A stretch of 64,000 nucleotides of DNA, from the NCBI RefSeq assembly GCF_905475395.1, contig NC_058339.1, forward strand, positions 87,802,520 to 87,866,519. The letters run 5' to 3'. This DNA comes from Chrysoperla carnea (Eukaryota; Arthropoda; Insecta; Neuroptera; Chrysopidae). Under the pieces are notes generated by a model, which had not been told where the DNA came from, ran no database searches, and was given only the letters and a program-made list of their open reading frames with translations. A program made the translations under genes and the position numbers. Positions 1-64,000 of this stretch are shown one piece after another. The first letter of the stretch is position 1. Each line of letters begins with the position of its first letter.

Positions 1-2222
1 TTAATCTACGCAATCTGTTTATAGCAAGAGAAAATTATAAATTTATTGTTATCGATTTTCAACAAATTGAATTTCGTCTATTTGCGCATTTATCGAAAGA
101 TCGAAATTTAATTGAAATTTTCCAAAATAATACGGATATTTTTGTAACACTCATCGAACAATTACAAAACGAGATAAACATTGTTGATATTGATCGTGAT
201 ACTGTAAAACGGATTTTGTATGCTATCATGTATGGAGCTGGACCGATCAAATTAAGTCAAGAATTAGAGATTGATGTAGAAAAAGCGAATAAAATATATT
301 CTTTTATCATTGGTATATACAAAGAAATGCAAATTTTTTATTTTGTTTTTCAGGATGCCATGACGTATCCTGGTGGGAAAAATATTCGAAGAAAGAATAA
401 GTTTTAATAGTTTAGAAAACTCTTAGAAAATTTGAACAAGTCTTAAGAACTGCGAATATAACTCTGAATTTCTCAACGTTTTGGACTACTCTAATTCCGA
501 GTTATTCAGAGTTCTTAAGACTTTTTCAGAGTGTTCAAAAACTTATTAAGACTTATTCTTTCTTCAAATATTTTTTCCACCAGGGTAGTTATTAAGGGAA
601 GGGAGATTGATTTAGTAGATTTCGGTTTTTTTTTCCAGAAAATTATTAATATCGACAAACCTGGGGAAAAGTTGCCCTATAATGATCCCCCATGAAAAAA
701 TCTCATTTATAGCCAAACATACCAATTTCTTTTGATTTGTTAAAATTTCTATTCAATATTTCTCAAAAGGGATCGTTTTACTGACCTTGTAAGAATAGGT
801 GGGTAAAATGATCCCATTGCTCTTTTTACTAAACAGTTCGCATAAAATATTAACAGTTCTATTATATTGCATCAACGATTAGTATGAAAACAAAAACCAC
901 TGATAAAATCATCATAAATCAACCCATTCAAGACCCGCCACATGATGGGGGATCATTTTATCTATTATAATTTTACATACAAAATAGGGATCATTTTAAT
1001 GTATATAAAGGGGATCATTTTACCGACATATTTAAATATCGTCGTAAAAACTGACCTTAAAATTTGTTATACGCCTATCAAAATGTGCTATAACATTATT
1101 AAAAGTCAACAGAAGTCATGAGTAAAACAACCAAACGGCGAAAGCTAACACAAAAAAGAAATTTTACGTTGAAATTTGGGTCATAAGCAGTAAATTTAAT
1201 ATTTTTGCTACAAAACACAAAATATTAATTTGATCACGTGGAAATTTAATCACTTGAACGGTTAATTTGATCACGTGGAAGCCATCTATCGATAAATATA
1301 CTAGATGGCTTTAATGGTTCACTTAAAACAACTAGGGATCATTTTACCCTAAGGGATCATTATAGAGTCTTATCCCCTAATTTAGACTGTATCATTTTTT
1401 AGGAAAATTTTCGGTTTTGAAATCGTTTCCTAAGGATGTTATTGAAGAATGCCGATCTCTTGGATATTTAAGATCATTAACTGGTCGACGTCGATATTTC
1501 CCAAACATTTCGAATTCAAATTTTCAATTACAGTTACAGTCGGAACGACAAGCTGTTAATTTTGTTATTCAGGTAAAATAAATAAAAAAATCCTGCGGGC
1601 AATAAAAATTTGGTACCTTGGGATACTGGGCAGATATTAATAACCGCGAGTTCCAACTCGTCAACTGGCATGGCGATAATAATTCGCACTAATTAAAATA
1701 AGAAGTGGGCTACTGATTTCAGTAGTTTCAATTTAGACTACCAGATGGCAATTGTACTTCTCATTTTTAAAGACCAATCAAAATATTCAAATTCAAATCA
1801 GCGATAAATTAAAACAGGAAGTTAGCCGCTTTTTTAGTAGTTCCAATGTAGACCACCAACCAATTTCAAAGCTTAATGTTTTTTTAGGGTTCAGCAGCTG
1901 ATATTTGTAAATTAGTAATGATACGAATTGAAAATATTTTAGCTGCAAAGAATTACGATTGTCATTTACTTTTGCAAATTCATGACGAACTTTTATGGGA
2001 GATTCATGACACTTGTTTTCAGGAAGCTACAAGTGCGTAAATTTATAATAAAAATTAAATCTTTTAGAATATAAATATTAATCTGTAATTTTATTTTTTA
2101 TAGATCTTATCAAGATATTATTATCAGATTTAGAATTATTGTGCGGTACATTTTTTAAATTATCTGTACCATTTCCGGTCACAATACATTGTTCTAAAAC
2201 TTGGTCAAATGTTAATATTTGA
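1..2222 (+). CDS. Family-A DNA polymerase, POLQ/POLN type, C-terminal exons (5' end outside window)
   Basis: This is the palm and fingers part of a nuclear family-A DNA polymerase, the type used in translesion synthesis or theta-mediated end joining. The exons I infer are <1-312, 1403-1572, 1888-2032 and 2104-2222, and all three GT-AG joins keep the frame. In order they show motif A (DFQQIEFRLFAHLS), motif B (DRDTVKRILYAIMYG), the TGRRRYFP block, the QGSAAD helix and motif C (LLLQIHDELLWEI). The protein ends shortly after the conserved VPFPVTI strand. The second and third exons carry the invariant catalytic surroundings, so the copy looks intact. The 5' part, including any helicase domain, lies outside the window. 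The segment between QGSAAD and HDEL is short and lacks the long insert known in vertebrate POLQ, which leans towards POLN or a compact POLQ (mus308). I cannot decide which. The exon-3 donor (A/GTGCGT) was chosen because only it restores the family C-terminus; direct read-through stops at once. Confidence 0.9.
662..1380. mobile_element. MITE-like element with about 28-bp terminal inverted repeats, copy 1
   Basis: This non-coding element fills most of polymerase intron 1. The left end (GGGGAAAAGTTGCCCTATAA then TGATCCC) is the inverted counterpart of the right end (GGGATCATTATAGAGTC then TTATCCCC). The sentence-like motif GGGATCATTTTA recurs inside it in both subterminal regions. A second diverged copy lies at 41151-41942, collinear over nearly its whole length, which defines the boundaries. 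No transposase reading frame is visible, so it would depend on another element. Confidence 0.75.
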
Positions 2223-2242
2223 AATATATTTATTAATTGGAC

Positions 2243-2248
2243 AATAAA
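2243..2248 (+). terminator. Polyadenylation signal of the polymerase gene
   Basis: AATAAA lies 20 bases after the stop codon of the polymerase, inside an AT-rich 3' UTR. It is a typical metazoan cleavage and polyadenylation hexamer. Confidence 0.6.
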
Positions 2249-4799
2249 TTTTAATTTGTTTTTAATTTATTGGAGCAAGTAAGATTTAATCGTATTCCGT
2301 AAATTATATTAAAATATTTTCATATTTTTTTTAAGATAATAAATTTCGCTCCGAATTAATTTGACCAAAAAGTCGATTATTTTCTTTGGAAATCGAGTAT
2401 ATTATATTTTTGTAATTAATATAGTTAATACCAAAATAAAGAACATTTAAATCTATATTTATGTGTATTTTTGTGTACAAATCATTTGAGTGTTCTTAGA
2501 ATTTTTCCTAAGATGGAGATAATCACAGATTGTCAAGAAAATGTTCAATGAGCAATCGGTGGCTTGAACTGGTTTCAGCTAGTGATTCGAGAGGGACAAT
2601 TATCTGGTTATTTACCGGTAAGTTATTTGGTTAATTATACGGTAAAACAAACTTCTGAATGATAATTAATCAAACATTTTTATAACTGAGAGTTTTATTT
2701 TTCAAAATTGAATCTTTTAAATAAATTTTATTGATTATTTATTCAATTCACTTTTGAATAATTAATAAAACTAGAATAAGGAATACAAAATTTCATTTTA
2801 TATTTATATATTTATGCTAGATGGCATTAAAAACTTCCTTGGTTAATTTTCCGGTAATTTATTAGCAGTTTATTGGTAAATTAAGTAAAATATATATTTA
2901 ACTGGTAAAATCGCATCCCTAGTTTCAGCAACCGGGAAAACCTGAATTATATATCAGGATATCTTCGGTGACTTCTTTCGAAAAATTTGCAGCACTCGCA
3001 CGGTTGAAAGTTGCTAATACTTATCTACCAAATGGTGTAAAATTATAAATATTTAAAAAAAAAGACCATCAAACGATTACAAAATAACAATATTGTAGTG
3101 TATAGTCATAATTTTTTTTCATAGTCGCCTACCTTTTACATTCACATAATTTTTAAAACCAGTCTGATTATAAACCCACAGATGATTCCATTTACAGTTG
3201 TCCATCAGACAGTACGGAGTTTTATCTTAGCAGAGATTATGGGAGGAAGATCTCACCAAATTATTATGGAGTAATTCTTAAAAAGTAGAAATATATTAAG
3301 GCTATTATGTACAAATTTTAAACATTCTTTGATTGGCGTGAAACTTATTCATTATTCGAAAAAAAATTTATAAAGAAAAGCGGTTTTCCTGATAAGAATG
3401 GTTAACGTCACAATTAAATTTCAAGCAATGTGATATTATACCTTTTACTCTATCGATTTGAAATTTGGATATTTTTATTTTTCGAAAATCCTGTTAATTT
3501 TACCAATTTTCATTTTTTACACGTAGGTAGGTACAGTGGAATAAAAAAATCTCTATAGTTCCAGGTAAAATACTCACCCAGGTGAAAGAAAAATTGCAAT
3601 ATAAAAGGAAAATTTAACAAAATCAGTAAAAATTTCTAATATTTTATGTTAATATTTAATTTATTTATTATTTTATTTACAATAAATTGATAATTATTTT
3701 TTTTTTTACAAATAATATTTTCATATTTACATAAAAAATAAACACACAACAAAAAATATATATTAAATTTTTAACAATTTACAAGGAGGGAGGCTAGAGC
3801 AGTTATTTATTGTCTATTTTATAATTTTCACCGTTTCAAGGTTGATTTTTGTAGTTCTACGCATGGTTTTCATGCTGCATCATTTTTTGCCTTCGAAAAT
3901 CTCTTGAATTTGATTTTATAAGGTTTGAAATTAAAAAAAAAAAAAATTGCCTTCTGATATATCATATTTGACAATCCTACTATAAGAAAGACTTTATCTA
4001 CTCTAGCTAAAGTCTGTTAAATCTATTTTACAAGAAAAAGAAAATAGGATAACGTACAAAATTTACAAGAAAAATACTATCAAAAATTACAAATATCAAC
4101 AACACAGGAGAGAATCCTTTTAAATAACGATAGGAAACAGCTGCCAAAGCTGCCTTCCAGACTTGCAAGAAAAAAAAACAATGTATATTGTGGTCTCACT
4201 TCAAGTTTTATTTAAAAACATAAAGTGAGATAAAGAATGGATTTAAACTTAAGAAATATTTGAGAAGCTTTTTACTTTAAAATAAATTCGATTCAAATCT
4301 ATTTCGAAAACATTTAAAATAAGGTAATGGAACGGGTCTCTACGATGACCCACTTAAAAAAATATAAGTATTAATTCATTTCATATTTTGTGGGCATGCG
4401 TAAAAGTATAACTGACAAAGAGGCAACCTCACCTAGACACAAAAACGCTGCCATGTTAACGTTGAGTTTTAGTTTTCGGTGACATAACAAAGTGAGTACA
4501 TATTTTATAACTGCAAAAGAATGACATTCGCAGATCGCACTTTATTCCTTAATTGTGACGTTATATTTGAGGAAGTTTGAAGGAGTCGAAAAAGTTTAAA
4601 TTTTGCATGAAGTAATTACAGAAGCGATTAAGTCGCGATGATTTAGTTTGATCTGCACTTTGGCACTGCTTGATTATACATCTCTTTATGGGAAAAAGTT
4701 CTCACAGAGAAATTAACTGGTAAGCCAGTGATGTCAAAAAAATGTTGGCAATTAGCAATGATCTAGCCGGGCAAAAAATTCAAAATAAATGCTGTTTAT
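2249..4799. other. AT-rich intergenic stretch without a recognised gene
   Basis: No splice-compatible reading frame or family match was found. About 2590-2930 has several degenerate TTACCGG/CCGGTAA motifs that may be a decayed element. The sequence GACATTCGCAGATCGCA near 4523 recurs near 5188, so part of this interval is a local duplication. The polymerase and the 5325-38772 gene converge tail to tail across it. Confidence 0.5.
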
Positions 4800-5096
4800 G
4801 AAAAACAAGTGAAATTTATAAAATTTAAAAAACCTCCGACAAATTTTTGGGCTAAGAAACCCTAAACTGGCAATTGAAACTCTCCATTAAATTAACTTTT
4901 TCCTTAGAGATTTCTCCAAACTGAACCGATTTTAAAGATCATCGCCTATTTTTTAGTTGTCCCGGATACGGAACCCTAAACTCGCACTTGAAACATAGCT
5001 AAGAACACTCTCCATTAAATTAGCCTGGCAGACAGATATAGCGGTCAAATTTATAACACCTCTTGTTTGGTTCGGACGTTAAAAACATTGAATAGG
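4800..5096 (+). repeat. Dispersed repeat family A (CCGACAAATTT ... ATAACACC), copy 1
   Basis: The shared order of landmarks is AAACCTCCGACAAATTTT, a GGATACGGAACCCTAAACTC block, CTCCATTAAATTA, then AGCGGTCAAATTTATAACAC and a GTTAAAAA end. Further copies lie at 30675-30905, about 31255-31370 (reverse), about 43930-44290 (reverse) and 55205-55436. This copy carries an internal partial duplication of the CTCCATTAAATTA segment. It has no coding capacity and is probably a non-autonomous element. Confidence 0.65.
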
Positions 5097-5324
5097 AGCC
5101 ATTCATAAAATAAAGTTTGCAAAAGGAAGAGGGAGTATTGCTTAGCGTGACGAAATATGACGGGGGGAGGATCCAGAAGAAAACGTGACATTCGCAGATC
5201 GCAGTTTATGACGTGATTGATGAATAGCCTCGCAACAAAGGACCCTAAAATTAAAACAATAATAATATTCTATTTGTACATTTTTTCAAAAAAAAAAAAC
5301 AAAAAATAGGTATCCCTATAATTT

Positions 5325-6846
5325 TTAAGAATTAATTTTTTGCTGTTCGTGACTATCATTAGCAGAAGATATTAAATCTTTCGTAACTATTTCAACATTT
5401 TTTGGCATTTCTAAAATATCTGATAACGATACTTGTTGGAATTCCGGTTCCTTTTTTGTATCATTATCATTTTGATTTGATAAATCATCATTACTGGCTC
5501 TTATTTCAGTGATTAATTTCATCAAAGTTGAATGATCACTTGACTGTGTATCAATAAATGTTGGCGATACTGTGGGTATCAAAATTTCTGGTGTAGGAGG
5601 TGGTGTGTTTGTGATACGTTTCTTTTCCTCAAAGCATATAGTCGGCTTAAAATTCTCAACACAAATATTTACACTATCAAGTGTTTCAAGTTTATCATCG
5701 GTGATTCTAAAATCAGTATTTTCCTCTTTTTGATTTTTACCATCTATTAAATTTTCCGATGGTTTTAAATTTTCGGATGGTTTTAAATCAGAAGAATTAC
5801 GTCTAAAATTTTCGAAATTTTTACTATCTGTAATATTCTCTATCGACATTTTCGTTTCGTTTTCGTAATTTACCAATTTCGATTCATTTATAGCATCAGA
5901 ATTACGTTTAGCATTTTCCTGATTTTTACTATCAGTTAATTTTTCACTTTCATAATTCGTATTATTTAAATTTTTCGTTTCATTTAGTATATCTGTTGGT
6001 ATATCAATAATTTTCATTGCTGAATTACGCTGTTCATTTTCCATATTTTTATCCAGACCACTATCTTTACGATGTTTTCGTAGTAATGAATCCGTTTTTC
6101 GTACCGGTGGAATCGGTTTGTATAATTCATTTAATTTATTTTTGTTGACCGGACGTGGTAAACTATTATCATGTGGTTTATAATGTTCGATCACTCCTAA
6201 ATCCCAATCTTCAAGACCACCCCATGAATCATCACTTTCCGCTGTTTCCGAGTTAATTCTTCGACTTAATTTTAATTTATCAACCAATTTATTTGGAAGT
6301 AAAGAACCAAAACTACGACATCGCATCATATAATTTTCTAAACGTCCAATTTTCTTATTCTCTTCAACATTACGCTGTTTTTCATTAAACTGAACAGTGA
6401 CGTCATCTTCGTCTTCGGTTTCTTTCGCGATACTTAATTGTAGCTCGTTGATATTCGGCAACGAAACAGTTGAATGATGTTTAACATGTTGCTTATAAAA
6501 ACGATCTTCGTCAATTTTGCAAACATGTTTACGTTTGATAACTTTTGTGCATGGCTCTTCGTAAACAGGTTCTTTATGGCTGTATATATCATTGTATGTT
6601 TGCTCGATGAGTTTTTGACGATGACGTCGTGGTGGGGGGATTGGTGTATGAGGATTTATTAAATCGGCGAATATACTTTTTATTTCTTGTAAACTGGCTG
6701 CTTCTAATTTCACATCTTGCCATTCGTTATTTGCAGGTGTATTTTGATTTTGTAATTTGATTTCTTTTTCATTGTTGAGTCCCGTATGTTGGATTTGCTG
6801 TTTGGTTATTTTTTGAGATTTGAAATCTTTTTTGCTATTTTCGCAT
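5325..6846 (-). CDS. Unrecognised Ser/Asn-rich intracellular protein, last exon (506 residues)
   Basis: This is the long terminal exon of a gene whose upstream exons I place at 11138-11193 and 38629-38772. The frame is open back to an acceptor (TTGTTCCAG) at 6847, starting in mid-codon (A|TGC), which fits the exon at 11138-11193. No ATG start is needed here. The protein is hydrophilic and lacks membrane segments. It has a proline-rich patch (PHTPIPPPRRHR), an acidic WGGLEDWDLG stretch, basic patches such as LLRKHRKDS, a doubled KPSENL and repeated KN-EN-RNS-like units. A second proline patch (NTPPPTPEILIP) lies in the last third. It looks like a largely disordered scaffold or signalling adaptor. 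I do not recognise the family. The stop is TAA at 5325-5327. Confidence 0.8.
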
Positions 6847-6939
6847 CTGGAACAATAAAAAAAATTTGTTGATTATTTGAAACTATAATTAGAACAAAAC
6901 AAGCGGGGAAGAACACCTAATATATTTCTTTAAAGATAT

Positions 6940-7140
6940 ATGTTGATATATGCTTGAAACTCGGAAAATAAGTTTTATCGATAAAAATGCTTCAAGCAAA
7001 AAGTGTTGGATCTATAGGCGCACATCTTACGCAGACATATGACTTGATCTAGGTTTTCAAGCTCAATGAAAAGCTCACTCTATTCCATACTTGCTAATAG
7101 ATAGATGAACACTTTAAATTAGAAAGTTACAGTTACTGAA
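6940..7140. repeat. Dispersed repeat shared with about 20440-20620
   Basis: The order CTTGAAACTCG, TTTATCGATAAAAATGCTTC, a CACATCTTA block, and GATGAAC-CTTTAAATTAGAAAG is shared with 20440-20620 in the same orientation. It lies in the second intron of the 5325-38772 gene. It is non-coding. Confidence 0.5.
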
Positions 7141-8303
7141 AATTTCCCTAATGAAAGTTTTTGAGGGTTGAAGTGAGAATTTTTTGTAATTTAGTTGTCA
7201 GAAATGAGTTCGTATTTTGATATCTTCGAAGCTATCTAAATAATCCAAATGCATCAATTATCTAAATGAAGATACAACATAAATAAGTGTTTTGTAATTT
7301 ACGATCCGTATCACCCAAAAAAAACAACTGTAAATAATTAAAAATTATAAAATATTTCAGAAGAATTTAATTTAAATAAAAACAAATGCGTACTCAGAAG
7401 TACTTTAAAAGAGGGGCTTCGAAGACATAAAAATAATTTTACTCTTTACTATTGCACAATTTTCCTGTTTATAAAACTACTTTTAAATAATTATACGTTA
7501 TAATTGTTAAAAAATTCACTTTTAATGATTTTATAGAGGTTTAAACGATCTTTTGAATGAGTTATTAAACAATTATAAACAACTAAAAATTGTTTTAAGG
7601 AAAAACATTTTTTTTTTTTTAAATCATAATATTTTCTGGCAATAAAATTGTAAATATTTAAAAGTATAAATAGTTTAGAATATAATTATTTTGGAGTAGA
7701 GAAATATTAAAAAATATTAATGTTTTTTTTTGTTAAGTTATATTTAAAAGTAAAATTTAGTATAATTCATAGAAGCTTAGAAAAATTGAAAAAAAAAAGT
7801 TAGCGTAGAATTATTTAAAAGTAGTTTTATTTAGGTAGGAAAATTGTGTAGCAGAAATATTATAGCGTAGAAAAATAAAAAATATAATTCGTTTCCTAAC
7901 GACTTATAATTTCTGATATGGGCGTTTGAACTACATCTCATTGTGGCTACGTGCTTGAAATTATGCAAAATGATATAAAAATTGTTAAAATTAAAAAAAA
8001 AATATTGTTGCATGATTATGATTGTAAACATATGGTACTTATTTTATGATAATAATTGACTACAATTATAAATATGAACGAACAGAACAACCTTCTGGAT
8101 TTAGAGCTGAACGAGATACCTATTTGCACTCATTCAAACAACAAATACAAGTTTATTTATTTTATTATGAGATGGAGGACATCACGTTGAAAAATGGAAT
8201 GCGAAATGTAAATAAAAAGTCGAACGTAAAAGTTAAAAAATCTCTATAAGAGCATTTTCTGCTTTACTGAATTCAATTATTATATCAAATAAATGAAATA
8301 TAT

Positions 8304-8540
8304 ATACGAGGTATATTCAGTTTAGTCCCAAGTTTGTAACGCTTGAAAATATTGATGCTACCAACAAAATTTTGGTACAGGTGTTCATAAAATCACCTAA
8401 TAAGTCCGTTTTCGGTTGTCTGTCTGTGTATCTGTCCGTTTGTCTGTCAACACGATAACTCAAAAATGAAAAGAGATATCAAGTTGAAAGTATAGCGTGC
8501 TTAGGACATAAAAAGTAAGTCTGAACAATTTATTAACAAA
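8304..8540 (+). repeat. Dispersed repeat family B (AACTCAAAAACGAAAAGAGA), partial copy
   Basis: Family B landmarks are a GTATAC/GTATATT-AGTTTAGTCCCAAG start, GGTGTTCATAAAATCACCTA, a run of TGTCTGTCTGTC, then CACGATAACTCAAAAA and GAGATATCAAG. Longer copies continue through GGACCCATCTTGTAAAC, TAGAACAAAAGTTTAAA and CATCACTGTTTACCC. Other copies: about 12418-12850, 29395-29790 (reverse), 42310-42450, 45655-46150 (reverse), 47385-47508 (reverse) and 57345-57625. It is the most frequent repeat in the window and is non-coding. Confidence 0.7.
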
Positions 8541-8989
8541 AATTGTCAATCACAAGTTGTAACAGATAGAAGATATCTTAAATAACGTAAAAACAACAAA
8601 AAGACAATTTAACTGGAAGCCAATTCCCATAAGATTTGTGCGTGGTCATTTTCAAAATTTCAAATCAATACTTAATTCTCGAAACTCTATCTCGTGAATG
8701 GTATGCGATTTATGGTCTTGAGTTTTTTTAGGGAAAAAAAAGTGATACGTATTGAATATTGAACATTCAACAAAATTATTTATGGTAATTATTTTAAAAA
8801 AACTTTTAAAATGTATCTATGAATGCTCAAGCAACCATGATATACATTGTTTTGTCATTTTGATTTGTCGGTCTATCCGTTTGTCGGTCTTATGGCCTTT
8901 GAATGTATGAAAACAATGAAATACAAAAATTTATTTTCAAACGATCACGGACCCATAATTTAATTAATATTTCCGATTTTATATTGTTA

Positions 8990-9475
8990 CTAGCTGTTAC
9001 CCGCCCGCTTTGCGTGGCGTAAAATATACCCGCTTTGCTGGGCAACATCCCCACTTGCACCCCTCCCTCCACATTTCCTCGCGTTGGATAACATTTTTGT
9101 AATGTACACGTCATGCTCTTTTATTTGATACCCCACTTAGGTATATTTGTAAATATTCGATATTTCCTTCCCACTTTCTCGCTACACCTTTCTACCCTCC
9201 GAAGGTTAAAAAAATTTCTAAATGTAATTTAAAACATTCTGACCAAGTTTTGAACTATTAAAAGCCATAATTTAAAAATATGAATTTTTTATTCATGAAC
9301 ACCCCCGCAACCCCCCTTGTGGGTGGAATTTCGTAAAATCCGTTCTTAGCTGACCTTTACTTGGCAAAAGGAATATTCCTGCCAAATGTCAAGTCTCTAG
9401 GTCTTATAGTTCCAGAGATATCGTGATGAGTGACTATCTATATAGATCTATAGAAAGTCTCCTATATATATATAG
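8990..9475 (+). mobile_element. SINE/non-LTR tail element, subfamily 1
   Basis: The element starts TAGCTGTTACCCGCCCGCTT, a head common to short insect retroelements, and ends in GTGATGAGTGACTATCTATA followed by a short ATCT-type simple repeat. A reverse-strand copy at about 24165-24640 has the same internal order, including the CCCCCGCAACCCCCCTTGTG segment, and ends in a clear (GATA)n run. The tail repeat fits an RTE-like or SINE mechanism. No reading frame is present. Confidence 0.65.
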
Positions 9476-9688
9476 AAGATAACAAACAAATGTTGCAAAT
9501 TTTTATTTCTAACATATACAATGCCGTGGAAAGTCATATGTCCATCATAGATATCGAAGTTTTTTTGTTCTCCTTCCGAATTTACGAGCCTTTAGCTATG
9601 GCCATGTTTTGAACTTGAACATAAATGTCTATATGGTCAAGTATGATTTGCATACTAAGACAGAGAAATAAGACAAAAAACAATCAAT

Positions 9689-11037
9689 CTGCTTAAAAAA
9701 TCCAAGTTTTCTCACCGGGATTATCTTTATTTAGTTGCTAAAAATTACCCATAAGTTACAAAAATATTCAAGGTCAAAGGTCGCGAAAAAAGGTTTTTTT
9801 TTTTTTCAAATATCTCGCAAAAAAAAGTATATGGCAGTTCTAGTTATTGTAAAATTTGAGTTAGGTAATTTTTTTAGTTAGGTAATTTTACATAAAAAAT
9901 AAAAGTTTAAAGAAACTTAAAAACACGCTTTTGTAACTAACTGAACTAAAATGTAGAAAATAATTTTTTTTAATTCCAAAAAAATCATTTTTTGAACTAT
10001 TATTGATTTATCAAAAATTCAGAATAAATATGGTGGGAGCGCAAATAAATGTATACATGTTCAGATATGGTAATCGTCAATCCTGAAAATACTGATCAGG
10101 ATAATCAAATAAACCTTATAAAATTATTGTATTGTCATCGGTCCATGTTAAGTTTCCAAATTTCGAGTTAATCCGACGTTTTGAAGGGGGTCAAAAATTT
10201 TCCCTAACATACAAATTTACGTGCGAAGCTATAAAAACGAAATAAAATAAGTTTTGGACAAAATATCCGTGGAACCAATAGTTTTTAGGATGGTAAAAAA
10301 TACCAAAAAAATAAAAAAAATTTTTTTAATAAAATGTTTAAAAAAAATATTTTTAATATTTAAAAAATTAAAAATATAAGTTAATTATTTCTTTTTTTAA
10401 CTTTTTAATTTCTTTTTGATATTTTTCGTGTAGTAGAGGAAGCGACTTTTAAAATATTTAACTTTTCTCAGATGAATATTTTGAAAACTATTGCTTTCTT
10501 GGAAATTTTGCAAAGAACTTTTTTTTTTATGTATTAAATTAACACAGAAATAAATTTTATAATAATTAAAACTACCATAAACTTAATAATAATAATGGGG
10601 GTTTAACCTCCGTTTTTGTGACACATGCCTAATCGCAGAGGCCACCCACATCATTATTTGTTAATCTTTATTTATTCCATTACAAACATATTTACAATTA
10701 CATTTTTGATGTGGGTGGAGTCGGTTACTTCGTTCTTATCCAAGCGACGACAATGTGATCAATTCTGCACTCCCATTAATTGTAAATTGTTCACACTGCC
10801 GCTGCCTGGATTCGAAACCGCAACCTAAGTCTAAATAGTCTAACGTTCTAAAACTAGCGCCTTAGACCGCTCGGCCATTTAGGCTCATAAACTTAATAGC
10901 TTATGAGATATTTGAAAAAAACCTATTTTCGCGACCTTTGACCTTTTTTTGCGCACATGATTTTGCAAAGGGCTTTTCATGGGTCATTTCTTGAATCCGA
11001 ATAAAGATAAAAAATTTATCTTGGTTTTTTTAAGCAG
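9689..11037. mobile_element. Foldback element with about 130-bp inverted ends, interrupted by a SINE
   Basis: The left end (CTGCTTAAAAAATCCAAG ... AAGGTCAAAGGTCGCGAAAA) reappears inverted at the right end (TTTTCGCGACCTTTGACC ... TTGGTTTTTTTAAGCAG). A tRNA-derived SINE with its own target duplication sits at 10589-10885 inside it. The interior is AT-rich and has no transposase frame. A related internal piece appears in intron 1 of the second MINPP gene (about 21770-21880). Confidence 0.6.
10589..10885 (-). mobile_element. tRNA(Leu)-derived SINE, reverse copy with 13-bp target duplication
   Basis: On the minus strand the head reads GCCTAAATGGCCGAGCGG (A box) and GGTTGCGGTTTCGAATCC (B box), like a decayed tRNA-Leu. 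A unique body and an (ATT)n tail follow. CATAAACTTAATA occurs exactly on both sides (10576-10588 and 10886-10898), a perfect target-site duplication, so this is a fairly recent insertion. The second copy is at 35873-36174. An open frame of 67 codons inside it is not a gene. Confidence 0.9.
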
Positions 11038-11137
11038 AAACAACCTTTATTTTCTTGAAATATTAGTAAACAATAACGACATTTGAAATATTAGTAAATT
11101 AAAAATTAATATTTAAAAAACAATAAAATATACGTAC

Positions 11138-11193
11138 TTATTGCAATTCTTTTTATTATGATCGGGTCGATTATGTATTGATGAAGGACAAAG
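11138..11193 (-). CDS. Predicted 56-bp internal exon of the 5325-38772 gene
   Basis: Read on the minus strand, a polypyrimidine tract and acceptor TTTTTACAG precede an open 56-base exon that ends at the donor GTACGTA. It encodes LCPSSIHNRPDHNKKNCN plus two bases. Those two bases (AA) combine with the first base of the 5325-6846 exon to give a Lys codon, and its start in phase 0 fits the exon at 38629-38772. Support is splice sites and phase only. Without a transcript, a chance small exon cannot be excluded. Confidence 0.55.
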
Positions 11194-11549
11194 CTGTAAA
11201 AAAAAAAAGAAAACAAAATTAGTCATATATACTCATTTTAAACAAAGATGACGCTATAATATACAAAAAAAAATTTTTAATGAATATTTATTTCATTTCA
11301 AAATTTAAAAAAAAATATCAACAAATAAACTTCTTAATTAATGTACAAGGTCATTTTGAAATTTTTCTCATTTCCATAAAATTTCCATTAAAATAAATTT
11401 GATGACTTTGGTGATTTCAATACCAAATTTTATTTATAATCAATAATTACACTGGTCAAATCAAATTTTGTCACAGAAGCATGAGTTTACTTTTTGGAAG
11501 TAATCTGAGCGCAAAATTGAGTACATCACGTTTTCGAGAAATTCGCACT

Positions 11550-11906
11550 TTAAGGAGGATCCCTCACCAGTAATAGAAAAAAATAAATTAGTAGAAAATG
11601 ATCCAAATTTTTAGTATGTTGTAGTTAACGATACATATTATTAAATCAAAAAAAATTTGGGTATCTTATGGATCAATTAAGAGAGTAATTCTTAATTAAA
11701 AATACACTAAATAACATAATCATCCTCATATCATGCTATGTTATTTAGTGTATTTTTAATTAATTAATTACTTTCTTAATTGATCGATAAGATACCCAAA
11801 TTTTTTTTTATTTAATAATATGTATCGTTAACTACAACATACTAAAAATTTGGATCATTTTCTACTAATTTATTTTTTTCTATTACTGGTGAGGGATCCT
11901 CCTTAA
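11550..11906. mobile_element. Near-perfect 357-bp palindrome bounded by TTAA
   Basis: The arms start TTAAGGAGGATCCCTCACCA and end with its inverted counterpart TGGTGAGGGATCCTCCTTAA. Pairing continues almost to a short loop near 11725. The bounding TTAA on each side is the target used by piggyBac-type transposases, so this may be a palindromic piggyBac-dependent MITE, although the GGAGG ends are not the usual CCC-type ends. It lies upstream of the first MINPP gene. Confidence 0.7.
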
Positions 11907-12417
11907 TATAGAAAAAAATTGACTTTCTCTTAAATTCGAAGTCATATTTCACTGGTGAATAATTTTTTCTCACAAAAAAAATTACACCATTAGGATATAT
12001 CATTGATTCCCTCCTGAATTTTTTCAGAAAATAGAATAATATACAGAGTGGACAATTTCTAGGTAACCAATATTTTGTAGTTAACCAATAGAAAAATAAC
12101 TTAAAGAAAAGTTACAGAGTTTGATGGGGGAGTTACAGATAAAATTGTATTTCGAGCTAAATAAAGATGTAAAATATTTTAATTCTAGATACAAGAGTAA
12201 ATTTTCGTTTTTAGCTATATTCCGAAACATTGCACACGTGTTAAAATTAAAATAGTTATTTGACACATGTTATAAACTAAAAATAAAAAATGGTTATGAG
12301 AACCACACAACCTCCATATAGATGCCTAACCCCTCAGCACTCGCATCAGGCGTTCGCTAGTCTTAAGTCGCGTGTTGAGACATTTATTAAACATTTCGAA
12401 AAAAAATATTACTTATT

Positions 12418-12850
12418 TAATCAATAACAACTTTCGGTTGTCTGTCTGTCTGGCTGTCATCACGATAATTCAAAACCGAAAAGAGATATCAAGCTGAATT
12501 TTTATAGCGTGCTGAGGAAGTAAAATGTGAGGTCGAGTTTGTAAATGAGCAACATAGGTCAATTGGGTCTTGGGTTCGTAGGACCCATCTTGTAAACTGT
12601 TAGAGATAAAACAAAAGTTTAAATGTAAAAAATGTTTCTTATAAAAAAATAAACAACTTTTGGTTGAAACATTTTTTCGTAAACATTACTGTTTACCCTT
12701 GAGAGTGCAAATTATGTGCAAATTGTATAGTAGGTGTATATTATATGGGAATATCAGTTATATACGTGTGACATGTATGTATGTATAATGTGATAGAGTC
12801 ATCAACACTGTCTATACTTAGTATTTCAACAATTAACTCAGTCAATTGTT
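12418..12850 (+). repeat. Dispersed repeat family B, longer copy
   Basis: The copy contains TCGGTTGTCTGTCTGTCTGG, CACGATAATTCAAAACC, AGAGATATCAAGCTGAA, GACCCATCTTGTAAACTG and the CATTACTGTTTACCC segment. It ends with the AGTCATCAACACTGTCTATA and CAACAATTAACTCAGTCAAT segment also seen at 25470-25506 and, inverted, at about 45660-45710. A fragment of long-inverted-repeat family C lies just before it at about 12040-12135. Confidence 0.65.
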
Positions 12851-13216
12851 TGTTTTCGGCTGCCCTGTCTCTTTTCTTTGTGTGTTCAAAAACATAGGCA
12901 GAACGTAAAAATCCCATATAAATAACTTTGAACTCTGAAATGTTTCCGAATATTTTGAAATAGTTTTATTTATTGAAAATCGATGTATATAGGTGGATGA
13001 TGAAAATGTACGAACCTGTATTTTACCAACGTACAAATGTTTGTTTATATTTGGCAAATATAACAGACGATAGTTTAAAAAAACCATATGTAAATTTTCA
13101 TAAATTTACACTTGTTTAAATGCAAAAAAAATTTATATTAACCAAAAAAAATATGTAAAAATTAATCTATTTATCTATAATTCACGGAGTAACAAAAGCA
13201 ACAAAATCTGTCAAAT

Positions 13217-16200
13217 ATGACGAATTTATTGGTTGTTGCATTTACCACCATATTTGTTACAATTGTTGTATCGAAATCGGTGTATCAAAATGAACAAGAT
13301 TCAGAACGGCAACAATACTGTTTGGCTACAGATTTACATCCGGATTATAATTTTTCATCAAAAACACCATACGAATTTGTTTATGGACGTAATCTGAATT
13401 TGGATATACTACCCGGTAAGTCAATTTTCTAGTATATATAGGGTGGGCAATTTTATTCGATTATGACTAATAGCTCGTAACGAATCAAAAAATAAATTAG
13501 ACAAAAGTTGCAGAGTTTGAGGGGGTATCATGTTCTGATATCAGATTGGACCTTATAGGGTATTCTACTATATTTGAAAAAGTACTTCAAAATGTTGATT
13601 TTGCTAATATAAAGCCACCAAAAATTTATTTCGGAAAAATACACACGCTTTCTTTCCAAAAACTTAAATTAAATTTTAAACTTTTTATAAGCGGTCAAAA
13701 AAGCTGGCATTCAATTTGGTGATGTAATATCGGTATCATTATACGAAATAACACAAATAAGTTTGACAGATATATTCATAGACAACTAATTATAATAAAT
13801 TTAAATATTTATTATCTATGGATATATTATACCCAGCTGTCTACACTGAAGTAACTGATGGTCTATGGTTCATACCGATATGGCATCACAGCAGGGATTG
13901 CCCGCGTTTTAGGTCACCTGATATACAGTTTAAATATTACGATTTTTAATTTTAATATTATAAAAGAAAAATGTGCTTTTATGATTCGAAATCAGAATAT
14001 TTAAGTATATTTTTACATAAATTTTAACTTTTTTCAAATTTCACTACCGAAAGTACCCTATTCTCCTTGTGCTGTAATACTCAACTTCTTAAAATGTAGA
14101 AAATAGAATAACAGTTTAAATTAGAAAGTTTAACATCTTAAAAAAAACTAACAATTTTTGTTTAAAACATTTTTTCGAAAAACGTTAGCTTTCGGAGAAA
14201 GTGCGACTTTAAAATATGTCATTATTTAATTTCCGTAGTTAGCGTGTTTTCTTTCGATTAAATTCAATAATGATATATTTTTAAGTCGCATTGCCTCCGA
14301 AAGCTGACGATTTTCGAAAAAATGCTTTAGATGAAAAATGTTAGTTTTTTTATGAGGAGTAACTTTCTGATTTAAAGTGTTATTCTATCTCTTACCTTTT
14401 ACCAATTTAGGATCTAAATTGTATACGAAAGAAATCCCAAAAACTATAAATCCCAAAAACTAGATCCAATCTGACGCCAAACGGTCAGTAGCCAAACGGT
14501 CAAAGACTAACGCCTTAGACCTATCGACCGCTGACCTGTTAATTTAAAATGCATATTATTTATGCAAATTTCATATTTTTAATTTCTTATAAATCAATTT
14601 AGGTCACAAAATTTCCTGCCGCTTTAATTTGAATTCAATACTGGTATAAGATGAGCGACTTTGAACTTAACATTTTTCGCCTGAAACATTTTCCACGATT
14701 AAACTTATTTTTCGCATATGTCAAGTTTCACGCATATGTCAAGTTAAAAAAGCAGCCTTTATAGTAAATAATTTGCAAACAGTTATTTTTTATTCGGCTA
14801 TCCAATTTTATTTGCTATTTTAGAATGCAAACCAGTCCAAATATGGTCTTTTAATCGTCATGGAACACGACTACCAGACACACAGACATTGGAAAAATTG
14901 AAAACCCTTCTGCCTCCACTCCAAGAACAAATTGTTAACAATTATGAGGTAAGAAAACCACATTCCTCAGATCCAAAAAAATAAAAATTATATAATTTAT
15001 TTCTTTCAAAGGTTAAAAAATCATATTCCCAACAAAACCATCTTTGTGAACAAGATTTACAAAATTTGAAAGAATGGAAATTCATACCAGGTATCAGTGA
15101 TGATACGAACGGATGGCTTGCTAATCAAGGAAAAATTGATTTAAATAATATAGCAATCAGGACTCGTACACGGTTTCCAGAACTATTTATGAATACGCCT
15201 TATAGTGAAGAGAATTTTGTGGTAAATTAATCGGAAGAAGGATTAATTGAATGCAGAACTCTTGACTTTCTGAATAAGCTTATAAAGGCAAACGAAAAAG
15301 CTCCTTACCAAATTTCGATTTGAACCTTAATTACCGAGATAATTAATCAAATCAATTAATAAATTTAGCAAGCATTTAAATTTAATAAATTTAGGTTGCC
15401 TTTGTCGTAACTGGGTTGGGTTTTTATTAAAAATTATTAAATACAACGATAAAGACTTGTTTATCTTTCTAAGTGTTCTGTCATTGGATAAAGCTAATCG
15501 ATTTAGTTAACTATCTCAGAAATTAGACCACAGATCGAAATTTGGTAAAGAACTTTTTCGATCGTCGATAAGCTTATTGAATTCTACAGTCAATTATAGA
15601 ACTTCTGCATACATTAAGCTTTGCGAGTTATTTTGATGGAAATTTTTATGATTTTTAGTTCAAATATACAGAATTAGAACGAATTGAAGAAAGTTATAAA
15701 GCTTATATTCGTGGATTTTTTGGTGTTAAAGAAGCATCTATAGTTAATGGAACTATTGTGGACGAAAATAATCCTTTAATGGGAGTAAGTATTAATCCCC
15801 TTCCTCAATCCCCCAAACTATTTTTGTAATCACTCTAATACAAATTATTTTGCAGTATTATACACCATGCAAATCATTCACAAACGTTGTGCAAGAAGTT
15901 ATAAACGATCCACAAAGTGAACCCAATAAATTCCCGCAAACACATGAATTCAAACAAATGATTACAGAAGTTAGTCGAAAATTAGGCTACGAAACTGATT
16001 TAACACAATCTCAAGTACACTTAATGTATAAGATGTGTGTCTTTGAAAAATCATGGATTGTTGAACAAACTTCACCATGGTGTGCTGTCTTCGATGAAGA
16101 ACATTTGAATATATTCGAGTATTGGGAAGACTTATTCTACTACTATCAGAGTGGTTATGGAAATCCATTAGCTATCGAGATGGGTTGTAATGCGGTTAAA

Positions 16201-17491
16201 GATATGTTCGACTATTTCGAGGAATTTGTAACAAAGCCACGTGAACAACATCCAAAGTTAATAGCTTTATTCTCACATAGTCCAAGTGTACGAATGTTAG
16301 AGGTGGCATTAGATTTATTTAGGGATTCGTATCCGTTACGTGCTGATAATTATAATCAGGTGAAATCAAGATGGTGGCGGGCAACAGATATATGTCCATT
16401 TGCTGCAAATTTAGCGGGCGTTTTATATCAGTAAGTACAATGCTTTTTTTCTTGATTGTTCTACAAATTAAGGACGATACTCGACTGATTACGACGATAT
16501 TTCATCTGCTGACTGTAGTCGCGGAAACGGAACACTAAAAACGGTCAAAGTTAAACAAATTTGAACTGTAAGATGGATTTGAATGAGGGTTTCTGCATTC
16601 AATCCGTCGGGAAGCTCGTTATATAATCAGTCCAAAATCGTTATCCACAAGTTTTTGGGGTTACTGAAAACGAATATCGTGTCAGAATTGGTCTCAGAGG
16701 TATCTGTTGCCCAGAGTCAACGGTATCCTCGTTTTCCTCAGAAATTTATGTTATTATTACATGATTTTTATTATAGGTATATTTTTCTCGTAATAATAAC
16801 ATTAATTCACGGGCACAACGAAGGTATCATTCACTCTGGGCACTGGGTATCTTGGAGACTGATTCTGTCGCGATATTCGTGTTCAGCGGCCCCAAAAACA
16901 TCCGGGTTACGAGTTTTGACCGATTATATAACGAATTTTTCGAAATTTTCAGGAGACTACCGTTTACCCTGTACACTAGGTTCCTCCGAGAACAATTCTG
17001 TCGCGACATTCGTGTTCAGTGACCCCAAAAACCCTCGCGTAACATATTTGGACTGATTATATTACCAATTTCAAGAAAACTCCAAAAAACGGCGGGGATA
17101 CCGTTTACCCTGAGCGCCATGTACGTTATAGAACAATTCTATCACGATATTCATATTCCGCGACCCCCAAAACCCCCGTGTAACAAATTTGGAATCATCA
17201 TCTCTATTATAAGCGAATTGTGAATTTAGTATTTACGGTGAATTTAAATTGCAAACCGCATTCAAAACCGTCTTACTCTTCAAATTTTTCGAACTTGTGC
17301 TTGATTTCTTCGACTAATATAAATGATTGTTCTTTCACAGATGTCCTAATGATCAATACAAAGTCAAATTTTTGTTAAATGAGCACGATGTCCATTATCC
17401 AGATTTTGAGAAAATATGGGATTGGGAAGTTTTGTATGCCAAACTGAAATCCGTTGCTATGAATTGTAATTTTGATTTTTGTAATTATTGA
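13217..17491 (+). CDS. MINPP1: MINPP1-like secreted histidine acid phosphatase, copy A (461 residues)
   Basis: Multiple inositol polyphosphate phosphatases remove phosphates from InsP5/InsP6 and related substrates in the secretory pathway or outside the cell. Exons inferred: 13217-13415, 14824-14948, 15012-15221, 15659-15784, 15856-16430 and 17341-17491, all GT-AG and in phase. The start gives a signal peptide (MTNLLVVAFTTIFVTIVV). Exon 2 holds the catalytic RHGTRLP motif, and exon 5 holds WCAVFDEEHLNIFEYWEDL and YGNPLAIEMGCNAVKDM, typical of the family. The usual His-Ala-Glu proton-donor motif reads FSHSPSV here: the His remains but the Glu is absent. Length is near the family norm. Copy B lies 4 kb downstream on the same strand, and both would sit in intron 1 of an opposite-strand gene. 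Introns 1 and 5 hold a nested MITE pair and an inverted minisatellite. Confidence 0.92.
13436..14470. mobile_element. Family C long-inverted-repeat MITE, copy carrying a nested family D MITE
   Basis: Left end AGGGTGGGCAATTTTA ... AAAGTTGCAGAGTTTGAGGG and the right part (ACTTTCTGATTTAAAGTG ... GATCCAATCTGACGCC) match the two ends of the complete family C copy at 49219-49787. A different element (13557-14059) interrupts the left half. The extreme right inverted repeat is eroded. It lies in intron 1 of MINPP copy A. Confidence 0.65.
13557..14059. mobile_element. Family D MITE (AGGGTATTC ... GTACCCT), internally shorter copy
   Basis: The element begins AGGGTATTCTACTATATTTG and ends CACTACCGAAAGTACCCT. 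It is collinear with 32709-33352, except that the latter has about 190 extra internal bases. The short inverted ends (AGGGTA-TTC against AGGGTACTTTC) and flanking AT...AT suggest a DNA element with a 2-bp target duplication. It is non-coding and nested in family C. Confidence 0.65.
16600..17215. repeat. Minisatellite of about 135-bp units, one inverted against three direct
   Basis: Three head-to-tail units share ATTCTGTCGCGATATTCGTG and GACCCCAAAAACCC-type blocks (cores near 16860, 16990 and 17125). A fourth unit at about 16610-16735 is in the opposite orientation. The array is less AT-rich than its surroundings and stays open on both strands, giving spurious frames at 16583-17056 (+) and 16827-17009 (-). 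It lies in intron 5 of MINPP copy A. Confidence 0.65.
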
Positions 17492-17510
17492 TTTGTAAAT
17501 CGATTTCAAA

Positions 17511-17516
17511 AATAAA
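17511..17516 (+). terminator. Polyadenylation signal of MINPP copy A
   Basis: AATAAA lies 19 bases past the TGA of copy A, followed by a GTGTAGG/TTTTTTG-type GU-rich downstream region. Confidence 0.6.
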
Positions 17517-17733
17517 AGAGTTGAATTTTAAAATTTGTGTAGGTATTTTTTGTTCATAAAAAAAATCATTTGAAAAACCTAGACTGATTTTGATTCAAGT
17601 TTATTTAGGATCAAGGTACATTTTGCCAACTTATTAAGAACAAAAATTTGACTAACAACTGACAAGAATAACTTCTTACTCTAAGAATTTCTCATAGACA
17701 GAGATTTATTTTTCAGAGAAGTGTATAGTTACA

Positions 17734-18174
17734 TCAATTCCGATTTTGGAGAAAATTTTTTTTTACTTCTTTTTGACAAAAATGGAATGATTATATACAA
17801 GTTTTATAGCAAACTGTTTTTATTTTTTATTTTTTCATGATAATTTTAAAGTTACAGGTGGTATTAAAAGAAGTTTTCAAAAAAGAAACGAAAACGTCCG
17901 ACAAAAAAATGTACGTAAAAAATCGTGTAACGTCATAATGTTAATTAAGTTAATTAATAATTGTATACAGTTTATACTATACAATTAACATTATAACGTC
18001 ATAACGATGTTTTACGAACATTTTTTTTGTCGGGCGTTTTCGTTTCTCTTTTGAAAAGTTCTTTTAAAACTGACTGTAACTTTAAAATTATCACGAAAAA
18101 AATAAAACAGTTTTGTTATAAAACTTATATATCTTTCCATTTAGAAAAAAAAATAGTTTCAAAATCCCAATTAG
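17734..18174. mobile_element. Foldback element, about 440 bp
   Basis: The arms pair over about 200 bases. The left arm includes TAATTTTAAAGTTACAGG and AAACGAAAACGTCCGACAAA. The right arm carries them inverted as TTTGTCGGGCGTTTTCGTTT and CTGTAACTTTAAAATTA. The centre is near 17960 (TTAATTAAGTTAATTAATAA). No reading frame is present. It sits between the two MINPP genes. Confidence 0.7.
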
Positions 18175-19039
18175 TTTGCCGATGAGTTTTCAACACGTTT
18201 CATCTAGTAATGTGTCATGTTTTAAAAATTTGTTCATTTTGTATAAGTCACGATTTGTTAAATACGTGTTTTTTGCATAAACAAAAAAGATTTTCAGTAA
18301 ATAAGGCACTTTTTTTTGCAAAATTCATTTATACTCATCATGAATTTTACAAAAATTTCTTCAAATTTTCATCAACCTGATACAAATACAAAAAAAGAAA
18401 ATTTTTTGCTTTTTAATTTTTCTTCTAATCTCCTAAAGTTTTAAAAACAAATTTTTGTGGGCCGATTTTGCTCAGTTTAGTTTCGGTTTTTAATAAAACT
18501 GTGTTTCTCATATCTAAGCTTCTGATTATGTACAAAATATTCTAATCCTTAAAAACCGTGCAAAACATAAAAAGTGAGAAAATAAAAGGTTGAATAAATT
18601 ACAAGCCTTTGGTTAAAATTTTTCGAGTTTTTACCGGTGGAAGCTGCTCCCCCCTTCGTGACGTATTTATTTTTATGATATAAAAAGTGCTTTTTACAAT
18701 CAACTCATAAAAAAACAAACAAATAGATATAATTTAAATTTGTTAATTAAATATTCCTAATTTAGCATAATATATAGTAAGTTTAAACGGTCTATTTAAT
18801 GACTCAAACTATTTTTACAAAATTTTTAAAATTTTAATGAATTTTTCCATTTAAAATATAAAATATTTTTTTATAGGTGTAGGGTCAGGTATTCTATTTA
18901 TAATAATTAGAATAATATTTCGCATGGTATACCTATGTATCTGTATTCTTTGGTATTAGCAACGGCAAAACTGTGTGTGACGTAACAACTGAAAGTTAAG
19001 AATTTTCGGAAAATTTTTTAAATAAAAATGTTCGTTTTT

Positions 19040-19215
19040 ATTTTTTTTAGGATCTAAATTGTACATTAAAGCAACCTGAAGCACTAGATCCAATCTCATG
19101 TCAGAACATGATGTCCCCCATTAAGCTCTGCAGCTTTCGTCTAAGTTATTTTTTGTTTGGTTAACTGCAAAACGAGATATTAGCCATAATAAATTAAAAT
19201 GGTTCACTCTGTATA
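19040..19215. repeat. Family C right-end fragment
   Basis: GATCTAAATTGTACATTAAA, GATCCAATCTCATGTCAGAA and AAGCTCTGCAGCTTTCGTCT followed by CACTCTGTATATA match the right terminus of the family C element at 49219-49787. Confidence 0.55.
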
Positions 19216-19368
19216 TAAAATATGGTGGAAGCGATGGAAAAGTCAGATCTGACCATAAAAATGCATTGTCATTCGATTTACATACGCATGTATAATTGGA
19301 AGCTTCAGGCACAATTGGAAACCGGAAAGCAAATTTAGCTTGCAAGAATTGATTACAAACAACAGATA

Positions 19369-19879
19369 TAGTGCAGTAAAAGATGTTACAAATAAAAGAA
19401 AATGAAAGAAACCGCTCGCGTTTTGCTGAAACTTCATGTAATGTGTTTCTTGAGTGTCAAATATCAATAGTAACGCATGCGTTAGTGATGCAAATGTTTC
19501 TATTTGTAAATAAAAAATAAATTTTTAATTGAATGGAACAGTTAATGTTAAAGTTGACTTACAAAATTAATAAATAGGCAATTTGAATTACGAATACGTT
19601 ATGCATGAATAATAGTTTTCGATATTTGAGAAACACGTAACATTTACGTCATACAAGTTGCCTATTTATTAATTTTTTAAGTGAACTTTAACATTGATCG
19701 TTTCATTGAATTAAAAATTTATTATTTATATAAACAAATAGAAACATTTGCGCCAAAAACTCATGCCTTAGTTGTATTTGTCACCTAAAAAACGCATTCC
19801 ATGAGGTTTTATCAAAATGCGAGCGGTTTCTTTCATTTTCCTTTATTAGCCGATTTGTGTAACATCTTTTACTGTACTA
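19369..19879. mobile_element. Foldback element, about 510 bp, with long inverted repeats
   Basis: The left arm (CAGTAAAAGATGTTAC, GAAAGAAACCGCTCGCGTTT, AATAAATAGGCAATTTG) is repeated inverted on the right (CAAGTTGCCTATTTATTAAT, AAATGCGAGCGGTTTCTTTC, GTAACATCTTTTACTG). The arms are about 250 bases and diverged. A partial copy lies at about 29195-29365 and a scrap at about 34848-34880. Confidence 0.7.
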
Positions 19880-20399
19880 AATGGCCATACTTAATAAAAG
19901 CTTGTAAAAACGGCACGCTTTCACATCAGCCTCCCAGGTTTCCAACCGTTTTAAAATGAGACATCAAATAATCGGCGTAGCCATTGCCCTATACCTATAC
20001 ATTGATAAAAGCTATTTTTAGTTATTAAATTATACCACAAACTAAACAACAATTTTAATAACAATAATAAATAATAATAATAAGTTCACTTGTCTAGTTT
20101 TAGTTGAACTGTTCTGCTTACAAATTATTTATTTTATTAATATTTTAGAAATAGTAGACACAAATTACGAAGCCAATTTATATTTAACGATTAATTTTCT
20201 ATCCAAGTGATATCAGTGATAAATACGTTTTAAAACAATTGTAAAAAAAACCCGATCGAAAAAATTGTAAGTAATAAATTATGTTAATTACTTTTTGTAA
20301 AAGAAATAAAAGATAATGCACGAAATCAACCTTGCACTTGCAACATTTCACTATAATCTATACATAGGGTGTCTTTTTTAATTGTGTTGCCAATGTGTT

Positions 20400-20442
20400 G
20401 GATATGATGTCAACTTAAAAATTTTAAGTTGACATCATATCC
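20400..20442. repeat. Perfect 43-nt palindrome
   Basis: The arm GGATATGATGTCAACTTAAA is repeated exactly inverted around a single central base. Such a sequence can form a cruciform or hairpin with 21-bp arms. It forms the left edge of the repeat shared with 6940-7140. Confidence 0.8.
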
Positions 20443-21029
20443 TTGAAACTCGATAAATAAATTTAACCGAGAGAAATGCTTCAAACGAAAAATGTTAGTT
20501 TCAAACGTACACATCTTATTCCGGCATCGAATTCAATCTAAGTTTTAAGATTCAATTAAAACCTCATTCTTATTCTTAACTGACAAACATTAGATGAACG
20601 CTTTAAATTAGAAAGTTGTTCTTTATAAATATGAAAACATTTTTTTGTAAAACGAATAGTTTAAAGAAAAAATCAAACTTTGGTCAAAAATGGTCTTTAT
20701 AGAAAAACAAACCGCTTTTATTGGATTTATTGGAAATTTTTTTTTCGAAGATTGCCTAAATTTCGCATTTATGATACGAAAAAACAATTTGGGTAAAACT
20801 TTTCAGCCCCGTTTTTGCCTAAACCGTACGGATTGCGGGAAAATGTTTCGAACAAAAAATATTACTTTTTTAATTAATAACAACTAATTTAAAGTGTTCA
20901 TTTATTGACTAAGTTATGAGGTAGAGTGGGATTTGAATGGGTCCCGACTGTTAAAAGGGGGGAGGGGGTCCGCAAAGTACAAAATTTTCAAATTTGTACA
21001 AATTTTTTCAAAATAAAAAATATTTTTAT

Positions 21030-21180
21030 ATTTTCTACTCAGTTTTAAGAAAAAAAGTATTCGTATGATTTTTTTTTCTAGGCATTTAGTTTTCGAAATA
21101 AGAATGTGTTATTTTTTTAAATCTCTGAGGGAATTCTCTTAGCTAACGCAGCTCCTGCGCTAAGTATTTTATCTTTTCAG
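21030..21180 (+). repeat. Dispersed repeat family E (AGCTAACGCAGCTCCTGCGC)
   Basis: Inverted copies of this segment flank and enter MINPP copy B: this one upstream and a reverse one at about 23385-23535 in its fourth intron. A third copy lies at about 46185-46312. Shared landmarks are a TAGTTTTCGAAATAAGAAT-like block, a GAATTCTCTTAGCTAA block and CAGCTCCTGCGCTA. It is non-coding. Confidence 0.55.
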
Positions 21181-21501
21181 TTTTTATTTAACGCAGTCGG
21201 GTTTTTTATTTATTTTTTTAATTAATTTATTTTTTAACGTTATCTGCCATTTGATGAAGTACTGCTGTTATAACTTGGCCTACTCTGTATAATTTAAACA
21301 ATATAATTAATTAATTAATTAATTTTAATGATAATAGGTGTAATTAATCTAAAAAAAACACATGCACATCTAAGCAAATATTTTATTTATACAAATATTT
21401 CTAAATCAATAATTTTAATACTTATTTGATCAAGGCTATTTTTTTATAATTAATTTTACTTTACTTACTTTTAGAATTTACAATAAAATAAAAAAAAGAA
21501 A

Positions 21502-24500
21502 ATGACAAGTTTCTGGTTTGGATGGATATTGATTGTTATAATAAATGTGATAATTATTGATGTTATCAGTGATAATAACATCAACGATAATGCAGAATAC
21601 TGTTTAGCAAATGACACAAATCCATATTTATTATTTTCAACAAAAACTGCTTATCAATACATTCATGGAAGTTACTTTATATCAAAAGACGAAGAAAAAG
21701 ATCGAAAAAAATTTGAAGGATCAAAATTTCGAGCAAATTTAAATGATCCAAAATCAGGTATGGCTTTAATAATCCCTTTTACGAAAAATTTTCGTTTTTG
21801 AAAAACACGTTTTTGTAATAAGCTGAACTAAAAGGGAGAAAATAATTTCTTTAAATTCAAAAAAATCATTATATCGTAAAAAAGCGTGGGTTTCTTTTTC
21901 AGATATTTTAAAATGACTTTACTTTTACCAATCAATATCTGTCTATAAATACCATTAGTTCAGCTTGCTTCAGAAGCGTATTTTTAGTTTTTTTAAACTA
22001 TTATTTCTTTGCAATCACCTTTTCCAAAAATCACAAAATTTATAAAAACTTTTTATTTTGGAATTTGATAAAACTCAATTTTTAGGGTAATTTATATTTT
22101 TGAGGATTATACGATAACTTTATTTTTTTTTTAGAATGTGAACCATTACAATATTGGAGTATCATACGCCATGGGACACGTTTACCATCGGAAAAAAATA
22201 TAATTGCATTTCAAAAAATTTTACCACAATTACAAAAAAGAATTATCGAAAATTATGAAATTAAACATACAAATCCAAAAACGGGTTCATTATGTGTAAA
22301 AGATTATGAAAATTTAAAAAAATGGAGTTTTGATCAAAATATTTTACCAGAACATGAAAATTATTTAACCGAGCAAGGTAAAAAAGATTTGAAATATTTG
22401 GCAAGACGAACGGGAAATTTTTTAGCAACATTATTTTATCCAAGTGGTGATTTTAATCCCGATAATTATATTGTAAGTAGTGGGCTTAAAGAAAAATGGT
22501 CAGTAAAACTAGGTCTTCCCGAAAAATTAATCGGGACTTTTAATATTAACGCTTTTTGATTTTTAGTTCAAATATACAGAAACTGAGCGTGTTTTAAAAA
22601 GTTACGAATCATTCATTGAAGGTGCATTTGATAGTGATGCCAAAAAAATTCATGGAACTATTATAGCCGAAAATGACACGATTATAGAGGTTTGTATGTA
22701 GATTTCGAAAGTAACCATAAATTTTCTTAAATGTTTCCAGAATACATTAATTAAGGTTTTCCCTTCGAATTCCTTTCCAAAATTTTTTAGAATTATAAAA
22801 CATGTGATGCCTTCTTGAAAAATGAAGAATTTGTAAGAAAAAATCCGCAAAGTGAGCCAAATCGATTTCTGCAAACAAATGTGTTTCGCCAATTAATTAG
22901 AAATGTAACAATTAAATTGGGATTTACTGATCAAGACTTAAATCCATTTTATATACAATTAATGTATAATATTTGTCGTTATGAGAAAGCATGGTATTTT
23001 AATCGGAATCCAGCTTCACCATGGTGTGCAATCTTTACTCCAAGACAATTAGAAATACTCGAATATTGGCAGGATTTAGACGATTATTATATAGACGGTT
23101 ATGGAAATAGATTATCAACGCATTTGGGATGTTTTGCAGCACAAGATTTAATTCATCAATTCGAACGTGTTATCCAAGCGAAACAAAATGGCAGACAGGA
23201 TTATCCAAAAGTTGTGACATCATTTGGGCATAGTGCTATTGTTAATATGCTTTTTACCACATTAGGTAAAGTGAAAATGATTAATTTAAAAGGGAGTCAT
23301 TTCTTAAATGGGATAATAACCGGACCAATAATTGTTCAAGAGTCTACATTGTTTTGATCCTGATACTAAGTTAGCCCAAGATAATGAAAAAAACGTAGCG
23401 CAGGAGCTGTATTAGCTAAGACAATTCCCTAGGAGATTCAAAAAAATAACACATTTTTCTTAAAATCGAAAATTATATTTTTAGTTTTCCTAGAATTTTT
23501 ATTTCGAAAACTAAGCGTCTAGAGAAACAATCACAAGATCTGGCAAGCCACAACTCGATTTATTATCCTGACCAAAACTCGGGCAAGGTTTCGGAAACCA
23601 TTGTTTGATTAATTAACCTTTGTCAAGGATTTAGTAAGGGCTCACAAATCACAGCTTGGCTCAAAATCGAAACCAAACCATAAATTAGATAACTTTAACA
23701 CAAAATTGAATAAAATTTGCGTGTGATAGAGCAAAATCAATTTCTTTGAGTTTTAAAACTCAAAGTCTGAGTGAATTCACTCAGACTTCGGAAACCGCAT
23801 TGCTTCGAAATTAGAAGCCATCCATAAATTATGTGACACAAATTTTGTTTTTTTTTTTTGAAAACCCCCCTCCCCACTTTAATTTCCGTACGAGCTTTCT
23901 GAACCAAGGTATTGCTTTCTAATCAAAATTGACAATTCTAGATTTAAAATCCTATATCTTTCAAAATAACCATCGCACAAAAATTTTTTTCATATATCAT
24001 TCAGAAATTTAAACTACCTTTTTTAACCTATTAAGCACAGTCCCAAAAGACACTGCCCAAAAATATAATACTCTTAAAACGATAGTTTTTGCTATTAATT
24101 AATTAAAAAATTATTCTCTTCACGGGTATATTTTATCCAAGAAATATGAATGACATTATTCGAAATCTATAAATATATAGGAGACTTTCTATAGATATAG
24201 ATAGATAGATAGATAGATAGTCACTCATCACGATATCTCTGGAACTATAAGACCTAGAGACTTGAAATTTGGGAGGAATATTCCTTTTGCCAAGTAGAGG
24301 TCAGCTAAGAACGGATTTTACGAAATTCCACCCACAAGGGGGGTTGCGGGGGTGTTCATGAATAAAAAATTCATATTTTTCAATTATGGCTTTTAATAGT
24401 TCAAAACTTGGTCAGAATGTTTTAAATTACATTTAGAAATTTTTTTAACCTTCGGAGGGTAGAAAGGTGTAGCGAGAAAGTGGGAAGGAAATATCGAATA

Positions 24501-25068
24501 TTTACAAATATACCTAAGTGGGGTATCAAATAAAAGAGCATGGCGTGTACATTACAAAAATGTTATCCAACGCAAGGAAATGTGGAGGGAGGGGTGCAAG
24601 TGGGGATGTTGCCCAGCAAAGCGGACGGGTAACAGCTAGTTTATAATAAATTCTATTAAAAATTTTATCCACGCCATTTTAGATATTGCAAAGGATTCAT
24701 TTTCAATTCGATCCGATAATTTTAATACAAATAAAACAAATAATAGATTATGGCGTACATCAAAGTTAACACCATTTGCTTCAAATTTAGCTTCAGTTTT
24801 ATACGAGTAAGTTTTCATTCCTATACCAAATGTCAATTTCGCTAAAAATTAAATTTTTTTAAATTTTATTTACAGATGTGAAGGTACTAATAATACGATA
24901 GATTATAAAATGGAATTTTATTTAAATGAAATACTTTTACGTAATTATGGTTCGAACAATGGTGTCTGGAAATGGACCGATTTTTACGATAAATTTAAAT
25001 CGATAATTAGTAAATGTAGCTTAGATGTATGTAAAACTCCTAGCGATATTAAAGTTGAACAAGTTTAA
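21502..25068 (+). CDS. MINPP1: MINPP1-like secreted histidine acid phosphatase, copy B (502 residues)
   Basis: This is a tandem paralogue of the 13217-17491 gene. Exons inferred: 21502-21757, 22135-22472, 22567-22689, 22791-23265, 24683-24806 and 24876-25068, all GT-AG and in phase. The N-terminus is hydrophobic (WFGWILIVIINVIIIDVIS), a signal peptide or anchor. Exon 2 carries RHGTRLP, and exon 4 carries SPWCAIFTPRQLEILEYWQD and YGNRLSTHLGCFAAQDL, as in copy A. The proton-donor region reads FGHSAIV, so here too the expected Glu of His-Ala-Glu is missing. Against copy A it lacks the intron inside the region after RHGTRLP and has an extra one after FTTLG, filled with repeats including a reverse SINE-like element. 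The N-terminal and C-terminal segments are longer (C-terminal CKTPSDIKVEQV). No frame damage is seen. Confidence 0.9.
23763..23788. repeat. Perfect 26-bp palindrome
   Basis: AAGTCTGAGTGAA is followed directly by its exact inverse complement, with no spacer. It lies in intron 4 of MINPP copy B. Function is unknown. Confidence 0.8.
24165..24640 (-). mobile_element. SINE/non-LTR tail element, subfamily 1, reverse copy with (GATA)n tail
   Basis: In reverse orientation this carries the same blocks as 8990-9475, from the ACCCGTCCGCTTTGCTGGGC head to the TATCGTGATGAGTGACTATC end, then a (GATA)n run at about 24200-24221. It is inserted in intron 4 of MINPP copy B. The intact simple-repeat tail suggests a younger insertion than 8990-9475. 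Confidence 0.7.
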
Positions 25069-25098
25069 AGTATGCGTTTTTAAAGTATTTTGTAGTTT

Positions 25099-25104
25099 AA
25101 TAAA
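25099..25104 (+). terminator. Polyadenylation signal of MINPP copy B
   Basis: AATAAA (in TTTAATAAAATAAAA) lies about 30 bases after the TAA of copy B. Confidence 0.6.
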
Positions 25105-25189
25105 ATAAAATTTTTACAAATTTTTCTTCAAATTATTAGTTTTTCCCCCTAATAGCCAATACCCAATTGTCCTATGTTTCTCATTTACG

Positions 25190-26540
25190 ATTAGAAAAAT
25201 TTTTTTGTAAACATCGCTGTTTACCCGCTAGGACGCAAATTAGGGCAATACTTTGGTGTCCAATTTTTCCAAAATTATAAAAAATAAGAAGTTGAAAATT
25301 TGGAAGTAGCTTCAACTAGTGCGCTCAAAAACATTCAGGAAAAACAAAAAATAAAATCCAGAAAATTTCGAAAAATTTCAAAAACCAAATAAATGGCTAT
25401 AATTGTGTTGGTTTTTAAAAAAAAAATGGATTATAAAAAATAATCCAAGCACTGGCATTCAATACTTTTTATACAGTGTATTTCAACAACTAACTCAGTC
25501 AATTATTATGTTTCACTTGTTTTATCTTCGTCTTTGCATGTCTATAAGTGGCTGACAAGTTTGACTCCCTGCATCATAATTAACCTATTATTCAATTCAT
25601 TTTAGTGTTGGTAAACCGCCTGACTTGAAATTTCGGTTAGGCTTTTATTAGGTTTGAATGAGGCATTACGAATTCTCCGTTTGATACTAATAAGGCAGTC
25701 ACATAGGGCCCGAACGAAAAACATAACACACGTCCATCGCCCCGCCTAAATAGGAACGAACGCCTAATATGGCATGCATTCGGAAGCCACACTTGTCGCG
25801 GTTCGATCAAAACTGAGTGTAACACAATTAAGTCATGCTATTGAGTTCGACATCGATAGTTGATAAAAAGCCCCTTACCCAACGGCATAACACTCGTTTA
25901 ATTAATATTAATTTTGTGTAGAGTAATTTTACGTAGAGCAACTTTGCTGTTTGAATGCTTGGGTGGGTTTTTAACGTAGCCTGTAGATTTGCCGAAGCCA
26001 ACAATGAGTTATTTTCTCTACCAGCCAGTGCCGACTCTTCCCCCAAATCAAGGTAGAGCGAGATCGGTACCCGCTTCCCTTGCTTCACCGTTGATACGAC
26101 GTTGCTGCCAGCAATAAAATTTTAACTAATTTACGTATTTATAGGAATATTTCAGACATATCGTCATAGTATAACTATGTTTTTATGAAGTACATCTTAA
26201 TTATTTTTAATATTTACAATAAATCTTTAAGTACATCAAAGTTATTATGTAAGTCTAACAGAATGAAAATAACCTTGTACTGTACTACAAAATGTACTCA
26301 ATCAATTATATTATTATTATTATTGTTATTATAAATAAAGTGAGTGAAAGTATGATTTTATGGAACATAGGTGGAACAATTAGATTTAATTAGTACTTAT
26401 TTAACACAAATAATCATAATAACTATAGTTTGTTGTTATCATTTGAAAAATATCTGGATAAAATTATATAATTTATAACTATAAAATAAGGTTACGTTCA
26501 TAAATTAAATCAATTCTCCAAGAACATATATAATAAGGGC
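25190..26540. other. Gene-free stretch with repeat fragments and an unusual less AT-rich block
   Basis: About 25190-25260 is a fragment of family B (CATCGCTGTTTACCC). About 25470-25506 is the family B end segment (ATTTCAACAACTAACTCAGT). About 25630-26110 is clearly richer in G+C than its neighbours and has open frames on the minus strand, but I recognise no protein in them and see no splice structure. From 26110 to 26540 the sequence is plain AT-rich. Confidence 0.4.
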
Positions 26541-27462
26541 ATGGAGACTCCTTAGCCGAGCTATAAGCGCCCGTGACAGAATTTAAGGTGCCTATCTGGA
26601 CGAGCTGTCTAAATTACAGCTAGTCCGACCGCCACGTACTTTCAATTGATTGAAAAAGACAAAAAATTGAAAACAAAAGACAGCCTGTTACGCAGTACAA
26701 AGAGGAGGCAGACGCCTTTTTTCCTACTAACCTCTCTACTCCAGTTTTACGTCCTTAATACATATGTTCTTGCATGTCTCACAAACTGTACAGTGGGCTT
26801 GTTCAGAATATCAATACGCATTCGCTTTTATACGGGCGCCAGAGACTAAGAACGTGCATGAAGGCGCGAGGTTACAAAAGAGCGTGCGAGTGGAAGTTTT
26901 TATAAGTAATGCTAGTTAAAATTTACAATATATGGCCGCTAGAAGAATACCCATGAGAGGGGCTTGTCTAGTGCGCTCTCGAATAAATTAAATTTTTCTA
27001 TAGTTTGTAAGAGGTAGATAACAGATGAGAGTGTCAAATTAGCAGAACATGCAGACGCCCACACAAAAGCAAAATTCAAATTGTTGTTCTGTACAAGCCC
27101 AGTAATAGCACTATAACATATGGATGGGCGAACCTATATTTTGAGCCGAGAAAGGATTGGGCAGAACAACAGCGTGTATTTTCTTTTCAATCAATAATTT
27201 TGGCTTAAAAATTTCAAAAAGTCAAGAGTATTTTAGTATACTTAATCAATTCTTAAAAGAGGCAGATACCCTAGCTTGCATTCCTCTACATACGCCTGTA
27301 AACAGATTCCCAGAAAAGCAGCCAGATGCACAAGCAATCGTTTCAAATAAGCCAGGGATGCCACCCCATAGGATGTTATCATTTGTTCAGATACCCAGGC
27401 TGGAAACTCTAAACGAATTGTATTGGAACGCGATGGCAACGGGTGTCGCGTAAGGTCTCCAT
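26541..27462. mobile_element. Candidate DNA element with ATGGAGAC inverted ends
   Basis: The left end ATGGAGACTCCTTAGCC is mirrored by GCGTAAGGTCTCCAT at the right. The 920 bases between are distinctly less AT-rich than the flanks. Frames such as 27157-27453 are open but have no recognisable domain. No second copy is present in the window, so the boundaries rest on the inverted ends alone. Confidence 0.4.
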
Positions 27463-27766
27463 ACAGGAGAGGACAGCAATAGAAAAAAGGCGACTACTGA
27501 ATGATAGGAAGAACCTGTTCTGCGTGACCACAGTAATAATTACAGAAATCAGTGTTGCCGAGATCAACTTTAAAAATGGACGTACCAAATTAAAACTACT
27601 GCGGGTTATGCAATAATGACATTTTAAAATTTTAACAAAAAGCTAAAATGATCTGAATAGGTGATAACCGGAAAAGACATGGTAACCTTGTCGACTGAAA
27701 GTGCGGAGGTAATTTGGGTAAATCCGATAGTTCTGATTTTTTGCAAGCTTGTTTATGATATTGGTG

Positions 27767-28307
27767 GAATAATCCAAGTTTGTGACCTCGAGCACCGAAC
27801 GCAACTTTGTCGCATAAACCATGAAAATTTGGACTTTTTCTTATTTTGGCGATGAGTACCTTTTAAGGATGTTCTTTAAGTAGACTAATTTTGCTACAAT
27901 ATGAGACCAGAATTGTCTCTGTAGACCCACTATCCCAGATAAATCCTTTCATAGTTTATCATTATATCGAACTTTTTTGCAATATTCTGTCGTTCTGAAT
28001 GAATTATAACCCTGAATCTTCCTAGCCAATCGTAAATCTGAAAAAAGCCGAAATTTTGTCGGTTTTTTCGAAAAAATGATAACTTTTATTTCGGAAATTA
28101 TTGGGTCTGCAGAGACAATTCTAGTAGCTCATATTATAGCAAATTAAGTCTACTTTAAAAACGTCCTAAATAGGTACATACTATCAAAAACTAGTGCTTT
28201 AGGGTTTTTATCGTCATATTTTGAAAAAAAAAAAGCCGTATTTTGCATGGTTTTTTATTTTTGACAAAGTAGCGTTCGAAGCTCAAGGTTACCAACTTGG
28301 ATTATTC
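27767..28307. mobile_element. Foldback element, about 540 bp
   Basis: The left arm (GAATAATCCAAGTTTGTGAC ... AATTGTCTCTGTAGACCC) is repeated inverted on the right (GGGTCTGCAGAGACAATTCT ... CAAGGTTACCAACTTGG then ATTATTC). Arms are about 190 bases each with a non-paired centre near 28020. No coding capacity. Confidence 0.7.
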
Positions 28308-28309
28308 AT

Positions 28310-29190
28310 TGGAGCAACACATAAAAAATCAGAAATACCGGACTTGACGCAAGTTCCAATGTATAAAGTTACTGGACTATGGAGGATAAAATAAGCTTTT
28401 ATAAAAACTGTAAATAATTCACAGTGAAAGCTTAGTGACGCAAGTAGCCGAGTGTTATGAGTACTGCTGACCGAGTCCTTCAACGGAGCCAAAGCTGCCT
28501 TTTTTGAGCCCTATTAATAGTTTCTAAACTTTTTCTATTCACTTTTTACAAAAATCCAAATACATAATTTCTATTTGCAAATAAAATGTCAAAATTGATT
28601 TATTACTATATTACAGCATATATAAACTTCACTATCAATTTTTTTTTGCATATCTACATAATTTACATACATTATAAAAAGACATACACATCAATTTACA
28701 TCAATAAATGACTATTTTTACGTAATAATTATTTCCGTTTTTTTGTGTATAAAAATAAAAGTGAAATTAAAAAAAAAATCGACACAAAAGTTTAGATTAA
28801 CAACAAAAAATACAATGTAACAATTTTTTGAAATAAAAATGTATACCAAAGAAAGTTTTTTTTTCCTCTTGTATTTTTTAATGTTCATAAATCTCACATA
28901 AAATGTAGAGTGTTTACAAAATAAACAATAGAATCTCTAAGTGAGACCCTATTGTTTTTTGTATGTAAAAAAAAAAGAAGTATTTAAGACCTCATTAATT
29001 TTTAAGAAATATAATAAACGATTCATTTCCTTTAAATCGACCATAACAATTAATAAATTAATATATTTAAATTATAATGAAAATATCGTATAATTTATAT
29101 TAGTTGGTAAATATATGTATGTGTTATACATCCTCTATATGTCAGATAAGATGCCAGGAAGTGGTTAATAAGATTTACTTCCATATTTTA
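28310..29190. other. AT-rich stretch, nothing recognised
   Basis: Homopolymer runs and low-complexity AT sequence dominate. I see no gene, inverted repeat or family member here. Confidence 0.5.
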
Positions 29191-29194
29191 GGAT

Positions 29195-29365
29195 AACAGA
29201 AATCGCTCGCATTTTGCTAAAATCTCATGGAATGTATTTCTTAGGTGTCAAATATCATTAGTAAGGCATGATTTAGTAGTGAAACGATCAATGTTAAAGT
29301 TCATTTAAAAAATTAGTAAATAGGCAACTTGTATGACGTAAATGTTAAGTGTTTGTTAAATAATC
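29195..29365. repeat. Fragment of the 19369-19879 foldback family
   Basis: AGAAATCGCTCGCATTTTGC, a TCATGGAATGTATTTCTTAG block and AATAGGCAACTTGTATGACG match the family at 19369-19879. The second arm is missing, so this is a deletion derivative. Confidence 0.6.
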
Positions 29366-29394
29366 GAACTATTATACATGTATAACGTATTATA

Positions 29395-29790
29395 CATTCC
29401 GCCTAATTGGCGCCCTCACGGGTAAACAGTGATGTTTACGAAAAAATGTTTCAAACAAAAGTTGTTTAATTTTTGATAAGGAACATTATTTACGTTTAAA
29501 CTTTTGTTCTATCTCTAACGGTTTACAAGATGGCAAGAACGGTTTACAAGACCCAATTGACCTATGATGCTCATTTACGAACTCGACCTCACTTTTTACG
29601 TCCTGAGTACGCTGTAAAAATTTCAGCTCGATATCGTTTTTCGTTTTTGAGTTATCGTGTCCACAGACGGACGGACGGACAACCGGAAACAACAAAATTT
29701 TTTTCCTAGCATCATTATTTTTAAGCGTTACAAACTTGGGACTAAACTTAATATACTATGTATATTTCATATATACATGGTATAAAAATG
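29395..29790 (-). repeat. Dispersed repeat family B, reverse copy
   Basis: In reverse order it shows GGGTAAACAGTGATGTTTAC, TTTAAACTTTTGTTCTATCT, CGGTTTACAAGA, the ATCGTTTTTCGTTTTTGAGT block and AACTTGGGACTAAACTTA. It ends near TATACATGGTATAAAAATG. It is nearly full length. Confidence 0.7.
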
Positions 29791-29799
29791 AAAAGTGTT

Positions 29800-30660
29800 T
29801 GTTTGAAATGTAAATAATGGAAGTTAAGACAGTGATTTTTTGAACAGTTTTGCAAACATCAATATTAACTTATGCATATTTTTGCATTCAACAAAAATAT
29901 ATAGGAAATTACCTAAGAAATCCAAAACAAAGAATAATCAAAAAAATAAAATTGTATTATTTATACTAAATTATGTAATGCAAAAATTCAATGATAATTT
30001 ATTATTTTATTTTTATTATTTAAATTTTAAATTAGCTAGAATTAAAAATAAATTAGTTTAAATGCTAATTAAAGAATAATTTATAGTAAAAAAAAAAGAA
30101 ACTGCAATAAATGGAGTCTATTGTGTTAATACTTTATAAAGAACAATAAATTGTCCTTTGTCATTCTTAATTTTTATAGCAAATAAATCTTTAATTAATT
30201 GCACACACTTTCGTCAGAAAATTCCGCGGGGAATACATTTTTTCTCCAGAAAATACAGGATAAAAACTAAATTGATAACTTTTTTTACAAAAAGTATTAT
30301 GACTAAAATTGTAACAACTAAATATTTTGCAATGTTTTTGACAAATAAATTTCAACGATTTATATCGTACAAACAGGACCGAATTTCAGAGGGTTATTTT
30401 TTATTTATTTATTTATTTTTTTTTTTTGCTCACGCTCACGTCTTTAGTGTTGTGATGAGAGAAATTCTTACAATTTCTGAAAGGCTTGAAAAAATATATT
30501 TTAAAAAACTATAGATAGGTTGGTTATTAGATAAAGATAAAAAAGTTTCAAACACATATACCATTTTAAAAATAAATCGGGTTAAAAAAGGTTTATTTTG
30601 AGCTAAAAAAATTGTCTGAAATTGTCACTTGTTGAAAATTGTAAGAAAATTTATATGCGA
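29800..30660. other. AT-rich stretch, nothing recognised
   Basis: Short open frames (for example 30158-30514) are low-complexity Lys/Phe/Ile-rich translations of AT-rich DNA, with no domain and no splice context. I call no gene here. Confidence 0.5.
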
Positions 30661-30674
30661 CTGCTTATACAAGT

Positions 30675-30905
30675 GAAATTTACAAAATTTTAAAAACCCC
30701 CGACAAATTTTCGAATACGGAAAACTAAACTCGTATTTGAAACATATCTAAGATTAGTCTCCATTAAATTATCTTTCAAACGAAACAAAAAAAATCGAAA
30801 TTGGTTCATCCGTTTCGGCGCTACGATGCCACAGACAGACAGACAGATACACTCACAAACCAGTCAAACTTATAACACCCCTTTTTGAGATCTGGGGTTA
30901 AAAAT
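30675..30905 (+). repeat. Dispersed repeat family A, copy 2
   Basis: It has the complete order AAAACCCCCGACAAATTTTC, CTCCATTAAATTATCTTTC, TCATCCGTTTCGGCGCTACG, a CAGACAGACAGACAGATACA run, TCAAACTTATAACACCCC and GGGGTTAAAAA. A reverse partial copy follows at about 31255-31370. Confidence 0.7.
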
Positions 30906-31584
30906 GAATTACAATTTTTTTTTTATTAATAAAGAAATAAAAAAATTTCGAATAATAATTTCAAATTAATTGTTAAAAAATTCCAAATTTTTATAATATG
31001 TTATAAAAATTTTTATAGTAGGTTTTAGAAACGTAATAATTATTAATTTTTTTAAAATTTCCCATAGGAATAAAAAAACATAAATTAATGATTTTTGTTT
31101 GGTAACAATTAGTTATTATTTCATAATTTTAAATTCATATTTGATTAATTTTTAACAACATTAATTTTAATAATATTAATCAAATAAAATTTTTAATAAT
31201 TTTCATATAGATAACAAAATATGAGAAAAAATAAATAATAATCTATTTTTGTATTTTTAACCCCAATAAAAAAGGTGTTATAAGTTTGGCCACAATCTCT
31301 GTCTAAATCTGTGTGATTTTGTGTCTGAGTGTCTGTTTGTGAGCCTAAACGGAGAAACCGATTTTGATTTAAATGAATATTATTTTAAAAAAATAATTTA
31401 CAGATTACAAACGTTATTTGGGAACAGTGTGTTATGTTCGTTACGTAGTTAATATTAAAAGACAAAAGCTTGTGGGTGATTCCATGAAAAAGTGAACCAT
31501 CGATGTAGAAAAAAAATATAACTGCTTTTGATGGTAAAAATACTTTAGTATGGTTCTAACTCTATACTTTTAGCTTTTAGTAAC

Positions 31585-33436
31585 TTAAGGATGTACAAGC
31601 TCCAGGACAATTTTGGAAAAAATGCTTGATTTTTTTATATGAAGTTGGACTAAGTCTAAATCAATTCTGAAAATTTTAGGCGGATTACCCGATTATTTAA
31701 ACAAGTAAATGACTTCAAAAGTAGGCATATTTAACATAGGTTTTATGGGGAAACGGTACATGAATGATAATACATATTTTCAATTTTGATGGTGAGAAAT
31801 AATTTTGTATTATTATTTAGCTTTCAATATTTCGAAAACCAAGGCAGATATCGAAAAATTTTATTCTTATTTTTCGTCTATATTCATGAAAATAATACAT
31901 TTTCTTTGTAAATGTTAAGTTTTTATTAAAATTTCATTCAAACGTGGCAAATCACCACAATTTCTGAAATCGTCTTTTTTTTATTCAGCAGATAAAAAGC
32001 TTAAAATTGACATAGGTCAATTAGCTCTGCTGTATCCAAAACTTCAATAAATTTCACCTAACTTGTTGGGACTATATTTTGCAAATATTCAATATGCCAT
32101 GCCAAAAGAAAATAATCAGTACAACTTTGGAAAAAGAAACAGTCTGAAACAGTTTCTTCGCAACTACATACTTTTAAATAAAAACCACACAGTTATAACA
32201 AATTTTAGTAAAAAACATCATATAAGAATAAAATGTATTTCGACATTCGATAAAATATTTAAAACAGAGGTGACCAACAATAAAATGACTTAAAAAACAG
32301 ATTTAAGTAGGCGAAATTGTTATAAGTTACATGTTTTACTGCATAGTTGTTATTTAAATAAAAACACTCTCCATTTTATTATCATATGTGTTCTATCACC
32401 ATATTTGGATGGATCATTTAAAATCCAAAAATAAAAAAAACCAGTAATTTCTGTTTTAAGCAAATCAAGTAACTTCCAAAGAACCATTTATGAAAACGAC
32501 CAAAATATTTTTAATAATTCTTTTTTAACAATTAAGGTAGTTAATTTTTTTTTGTTTTCAATAATTTCTTAAGGTTTTAACTAATTTCTATCAAGTAATT
32601 TTGAATAAATCTATGAAAACATATCATTCATCTATCGTTTTCCCATAAAACTCATGTTAAATATGCCTTTTTGTGAAGTCATTTATTTATTAAGTAAATT
32701 TTCAGAATAGGGTATTCTACTATATTTGAAAAAGTTCTTCAAAATGTTGATTTTGTTAATAAAAAGCCATCAAAAATTTATTTCGGAAAAATACACACGC
32801 TTTCCTGCCAAAAACTTAAATTTTAAACCTTTTTTAAACTGTCAAAAACGTGGGAACCCAATTTGGTGACGTAATATCGGTATCATTATACAAAATAACA
32901 CAGATAAGTTTGACAGATATATTCATAGACAACTGATTATAATAAATATAAATACTAATAGACCTTTGTAACCGATTTGCTTTTATTTCGTACAGTTGTC
33001 AAAAAACTATTCAACCTAAGAAAGTTAAATATATTTTATCTTTTTCAAGCAGCGCTTTTTGACAAGGATAGAAGATATAAGATATGAGTTGACTTGATTG
33101 AAAACAGTCCGAAACAAAAAAGAATCATTTTGTAAATTAAAAGCTCTATTATCTATGGATATATTATACCCAGCTGTCTACACTGAACTAACTGATGGTC
33201 TATGGTTCATACCGATATGACATCACATCAGGGCTTCTTATAAAATAAAAATGTGCTTTTAAGACTCGAAATCAGAATATTTAAGTATATTTTTATATAA
33301 ATTTTAATTTTTTCAAATTTCATAATTTATTTTTCACCACCGAAAGTGCCCTATTGATTTAGACTTAGTTTAACTTCATATTAAAAAAAATCAAGCCTTT
33401 TATCAAAAATTACCCTGGCGCTCGTATACCCTTAAA
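31585..33436. mobile_element. Large foldback element, right arm split by a family D MITE
   Basis: The left arm about 31587-31790 (GGATGTACAAGCTCCAGGAC, AAGTTGGACTAAGTCTAAAT, GACTTCAAAAGTAGGCATAT, TTTTATGGGGAAACGGTACA) is repeated inverted at about 32610-32708 plus 33353-33436. The split is exactly where 32709-33352 is inserted. The 800-base centre is AT-rich. A 76-codon frame at 32063-32293 shows no recognisable domain. Confidence 0.65.
32709..33352. mobile_element. Family D MITE, longer copy
   Basis: It is collinear with 13557-14059 from AGGGTATTCTACTATATTTG to CACCGAAAGTGCCCT, with about 190 more internal bases (about 32955-33145). Comparison with the opposite arm of the host palindrome shows an empty site that implies a 2-bp AT duplication. 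Confidence 0.7.
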
Positions 33437-35872
33437 AAATATATTTTTTTTTAAAGAAAATCAGACACTCTCGGCTATATGTTTGATCATTTACTCGAAA
33501 ATAAATATTTCATTGAAATCAGAAATAAAAGTTTTCAGAAATGAGTGGTAAGTCAATTTATATGTAAAAACTTTGGGACTCTTTTAGATTCGGATTTTAA
33601 AATTCTGATATAAATAACAACAAAAACAAAAAATTGTATTCCACAGATATAAATCAATAATTACTAAAAATAAAATTATAAAACCTATAGACTTTAAGAC
33701 ACAAGAACAACAGATCACACCAGGCAAGGTGCATTTTTTTACGTCAATAATAATCAATAACAAAAAAATATGTAAATATAAACTTTAAATATACTATTAA
33801 AAAAAAATACACCTTAACTTAGGAAAAATAAAACAATCGACCTTGTAGAATAATAAATTACAAAATACTATAAAAAATTACTAAATAAATAAAATTATAA
33901 ATATATAATATATAAAAGTTGTTGGTGCGTCTGTATGTAATTGTTATTGTATCTAGTGTCCGACCGCGCGAAGGTTCGGTTTCGGTTTTAGCTAGTTACT
34001 ACTAATAAATAATAAAATCTAATAAAATCTAGTTTCGGCATCAGTTTCGGATTTGGAAGAAAATCAGCCGAACTTTCGGCCACAACGAAACTCTGTGTTC
34101 GTGAATTATCGCGTGTCGTTTCGGCTAGCTTTGAGTGAGTTAATGTCTGCTGTGTTTGCCGGCCAGTCCGATGTAATTTTGTTGTGACTTTATGTTTTGT
34201 GTTTTGTATGCGTTCTTGGATTTGGTTTTATTAATTTTAACCACCCAAATATTGAAACAACTGCCTGCTATCGCTATGATTTAATTGTGTGTAATCTTTA
34301 GATACTTGTCTGTTGATTTTAACTGTGGAAAAACACAGTATGTAAACAATATTCATTTAATTCAAACTCAATTATTGTTTTTTATTTGATTTAACACGTG
34401 TTAACTGTCTGTATAAGTGTAAAAAATAAGCCAAATTTCAGTAAACAATCAATTTTTCGGATCTAGATCGGGACCTGAGCAAATAGGACTGATAACGGCT
34501 AGTATAATATAAACTAATGACTATCAGATATGAATATGACTGACATTGTGTGTTCACTATTCACATAACCTATGCAAACAACAACTTAACTGTTGCGCTG
34601 AGCTAAATAAAAAAATGTTTTTTCTAATTGTAAAAAGTTAGTGAATGGAATACTTATTTATACAATAGTATTTTCAATTGCAAATATGAGTTATTAAACA
34701 GGTGTTTTGTTTAGGTTTACATAATTATTAATCAGAATTCTGAAATGATTATAAACGCCTGTTTTTAAATTCAGAACAAGTTGATGCAATTATATAGATT
34801 TATTAAAGAAACGCCCAGTCTATGTATAATAAATCTATGAATGATACTGTCAACTAGGCAATTTGTATGACATTAATGTAATAAAATACTCTAAAAATAT
34901 CTTAATCTAGCAAATGTAATAAAATACTCTAAATATATCTAAATGCTTCTTTTTGAAAGCGCCGTAAGGTAATGTTTTTCTGCATAAACAGAATCTGTGA
35001 CAAATTTTCTTCATGATGAAAGCTTTTTTTAAGCTCAATCACCGATTAATATGTGTACAATTAACATTATTGTGAGTTCTTGCATAAGATACTGTGTTAA
35101 AAATCACCATTTTAAATGAAATAATTCATAATCTCGCCCCGCAAAAGGTCCCAAAACTATTTATTGTTACCAGGGGACTTTGAACTATCATTTAGCCCAA
35201 AAAAAAAAACATTCACCGTACTTGTTTAGCCGGACTACTTAAGTACTTTAATAATAAGTACTTATTGTTTATAATGAGATAAATTGCGTTGTTTTATTAT
35301 GTTACTTAAGTCACTATATTTAAATATACTCTTATTTACTATTTGGTAAAAAAAAAGCCTCTTTAATTTCAAGCCATTCTGAAATGATTATCAATGCCTG
35401 GTTATAAAATTCAAGACAAGTTAATGCAATTTCCTGATAGATTCATTAAAGAAACGCCCAGTCTATGTATGCTAAGTCTATGGATGATACATTGCTAAGA
35501 ATAATAAATGAACTCATATGAGTGCACCTCTTAAAAATAAAATAATAATAATAATAAACTTACTTAATAATATCTACTTATTATATATTTATTGTGAGAT
35601 AAATTGCGTTGTTCTATGTTACTTAAGTCACTTTATTTAAATATAGGTATAGTACTCTTATTTACTATTTGTTTTTTAAATATTATTTACTTAGTCATGT
35701 AGTAAGTACAATTTATTGCTCATGTTTGTAAATTAAAAGTTATAGAGTAGGTACACATGCTATAACTCGGACAGAAAATTTGTTTTTTTTTCTTACGCAT
35801 TCTACACATGCGTCAAATATCTACGTATGATTATCATTTAGTTGAACGACGCCGTTTAGTAAAAAGGCTAGA
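33437..35872. other. Gene-free stretch with a possible TIR-element scrap and local direct duplications
   Basis: About 33950-34130 contains GGTTCGGTTTCGGTTTTAGC and TTTCGGCATCAGTTTCGGAT blocks, reminiscent of Pogo/hAT-like element ends, with no frame. Two segments are duplicated in direct orientation: about 34736-34855 with 35380-35495 (AAAGAAACGCCCAGTCTATG) and about 35230-35350 with 35560-35675 (GAGATAAATTGCGTTGTT, TACTTAAGTCACT). About 34886-34945 is a 36-bp tandem doublet (GTAATAAAATACTCTAAA). Confidence 0.5.
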
Positions 35873-36174
35873 TGCCTAAATGGCCGAGCGGTCTAAGGCG
35901 TCGTCTTAGAACGTTGGGCTATTTATACTTAGGTTGCGGGCTCGAATCCAGGCAGCGGCAGTGTGAACAATTTATAAGAGTGCAGAATTGATCACATTGT
36001 CGTCGCTTGGATAAGAATGAAGTAACCGACTCCACCCACATCAAAAATGTAATTGTAAATATGTTTGTAACTGAATAAATAAAGAGTAACAATTAATGGT
36101 GTAGGCGGCCTCTGTGATAAGACGTATGTCACAAATACGGAGGTTAAACCCCCATTATTATTATTATTATTATT
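35873..36174 (+). mobile_element. tRNA(Leu)-derived SINE, forward copy
   Basis: The head TGCCTAAATGGCCGAGCGGT (A box) and GGTTGCGGGCTCGAATCC (B box) is followed by the same body as 10589-10885 (GCAGTGTGAACAATTTA, TTGTCGTCGCTTGGATAAGA) and an (ATT)n tail at about 36154-36174. Flanks (AAAAAGGCTAGA and AAAAAGATTAGG) look like an eroded target duplication. The acceptor stem does not pair well, so it is not a working tRNA gene. Confidence 0.85.
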
Positions 36175-36179
36175 AAAAA

Positions 36180-37700
36180 GATTAGGCCGTTAACTGAACG
36201 GCTAATTAAGCAAGTTGGCTGTGACATATGCCTATACATATATTTTGCTAAATATTTACGATTTTAAATCTGTAAAACATCAAAGCGCTTAGAATTTTTG
36301 TGATTAGTGCTAGTAAAATGGAAATAATATTCATAATAATTTATTTACAGAGAATTATTTGACCTAGAACTATAGAATTATTAAATTAATTTTAGCCTTG
36401 ACACTGTACGTTTCAATGACTATACAATACAGATTAAAGACACTGTACCTACCTACTAGATATAAAAAATGGTAATAAATTTTTGATTTAATTTAATCAC
36501 TCATGTGGAAATTTCAATAAAAAATTTCATAATTTTCTGTATTTTGTACAAATTTAATTTTTCCATTCTTCTCGTAAAAGTATTGGAAAAACCTTTTGTT
36601 TGAATTAAGTTCAACCAAATGGAGTTTCATAAAAATTTGTAATGCACTTTCGTGTAGGTATATCAGGCTCATAGACTAATAAATGGCGAACAAGACCTTC
36701 GATTAAATTTAAAAGCGCATTAATCTAAAATGAATAATTTATGCTTTTTAAAGAAAAAAAAATATAATTTAAAAAAATAATTTTTTTGAAATTCATTAAA
36801 TTTTCATGTTTATCAAAAAAAATGAATTTTCGAAATAATTTCGTTATCAAATTTTTGTCACGTTTTTAATTTTAATTTATTATGGTGTGTTTTGTATTAT
36901 TCGCTATTTATCAAAAATAACACATTCCACCTTCGATCGATAAATTTTAAATTTATAAAATTTTAAAAATTTATATACCTATATGATAATTATTTAAAAA
37001 AAAATGTTTTTAATATATGCTCATGTCTAAAAAAATTAAATATGGGTAAAAAATTTGAGCTTAATTCTTCTTCTTCTTCTTATAGAGGTACACAGCAATA
37101 ACAAGTGTGTATGTATTTTTATTGTAGCTATAGTTTCTCCTAAATAATATAAATAAATAAGGCCCGATAGATAAGTAGCAGTCTCACTCACGGAGATCCA
37201 TGAGGGAAAAACGACTCTCGCCTACCGAGGTTTCTGTTTCTCGCTAATATTACTCTCACTTATAGAGTTTTCACTTATCCAGTTCTCATTTAACCAGGTT
37301 TGACTGTATATTTATTTTTATTCTTTATGCTATGGTACTACACTAAGTGCAGATAATAAAGGACAATTTTATCACTCTTCATTAGCACTATCCCTTTTAT
37401 CTACACTCAATGTGGATAAAAATAACACCGTGACAAAAAAAAAATATAATAGATGTAACATAAGATGGAATAAAAAAAATAATTATAAAAATGTAAACTT
37501 ATATTCATGAGAAAAACCGACTCACATATTTATATACAGGTGTCTGATTAGTCTATAAAGTCAAACATAGTATTTGACAGTCAGTTTGGAAGAAAGGCTT
37601 CACGTAGCCAAAAAATTTTTGGTTAATTTACAATGAAGACGGAAATTTGAGAAAATTTTATTAAAAAACAATTGTCTAACTTGTTGAAAAATTAACTTTA
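36180..37700. other. AT-rich intronic stretch, nothing recognised
   Basis: The only structure I see is a short (CTT)n run near 37068-37081. The segment about 37190-37310 is slightly less AT-rich but has no open frame of note. Confidence 0.45.
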
Positions 37701-37704
37701 AGAT

Positions 37705-38060
37705 AAGTTTCCAACGATAACAAATTCTTTAATGTGTACAGAATGCGCCATAATTTTTTCAAATTTGTAAATTAATATTTAATACCTAAAAAAAATGACG
37801 CAAAAAGACCTATTTTCAGCGTTAAGTAAAATTATAAATAATAGAGACAGGCTTCCGGGAATGGAAGTTTTTCTTTTGGAAATTTTCTCCCCTTTAAGAA
37901 TCCTTTTTTTAAATGCAATATTTTTATTAATATTTTCATGAAATATTTGCGAAAAACGATATATCTTTTTTTTATCTTTAATTGTTTATAACGTTTGCAA
38001 TTTTTTATGTGCTGAAAAACGCTTCTGGCACATCACACGACCAGTATTTTGATATTTCTT
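37705..38060 (+). repeat. Dispersed repeat family F, copy 1
   Basis: The blocks CCAACGATAACAAATTCTT, AATGACGCAAAAAGACCTA, CTCCCCTTTAAGAATCC and ATCTTTAATTGTTTATAACG appear inverted at about 52190-52560. No coding frame. It lies close to the predicted first exon of the 5325-38772 gene. Confidence 0.6.
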
Positions 38061-38510
38061 CTTTTATCTAAGTAAATTAATAATCTTTTATATAAGTAAA
38101 AATTATCCGAAATTCACCCATTTTAAAAATAAAATCTCGAAAACTTTGCCAGTTCTCGTCGCAGGTCTGATTGATTGATTGGACTTTGTTTCTACTTTTA
38201 TAGCATGTTTTACAAATAAAATTAAGCCTTGTTTATAATATTTAGCTTAATAATAAGTTTAAAGATGCTCTCTATATGCAGTTATTATTAATTTTTATGC
38301 AAAATATTTTCACACGTAATGCATAAAAAATGCAAATAAGTATTTATTTAATTTCAGGAAGTTATTTTAATTCTCTCTAATGATGTATACAAGCCATCGT
38401 GATGTGACAGCTATGACCTTTAGAGGTCACACAATTTTTCTGATTATATAAATAAATCTGTTACTTTGCTTATAAAAATTTATCTCTAAAATTATAAAAT
38501 CGTGACAGCT

Positions 38511-38560
38511 AAAATGATCCCCTTTATATACGTTATAATGATCCCTATTTAAACTTGCCT
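38511..38560 (-). repeat. Fragment of the 662-1380 MITE family
   Basis: AAAATGATCCCCTTTATATA and TAATGATCCCTATTTA are the inverse of the GGGATCATTTTAATGTATAT then AAAGGGGATCATTTTA block in the 662-1380 element. Confidence 0.5.
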
Positions 38561-38628
38561 TAGCGCTTATAGTACCTTAAAGAGGCAACCTTATCAAACC
38601 CGTAAGAAAAATGAAAAATTCTCTGTAC

Positions 38629-38772
38629 CTGTACACGTGAAATAATCCTATCAAATGGTGTTCGTAAACTAGATGTCGATGTATGGGTTGTTGAATGTTG
38701 ATTAGTAGCTAAACCATTTGTACCCGGTGACGTAGTTGGTGAATTTTTATGTCGACATAAAACATTACCCAT
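38629..38772 (-). CDS. Predicted first coding exon, N-terminal MGNVLCRHKN (putative lipid anchor)
   Basis: The exon opens with ATG and encodes 48 residues starting MGNVLCRHKNSPTTSP. Gly2 with a following Cys6 is the pattern expected of proteins that are N-myristoylated and palmitoylated, so membrane attachment is likely. It ends at CAG/GTACAG in phase 0, compatible with the exon at 11138-11193. The full protein would then be about 573 residues and intron 1 about 27 kb, with two phosphatase genes nested inside. A chance ATG frame is the alternative. The Ser/Thr/His-rich, low-complexity content matches the style of the last exon. The assignment of this exon to that gene is inference. Confidence 0.55.
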
Positions 38773-39087
38773 TTTTCTAGCAGTTTTTATTTAAAAAAAT
38801 CTCAAATAGTCACAACAATTAACAACTCACTGCAAGCAACAAACAAATCACTGAATTAAAATCACCGCTCGCGCTAATCAACTCTAGCATTTATTAATAT
38901 AAATAGTTATATTGAGAAATCAAAAACCACACTATTTTTTCCACATGAAATTAAAAGTTTTCTCCTAAATTTTAGTTTACCTCATAATTTACATAAAAAA
39001 TAAATAAATAAATGATTTCATTTATGCGATATTTTTATATTAATAAGAAATTCGTCATCGTTTTATAAAAAAAAAAAATAAAAAACG

Positions 39088-39470
39088 CGATTTCGGTTTT
39101 TAATTTTCGAAGAAAAATGAATCGTTTATTTTCACTTGTTTTTTTCAAGTTGATGTTACGTATATCATTTGTTTTTAAATTCGTTTATCGTTGCTACACT
39201 TTTTTTAAGTTGGTAATACGAGTTCGATTTCACTTTTCGAGAAAAATGAATCGTTTATATGTTCACTTTACTTTTCAAGTTGATGCTACGTGTTTTTTAA
39301 ATCCGTTTCATTGCCACACTTTTTTTAAAGTTGATAGTTATGAATAATATACGATTTCGATTTCACTTTTCGAGAAAAAATAAATCGTTTATTTTCACTT
39401 TTTTTTTAAGTTGGTATTACGTGTTTCGTTTGTTTTTATTTCAATTGTTTTATTATTTTGATTCGTTTTT
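39088..39470. repeat. Three tandem units of about 131 bp upstream of the predicted first exon
   Basis: Each unit begins CGATTTC and contains GAAAAATGAATCGTTTAT or a close variant, then TTTTCAAGTTGATG/TTGGTA and a TACGTG/TACGA block. Starts are at 39088, 39219 and 39351. The array lies 316 bases 5' of the ATG at 38772, so it may be part of the 5' UTR or promoter. The frame open across it (39117-39347) is a by-product. Confidence 0.65.
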
Positions 39471-39887
39471 TTTTTTTTTCGTTTTGTTAAACTAGTATTT
39501 TGATTTAATTGATTCGATTTATTGAATTACTATATTTTGATTTAATAAAATAGTTTAATAGTTTGTTATGATGGTCAATTTTTTTGTTGTTGCGTTGTTT
39601 CAAGTGTTATTTGTTGTTAAACAGTGGAGTCGGCCGACAGTCACAGTATAATAATTAAACTAAACTTATAATGTTGTTATTTTTACCATATTTTAAAATA
39701 ATTCACCTTTACTTTATAGTTGAATGTTGAATCAGTTGAATGTAAAAGCCTAGCTAGGTATGAAATAATAATACAAAAAAAGCCACCAAATCCCACTCAT
39801 ATTATTATAAAATAAATACATTTATCTAATGTTATGTGTATGTTTTATACAGTTATGGTAGTACAAAATTTTTCAGTATAAAATGTA

Positions 39888-40362
39888 CTAGCTGTGAACT
39901 ACCCGCTTTGCTGGGCAACATCCCCACTTGCACCCCTCCCTCCACATTTCCTTGCGTGGGATAACATTTTTGTAATGTACACGTCATGCTCTTTTATTTG
40001 ATACCCCACTTAAATATTCGATAATTTCTTCCCTCTTTCTCGCTTCACCTTTCTACCCTCCGAAGGTTAAAAGTAGATAAAAACAATAGATCTTTGAAGC
40101 TGGTTGTATATCGTGTCAATATTTGAGCTTAATCGATGCACAACTTTTTTAGTTTTTGAAGCATATCCCTTTCAACCCCTATTTCAACCCCTTACTTTAC
40201 TATAATATGGATGTATTATACATAAAAACCTTCCTCTTGAATCACTCTATCTAAAAAAACCGCATCAAAATCCGTTGCGTAGTTTCAAAGATTTAAGCAT
40301 ACAAAGGGACATAGGGACATAGGGACAGAGAAAGCGACTTTGTTTTATACTATGCATTGATT
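39888..40362 (+). mobile_element. SINE/non-LTR tail element, subfamily 2
   Basis: The first 190 bases (TAGCTGTGAACTACCCGCTT through CTACCCTCCGAAGGTTAAAA) match subfamily 1 at 8990. The rest is different and carries TCTTTGAAGCTGGTTGTATA, ACCTTCCTCTTGAATCACTC, GCATCAAAATCCGTTGCGTA and GCGACTTTGTTTTATACTAT, a 3' segment widespread in insect genomes. The second copy is 44668-45147. Confidence 0.75.
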
Positions 40363-40369
40363 GATATTC

Positions 40370-41150
40370 AATTTGATGTACCGCAAGGTAGTGTCTTGTG
40401 TCCAACACACTCTACTTGATCAATATGGATCAATATAGATCAATATGGATCTATATGGAAAGGGGAATGTTTTACTCCAAATTTAACGCGTGCAGGCCAC
40501 GGGCAGTAATGAATAAATCAAAACTACTGGATCGATTTTAATCACATAGGCTATATATTTTATACCCGTGCGAAGCCAGAGCGGGCCGCTATGTTTTTAT
40601 ATACAACGTTCACAGTTTTTCTGTAGTGTATTTAGTATCAGCATTGCACCCGTGCAAAGCGGGGGCGGGTCGCTAGTATATTTTAAAAGCTTATTATCTA
40701 TTCTATTGTATCTGTACAGTTTCCATATGTGTTAGAAATATTTGTATGTTTTAAACAGTACACTATGTTCATATAGTCTATACATTTTATAGTGTATGTA
40801 TAGTGTATAGTGCTCCGCGCGTTCAGCCTTCAAGCGTCAACACACATGTAAAAAACCACATATTAATATATAATATATCATTTATTATAACCTACCTGTT
40901 CATAAAAACACTGAACACCTTTAGGTTACGGACGTACGAACGTTTAAAATAACGCAATATAATATGCATTATTTCGTAGTACATTATGTCACTAGAAATC
41001 ATAAAAACTGCAATTTTCATGTTGGGAATCGGATATCCTCGTTAGTTCGGAGTATTTCATAAAAATGAATAAGAATTAGAGGCAAGAAACATTGAAAAAG
41101 GTGGTCCTTTGTTTGGCATGACAATAGATATCCCCATTTTAAAATAAAAT
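40370..41150. other. Gene-free stretch
   Basis: A short direct triplication of GATCAATATGGATC is seen at about 40418-40456. About 40560-40680 has two scraps of a CCCGTGCGAAGCCAGAGCGG / CCCGTGCAAAGCGGGGGCGG type typical of retroelement heads. No gene is visible. Confidence 0.45.
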
Positions 41151-41942
41151 TTGGGGAAGGTGTCTTATAATAATCCCGCTAAGAAAAATGTAATTTATAG
41201 CCAAAATTCAAGATATGTATATGTATAGCTTCAAAATACTTTTGGGTTCTTTATTCAAGTGTTGCAATATTGCCATGCCAATTTCTTTGATTTGTTCAAA
41301 TTTTTAGAACTACTTAATATTTCTCAAAAGGGATCATTTTTTTATCGACCTTGTAAAAATAGGGGATAAAATGGCCCCATTGCTATTTTTTACAGTTCAC
41401 ATAAAATTTTAATTGTTCTTTTACATTGCATCCACGACTAGTATGAAAACAAAAGTCACTGGTAAAATCATCTAAATCAACACATTGAAAACTCGCCACA
41501 TGATGGAGGATCATTTTACCTATTCTAATTTTACACACAAAATAGGGATCATTTTAATCTATCTAAAGAAGATCATTTTACCCGTAACGGCATATTTCAA
41601 AATCGTTATAAAAATTGACCTTAAAATTTATTATACGCCCATTAAAATGGGTTCTAATATTATTAAAAGTCAACAGGAGCCAAGAGTAAAACAATCACCC
41701 GGCGAAAACCATCATAAAAGAAATAAATTGTTTATTGAAATTTGTCTTACCATAGATCAAAAGCAGTCCAATCAATATTTTTACTACGAAATATTAAATA
41801 TAGCTTATACATCGCCATAAGTCTTTGTTCAACGATTAATTTGATCGTGTGGATGCCATCTAACGCTAAATGTATGTAGATGGCTTAATGTTTCCCTAAA
41901 AACAACGCAAGGAGGGATCATTATGTAGCACTTTCCCCTAAA
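41151..41942. mobile_element. MITE-like element of the 662-1380 family, copy 2
   Basis: It is collinear with 662-1380 from TTGGGGAAGGTGTCTTATAA to GAGGGATCATTATGTAGCAC then TTTCCCC. It has about 75 extra bases near its left end. The 111-codon frame 41485-41820 has no counterpart in the first copy, so it is not coding. Confidence 0.75.
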
Positions 41943-42309
41943 TACTGTATTATTCATTCCCCTTAAAATATAGCAGATAAGTTTCTTTTTATTTTCTTAA
42001 AAATCACCCCCTATATAATAACTAGCTAATAATCAGATAAAATACTTACAGATTTTTGTTACAAAGTAATTGTAATTCTTATATAATACCTAAATTCAAT
42101 ATTTAATATTATTATATAATTATTAATTTTATATATTACAATAATTATTAATAATTATTTATTAGCAGAAATTATGCAAATGAAATAAATCCATATTTGT
42201 AGGCTTAAAAAATAATTAATTAGAAATACAATATGAATGTAATAAATATATAAAAACAGATGTTAAATCTAATCTTTTTTAGAATGGAAAGCTAAAGTCA
42301 AACTTATGT

Positions 42310-42450
42310 TTTTATACCATGTATATATGAAATATATCAAGGTATACTAAGTTTACTCCCAAATTTATAACGCTTATACTATGAACAAAGTTTTGCTATA
42401 GGTGTTCATAAAATCACCTAACTAGTCCATTTTCTTACTGTTACAGAAAT
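42310..42450 (+). repeat. Dispersed repeat family B, 5' fragment
   Basis: TATACCATGTATATATGAAA, GGTATACTAAGTTTACTCCC and GGTGTTCATAAAATCACCTA form the family B start; the rest is missing. Confidence 0.6.
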
Positions 42451-42554
42451 CGAAAAAAATTATCAAAGAAAAGTTGCTAAGAATATTTTATTTTTATACC
42501 CATATACCAACTTTCATGACAAAATTAGAATTTGTTCTTTTTTCGTCATGGATT

Positions 42555-43395
42555 AAGAGCCAGACCAAAAAAAAATTCGTTGAATTTACTAAAGCTGATC
42601 ATTTGAGGTTTGGTTATAGTAGTTGTGTACACACACATACTGCGGTCAGTCAAGCGAACGATAGAACAGGGATCAGAGACATATGCTATCGAAACGGTTA
42701 ACAGTTATACGTAGTACTAAAATGAATTTATTATAGCTGAAAATTATTATACAGATTGTAAATTGCATATAAATAACAGCTTTGATTGTCAGTCAGTTAG
42801 GTGTTACAACATGACTGTGTCAGTCAGCCCTTATTTATGAACAATAAAGAGATAAGATTCATTTATGAATTCCGTGGTAATTAAATGAGTTTATTAAAGC
42901 TAAAAATTGTTATACAGCTTGTATATTGTATTATGATATTAAATAAGGGCTGACTGACCAGCCCTTATTTAATATAACGTTTAATATAACGTTTAACTGG
43001 CTGACTGTCATAACTGTTATCTAAATGCAACATACAAGCTGTATAACAATTTTCAGCTTTAATAAAGTCATTTAAATACCACGGAATTCATAAATGAACC
43101 TTATTTATTTATTGTTCATAAATAAGGGCTGACTGACCAGTCCTGTTCTAATGTTGAACTGACTGATAATCATAACTGTTATTTATATGCAATATACAAT
43201 CTGTATAACAATTTTCAGCTTTGGTAAATACATTTTAGTACCACGAAAAACTGCACCGTTTCGATTGCATATATCTGACTCCTGTTATATCGTTCGCTTG
43301 ACTGACCGCAGTATGTGTGTGTACACAATTACTATAACCAAACCTCAAATGATCAGCTTTAGTAAATTTAACGAATTTTTTTTGGCCTGGCTCTT
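42555..43395. mobile_element. Giant palindrome, about 840 bp, with smaller palindromes inside
   Basis: The left arm (AAGAGCCAGACC, GATCATTTGAGGTTTGGTTA, ACTGCGGTCAGTCAAGCGAA) is repeated inverted on the right (TTCGCTTGACTGACCGCAGT, TAACCAAACCTCAAATGATC, GGCCTGGCTCTT). Inside, CAGTCAGCCCTTATTTATGA and the segments ACCACGGAATTCATAAATGA and AGCTGTATAACAATTTTCAG each occur in both orientations more than once, so the arms fold in nested layers. Open frames at each end are mirror images of each other, not genes. Confidence 0.75.
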
Positions 43396-43929
43396 CCATT
43401 ATTATACATTTAAAAAAAATTATACGGATTCACAAATGAACTACCTTAAATTAATAGGATTAATTAATTAATTTTTTTAATTTTATTTAATTAAAAATTT
43501 CCTAGTTAAGTCAATTAAACAATGAATAACAACAGATGTTAAAAATGTCAACACTTTCTTCATGTGAAAAGGTGTTTTGTATAGGTTTCTTAAAAAATAT
43601 TTTAACATCTTGAAGATATGAAAAATAAAAAGAAAATCGCCTTATTGAATAAATACTTAATACCTACGATTAAATAAAAAAATAGCATAAACTTCGTAAG
43701 CCAAAACATTTTAAAATCAGGGCCGAAACTACAATAGTACAACTGGGGCAGTGCCCTCTGGGAGTTTTTAGTTGTCCTTGTCACCATTGCGAAAGCTGAA
43801 AATGATTTTTTGAAGTTTTTCCAAACGTTAACTTGAAAACGGCATTAACTTGAAAACGGTAAAATGGCCCAAAAAACCTAAGGTATACCTTAACTCCTGC
43901 TCTAATACTTGAACTATATACATATTTTA

Positions 43930-44290
43930 TCGTTTTTAAACCCCGAACCAAAAAAAGGGCCGCTACAAGTTTGACCGCTAGGTATGTGTGTGTATCTGCT
44001 TGTCTGTCTGTCTGTTTGTGGCAACGTAGTGCCTTGACGAATGAACGGATTTTGATTTTGTTGTTTCGTTTGAAAGGTAATTTAATGGAGAGTGTTCTTA
44101 GCTACGTTTCAAGCGCGAGCTTAGGGTTTCGCACTCGTAACAACTAAAAAATAAGCCATGATCCTCAAAATCGATTCAGTTTGGAGAAGGCTCTAAAGAA
44201 AAAGGTAATTTTATGAAGAGTCTCTTCTTAGATACGTTTCAAGTGCGAATTTAAGGTTTCATAAATTATGTAAATTGCAATTGTCTTTCA
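43930..44290 (-). repeat. Dispersed repeat family A, reverse copy
   Basis: Reverse-order blocks TTTTTAAACCCCGAACC, CAAGTTTGACCGCTAGGT, a TCTGTCTGTCTGTTTGTG run, GTAATTTAATGGAGAGTGTT and TTTCAAGCGCGAGCTTAGGG define the copy. The AGGTAATTTTATGAAGAGT part is repeated, as in the 4800 copy. Confidence 0.65.
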
Positions 44291-44667
44291 ATAGTTCCAA
44301 CCTGAACTTCTCATTAAATAAAAGTAATTTCATTTAATAAATGACTTTAAATATTAATGTATTGTTTTTTTTTTTTTTTTTTCATAAAAATCTCACCATT
44401 AATTATTATAAATTAATAATAATTCTTATTGTTTTAGATACTTTAATTAAAATTGATAATAATAAAATATAAATCGGAAGTTCAAATTGCATAATAAATA
44501 TATAAAAACATGAAGTATTTTAGATAATATATGAAATGAACTTAATAATAAAAGTTCATTAATATTTTTATTTATATTTATTTATTTATTTATTTTATTA
44601 TTCAATTTATTCATTAAAATGATACTAATGAATTTTATTCATTTTATTGTTTGTTATATATATATAT

Positions 44668-45147
44668 ACTAGCTGTGAACTACCCGCTTTGCTGGGCAAC
44701 ATCCCCAATTGCACCCCTCCCTCCACATTTCCTTGCGTGGGATAACAGTTTTGTAATGTACACGTCATGCTTTTTTATTTGATACCCCACTTAGGTATAT
44801 TTGTAAATATTCGATAATTCCTTCCCACTTTCTCGCTACACCTTTCTACCCTCCGAAGGTTAAAAGTAGATGAAAACAATAGATCTTTGAAGCTGGTTGT
44901 ATATCGTGTCAATATTTGAGCTTAATCGATGCACAACTTTTTTAGTTTTTGAAGCATATCCCTTTCAACCCTTATTTCAACCCCTTACTCTACTATAATA
45001 TGGATGTATTATACATAAAAACCTTCCTCTTGAATCACTCTATCTATTAAAAAATACCGCATCAAAATCCGTTGCGTAGTTTCAAAGATTTAAGCATACA
45101 AAGGGACATAGGGACAGAGAGAGCGACTTTGTTTTATACTATGTATT
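44668..45147 (+). mobile_element. SINE/non-LTR tail element, subfamily 2, second copy
   Basis: It is almost identical in order and sequence to 39888-40362, from TAGCTGTGAACTACCCGCTT to GCGACTTTGTTTTATACTAT. It is inserted right after a (TA)n run at about 44655-44667. No reading frame. Confidence 0.75.
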
Positions 45148-45654
45148 GATATATCCGTTGCGTGCAAAAACGTTTTTAGCGCCGTTCACGAAAATAGTTA
45201 CAACAGCAATACATTTTTCAATCCAGTAACTACCCTTATAAGAACTCTTAAACTAATATTTAAGATGTATCTATCTATATGCACTCATATATTTTATAGA
45301 CGTAACAATAAAATTTATTAAAATGAAAACATTATAAAAATAATTGTTGAGTGTTGTTCCGGTTTTATAAACTTATAAAAATACACATTAATTAATAAAT
45401 AAAATGCTTTTATTAAAAAACAATGAGTATGGTATGCAATTAAAAACATATACAATATAATAATTATTTTAAAAAAATATTTGCTTTGAAAGACTAGTAA
45501 AAAGAATGAAGAATAATGTTTATTAGAACTATATATTACATTAAAATGATATTAAAAGAATATTCAAAGTCTGAAATTAGTTAAAAGTAAATAAGCCAAA
45601 ATTGGTATGAATATTAAAAAAATACCAAATGCCCGAAATTAATCAAAAACAAGT

Positions 45655-46150
45655 GAAAAGGAACAGTTAATTGTTGAAATACCAGGTATAGACAGTGTTG
45701 ATGACGCAATCGGTTGTTTTTTGACGTCACGTAAATAAAGAAAGATATCCACTCTTAAATAGCCACAACCACATAACTGATATTCCCATATTAATACATA
45801 CAAAATTTGCACCTAAATAGCGCCCTCGTGGGTAAACAATGATGTTTACAAAAAAATGTTTCAGGCAAAACTTGTTTATCTTTTTATAAGGAACATTTTT
45901 TACATGTAAACTTTTGTTCTATCTCTATCGGTTTACAAGATGGGTCCTAAGGACCCAAGATCCAATTGACCTATGTTGCTCATTTACGAACTCGATCTAA
46001 CTTTTTACGTTCTAAGCACGCTATAAAAATTTCAGCTTGATATCTCTTTTCGTTTTTGAGTTATCGTGCTTACGGCCAGACAGGCGGGCAGACAATTGGA
46101 AATGAGCTAATTAGGTGATTTTATGAACACTTTTTTCGTAACATCAATTG
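45655..46150 (-). repeat. Dispersed repeat family B, near full-length reverse copy
   Basis: It contains, in reverse, TAATTGTTGAAATACCAGGT, ATAGACAGTGTTGATGACGC, GTGACGTCAAAAAACA (inverted), GTGGGTAAACAATGATGTTT, CCTAAGGACCCAAGATCC and AGCTTGATATCTCTTTTCG. It is the fullest copy here and shows the inner end that other copies have lost. Confidence 0.7.
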
Positions 46151-46499
46151 TATTTTCCATGTATCTTCTATCACTTTTAAGCAAAAAAGTACTCAAAAAG
46201 TACTAAAGTACTTAAGATTTTTTTCTCTAAGTGCTAGTTTTAAGAGAAATGTGTTGTTTTTCCAATCTATTAAGGAATTCGCTTAGCTAACACAGCTCCT
46301 GCGCTACGAATATATATATGTATATAGATTGATAATTTAGGGAGGCTTTAAATGTCGCAGGTTCCTTACAATAATGGTATTTTTCTTCGATTAATAGAGA
46401 TTTTAGTATGATAATATTTTTATGTTTATTTTTGTAAGAAATCCAAGTTAAATGATACACTGTATATGCAGGGTATAAAAATACAATGCGTATCAATAA

Positions 46500-49218
46500 A
46501 TATGTTATTAAATAAACAAAAAATACAGTTAAATTATCTAAAATAATTAAATATATAAATAAATAAGTAAATAATGAAAAATAGTTAATAGTTAAATGAT
46601 TAAGTATTACAATTAAATGTAATTAAAATATTTATACAAGATACAAGTCAATGTATTTAAATATATTTCTTGTAATTGTTATTACGTAAATTTTATAAAT
46701 AATTCAATTGAATTAATTTTAATTTTTTTTTTTTTAAATAAATCATCAAACTAAAATTAAATATATATTTAGACAATAAAAATGTTATATATAGGTATCT
46801 AAGTTTAATACTAAGTTTCTATTTTTAAGTATGAATGAATTTAAATTTATTTATAATTATAAATAATTTACTTACTAAGTAAGTGGAATAATTGTGAACT
46901 AAATGCAATGAATTGTATCGAGAATAAAATAGTTAGTAATAAATAGTAGTTTTAATGGGGTTGCAACTATCCTCGGTTGCTTTTTTATTTCGCATTCGTG
47001 AATAGCGATTCCCAAAACTCTTCAAGAGATGATTTCTGAGGTTAAATTTTAAATTTAATAAATTCTTATCTCTGTCACTTCTAGGGGTAGTTTTAATGGG
47101 GTTGCAACCATATTCAGTTCCTTTTTAGCCTTGAATTCATGATCAGCGACCTCGAAAACCCTCGAGAGACGATTTCCGGGGTGAAGTTTGGATTTTTTCA
47201 GTGTTACTATTTGTAGTACTTCGAGGTTGGAAAACTATCCTCATTTTTCGTTACAATGCAGAGGTAATGCGGCTGAATGTTCCTAAAGGTCTAAAGAACA
47301 CGTAAAAACAAGAAATTTTGAAATCGGAGCAGTTTCACCGCTTTTCCACATTTGATGGTATTTTCCGGCTTATTTCTTGCATTATCAGGCGATTTAATGA
47401 ACACCTATACAAAAATTTTTCCGTAGCATCAATATTTTTAAGCGTTACAAACTTGGGACTAAACTTAGTATACCTTGATATATATTACATATATACAGGG
47501 TATAAAAACTGAAGATATTCGCACCGAGCGCGAGTTTCCTTTCCATGACAACGATACACTACTTTAATTATAGAATTGTATGGATGCATATATAATTGTA
47601 TGGATTGCATTTATGACTTACATTGAAAATTTAATATTATTGTCCCACAAATTTAAATAAATAAATATGACAATTTATATTTGAAAAATAATATTTGTGC
47701 AATTTGATTTCTTATTTTCACAATTTTTAATGCATTAAGTTTAAATAATTAGTACTTTTCAATAATATAAATTTGACATTTTCTATAACATTAACATGTA
47801 AAGAACTGCAAATTAGTCATAACAGCGTCCTTTATCGCCAAAATTTTTCACTGGAAGCACTGGCATCGATTTTATTGCCCCTACCATGACTACGCACACA
47901 ACGAATAACATACTATTTGAAAAATAAAAGTTATTGATGTGTAAAATCGAGCGTGAACAAAATGCTCATAGCACGAGTGCTGACGGGTTAAAATTAACAA
48001 CACAACGACAATGCAGAAAATTTTAAATGCTAAAGATAAAAGTTAAAAATTACCTGATCATAAAAGAATGTTAAAATCAATGAATGTAATTAGAATAAAA
48101 CAATTAAAAAAGCAAACATTCTTGTTGATAGTTAACCATTTACATTTTTATACATTATTTACAAAACAATTTTGATTAAAATCTAGGATAACAAAATTCT
48201 TAAAACTTGTTTGTAAAAAAATGAATTTGTACAATTATTATATTGTAATGTATAGATAATAAATAATTACTTAAGTTACATATTTGAAGTGAAAGGAGAA
48301 CAAAACTTAAATTGACCATTTTGTTCATATCTAAATCACGTCTCTTACAAAATTCTGGAATTTATCTAACTATTACTTTACTGCAGGTATGGATGGAGTT
48401 ATTAACTAATGCATCCTAATGTGTTTTCAATATTATGGGCTATTTCTAAACAAATCATTCTGATTCTAACAATTGTGCTTTCAATAGAATCGTGGATATA
48501 GTCCAGGGTATATAGGGATTGTTGAAATAGTAACTCGAAAATTACGCTGTTTTTAACAATAAAAACAGTATAAAAAAATTGTAAAAAAGTCACAATATTG
48601 GAAATAATTTAAAACGATTTTTTTTTTTGCTTCACCACACACGTGATCTATGACGTCAATTCGACAAGGAATAAATGGCAGGTTCAATGAACCCGAATAA
48701 CTTTTTTTGCTTATTTTGAGCTTGAAAACACATGTATTCAAAATAGTGCCGTGCAATTTTGAAGCACCCTATCTATATACTATGTAAAGACAGAACACAT
48801 TTTAAATAACATTTAACGCCTTCTTTTAAAAATTTTAAAAATTAAAATTGAATTGCAATGACTTTATGGCATTAAGTGATATTGTTGTAGGTTGAAATTG
48901 ATGCACACAAGCTATAAAGTTAACCAATCCTTATTTGTCTATATTACTAGGTAGTAAATAATTATTACCTTTCTATAAGTAGACAGTTAATAATTTCATG
49001 TTGACCTTTTCACTTTAAGGTTGATCGGATTTTCATTTAAGATTGGTCGTAATATTATAGTCTAGGTACACTAAATATTTTTTTTTTTACAAAAATTACC
49101 AATTTTAATCTGTAAATAATTAATTATTTAAAAATCGAGTTTAGGTAACTAGATATTTCATTATTATTAAAAATAATAAATAAGTGCCTTTTCTTTTATT
49201 TTTTATCTTTATACCATG
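46500..49218. other. Long gene-free AT-rich stretch
   Basis: Apart from the 46945-47200 duplicate and the family B end fragment at 47385-47508 I see no gene, RNA or repeat boundary. Open frames here are short and lack domains or splice partners. Confidence 0.45.
46945..47200. repeat. Tandem duplicate, about 140-bp unit
   Basis: TAGTTTTAATGGGGTTGCAA begins both units (about 46946 and 47089). CGATTCCCAAAACTCTT and CGACCTCGAAAACCCTC, then GAGATGATTTCTGAGG and GAGACGATTTCCGGGG, correspond. The two units are clearly diverged. No gene is associated. Confidence 0.6.
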
Positions 49219-49787
49219 TATACAGAGTGGGCCATTTTAATCTATACACCTAAATACCTTGTTTTGTAGTTCATTAATCAAAAACAAAACCTGTAGAATT
49301 TGATAGGGGACATTATATTCTGACATCCAATTGGACCTTGTTATTTGGGTTTCTTTAATAGCCTATTTAGATCCTAAACGGTAAAGATAGAATAACACTT
49401 TAAAGTAATTGATCCTCATAAAAAAATTAACAATTTTTATTTTAAACATTTTTTTCGATTATCGTTAGCTTTGGGAGGAAATGCGACTTAAAAATATATT
49501 ATTGCATGCAATCTAAAGAAAAAACGCTTAAAGTTTATCGATAATATTGTAGATCAAAGTCATAAACACTTTGTTAGTTTTTAAATGTTCTTTTATGAGA
49601 ATTACCACTTTCTGATTTAAAGTGGTAACCTATCTTTTACCGTTTATAATCTAAATTGGTTATTAATGAAACCCGAAGAACTAGAAAAGAACCAATCTGA
49701 TGTCGCCCATCAAACTCTGCAACTTTTGTTTAAGTTATTTTTTGATTGGTTAATTACAAAACGGATTAAAATAACCCGCCCTGTATA
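49219..49787. mobile_element. Family C long-inverted-repeat MITE, complete copy
   Basis: The left end TATACAGAGTGGGCCATTTT is the inverse of the right end AAAATAACCCGCCCTGTATA (with small differences). Pairing continues inward through TTGTTTTGTAGTTCATTAAT, GACATCCAATTGGACCTTG and a TAGATCCTAAACGGTAAAGA block. The whole 569 bases are one imperfect palindrome. The 64-codon frame 49666-49860 overlaps its right arm and is not a gene. Fragments lie at about 12040, 19040 and 51450. Confidence 0.75.
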
Positions 49788-50411
49788 TGAAATACTAGCA
49801 GATACTCGCCTGCTTTGCTGGGCAATTTCAACTTTAAAAACAAAGACAATCATGTTATAGCCCTCACTTTTCTTGACCTTACTTATCCTCCCTTTTGTTC
49901 ACAATTTTAAGGATTTTAATTTTTTGGTACGGAACTCTAATTTTTTTGAAAGTAATATTTTGTCTATGATACTCGCTAATTATGTAACTTTCTATAGGTG
50001 AAATAATTTTAAGCAATTTCGGAAGGATGCCAAAGGGATAAAAACCGAGGGTTTCCGAGTTTTGGATTTTAGAAAAATTGCATTTGTTTATAAAAACTTG
50101 ATAAACAATTATTGCTGTTACTTTTGAAATTTCGCATTCTAAATTTTGAATCAGCGGGCCTAAATATTAATTCCTTGGGTGCTGTATTTATTATATTTAA
50201 AAATCTGTGTTTCTTTAAAAATTTGAAATGTTAAATTTTATGAAATAATCATAGATGGCCTTACTGTATGAAACTAAAATAAAATTTCTAATTTCACGTA
50301 TAAAGAATGACATTTAATTGATTCAAAAGAATAAACTTAAGTTACATAATCCAACAAATTATTAATTGTGTCCTTTAATTAGGGAAATAATCCTATTTTA
50401 AACTCCAATAG

Positions 50412-50581
50412 GTAAGCAAATTTTATTTCGATAAAATTATATTAAAAATAATTACTCTTTTAATTTGATTTAAAAAGTTTCTAACCTCACAACAATAGTC
50501 AGGCCAGAATTCATTGCACACAAATTTTTAATTAAATAACAAATAAAAATCTAAATTCGAAATTATTAATCTCAATTTCAG
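50412..50581 (+). other. Probable 5' UTR intron of the dicistronic mitochondrial unit
   Basis: A donor AATAG/GTAAGC at 50411-50417 and an acceptor CAATTTCAG at 50573-50581 would place the ATG of the microprotein only 6 bases into the next exon. It is inferred from splice consensus only; the start site upstream was not identified. Confidence 0.45.
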
Positions 50582-50587
50582 CTCTAA

Positions 50588-50782
50588 ATGGATGTTGGTC
50601 GTAAATTAAAAAGTGCATATGCATTTTGGCGTTATTATCGTGTAGTGATTATTTTCCCAACATTTACAGTCACCTCAATTCTTGCAGATTATTTGCACAC
50701 AAAACATTGGAAAGCTGAACAATTACAAAAAAAGAAACAATTACAATCATCATTAATTGATTCTGAAGAATTACACGATTAA
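50588..50782 (+). CDS. 64-residue single-pass membrane microprotein, first cistron before NDUFB1
   Basis: The start is ATG at 50588, shortly after a probable acceptor. The protein begins basic (MDVGRKLKSAYAFWRYYR), has one hydrophobic segment (VVIIFPTFTVTSILADYL, about residues 19-36), then a Lys/Gln-rich charged tail ending SEELHD. This is the layout of small inner-mitochondrial-membrane proteins such as respiratory-chain assembly factors. The stop is followed after 14 bases by the ATG of NDUFB1 in another frame, with no room for a promoter, so both are probably translated from one mRNA. I cannot name the family. Its tight pairing with a complex I subunit suggests a mitochondrial role, which is inference. 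Confidence 0.75.
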   Translation: MDVGRKLKSAYAFWRYYRVVIIFPTFTVTSILADYLHTKHWKAEQLQKKKQLQSSLIDSEELHD

Positions 50783-50796
50783 ATTATTTTTAAAAA

Positions 50797-50976
50797 ATGG
50801 CTGCTGTATTTGGTTTAACACCCAGATTTTTTAAATTTGCAACATTACCATTATTGGGCTTCGCAATTGGATGGTTTTTGGATGCTAAAGAAACTGAACG
50901 GATGGTCATGTTCCGGGATAAAAGCAAGCTATATGGTGGTAATGTTAAAGAAGGTCAGCAACCAACATGGCCATAA
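50797..50976 (+). CDS. NDUFB1: NADH dehydrogenase (ubiquinone) 1 beta subcomplex subunit 1 (MNLL)
   Basis: The 59-residue product is an accessory subunit of mitochondrial complex I, located in the membrane arm. It has a short N-terminus, one membrane segment (FATLPLLGFAIGWFLD), then the family signature LDAKETERMVMFRDKSKLY and a C-terminal PTWP. The family is known for a very short protein with a Leu-Asp-x-Lys start to the matrix or intermembrane-facing part, a FR-KS motif and a terminal TW; all are present. It is the second cistron of a two-gene transcript: ATG comes 14 bases after the upstream stop and there is no acceptor between. The AATAAA at 51042-51047 serves both. Frame intact; length normal for the family. 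Confidence 0.9.
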   Translation: MAAVFGLTPRFFKFATLPLLGFAIGWFLDAKETERMVMFRDKSKLYGGNVKEGQQPTWP

Positions 50977-51041
50977 CTTAAGTAATTTAATTTATTTCTA
51001 GTTAAAAAATTTATAGAACATGAATTCGAAGTTAATTTTTT

Positions 51042-51047
51042 AATAAA
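51042..51047 (+). terminator. Polyadenylation signal of the dicistronic unit
   Basis: AATAAA lies 66 bases after the TAA of NDUFB1 and is the first such hexamer after the microprotein start, which supports one shared transcript. Confidence 0.6.
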
Positions 51048-52985
51048 ATTGTTTTCGTTTAAACTAAAATAAAAAATAAATTGACCCTTGATTTTTTATA
51101 ATTTTTACCTTGAAGGAACGAAGACGTTTCTGAAAGTTTTGCGTGAATAACACAATTTCCAAGTCTTCTTGAGAAGAGAAATCTACGACTTTGTAAGTTT
51201 TAATAAGGGAAAAATTTACCTTAGTTGGGGAAATAAGGCGTTTGAGCTCAGAATTTAAAATTACCGAGGGTGTAGTAAAAATTAATTTGGTCATAATGTG
51301 TGGTCCTTAAATATACCCTCGTTAGCAAGTTCGTAATAACCAATCGTGCTGAAAAATCATGAAAATAGAAAATAAAACTATTGAATATTATATTTTGATT
51401 CTAACCATTTTTTTCCCTTAAACGATCTTTTCTAAACCGTGCTGTTTTATACAGAGTGGGCATTTTTATCTATACATCTAAATATCTCGTTTTGTAGTTG
51501 ACCAATCGATAATTTTAAAAAAACTCGATAATTGCCAAATTTGTTGATAACAAAATGTTAGCCTAAAAAATGATCCTTTTTAGAAAACACCTGCTTCTCG
51601 AAAACGGACAGGTTTAGGTGAGAAAAGTAACAAGACAAAACTTGTTTTGAAATGTCCAAAATATAAAATCCCAATTGTTTTAATAATCGTTAATTTTGTC
51701 AATATCAAATTTTCATCAAAATAACGAAATTTGTTTTTGAACACTTGTAAAAACGGCGAGTTTTTGGAAAAAAATGTCACAGTACAAAAAAATGCTTAAA
51801 ATAATTTCAAAATATAACATTCAATAGTTTTTTTTTCTATTTTCATGATTTCATTAGTTTCAAATTCTACATCTGTTGTTTTCGACACGCCCTAAAATAA
51901 TTTCCCAAGTCCCTAGAATAAACAGTCTATTGCTTCTATATTTAAGAAAAACTAAATTTTTACTAAAAACTAAAACAGAAAAACGCATTAATTTTCATTT
52001 GAAAAATATATATATTTATTATATTTTAAAATAACAAAGGTAAAAAAGCCTCTAGCAAACAGAAAACGAATTAGCCACGTAGAATAATTGTCATTTTTAC
52101 TGTGACTGACGCAGGCAAATCGGAACGTTTATCAGAAGCTTATTTTCTAGTCAACAAGTAAAAATTGGTGAAATATAGAGATAATGGTTTTAAAAATACG
52201 TGCCATAGCTCGTTGAATTCGGAATGATGTCTTCAAAAATTGCAAAAGTTATAAACAATTAAAGATGAAAAAAAAAGTTATTTAGTTTTTCGCCAATATT
52301 TCATAAACTATTAATATTTATAAAATTTATGAAAAAGATTCTTAAAGGGAAGGTAATTTCCAATAAAAAAACTCCTACTCTCGGAAGTCTGTCATTAGAT
52401 CTTTTTGCGTCATTTTTAGATTGTTGTAATATCGTCATAAATGAGTACGTCACACTAAATAATTTTTTTAAGTTATTAAATATTAATTTAAAATTTTGAA
52501 AAAATTATGATGTATTCTATAAACACTTAAAAAAAATTATTATCGTTGGGAAATCTTATATATACTCCAGCAAGTTTTTTCCTGTCCTACCCTTATTCCT
52601 TTATCAAATTCCATAATTCAACTCCTCATTTTTCATTTTACCGCTTAGGAAAAAACACAATAAATAATTTGAACGAAATAATATTATAAATTTAAATAAG
52701 TTTATAAGGCAAACATGTTAGTTTTTACAGATGCTCTCCTAATACTTTAGACATATTATTACTATTTTTAATTCATGTTCTCATAATATTAATTTAAGAA
52801 CTTTTGATTTTTTTTCACCACTTTTCTACGAAATTTGTTTGTTGTTTTTAGCCAACGGGTACAGATTTACACGTTTAGCTGGAATTCCGCACGGATCGAG
52901 CTAGTTATTATCTCTAATTTCGCCAATTTGAACTTGTTGACTAGACTATTAATATAGAACAATTTATCACACAGAATAGAAAACT
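51048..52985. other. Intergenic stretch with repeat fragments
   Basis: About 51450-51540 is a left-end fragment of family C (ATACAGAGTGGGCATTTTTA). About 52190-52560 is an inverted copy of family F (37705-38060). The remainder is AT-rich with no recognised gene. Confidence 0.5.
52190..52560 (-). repeat. Dispersed repeat family F, copy 2
   Basis: In reverse orientation to 37705-38060 it contains GTTATAAACAATTAAAGATG, GATTCTTAAAGGGAAGG, TTTTTGCGTCATTTTTAGA and ATTATCGTTGGGAAATCTTA. It ends about 430 bases downstream of the pseudokinase stop. Confidence 0.6.
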
Positions 52986-54371
52986 TTAAAAATATGTTGT
53001 CTGAAAATCCTGTGAACTTTTCAAAGAATTCACAGCAGGTAATTTAAATTTTGCATTAATATTTTCTTTATCATTCATAATCCGTAATAATTCAAAAGCT
53101 TGTTTCTTCGATTCGTTCGTCCAAGAAAACGGTCTTGTTGGTAATATTTTTCGATCATCAGTAATATCACTATTCGCTTTTCGTAATTTATAATCAACAA
53201 TTTCATTTTTCATATTTTCACTAACTAAATTCTCCATAGAATTTCTCGATTCTTGTATAATATTCATATTTTGTACTTGTAAGGCCTTTAATTTTTTATC
53301 CAATAATTCCATTGATTTTTTATCATCAATAATTCGTTTTTTTGATGTTCGACGCTCGGATTGTGATCGACGAAATGCTTTCGGTTTTTTAAATGTTTCC
53401 ACATCGATTTTTTTCGATGTTGGAATAATAGTAGTATCACATGATCCAATCGGTAACGTTGAATCTAAATCTTCATACGGAATTTTCGCTTGTTTTAAAT
53501 AACATTCAGCTTTTGTTAAATTTTCTTCAGCTAATTTTTCTTTCTCTGCTATTTTTCGTGCATTCTCCATTAACTGTCGTTCTTTTTCCGCCAATGATTT
53601 TTCTTTTTCCTCCAATATTTTTAATTTTTTCTCATATTCACTTTCAATGAAACTTTTTTTATAAATTGAAATCGACGATTTAAATATCCCTGGGGAATTT
53701 GTTAAAAAAATTGGATGTATCAGTATTGATTCAATAGTTGAGGTACTTTCATTCAAGAATAAACAAAATCGATAAAAATCCATTGATATCACTCGTAAAT
53801 GTTCGTATTGATTCGAATTTCGAAATGGTTTGAGTGTAAGTAATTCGTACAGTAATTCAGATAATTCAATTAAAATTGTTTTATTTGAATTATTACAATT
53901 CAAATCGAATAAATCAATTTTCAGGTTCGTATTTGCATCAAAATAAATATTTTCTTTACTTAAATGTATTTTAATTTCATTTAATTTTAATTTTTGTGTT
54001 GTTTTAATCACATGACATATTTGATAAGTTAAATTCCATATAAATTGCTCACAAAATTGATTATTTACCTTGTAGGCATTAAATATTAATTGTTGTAAAT
54101 TAATCGTTGGATAATATTCAAAAAATGTATAAAATACTTTTAATTCTGAATCTTTTTCATAATCGAATATTTTTAAAATGTTTGATGAATCATTAAATTG
54201 TGTTAATTTTTTTAAATCACTTTGTATTAATTCTTTATATTTTTTCGATGAATTTCGATATGTAAATAATTTTACTATGTATTTTGTTTGATTGCACTTA
54301 TTTAGAACTTCGTATTTTATAAATGTACCATTTTTAATTATATTTAAAACATCACAGTCGGATAATTTCAT
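52986..54371 (-). CDS. NEK2-like pseudokinase with C-terminal coiled coil, single exon (461 residues)
   Basis: The N-terminal 230 residues follow the order of a NIMA-related (NEK2-type) kinase domain but key sites are lost. The glycine loop is NGTFIK; the ATP-binding Lys34 is kept (YIVKLF). HRD has become K134-I-H136, followed by LSKENIYFD where Asn141 remains. DFG has become L154-F-D156. The activation segment to the family's SDIW region is deleted, so LFDLN runs within a few residues into ILIELSELLYELLTLKPF. A final STIESILIHPIF matches the end of the kinase lobe. A charged coiled coil (about 236-296, YEKKLKILEEKEKSLAEKER) and a basic tail follow, then RPFSWTNESKKQAFELLRIM, resembling insect NEK2 C-termini. 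ATG start; no introns, so a retrocopy origin is possible. Catalysis is unlikely; a centrosomal scaffold role by NEK2 analogy is only inference. Confidence 0.8.
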   Translation of the reverse strand: MKLSDCDVLNIIKNGTFIKYEVLNKCNQTKYIVKLFTYRNSSKKYKELIQSDLKKLTQFNDSSNILKIFDYEKDSELKVFYTFFEYYPTINLQQLIFNAYKVNNQFCEQFIWNLTYQICHVIKTTQKLKLNEIKIHLSKENIYFDANTNLKIDLFDLNCNNSNKTILIELSELLYELLTLKPFRNSNQYEHLRVISMDFYRFCLFLNESTSTIESILIHPIFLTNSPGIFKSSISIYKKSFIESEYEKKLKILEEKEKSLAEKERQLMENARKIAEKEKLAEENLTKAECYLKQAKIPYEDLDSTLPIGSCDTTIIPTSKKIDVETFKKPKAFRRSQSERRTSKKRIIDDKKSMELLDKKLKALQVQNMNIIQESRNSMENLVSENMKNEIVDYKLRKANSDITDDRKILPTRPFSWTNESKKQAFELLRIMNDKENINAKFKLPAVNSLKSSQDFQTTYF

Positions 54372-56275
54372 TTTTGTCGTTTTATATCGTATTTCTGGTA
54401 AATATTTTGAAATATAGGAACTTTAAATTTATTTAAATAACACTTTTAAAATGTTCAACGGTTTTTTTTAAATCTTTGTTTGCGGATACCTGTTTTAGTT
54501 GTGTCCTTGTTTAGTTTGAATATGGGTGGGTGTCTTCTTTTAACACGACCATTTGGATTCCATTGTGATGTGGTTATTTAAAAAAAATTACCTGTTATTT
54601 CACGAAATAGTCATTTATAGATATGCCCATCGACTTACTAACGGGGGGAGGGCAGGTCTGGTCAACTGCCTCCGCTCCCGGAGCATGGTCTTAGGAAAGA
54701 TTTTATTGTAAGTTTGAGTAGCATTCAAGGTTTTTTGGTAGCATCATAGACCCTATTCAATTTCTTTGATAGTGTAACTATACTCATCAAAGCTGATAAA
54801 ATTTTAAAAACACATATCTGTATGACTCCCTGTGAAAAATCATCGATTTTGGAACATGAATAGCTTATTTGAAAAATTTGTACTTTCTATTTTTGGAATC
54901 TATTGTTTAAAAATTTTTCAAACCCCCTACCGATTTGTGCTGAGGGTTGAAAGGATGAGAAATGTTATCCTTAAATTCTATATGAAGTTTAAAAGGGTCT
55001 TCCAAATGTTTTATTTTTCTTGAAAATGAGCCATAAAATTAAAGAGTTTCCCGTACGAGCGTTTTAGATTCAAATATTCGCTTTCCAAGCAAAATTGACA
55101 CTTCTGGAATAAAAATACTGTAGTAATTTTGAAAATTTCGATTTCGAAAATCGGACCCATCACAATAACTTTTTATACTGGGAAGTTAAAAAATACAGCT
55201 GTATCTCTGCGAAGATTTGATATTTAAAAATTTGAAAAACTCCCGACAAATTTTTCGGGTACGGAGCCCCAAACTCGCACTTGAAATATTTGCTAAGAAC
55301 ACTCTCCATTAAATTATCTTTCGAACGAAACAAAAAAATCCTAATCTGTTCATCCGTCTAGGCGCTGTGATGCCACAGATAGACACACATAGTGGTCAAA
55401 CTTATAATACTCCTTTTTTTGGTTCGCGGGTTCAAAATCATCGAATTTAGAACCTTAACATAGCTCATTTGAAAACTTTCTGGTTTTGGAATTTATTGCT
55501 CAAAGATTTGTTCACCTCTTCCGTAAATTTTATATTAATACTCTTGATGAGTTTACAATAATTTTAGATTATTATACTTGCATGCCTCTTAAAACATCTG
55601 ATAAATCTAATTTAAAAAAATGATTTATGATTACATAAAAATAAATACCATCCCTTTTTTTTTCTCTTTGCCTTAAAGACTTAATCATTCTCTTTCCAAA
55701 AAAAAGGCCACATAAATAAAACAAATATTTTGACAAAAAAATAAAATTTTATTAAAATTAAAGTAAAATTAAAATCAATAGCTTCTTTCCTTTTATGCTA
55801 AATCTTTATTAAAATTACCAGATTATGAAAATCAGAACATTTCTATAATCGTACCCAACTCATTTTAAAGATACCTTTAAAATAAAATTTTTATACCTGG
55901 AACAAAATTTACTAAAATACGAGTTCATTCTGTGTCTCAACGAATGAAGCTAATATCATTTTTTGGGGTTACAAATATCATTTTTTAGGAAACAAATATC
56001 ACTTTTTGTAGGGTTCGATTGGCTAAGAATAGGTACACTTGAATATTGGTTGATTATTGAATAGAAAAAAAGATGTGTTGCAATTTTTTTCATCAGGTGA
56101 GAATTACGAAAGATTTTCGCATCTAAAGTTGACCAAATTGGGTACCCCTCCCTCATGCAAAGTACAATTAGAGCTTCTCAGATTAAAAATAAAAGAAAAG
56201 AAGATGAGAGATGATAAAGAGAAGAAGAGAAGATGATAAAGTTGCTGTAATATAACGCCGTTTTTTGAGAATTAG
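54372..56275. other. Intergenic stretch with one family A repeat
   Basis: Family A copy at 55205-55436 (see its entry). About 54640-54700 is a short G/C-rich patch (GGGGGGAGGGCAGG). Short frames at 54832-55023 and 55956-56156 have no domain or splice context and are left out. 56190-56240 is an AGAAGA-rich purine run. Confidence 0.5.
55205..55436 (+). repeat. Dispersed repeat family A, complete copy
   Basis: Blocks AAAAACTCCCGACAAATTTT, GTACGGAGCCCCAAACTCGC, CTCCATTAAATTATCTTTCG, TCATCCGTCTAGGCGCTGTG and GTGGTCAAACTTATAATACT are in family order. Confidence 0.7.
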
Positions 56276-56281
56276 TTTATT
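56276..56281 (-). terminator. Polyadenylation signal of the secreted-protein gene
   Basis: TTTATT on the plus strand (AATAAA on the minus strand) lies 57 bases past the TAA at 56338. Confidence 0.55.
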
Positions 56282-56337
56282 AATATAAAAACAAAATCAT
56301 ATAAAAATTTCGACCACCAGCTCTCTAACAAAACAAA

Positions 56338-58118
56338 TTAGTAAATAATTTCGGATGGCTTAATAAATGTTCCACCACTATTATTATCAATTCGTTGTGG
56401 TTCTTGTTCAACCACAGGTGTTGAGGGGGCTACTGACGAAGATGTCGAAGGTATACTGGTTGTAACAATTGTAGGTAATGACCATGTAAGAGTTGGTTCA
56501 ATTCCATTACCATTTATTTCTTGTTCACCGGGTGTCTCTGGAGGAAGTGATACGGGGCTCTCATTTTTGATCTCCACAACACCAGATTGTTCTGTTATTG
56601 GACATTTTGGTAAATTAAATGGCATTTTTGTTGGTAGACAATGTTTTATTGAGAATGTAATGACTCGGGTAGGATCGTAGTATGTTTCGGTGATAATTCG
56701 GGTTGCTGTCTTGGTTTTGGTGGTTACGCCGCCACGAAGGAAATTTAAATAATCACCCCAGTAGAAGTTTGACGATGACGCTGATGGTTTTGAATTGATT
56801 GAATTGTTTTTTGCTTGTGAAATTGAGGCTATTAATGGTGGTGTTGATTCAGCTAATGATTGACGACGATTTGAAATTGCTGTTGTATTTGGTGAAGTTT
56901 GTGACCTGAAAATTAGAAAATTTGCTATAAGTCCCAGAATTGTGTGGATCTAGAAAGGAATGCATTAAGGTCTTAGCATCCCTCAAACTAAGGTACTGGA
57001 ACCCGTTAAGACCAAATTTCAAAACACCATAAATTCTCTAATTATCCCCTCTTTTCTCTTCCTGTTTTTATTCTTACGGATTATTATCGCCAGTTATCGG
57101 GCGGGCCGATGGCAAATAGGGAGGCAAGTCGATTTACGGAGAATACCAATATAGAAGAAAAAAAGACAAAATTTTTTTTTAGAATTAAATTTTGTGGCTT
57201 CGCAGACACTGGAGTCCGGATCTATACTGGTGGAAATCGTTTACCTAAAAATTTATTTTTCTGCTATTTCTTTTTTCCCCTTTCATCTCATGGGGGCCCT
57301 TTTCCTAAAAAATTGCTTTTAAAATTGATTTTATTTAGTTTTTGTACCTTATATATGAAATATATCAAAGTATATTAAGTTTAATCAGCCAATTTCCATT
57401 TGTCTGTTTATCAACACAATAACTCGTAAACGAAAAAAGATATCGAGCTGAAATTTATTTATATTGTGTTGAGGTCGTAAGAAGTGATAAAGGTTACAAA
57501 AAAAGTTCAAAAGTCCATTTGATCCTGGATTTGTAGGGCCCATCTTGTAAACCATTAGAGATAGAACAAAAGTGTCAGTGTAAAAATGTTTCTTATAAAA
57601 AATTAAACTATTGTTTGAAGCGTCTAGAGAAAAAATTACACGAGTACTTTTTTTGTTTTAAATTGATCAAAAATTCAAAAATATTCTTTATTTTGGAAAA
57701 ATTCTAAATTGTATACTTTGCGCGACAAAATTAGTTTTGAAATTTGATGAAACTCATTATGTAAGATAATTTTGACCCAAAAATATATAAATCAATTTTG
57801 ATAAAAAAAAGTAGCATATACTTACTGATTTTGATTGTTTTGGACCGTTGTTGTAAATAAAGGTCCGTAATTTAGAAATCGAAAACGTCGACATGGCCGT
57901 AATGTTGGTTCGTACGCCACACAAGATGATGGTACCAATGTTGTAACAATTAGATTATCCACAACTAATTTTGTTACTTCTGTAACACCACTACCAAAAA
58001 ATTTACCCGTACGTCGATTATTTCCAACATTTTGATTTGCAGCTTCACCCAAATCAACAATGATCCCCAGCGTTGCACTTAACAATAAAATAAAATTAAA
58101 CTTAAGTATTCTTGCCAT
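56338..58118 (-). CDS. Secreted protein of unknown function, two exons (286 residues)
   Basis: Exon 1 (57826-58118) starts with ATG and encodes a signal peptide (MARILKFNFILLLSATLGII, cleavage likely after GEA). It continues to a GTAAGT donor in phase 2. Exon 2 (56338-56905) starts after TTTTCAG and restores the frame (NQNQ/SQTS). Mature features: a VTEVTKLVVDNLIVTTLVPS segment, two Cys near CVAYEPTLRPCRR, a Ser/Asn/Gln-rich linker, then FYWGDYLNFLRGG, a TATRIITETYYDPTRVITFS block and two further Cys (HCLP, PKCP). A Thr/Ser/Pro-rich tail ends in PSEIIY. The pattern VxxVxTLxPSC...PCR followed by YxPTRxITFSIxxC is one I associate with insect extracellular proteins without a name. There are no membrane segments apart from the signal. 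Its role is unknown; a structural or cuticle-like secreted role is conceivable but not shown. Confidence 0.8.
57345..57625 (+). repeat. Dispersed repeat family B in the intron of the secreted-protein gene
   Basis: Blocks CCTTATATATGAAATATATC, TCAACACAATAACTCGTAAA, AAAAGATATCGAGCTGAAAT, TAGGGCCCATCTTGTAAACC and ATTAGAGATAGAACAAAAGT show a moderately diverged forward copy. Confidence 0.65.
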
Positions 58119-58296
58119 TTTTCGACAAATTGTTGTAGGGATATTTTAAAACAAGGGTTTTTATATCATTTTTGCGATAATAATAAGACCTTACCTTTCT
58201 GATAGAAAACTATTGTTTTAAATCTGAAAATCGATAAAAAAATTTTATATTGATGTTTAGAAGTTTCAATACCATTCAAAAGGGTATTAAGCGGGG

Positions 58297-58740
58297 GAGC
58301 CCGTGACAGTAAAACTCCACTTACATGGATTTCGAAATTTCGCATGTGAATCAATACTATTTAACGGTAGGTACAATATCGACTAAGTGTTCCAGGGTTT
58401 CACCTGGCAGAAATATTTTTAATAATTACAAGTATTTTGCACTTTCATGGAAATAAATTTGTAAGAGACCATTTTATTTCAAATTTAATCTAATTTCAGG
58501 AAAATTTGGTGTGATAGCTCTTATCGTGGCAGAAAGGACTTTTAATGTATAAATAGCCAATAAAATTTTACCCTTATCGCGGACTTACTTTCTTTTTTTT
58601 TTTTAATTCGTTCGTATTGAGTTCTACTTTCGAAATATCTCGGTGTGACAGCTCAAAACTTTTCGTTAAATAGTATTGATTCATATGCGAAATTTCGAAA
58701 TCCTTATAATGGCAGTTTTACTTACACGAGCTCAAGGGCT
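58297..58740. mobile_element. MITE-like element with about 70-bp inverted ends upstream of the secreted-protein gene
   Basis: GATTTCGAAATTTCGCATGT then GAATCAATACTATTTAACG at the left (about 58329-58368) returns inverted at the right as CGTTAAATAGTATTGATTCA then TATGCGAAATTTCGAAATC. The outermost bases GAGCCCGTG / GAGCTCAAGGGCT pair less well. It lies about 180 bases 5' of the ATG at 58118, in the promoter region. Confidence 0.7.
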
Positions 58741-59127
58741 ACAAGCACCAATTAAATTTTCGAATTGATTATGATTTATTATTATTGTTATTATTAATTA
58801 ATTTTTTTTAGCTCGAACTATAAGTCGTTAAAAAATTAATCGAAAAGTACAATAATTTGCTTAATCAGAAAGCTATCGGTTTGCTCATTAAAGGGCCAAT
58901 ACATCTAAGATGCATTACTTTGTTTTATCAGAGTCGTTAAGTTTCTTAGAATTTTTATGTTTTGTTTTTTAAATTGTTATCAGAAATTGTTTGCTAATAG
59001 TTTTTTTAGTATGTATGTCTGTAGAAGATAGAAATCAAAGGAATTTTTTTGAAAAATTACCAGAGGATTCCTTTGGATATGACTTTTACGAGGGCGTACC
59101 AATTAATTCCTACTTAAATAAATTGTT

Positions 59128-59420
59128 GTACAGTAGAACGCCGATTAACCGAATTAGCCAATTATCCGAATCAGCGCCATATAAAAAATTAAAACCAAGT
59201 ATGTATGTAATTTTTGTTTTGTTTTGTTGTAACAAGTTGGAGTCCAGATATATTTAAATTGTTATGGTTGAAGGCAAGACACTACATGTTTTGCGACGTT
59301 GGAACGTTTGTTATTTTCAACTTAATAAAGTTTATTCTATGTAAGGCAGTTCGTTTTTCTTTATTACCAGTTTATGTCCGATTATCCGAATTTTCGATTA
59401 TCCGAATCGACCCCGGTATT
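59128..59420. mobile_element. Pogo/Tigger-like MITE fragment
   Basis: The left end CAGTAGAACGCCGATTAACC with AATTATCCGAATCAGCG and the right end CGATTATCCGAATTTTCG with ATTATCCGAATCGACCCC resemble the CAGTAGAACC...GATTATCCGAA ends of pogo-superfamily elements. Open frames at 58991-59257 and 59214-59432 read through it and are not genes. Confidence 0.5.
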
Positions 59421-59653
59421 TATAATTATTGATAATTCATTTTATAATACGATAGTTATCTGATGTCGAATTTGCCATATTACTTACGGATATTTAAAAA
59501 TGTAAAATTGTACTTGATACCATGAATAAATTTGAAAGTGAAATTAAAATTGATTAAACACGAAGAAGTTAAGCATTCAAAGATTGTTGCCCATCTCCTT
59601 TTAGAAAAACAAAGTTTTACATGTATTTTATATGTATTTCTATGGTGATATCG

Positions 59654-59712
59654 AACAATGACGTCACTATAGTGGATATCTTCCTCTTACTCACTATAGT
59701 GACGTCATTGTT
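59654..59712. repeat. Perfect 21-bp hairpin carrying TGACGTCA in each arm
   Basis: AACAATGACGTCACTATAGT(G) and its exact inverse CACTATAGTGACGTCATTGT(T) are separated by 17 bases. Each arm includes the palindromic CRE/ATF core TGACGTCA. It may be a decayed MITE end, a hairpin precursor or a paired factor site. Confidence 0.75.
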
Positions 59713-59719
59713 TAGAGAT

Positions 59720-60604
59720 ATACGGCTGTGGTAAAACCTGCTTGTCAATGACGCTTGGTACATGTGTTGAAAGTAAACTAGTCAAAAAAAAATTCTTCTG
59801 AGCAGCCTCGGGGTTTCCTATCTTTGGGAGCTGACTTCCCCTTTCTCTTCAATGCTTAAACAGTCTCCTGATCTTCGAAGCCCTGATGCACTGCACCATA
59901 GCAAAAGCCTTATGACAGCCAAGCCACTGGAGCAAAATCATAAATATAAATAGGAGAAATAAATAAAACTAGAAACAACTGATAAGTTTATAAAGTCCTT
60001 TATTTCATTAATTTGTAATTAATTTTTTATATAAAAAATATTTGTAATTAATTTGGGAAAAATACTACAAATTTACGGAGTAATCTGATAATTTAATTTG
60101 AGTAATGATAATAAAAATAACTCCGAGTAATTTATAATTGGATAATGAAAATATAGTTACTTTTTAATTGATTCATCCAGCAAAAATCATTAATTACTCC
60201 ATTTATTCGTATCTTGAAGAATACAAATTGCAAATAACTTTATTAATTTATAGTTGGAATAATGAAATTACCAATTAACAAATTGATATTTTTAATTCCT
60301 GTATTAATATATTTTTAGTAATTGAGTAATTGTAATTTTTTGGTCGTTGTCTGATTCCAAGGCACTTTTCAAATCGATTTAACACTTTGTATTATTTTTA
60401 AATTTGCAACCTAAAGTTAGCCATATTTATTAAATTACGCATGCGTATCAATTATCAATATTGAGTTTTTAAGACACAGCAAGTCTATGTGAGACTATTA
60501 ACTTTTTGTAAATAATTAATTATATTTTCTTCATTACAAATTAAGAATTAAAATTAATTTTTTAATTTAAGAAATGAAGATGAAAATCAATTTATTAATT
60601 GGTT
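59720..60604. other. Intergenic stretch downstream of the zinc-finger gene
   Basis: About 59790-59945 is unusually rich in G+C for the locus, with no open frame or family I recognise. From 59950 the sequence is AT-rich and includes repeated AATTACTC-like motifs (TAATTACTCCATTTATTCG, AGTAATTTATAATTGG). No gene is seen. Confidence 0.4.
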
Positions 60605-63112
60605 TTATTCATTATGCATGTCTAACAAACGTGCTGTTGAAAAAACGTGTGTTAAAATCGATTGAGCTCGTGTGACCTCAGTTTTAATGTGACCCCGTTT
60701 ATGTTTACTTAAATTACTTTTATCTGAAAATGATTTACTACAAATGTCACATGAAAATGGTTTTATACCGCTGTGAATCAATTTATGTTTATTTAAATTA
60801 CTTTTCTTATTAAATGTTCTGCTACAAGTCTCACATGAAAATGGTTTTTCACCAGTATGGAGACGTTTGTGTGAATTTAAACTATTTTGTCTATTGAACG
60901 TTTGATTACAGATATCACAAGAAAATGGTTTTTCGCCAGTGTGACTCCGTTTATGTTCAACTAATTGCCTACTAAGACAAAATGTTTTATTACAAGTATC
61001 ACAGGAAAATGGTTTATTTACACTGTGAATCAGTTTATGTTTAGTTAAAGTGCTCCCGTGGGTAAATGATTTACTACAAACATCACATAAAAATGGTTTT
61101 TCTCCGCTATGAGTCCTTTTATGTTCAACTAAATGACTTTGATGGTTAAAAGATTTACAACAAATATCACATAAATACGGTTTTTCTCCAGTATGGATCC
61201 GTTTATGTTGAACCAAACTACTTTTACAATTAAATGTTTTATTACACATATCACATAAAAATGGTCTCTCCCCCGTGTGCGATCTTTTATGTTTAACTAA
61301 ACTACTCCCGTGGGTAAATGATTTGCTACAAATATCACATAAATATGGTTTCTCCCCCGTATGAGTCCTGCTATGTTCATTTAAATGACTTCGGCTCGTA
61401 AATGCTTTACTACAAATATCACATAAAAATGATTTTTCTTCCGTACAAGTCCGTTTATGTTTGATTGAACCTTTTCTTTTTAATTTTGGAGATACAAATG
61501 GTTTATCGGTAATTTGAATTTGTGGTTCTAAAACACTCGGATCTAATATTTCATCTTTAATTGATAATATTTCTGTATTTAATTTGTTCCCATTTTCATG
61601 ATTTGGTTCAGGTTCCCAACTAATATCACTTTTGTTATCTGGTATCTCTTCCATGCTATCGCTGTTGCTTTCTTCCAATATTTCATCTTTAATTTGTGCT
61701 TCTTGAAGTTTAACACAATCTTCGTCTTTAATGATGACTTCTGGTACACTTTCTTCTATTTTAGCAATCGCTTCTGTATTTAATTGTTTTTCAACTTTAA
61801 TATTCCCGTAAATAACTGGCAAGGAATCCTCTTTCTCTTGTTCACTTGATTTATTATGTGAAAATGTTTTTCCTCCGGTGTGAAGCGATTTATGTTTAAT
61901 TAAACTACTTTTTCTATTAAATGTTTTATCACACATATCACATGAAAATGGTTTTTCTCCGGTGTGAGTCCTTTTATGATCCACTAAATGGCCTAATTGA
62001 TTGAATGTTTTACTACAAACATCACATAAAAACGGCTTTCCTCCACTATGTATCCGTTTATGTTCATCTAAACTACTTTGTCTGGTAAATGATTTGTTAC
62101 AAATGTCACACGAAAATGGTTTAACTCCAGTATGAACTTCTTCATGTCTAATTAAACTACTATGCCTATTAAATTTTTTCTTACAAATGTCACACGAAAA
62201 TAATTTTTCTTTAGTATGAGTCTTTTTATGCCCAACTAAATGGCTTTTATTAGTAAAGGATTTACTACAAATATCACATAAATATGGTTTCTCACCAGTA
62301 TGTATCCGTTTATGTTCAAGTAAACTCCAATGCCTAGTAAATGTTTTTTGACATTCATTACATGAAAATGGTTTTTCACCAGTATGTGACATTTTATGTT
62401 TAACTAAAATACTTTTACGATGAAAAGTTGCATTACACAATTCACATAAAAATGGTTTTTCTCCCGTATGAGTCCGTTTATGTTCAATTAAATGAGTACT
62501 AGTAACAAATTTTTTATTACATATGTCACAAGAAAATAATTTTTCTCCAGTGTGATTTCGCTTGTGTTGAACTAAACTCCAATGTCTGTTAAATGTTTTA
62601 TTACAAATGTCACATGAAAATGGTTTACTCCCAGAATGTATCATTTTGTGTTTAATCAAACTGTTTTTTCTGTTGAATGTTTTGTCACACTTATCACATG
62701 AAAATGAATTTTCTTCAGTATGTGTACATTTATGTTTCACTAAATTACTTTTCTTATTAAATGTTTTGTTACACACATCACAAAAATATGGCTTTTCTCC
62801 AGGGTGAAGTCGTTTATGTTGAATTAAGCCCCAATGCCTGGAAAATGTTTTGTCACAAACATTACATGGGAATGTTTGTTGATCTTCAGTGTCACCACTT
62901 AATTCACTTTCAAGTTTAACATTTTCGTTGTTAATTGTATCATTTTCATTATTTTCTTCATCTTTTAAATCGCTGCTGTTTTCTAGTATTTCTTCCATTT
63001 TAACACTGCTGCTGTCTTCTTGAATTTCATTTTTAATTCGCTCATTTTGCATTGTATCGGCTTCTACAATTTCATTTTTAATTTCGACTTCATCAATTAA
63101 ATTATTTGCCAT
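60605..63112 (-). CDS. C2H2 zinc-finger protein, 21 fingers in two arrays (835 residues)
   Basis: A nuclear DNA-binding protein of the poly-C2H2 type. Start ATG at 63112; no introns visible. Residues 1-80 are acidic with repeated I/V-K-x-E motifs (IKNE, VKME, VKLE) that fit SUMO-acceptor sites. Residues about 81-412 hold 12 fingers of the C-x2-C-x12-H-x3-H type joined by TGEKP-like linkers. Residues about 413-562 are an acidic spacer with IKVE, IKDE and VKLQE motifs. Residues about 563-812 hold nine more fingers. A degenerate half-finger (GSIKHKRTCTEEKS) precedes the second array and a broken KTFSHNK ends the first. The spacer motif IKDEILEESNSDSMEEIP echoes N-terminal IKNEIQEDSSSVKMEEIL, so the protein looks like two fused copies of one acidic-plus-fingers unit. 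No KRAB, ZAD or BTB domain is present in the visible part. Confidence 0.95.
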   Translation of the reverse strand: MANNLIDEVEIKNEIVEADTMQNERIKNEIQEDSSSVKMEEILENSSDLKDEENNENDTINNENVKLESELSGDTEDQQTFPCNVCDKTFSRHWGLIQHKRLHPGEKPYFCDVCNKTFNKKSNLVKHKCTHTEENSFSCDKCDKTFNRKNSLIKHKMIHSGSKPFSCDICNKTFNRHWSLVQHKRNHTGEKLFSCDICNKKFVTSTHLIEHKRTHTGEKPFLCELCNATFHRKSILVKHKMSHTGEKPFSCNECQKTFTRHWSLLEHKRIHTGEKPYLCDICSKSFTNKSHLVGHKKTHTKEKLFSCDICKKKFNRHSSLIRHEEVHTGVKPFSCDICNKSFTRQSSLDEHKRIHSGGKPFLCDVCSKTFNQLGHLVDHKRTHTGEKPFSCDMCDKTFNRKSSLIKHKSLHTGGKTFSHNKSSEQEKEDSLPVIYGNIKVEKQLNTEAIAKIEESVPEVIIKDEDCVKLQEAQIKDEILEESNSDSMEEIPDNKSDISWEPEPNHENGNKLNTEILSIKDEILDPSVLEPQIQITDKPFVSPKLKRKGSIKHKRTCTEEKSFLCDICSKAFTSRSHLNEHSRTHTGEKPYLCDICSKSFTHGSSLVKHKRSHTGERPFLCDMCNKTFNCKSSLVQHKRIHTGEKPYLCDICCKSFNHQSHLVEHKRTHSGEKPFLCDVCSKSFTHGSTLTKHKLIHSVNKPFSCDTCNKTFCLSRQLVEHKRSHTGEKPFSCDICNQTFNRQNSLNSHKRLHTGEKPFSCETCSRTFNKKSNLNKHKLIHSGIKPFSCDICSKSFSDKSNLSKHKRGHIKTEVTRAQSILTHVFSTARLLDMHNE

Positions 63113-63233
63113 TTTTTTAATATTTGTTATATATTAAAATGCGAAAAACAATTCTGGTTTTACTATTTTTTGACAACATGAATAACCTTTCACAGTTTCA
63201 CACACGTCTGTATACACATAGTGCTCATGTACC

Positions 63234-63417
63234 CAAAGAATATAGGATAGAGAAGGGTCGCCCAAAAGAGATAATGTAAAATCGTAGTATAATGGTAGTA
63301 TACGAGTTTCCCCCAGCGCCTCTATCTAGTAAAGCTTTTTAACTTAATAGTTAATCGACACAGACTTCAGATATGTCACAATTATATTTCTGGCCTCCTC
63401 TATCCTATACTCTTTGA
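63234..63417. repeat. Short element with inverted ends in the zinc-finger gene's upstream region
   Basis: CAAAGAATATAGGATAGAG at the left pairs with CTCTATCCTATACTCTTTG at the right, enclosing about 185 bases. It lies about 120 bases 5' of the ATG at 63112 and may be a small MITE now within the promoter. Confidence 0.6.
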
Positions 63418-63604
63418 TAGTATCGAAACGTAAACCTGATTCTTATCCACCAATCACATTATTGTGGATCAAACGCCATTATTTTACTTTCAACCAATTA
63501 GCATTTACAGTGTCTAATTCAAATTTCGAAAATTAACTTCTCATATCACTCTTTGGAATTTGGAATATAGGAAATTAAGTTCTCATATCACTTCCAAGGG
63601 CCTC

Positions 63605-64000
63605 CGTTCGCAAAGTTGTTGCGGCTATCACAGGACACTGGCTGGGCGGAAGGCAAGCAAAACGCTTAGGCCTGGCAGTGTATCACGACTACTGCAGGAG
63701 CTGTCACAGTGGTGACGAGGAGGAGACAATGTCTCATCTTCTCTGTACTGCCCAGCTCTTGTCATGAGGAGATAGACTTACTTGAGCCAGCCTCTTTTTG
63801 ACGACCTCTCCGACCTAAAGTCAGTCGACGTCAAAGCCCTCCTGCTGTTCTTGAACACCTCCAAATGGTTCAGGGAGTAGTGGCCGGGGAAGGGCCAACC
63901 CATTTACGATATCACAACGGACCCTGTGGTCTAAGTGTGTCCCACCCCAAGACAGCCACTCTAACCTAACCTAACCTACCTCATAGCTTTCGACTGGGTG
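63605..64000 (+). pseudogene. 5'-truncated non-LTR retrotransposon (R1/LOA/Jockey-like), RNase H end and 3' UTR
   Basis: One frame reads VRKVVAAITGHWLGG then a CRSCHSGDEEETMSHLLC segment, the typical RNase H end and zinc-knuckle-like tail of insect non-LTR polyproteins. It hits a stop at about 63767. After a frame change the known last segment follows (FDDLSDLKSVDVKALLLFLN ... SKWFRE, stop). At least one deletion or frameshift breaks the gene, and the rest of the ORF is missing on the 5' side. A 3' UTR follows (GGGGAAGGGCCAACCCATTT) and ends in three to four CCTAA units at about 63961-63980. The window ends just after. Confidence 0.8.

Follow-up and report, generated by a model that had tools for sequence, protein, structure and literature searches.

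A 64-codon open frame lies ahead of a 59-codon frame on the plus strand of Chrysoperla carnea DNA, raising the question of whether a single nuclear transcript supplies two small mitochondrial proteins and, if so, what the first of them might be. Both frames are ATG-initiated and closed by a stop codon, and they are separated by 14 bases and read in different frames (0 and 2; Table 1); the coordinates and phases given in an earlier, sequence-only reading of the locus are confirmed. Throughout, 'the window' denotes the whole 64-kb stretch of DNA that was analysed.

Table 1 Features at the NDUFB1 locus (positions are those of the window)
Feature	Positions	Strand	Basis or remark
TTACATAA, TTAYRTAA match, possible promoter-proximal element	50342..50349	.	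weak
Possible 5′UTR intron	50412..50581	+	donor tag/GTAAGC at 50412, acceptor aatttcag ending 50581; inferred
First cistron, putative 64-aa single-helix membrane microprotein	50588..50782	+	codon usage, GC, predicted helix
Acceptor-like site inside first cistron	50670..50687	+	5.07 bits, top of 50380-50830; sites as good at 0.34 per kb across the window
Intercistronic gap, 14 bases	50783..50796	+	
Second cistron, NDUFB1 (complex I MNLL subunit)	50797..50976	+	Pfam, PDB and own-genome matches
Three AATAAA polyadenylation signals (51042, 51068, 51075)	51042..51080	+	just downstream of second cistron

By sequence match, the second frame is identified as NDUFB1. In Pfam it matches PF08040 (NDUFB1/MNLL) at E=2.4e-16 (59.6 bits, cut-off 27), all 13 distinct PDB sequences matched at E<=1 are named NDUFB1 or MNLL, and PF08040 has one match at E<=0.001 in the animal's own genome (559 Mb in 337 contigs). 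The 56-residue PDB chain 8ba0_f, presumably the fly NDUFB1 chain, is matched at E=4.4e-15. The first frame also has one convincing match in the same 559 Mb and 337 contigs, namely itself (E=9e-38); two further matches (E 0.95 and 5.6) contain stops and were set aside. The own-genome search scored the best candidates only, exon by exon.

Elsewhere in the window, plus-strand exons at 15796-16431 and 22791-23354 apparently belong to two adjacent histidine acid phosphatase genes (PF00328, E 1e-21 and 5.4e-12), and an open frame at 3-404 (+) matches family A DNA polymerase (PF00476, E=1.9e-24). The minus strand holds a single 842-residue open frame with many C2H2 zinc fingers (60608-63133) and two open frames for which Pfam gave no match at 0.01, one of 515 residues (5328-6872) and one of 478 residues downstream of NDUFB1 (52989-54422); by eye, the latter resembles a protein kinase that has degenerated and carries a coiled tail.

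The length of the first frame is in itself unremarkable: in the window, 19 ATG frames on the plus strand run to 64 codons or more, with real exons among them, and 40 first-order Markov sequences contained 6.9 on average. Its GC content by codon position (0.44/0.31/0.17) resembles that of NDUFB1 (0.47/0.42/0.29) and differs from that of the 500 bases on either side (0.23/0.20/0.24 before, 0.31/0.23/0.29 after). To train a codon score, six long open frames from the window were used, of which three match a Pfam family, two match none and one was left unscanned; the first frame scores 0.16 bits per codon. In 24001-49400, a region assumed rather than proven to be non-coding, all 18 ATG frames of 50 codons or more (both strands) and all 686 overlapping open stretches of 64 codons fall short of this value; among 20,000 simulated open frames, three attain the codon score, nine the contrast between GC1 and GC3, and none both. 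The score is insensitive, because NDUFB1 itself receives just 0.02, a value equalled by two of the 18 frames from the presumed non-coding region. High scores are rare by chance, making a chance origin of the first frame unlikely, and judging by its codons and composition it is probably a real microprotein gene.

That NDUFB1 can be preceded by a peptide frame is already known from fly and tick, so the arrangement is not new. Among the 44 putative conserved-peptide uORFs that Hayden and Bosco (2008; PMC2276209) list for Drosophila is one in CG18624, the gene of the fly MNLL (NDUFB1) subunit (PMC551531, PMC2241641). In Table 1 of that study the CG18624 uORF has 54 amino acids and is under purifying selection, with a Ka/Ks of 0.11; the value of the main frame is 0.06 (p<0.0001 in both cases), and the most distant pair described there comes from the tick Boophilus microplus (EST CV448373). 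As in the transcript of CG18624, the Chrysoperla locus places a small peptide frame, here of 64 rather than 54 residues, ahead of NDUFB1 on the same strand without overlap. The microprotein is probably the counterpart of the CG18624 uORF peptide, as position and size suggest, and the locus a probable new case of this known conserved uORF–NDUFB1 pair. In the sections of the study available to us the fly peptide is presented as a uORF, with no stated function or localization (PMC2276209); no function for it was found in the portions of the literature that were searched, including PMC2276209, PMC551531 and PMC2241641, and the pair is not mentioned in the available portions of PMC4359375, PMC11475943, PMC9204603 or PMC7260771. 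The dicistronic unit proposed by the sequence-only reading is the most likely reading, with a first frame that is coding-like and predicted to span the membrane, although the arrangement itself had already been published (PMC2276209).

The two start codons differ in strength, the first frame opening in a weak context (ctctaaATGG, T at -3) and NDUFB1 in a strong one (taaaaaATGG, A at -3 within a run of A). Between them lie two further AUGs (50592 and 50619), which open frames of five and eight codons in poor contexts. The three AUGs ahead of NDUFB1 are close to the roughly four expected from base composition on our own estimate, so that their poor contexts fit leaky scanning but may be due to chance and are no proof of it. 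A single polyadenylation signal had been claimed for the pair. This is correct in so far as no AATAAA occurs in 50588-51041, but several follow the second cistron (in 50501-51400 the hexamer is found at 50542, 51042, 51068, 51075 and 51371), and the variant ATTAAA is present in the same interval at 50531, 50605 and 50778.

Upstream, a possible 5′UTR intron would leave 6 bases of exon 2 ahead of the first ATG. Its donor ranks in the top 0.32% of the 3119 plus-strand GTs in the window and is the best in 49400-51050. The acceptor scores 1.54 bits on approximate splice weight matrices, which places it fifth among the sites listed in 50380-50830, with 3.5 sites as good per kb. Because this acceptor is modest and four nearby AGs outscore it (50687, 50825, 50669 and 50382), the intron is uncertain. 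The octamer TTAYRTAA, taken here as the nuclear-respiratory-gene (NRG) element of insects, is too common for the upstream match to serve as evidence, with 26 occurrences in the 64-kb window.

The highest-scoring of these AGs, at 50687, bears directly on the dicistronic reading. Joined to the donor at 50412, it would make the NDUFB1 ATG the first ATG past the join, there being none in between. It is therefore a real possibility, though less likely than the dicistronic reading, that the two products arise by alternative splicing rather than by dicistronic translation, the acceptor at 50581 yielding a microprotein mRNA and that at 50687 an NDUFB1-only mRNA; the site at 50687 (5.07 bits, the best of 50380-50830) outscores that at 50581 (1.54 bits). 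However, the matrices behind these values are approximate and equal sites occur at 0.34 per kb, while the fly uORF is part of the CG18624 transcript annotation and the pair occurs together in the tick EST (PMC2276209). The earlier statement that no splice site separates the frames is accurate for the 14-base gap, which contains no AG, but not for the first frame itself, where the top acceptor-like site of 50380-50830 resides. The refuting test suggested at the time looks for an acceptor in 50782-50797 and so passes over the greater danger to the dicistronic reading, this acceptor-like site within the first frame.

A second alternative grants that both frames share one message but denies the peptide a job of its own, the first frame being a regulatory uORF that tunes NDUFB1 in cis. 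Regulation of the main frame is among the possibilities listed by Hayden and Bosco for such pairs (PMC2276209). We nevertheless regard this as rather improbable, as the coding signature across the 64 codons, the predicted membrane helix and the low Ka/Ks in flies (PMC2276209) all point to a selected product.

For that product, one membrane helix is predicted, with a hydrophobic stretch at residues 19-37 (mean Kyte-Doolittle 1.5) and a net charge of +4 before it and 0 after it. By the positive-inside rule, the N terminus of the microprotein would face the matrix. A single-sequence structure model consists of one helix spanning residues 3-61 (mean pLDDT 76, pTM 0.38) and appears to tell little beyond 'helix'. 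The suggestion that the first product may be a small inner-membrane assembly factor has this make-up as its whole basis, and we likewise infer a mitochondrial location.

Family searches with the first frame gave no significant Pfam family, the sole match being COX6A (PF02046) at E=0.03, no NCBIfam family and no PDB match below E=0.1 (best E 0.11). Scans of viral and prokaryotic sequence collections (viral_contigs and genome_contigs) with each frame confirmed no relatives; they are uninformative on the first frame, because NDUFB1 also drew no match there. Each of the 43 subunits of fly complex I has a mammalian counterpart (PMC9977279). In the PDB, NDUFB1 finds its presumed fly chain, whereas the first frame finds none. 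If the fly peptide is reasonably similar to the one described here, its absence from the solved fly enzyme disfavours a role as a stable subunit and favours one in assembly or another transient function.

It is very unlikely that the first frame encodes a small respiratory-chain protein that is already known, such as COX14, a fragment of COX6A, SMIM26, mitoregulin or the like. The COX6A profile match (E=0.03, 15.2 bits) lies under the cut-off of 25, and 40 shuffles of the first frame that kept its three segments gave 27 families at E<=1, at least eight of the 25 listed reaching E<=0.03 (one shuffle each); as shuffled frames attain the same E value, the match is at chance level. COX14 is similar by eye, being a short single helix with a charged helical tail, but BLASTP with a provisional human COX14 sequence gave only a 3-residue match (E=7), and PF14880 is not among the Pfam matches of the first frame. 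A search of the genome for COX14 gave eight matches at E<=10, one of them over the cut-off and none at the NDUFB1 locus. The true COX14 gene is a separate one elsewhere in the Chrysoperla carnea genome, a single open frame of 77 codons at L005 1492-1725 (+) (PF14880, E=3.9e-13).

Nor did any of 19 small mitochondrial proteins, entered as provisional sequences, show significant similarity to the first frame in local and global alignments judged against 1000 segment shuffles. Human SMIM26 ranked top of the 19 in both modes (reached by 41 and 23 of 1000 shuffles), but was lost on correction for 19 comparisons. To our knowledge, the SMIM26 gene is not adjacent to NDUFB1. Described in the available part of a review as a short mitochondrial protein tied to complex I, SMIM26 bears a faint, non-significant resemblance to the microprotein around the helix and differs in length, with about 95 amino acids in human (PMC12733331) compared with 64 here. 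NDUFC1, also among the 19, gave z below 0 and is missing from fly complex I (PMC9977279). Finally, a chance open frame in an AT-rich leader is highly unlikely. Frames of similar length are common in the window, but the codon and GC-position tests speak against it, as does the CG18624 uORF, conserved in flies (PMC2276209).

The best reading of the locus is an old arthropod dicistron. In its full form, to which we assign a somewhat better than even chance, a dicistronic nuclear gene would encode NDUFB1 together with a mitochondrial inner-membrane microprotein for respiratory-chain biogenesis, with leaky scanning as the means of translation. One mRNA, probably with a short non-coding first exon, would bear both frames; some scanning ribosomes would initiate at the weak AUG at 50588 and produce the microprotein, while the remainder would bypass it and initiate at 50797 to produce NDUFB1, and the output of the one would be coupled to that of the other. 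The microprotein would cross the inner membrane once, with its basic N-terminal side in the matrix and a helical C-terminal part reaching into the intermembrane space. It would serve respiratory-chain biogenesis, most likely that of complex I. A bolder version, which we consider quite improbable, would make the microprotein a factor devoted to complex I biogenesis throughout the arthropods, and possibly their equivalent of SMIM26, a protein that supports ND5 synthesis. It would then have been held on one message with NDUFB1 since before the fly–tick split, the strength of the start codons setting how much factor is made relative to the subunit.

Should the pairing prove general among arthropods, the gene of a complex I subunit would also encode an uncharacterised protein of the inner membrane, of a kind that annotation could miss as 5′UTR, and fly CG18624 would offer a ready genetic handle on a new respiratory-chain factor.

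The sloth1/sloth2 pair (SMIM4/UQCC5 and C12orf73/UQCC6) likewise consists of two small membrane proteins per transcript with few bases between them, and shares with the NDUFB1 locus a weak first and a strong second start. The start of sloth1 (ACACATG) has been called non-optimal and that of sloth2 (CAAAATG), 5 bases further on, optimal, and leaky scanning of the pair is supported by reporter tests in S2R+ cells (PMC9681215). The proteins themselves are not alike: against provisional human SMIM4 and C12orf73 sequences, the first frame gave local z values of -0.01 and 0.91 (global -0.39 and 1.51), and neither PF15114 nor PF14990 is among its Pfam matches, in keeping with the original impression that the microprotein resembles neither sloth protein. 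The two systems differ further in their gap, of 5 bases in sloth and 14 here, and in their setting, sloth1/sloth2 being concerned with complex III assembly whereas the present locus involves a complex I subunit. If the pairing with NDUFB1 holds across arthropods, the locus would join sloth1/2 as one at which the strength of the start codons sets the balance between two mitochondrial microproteins.
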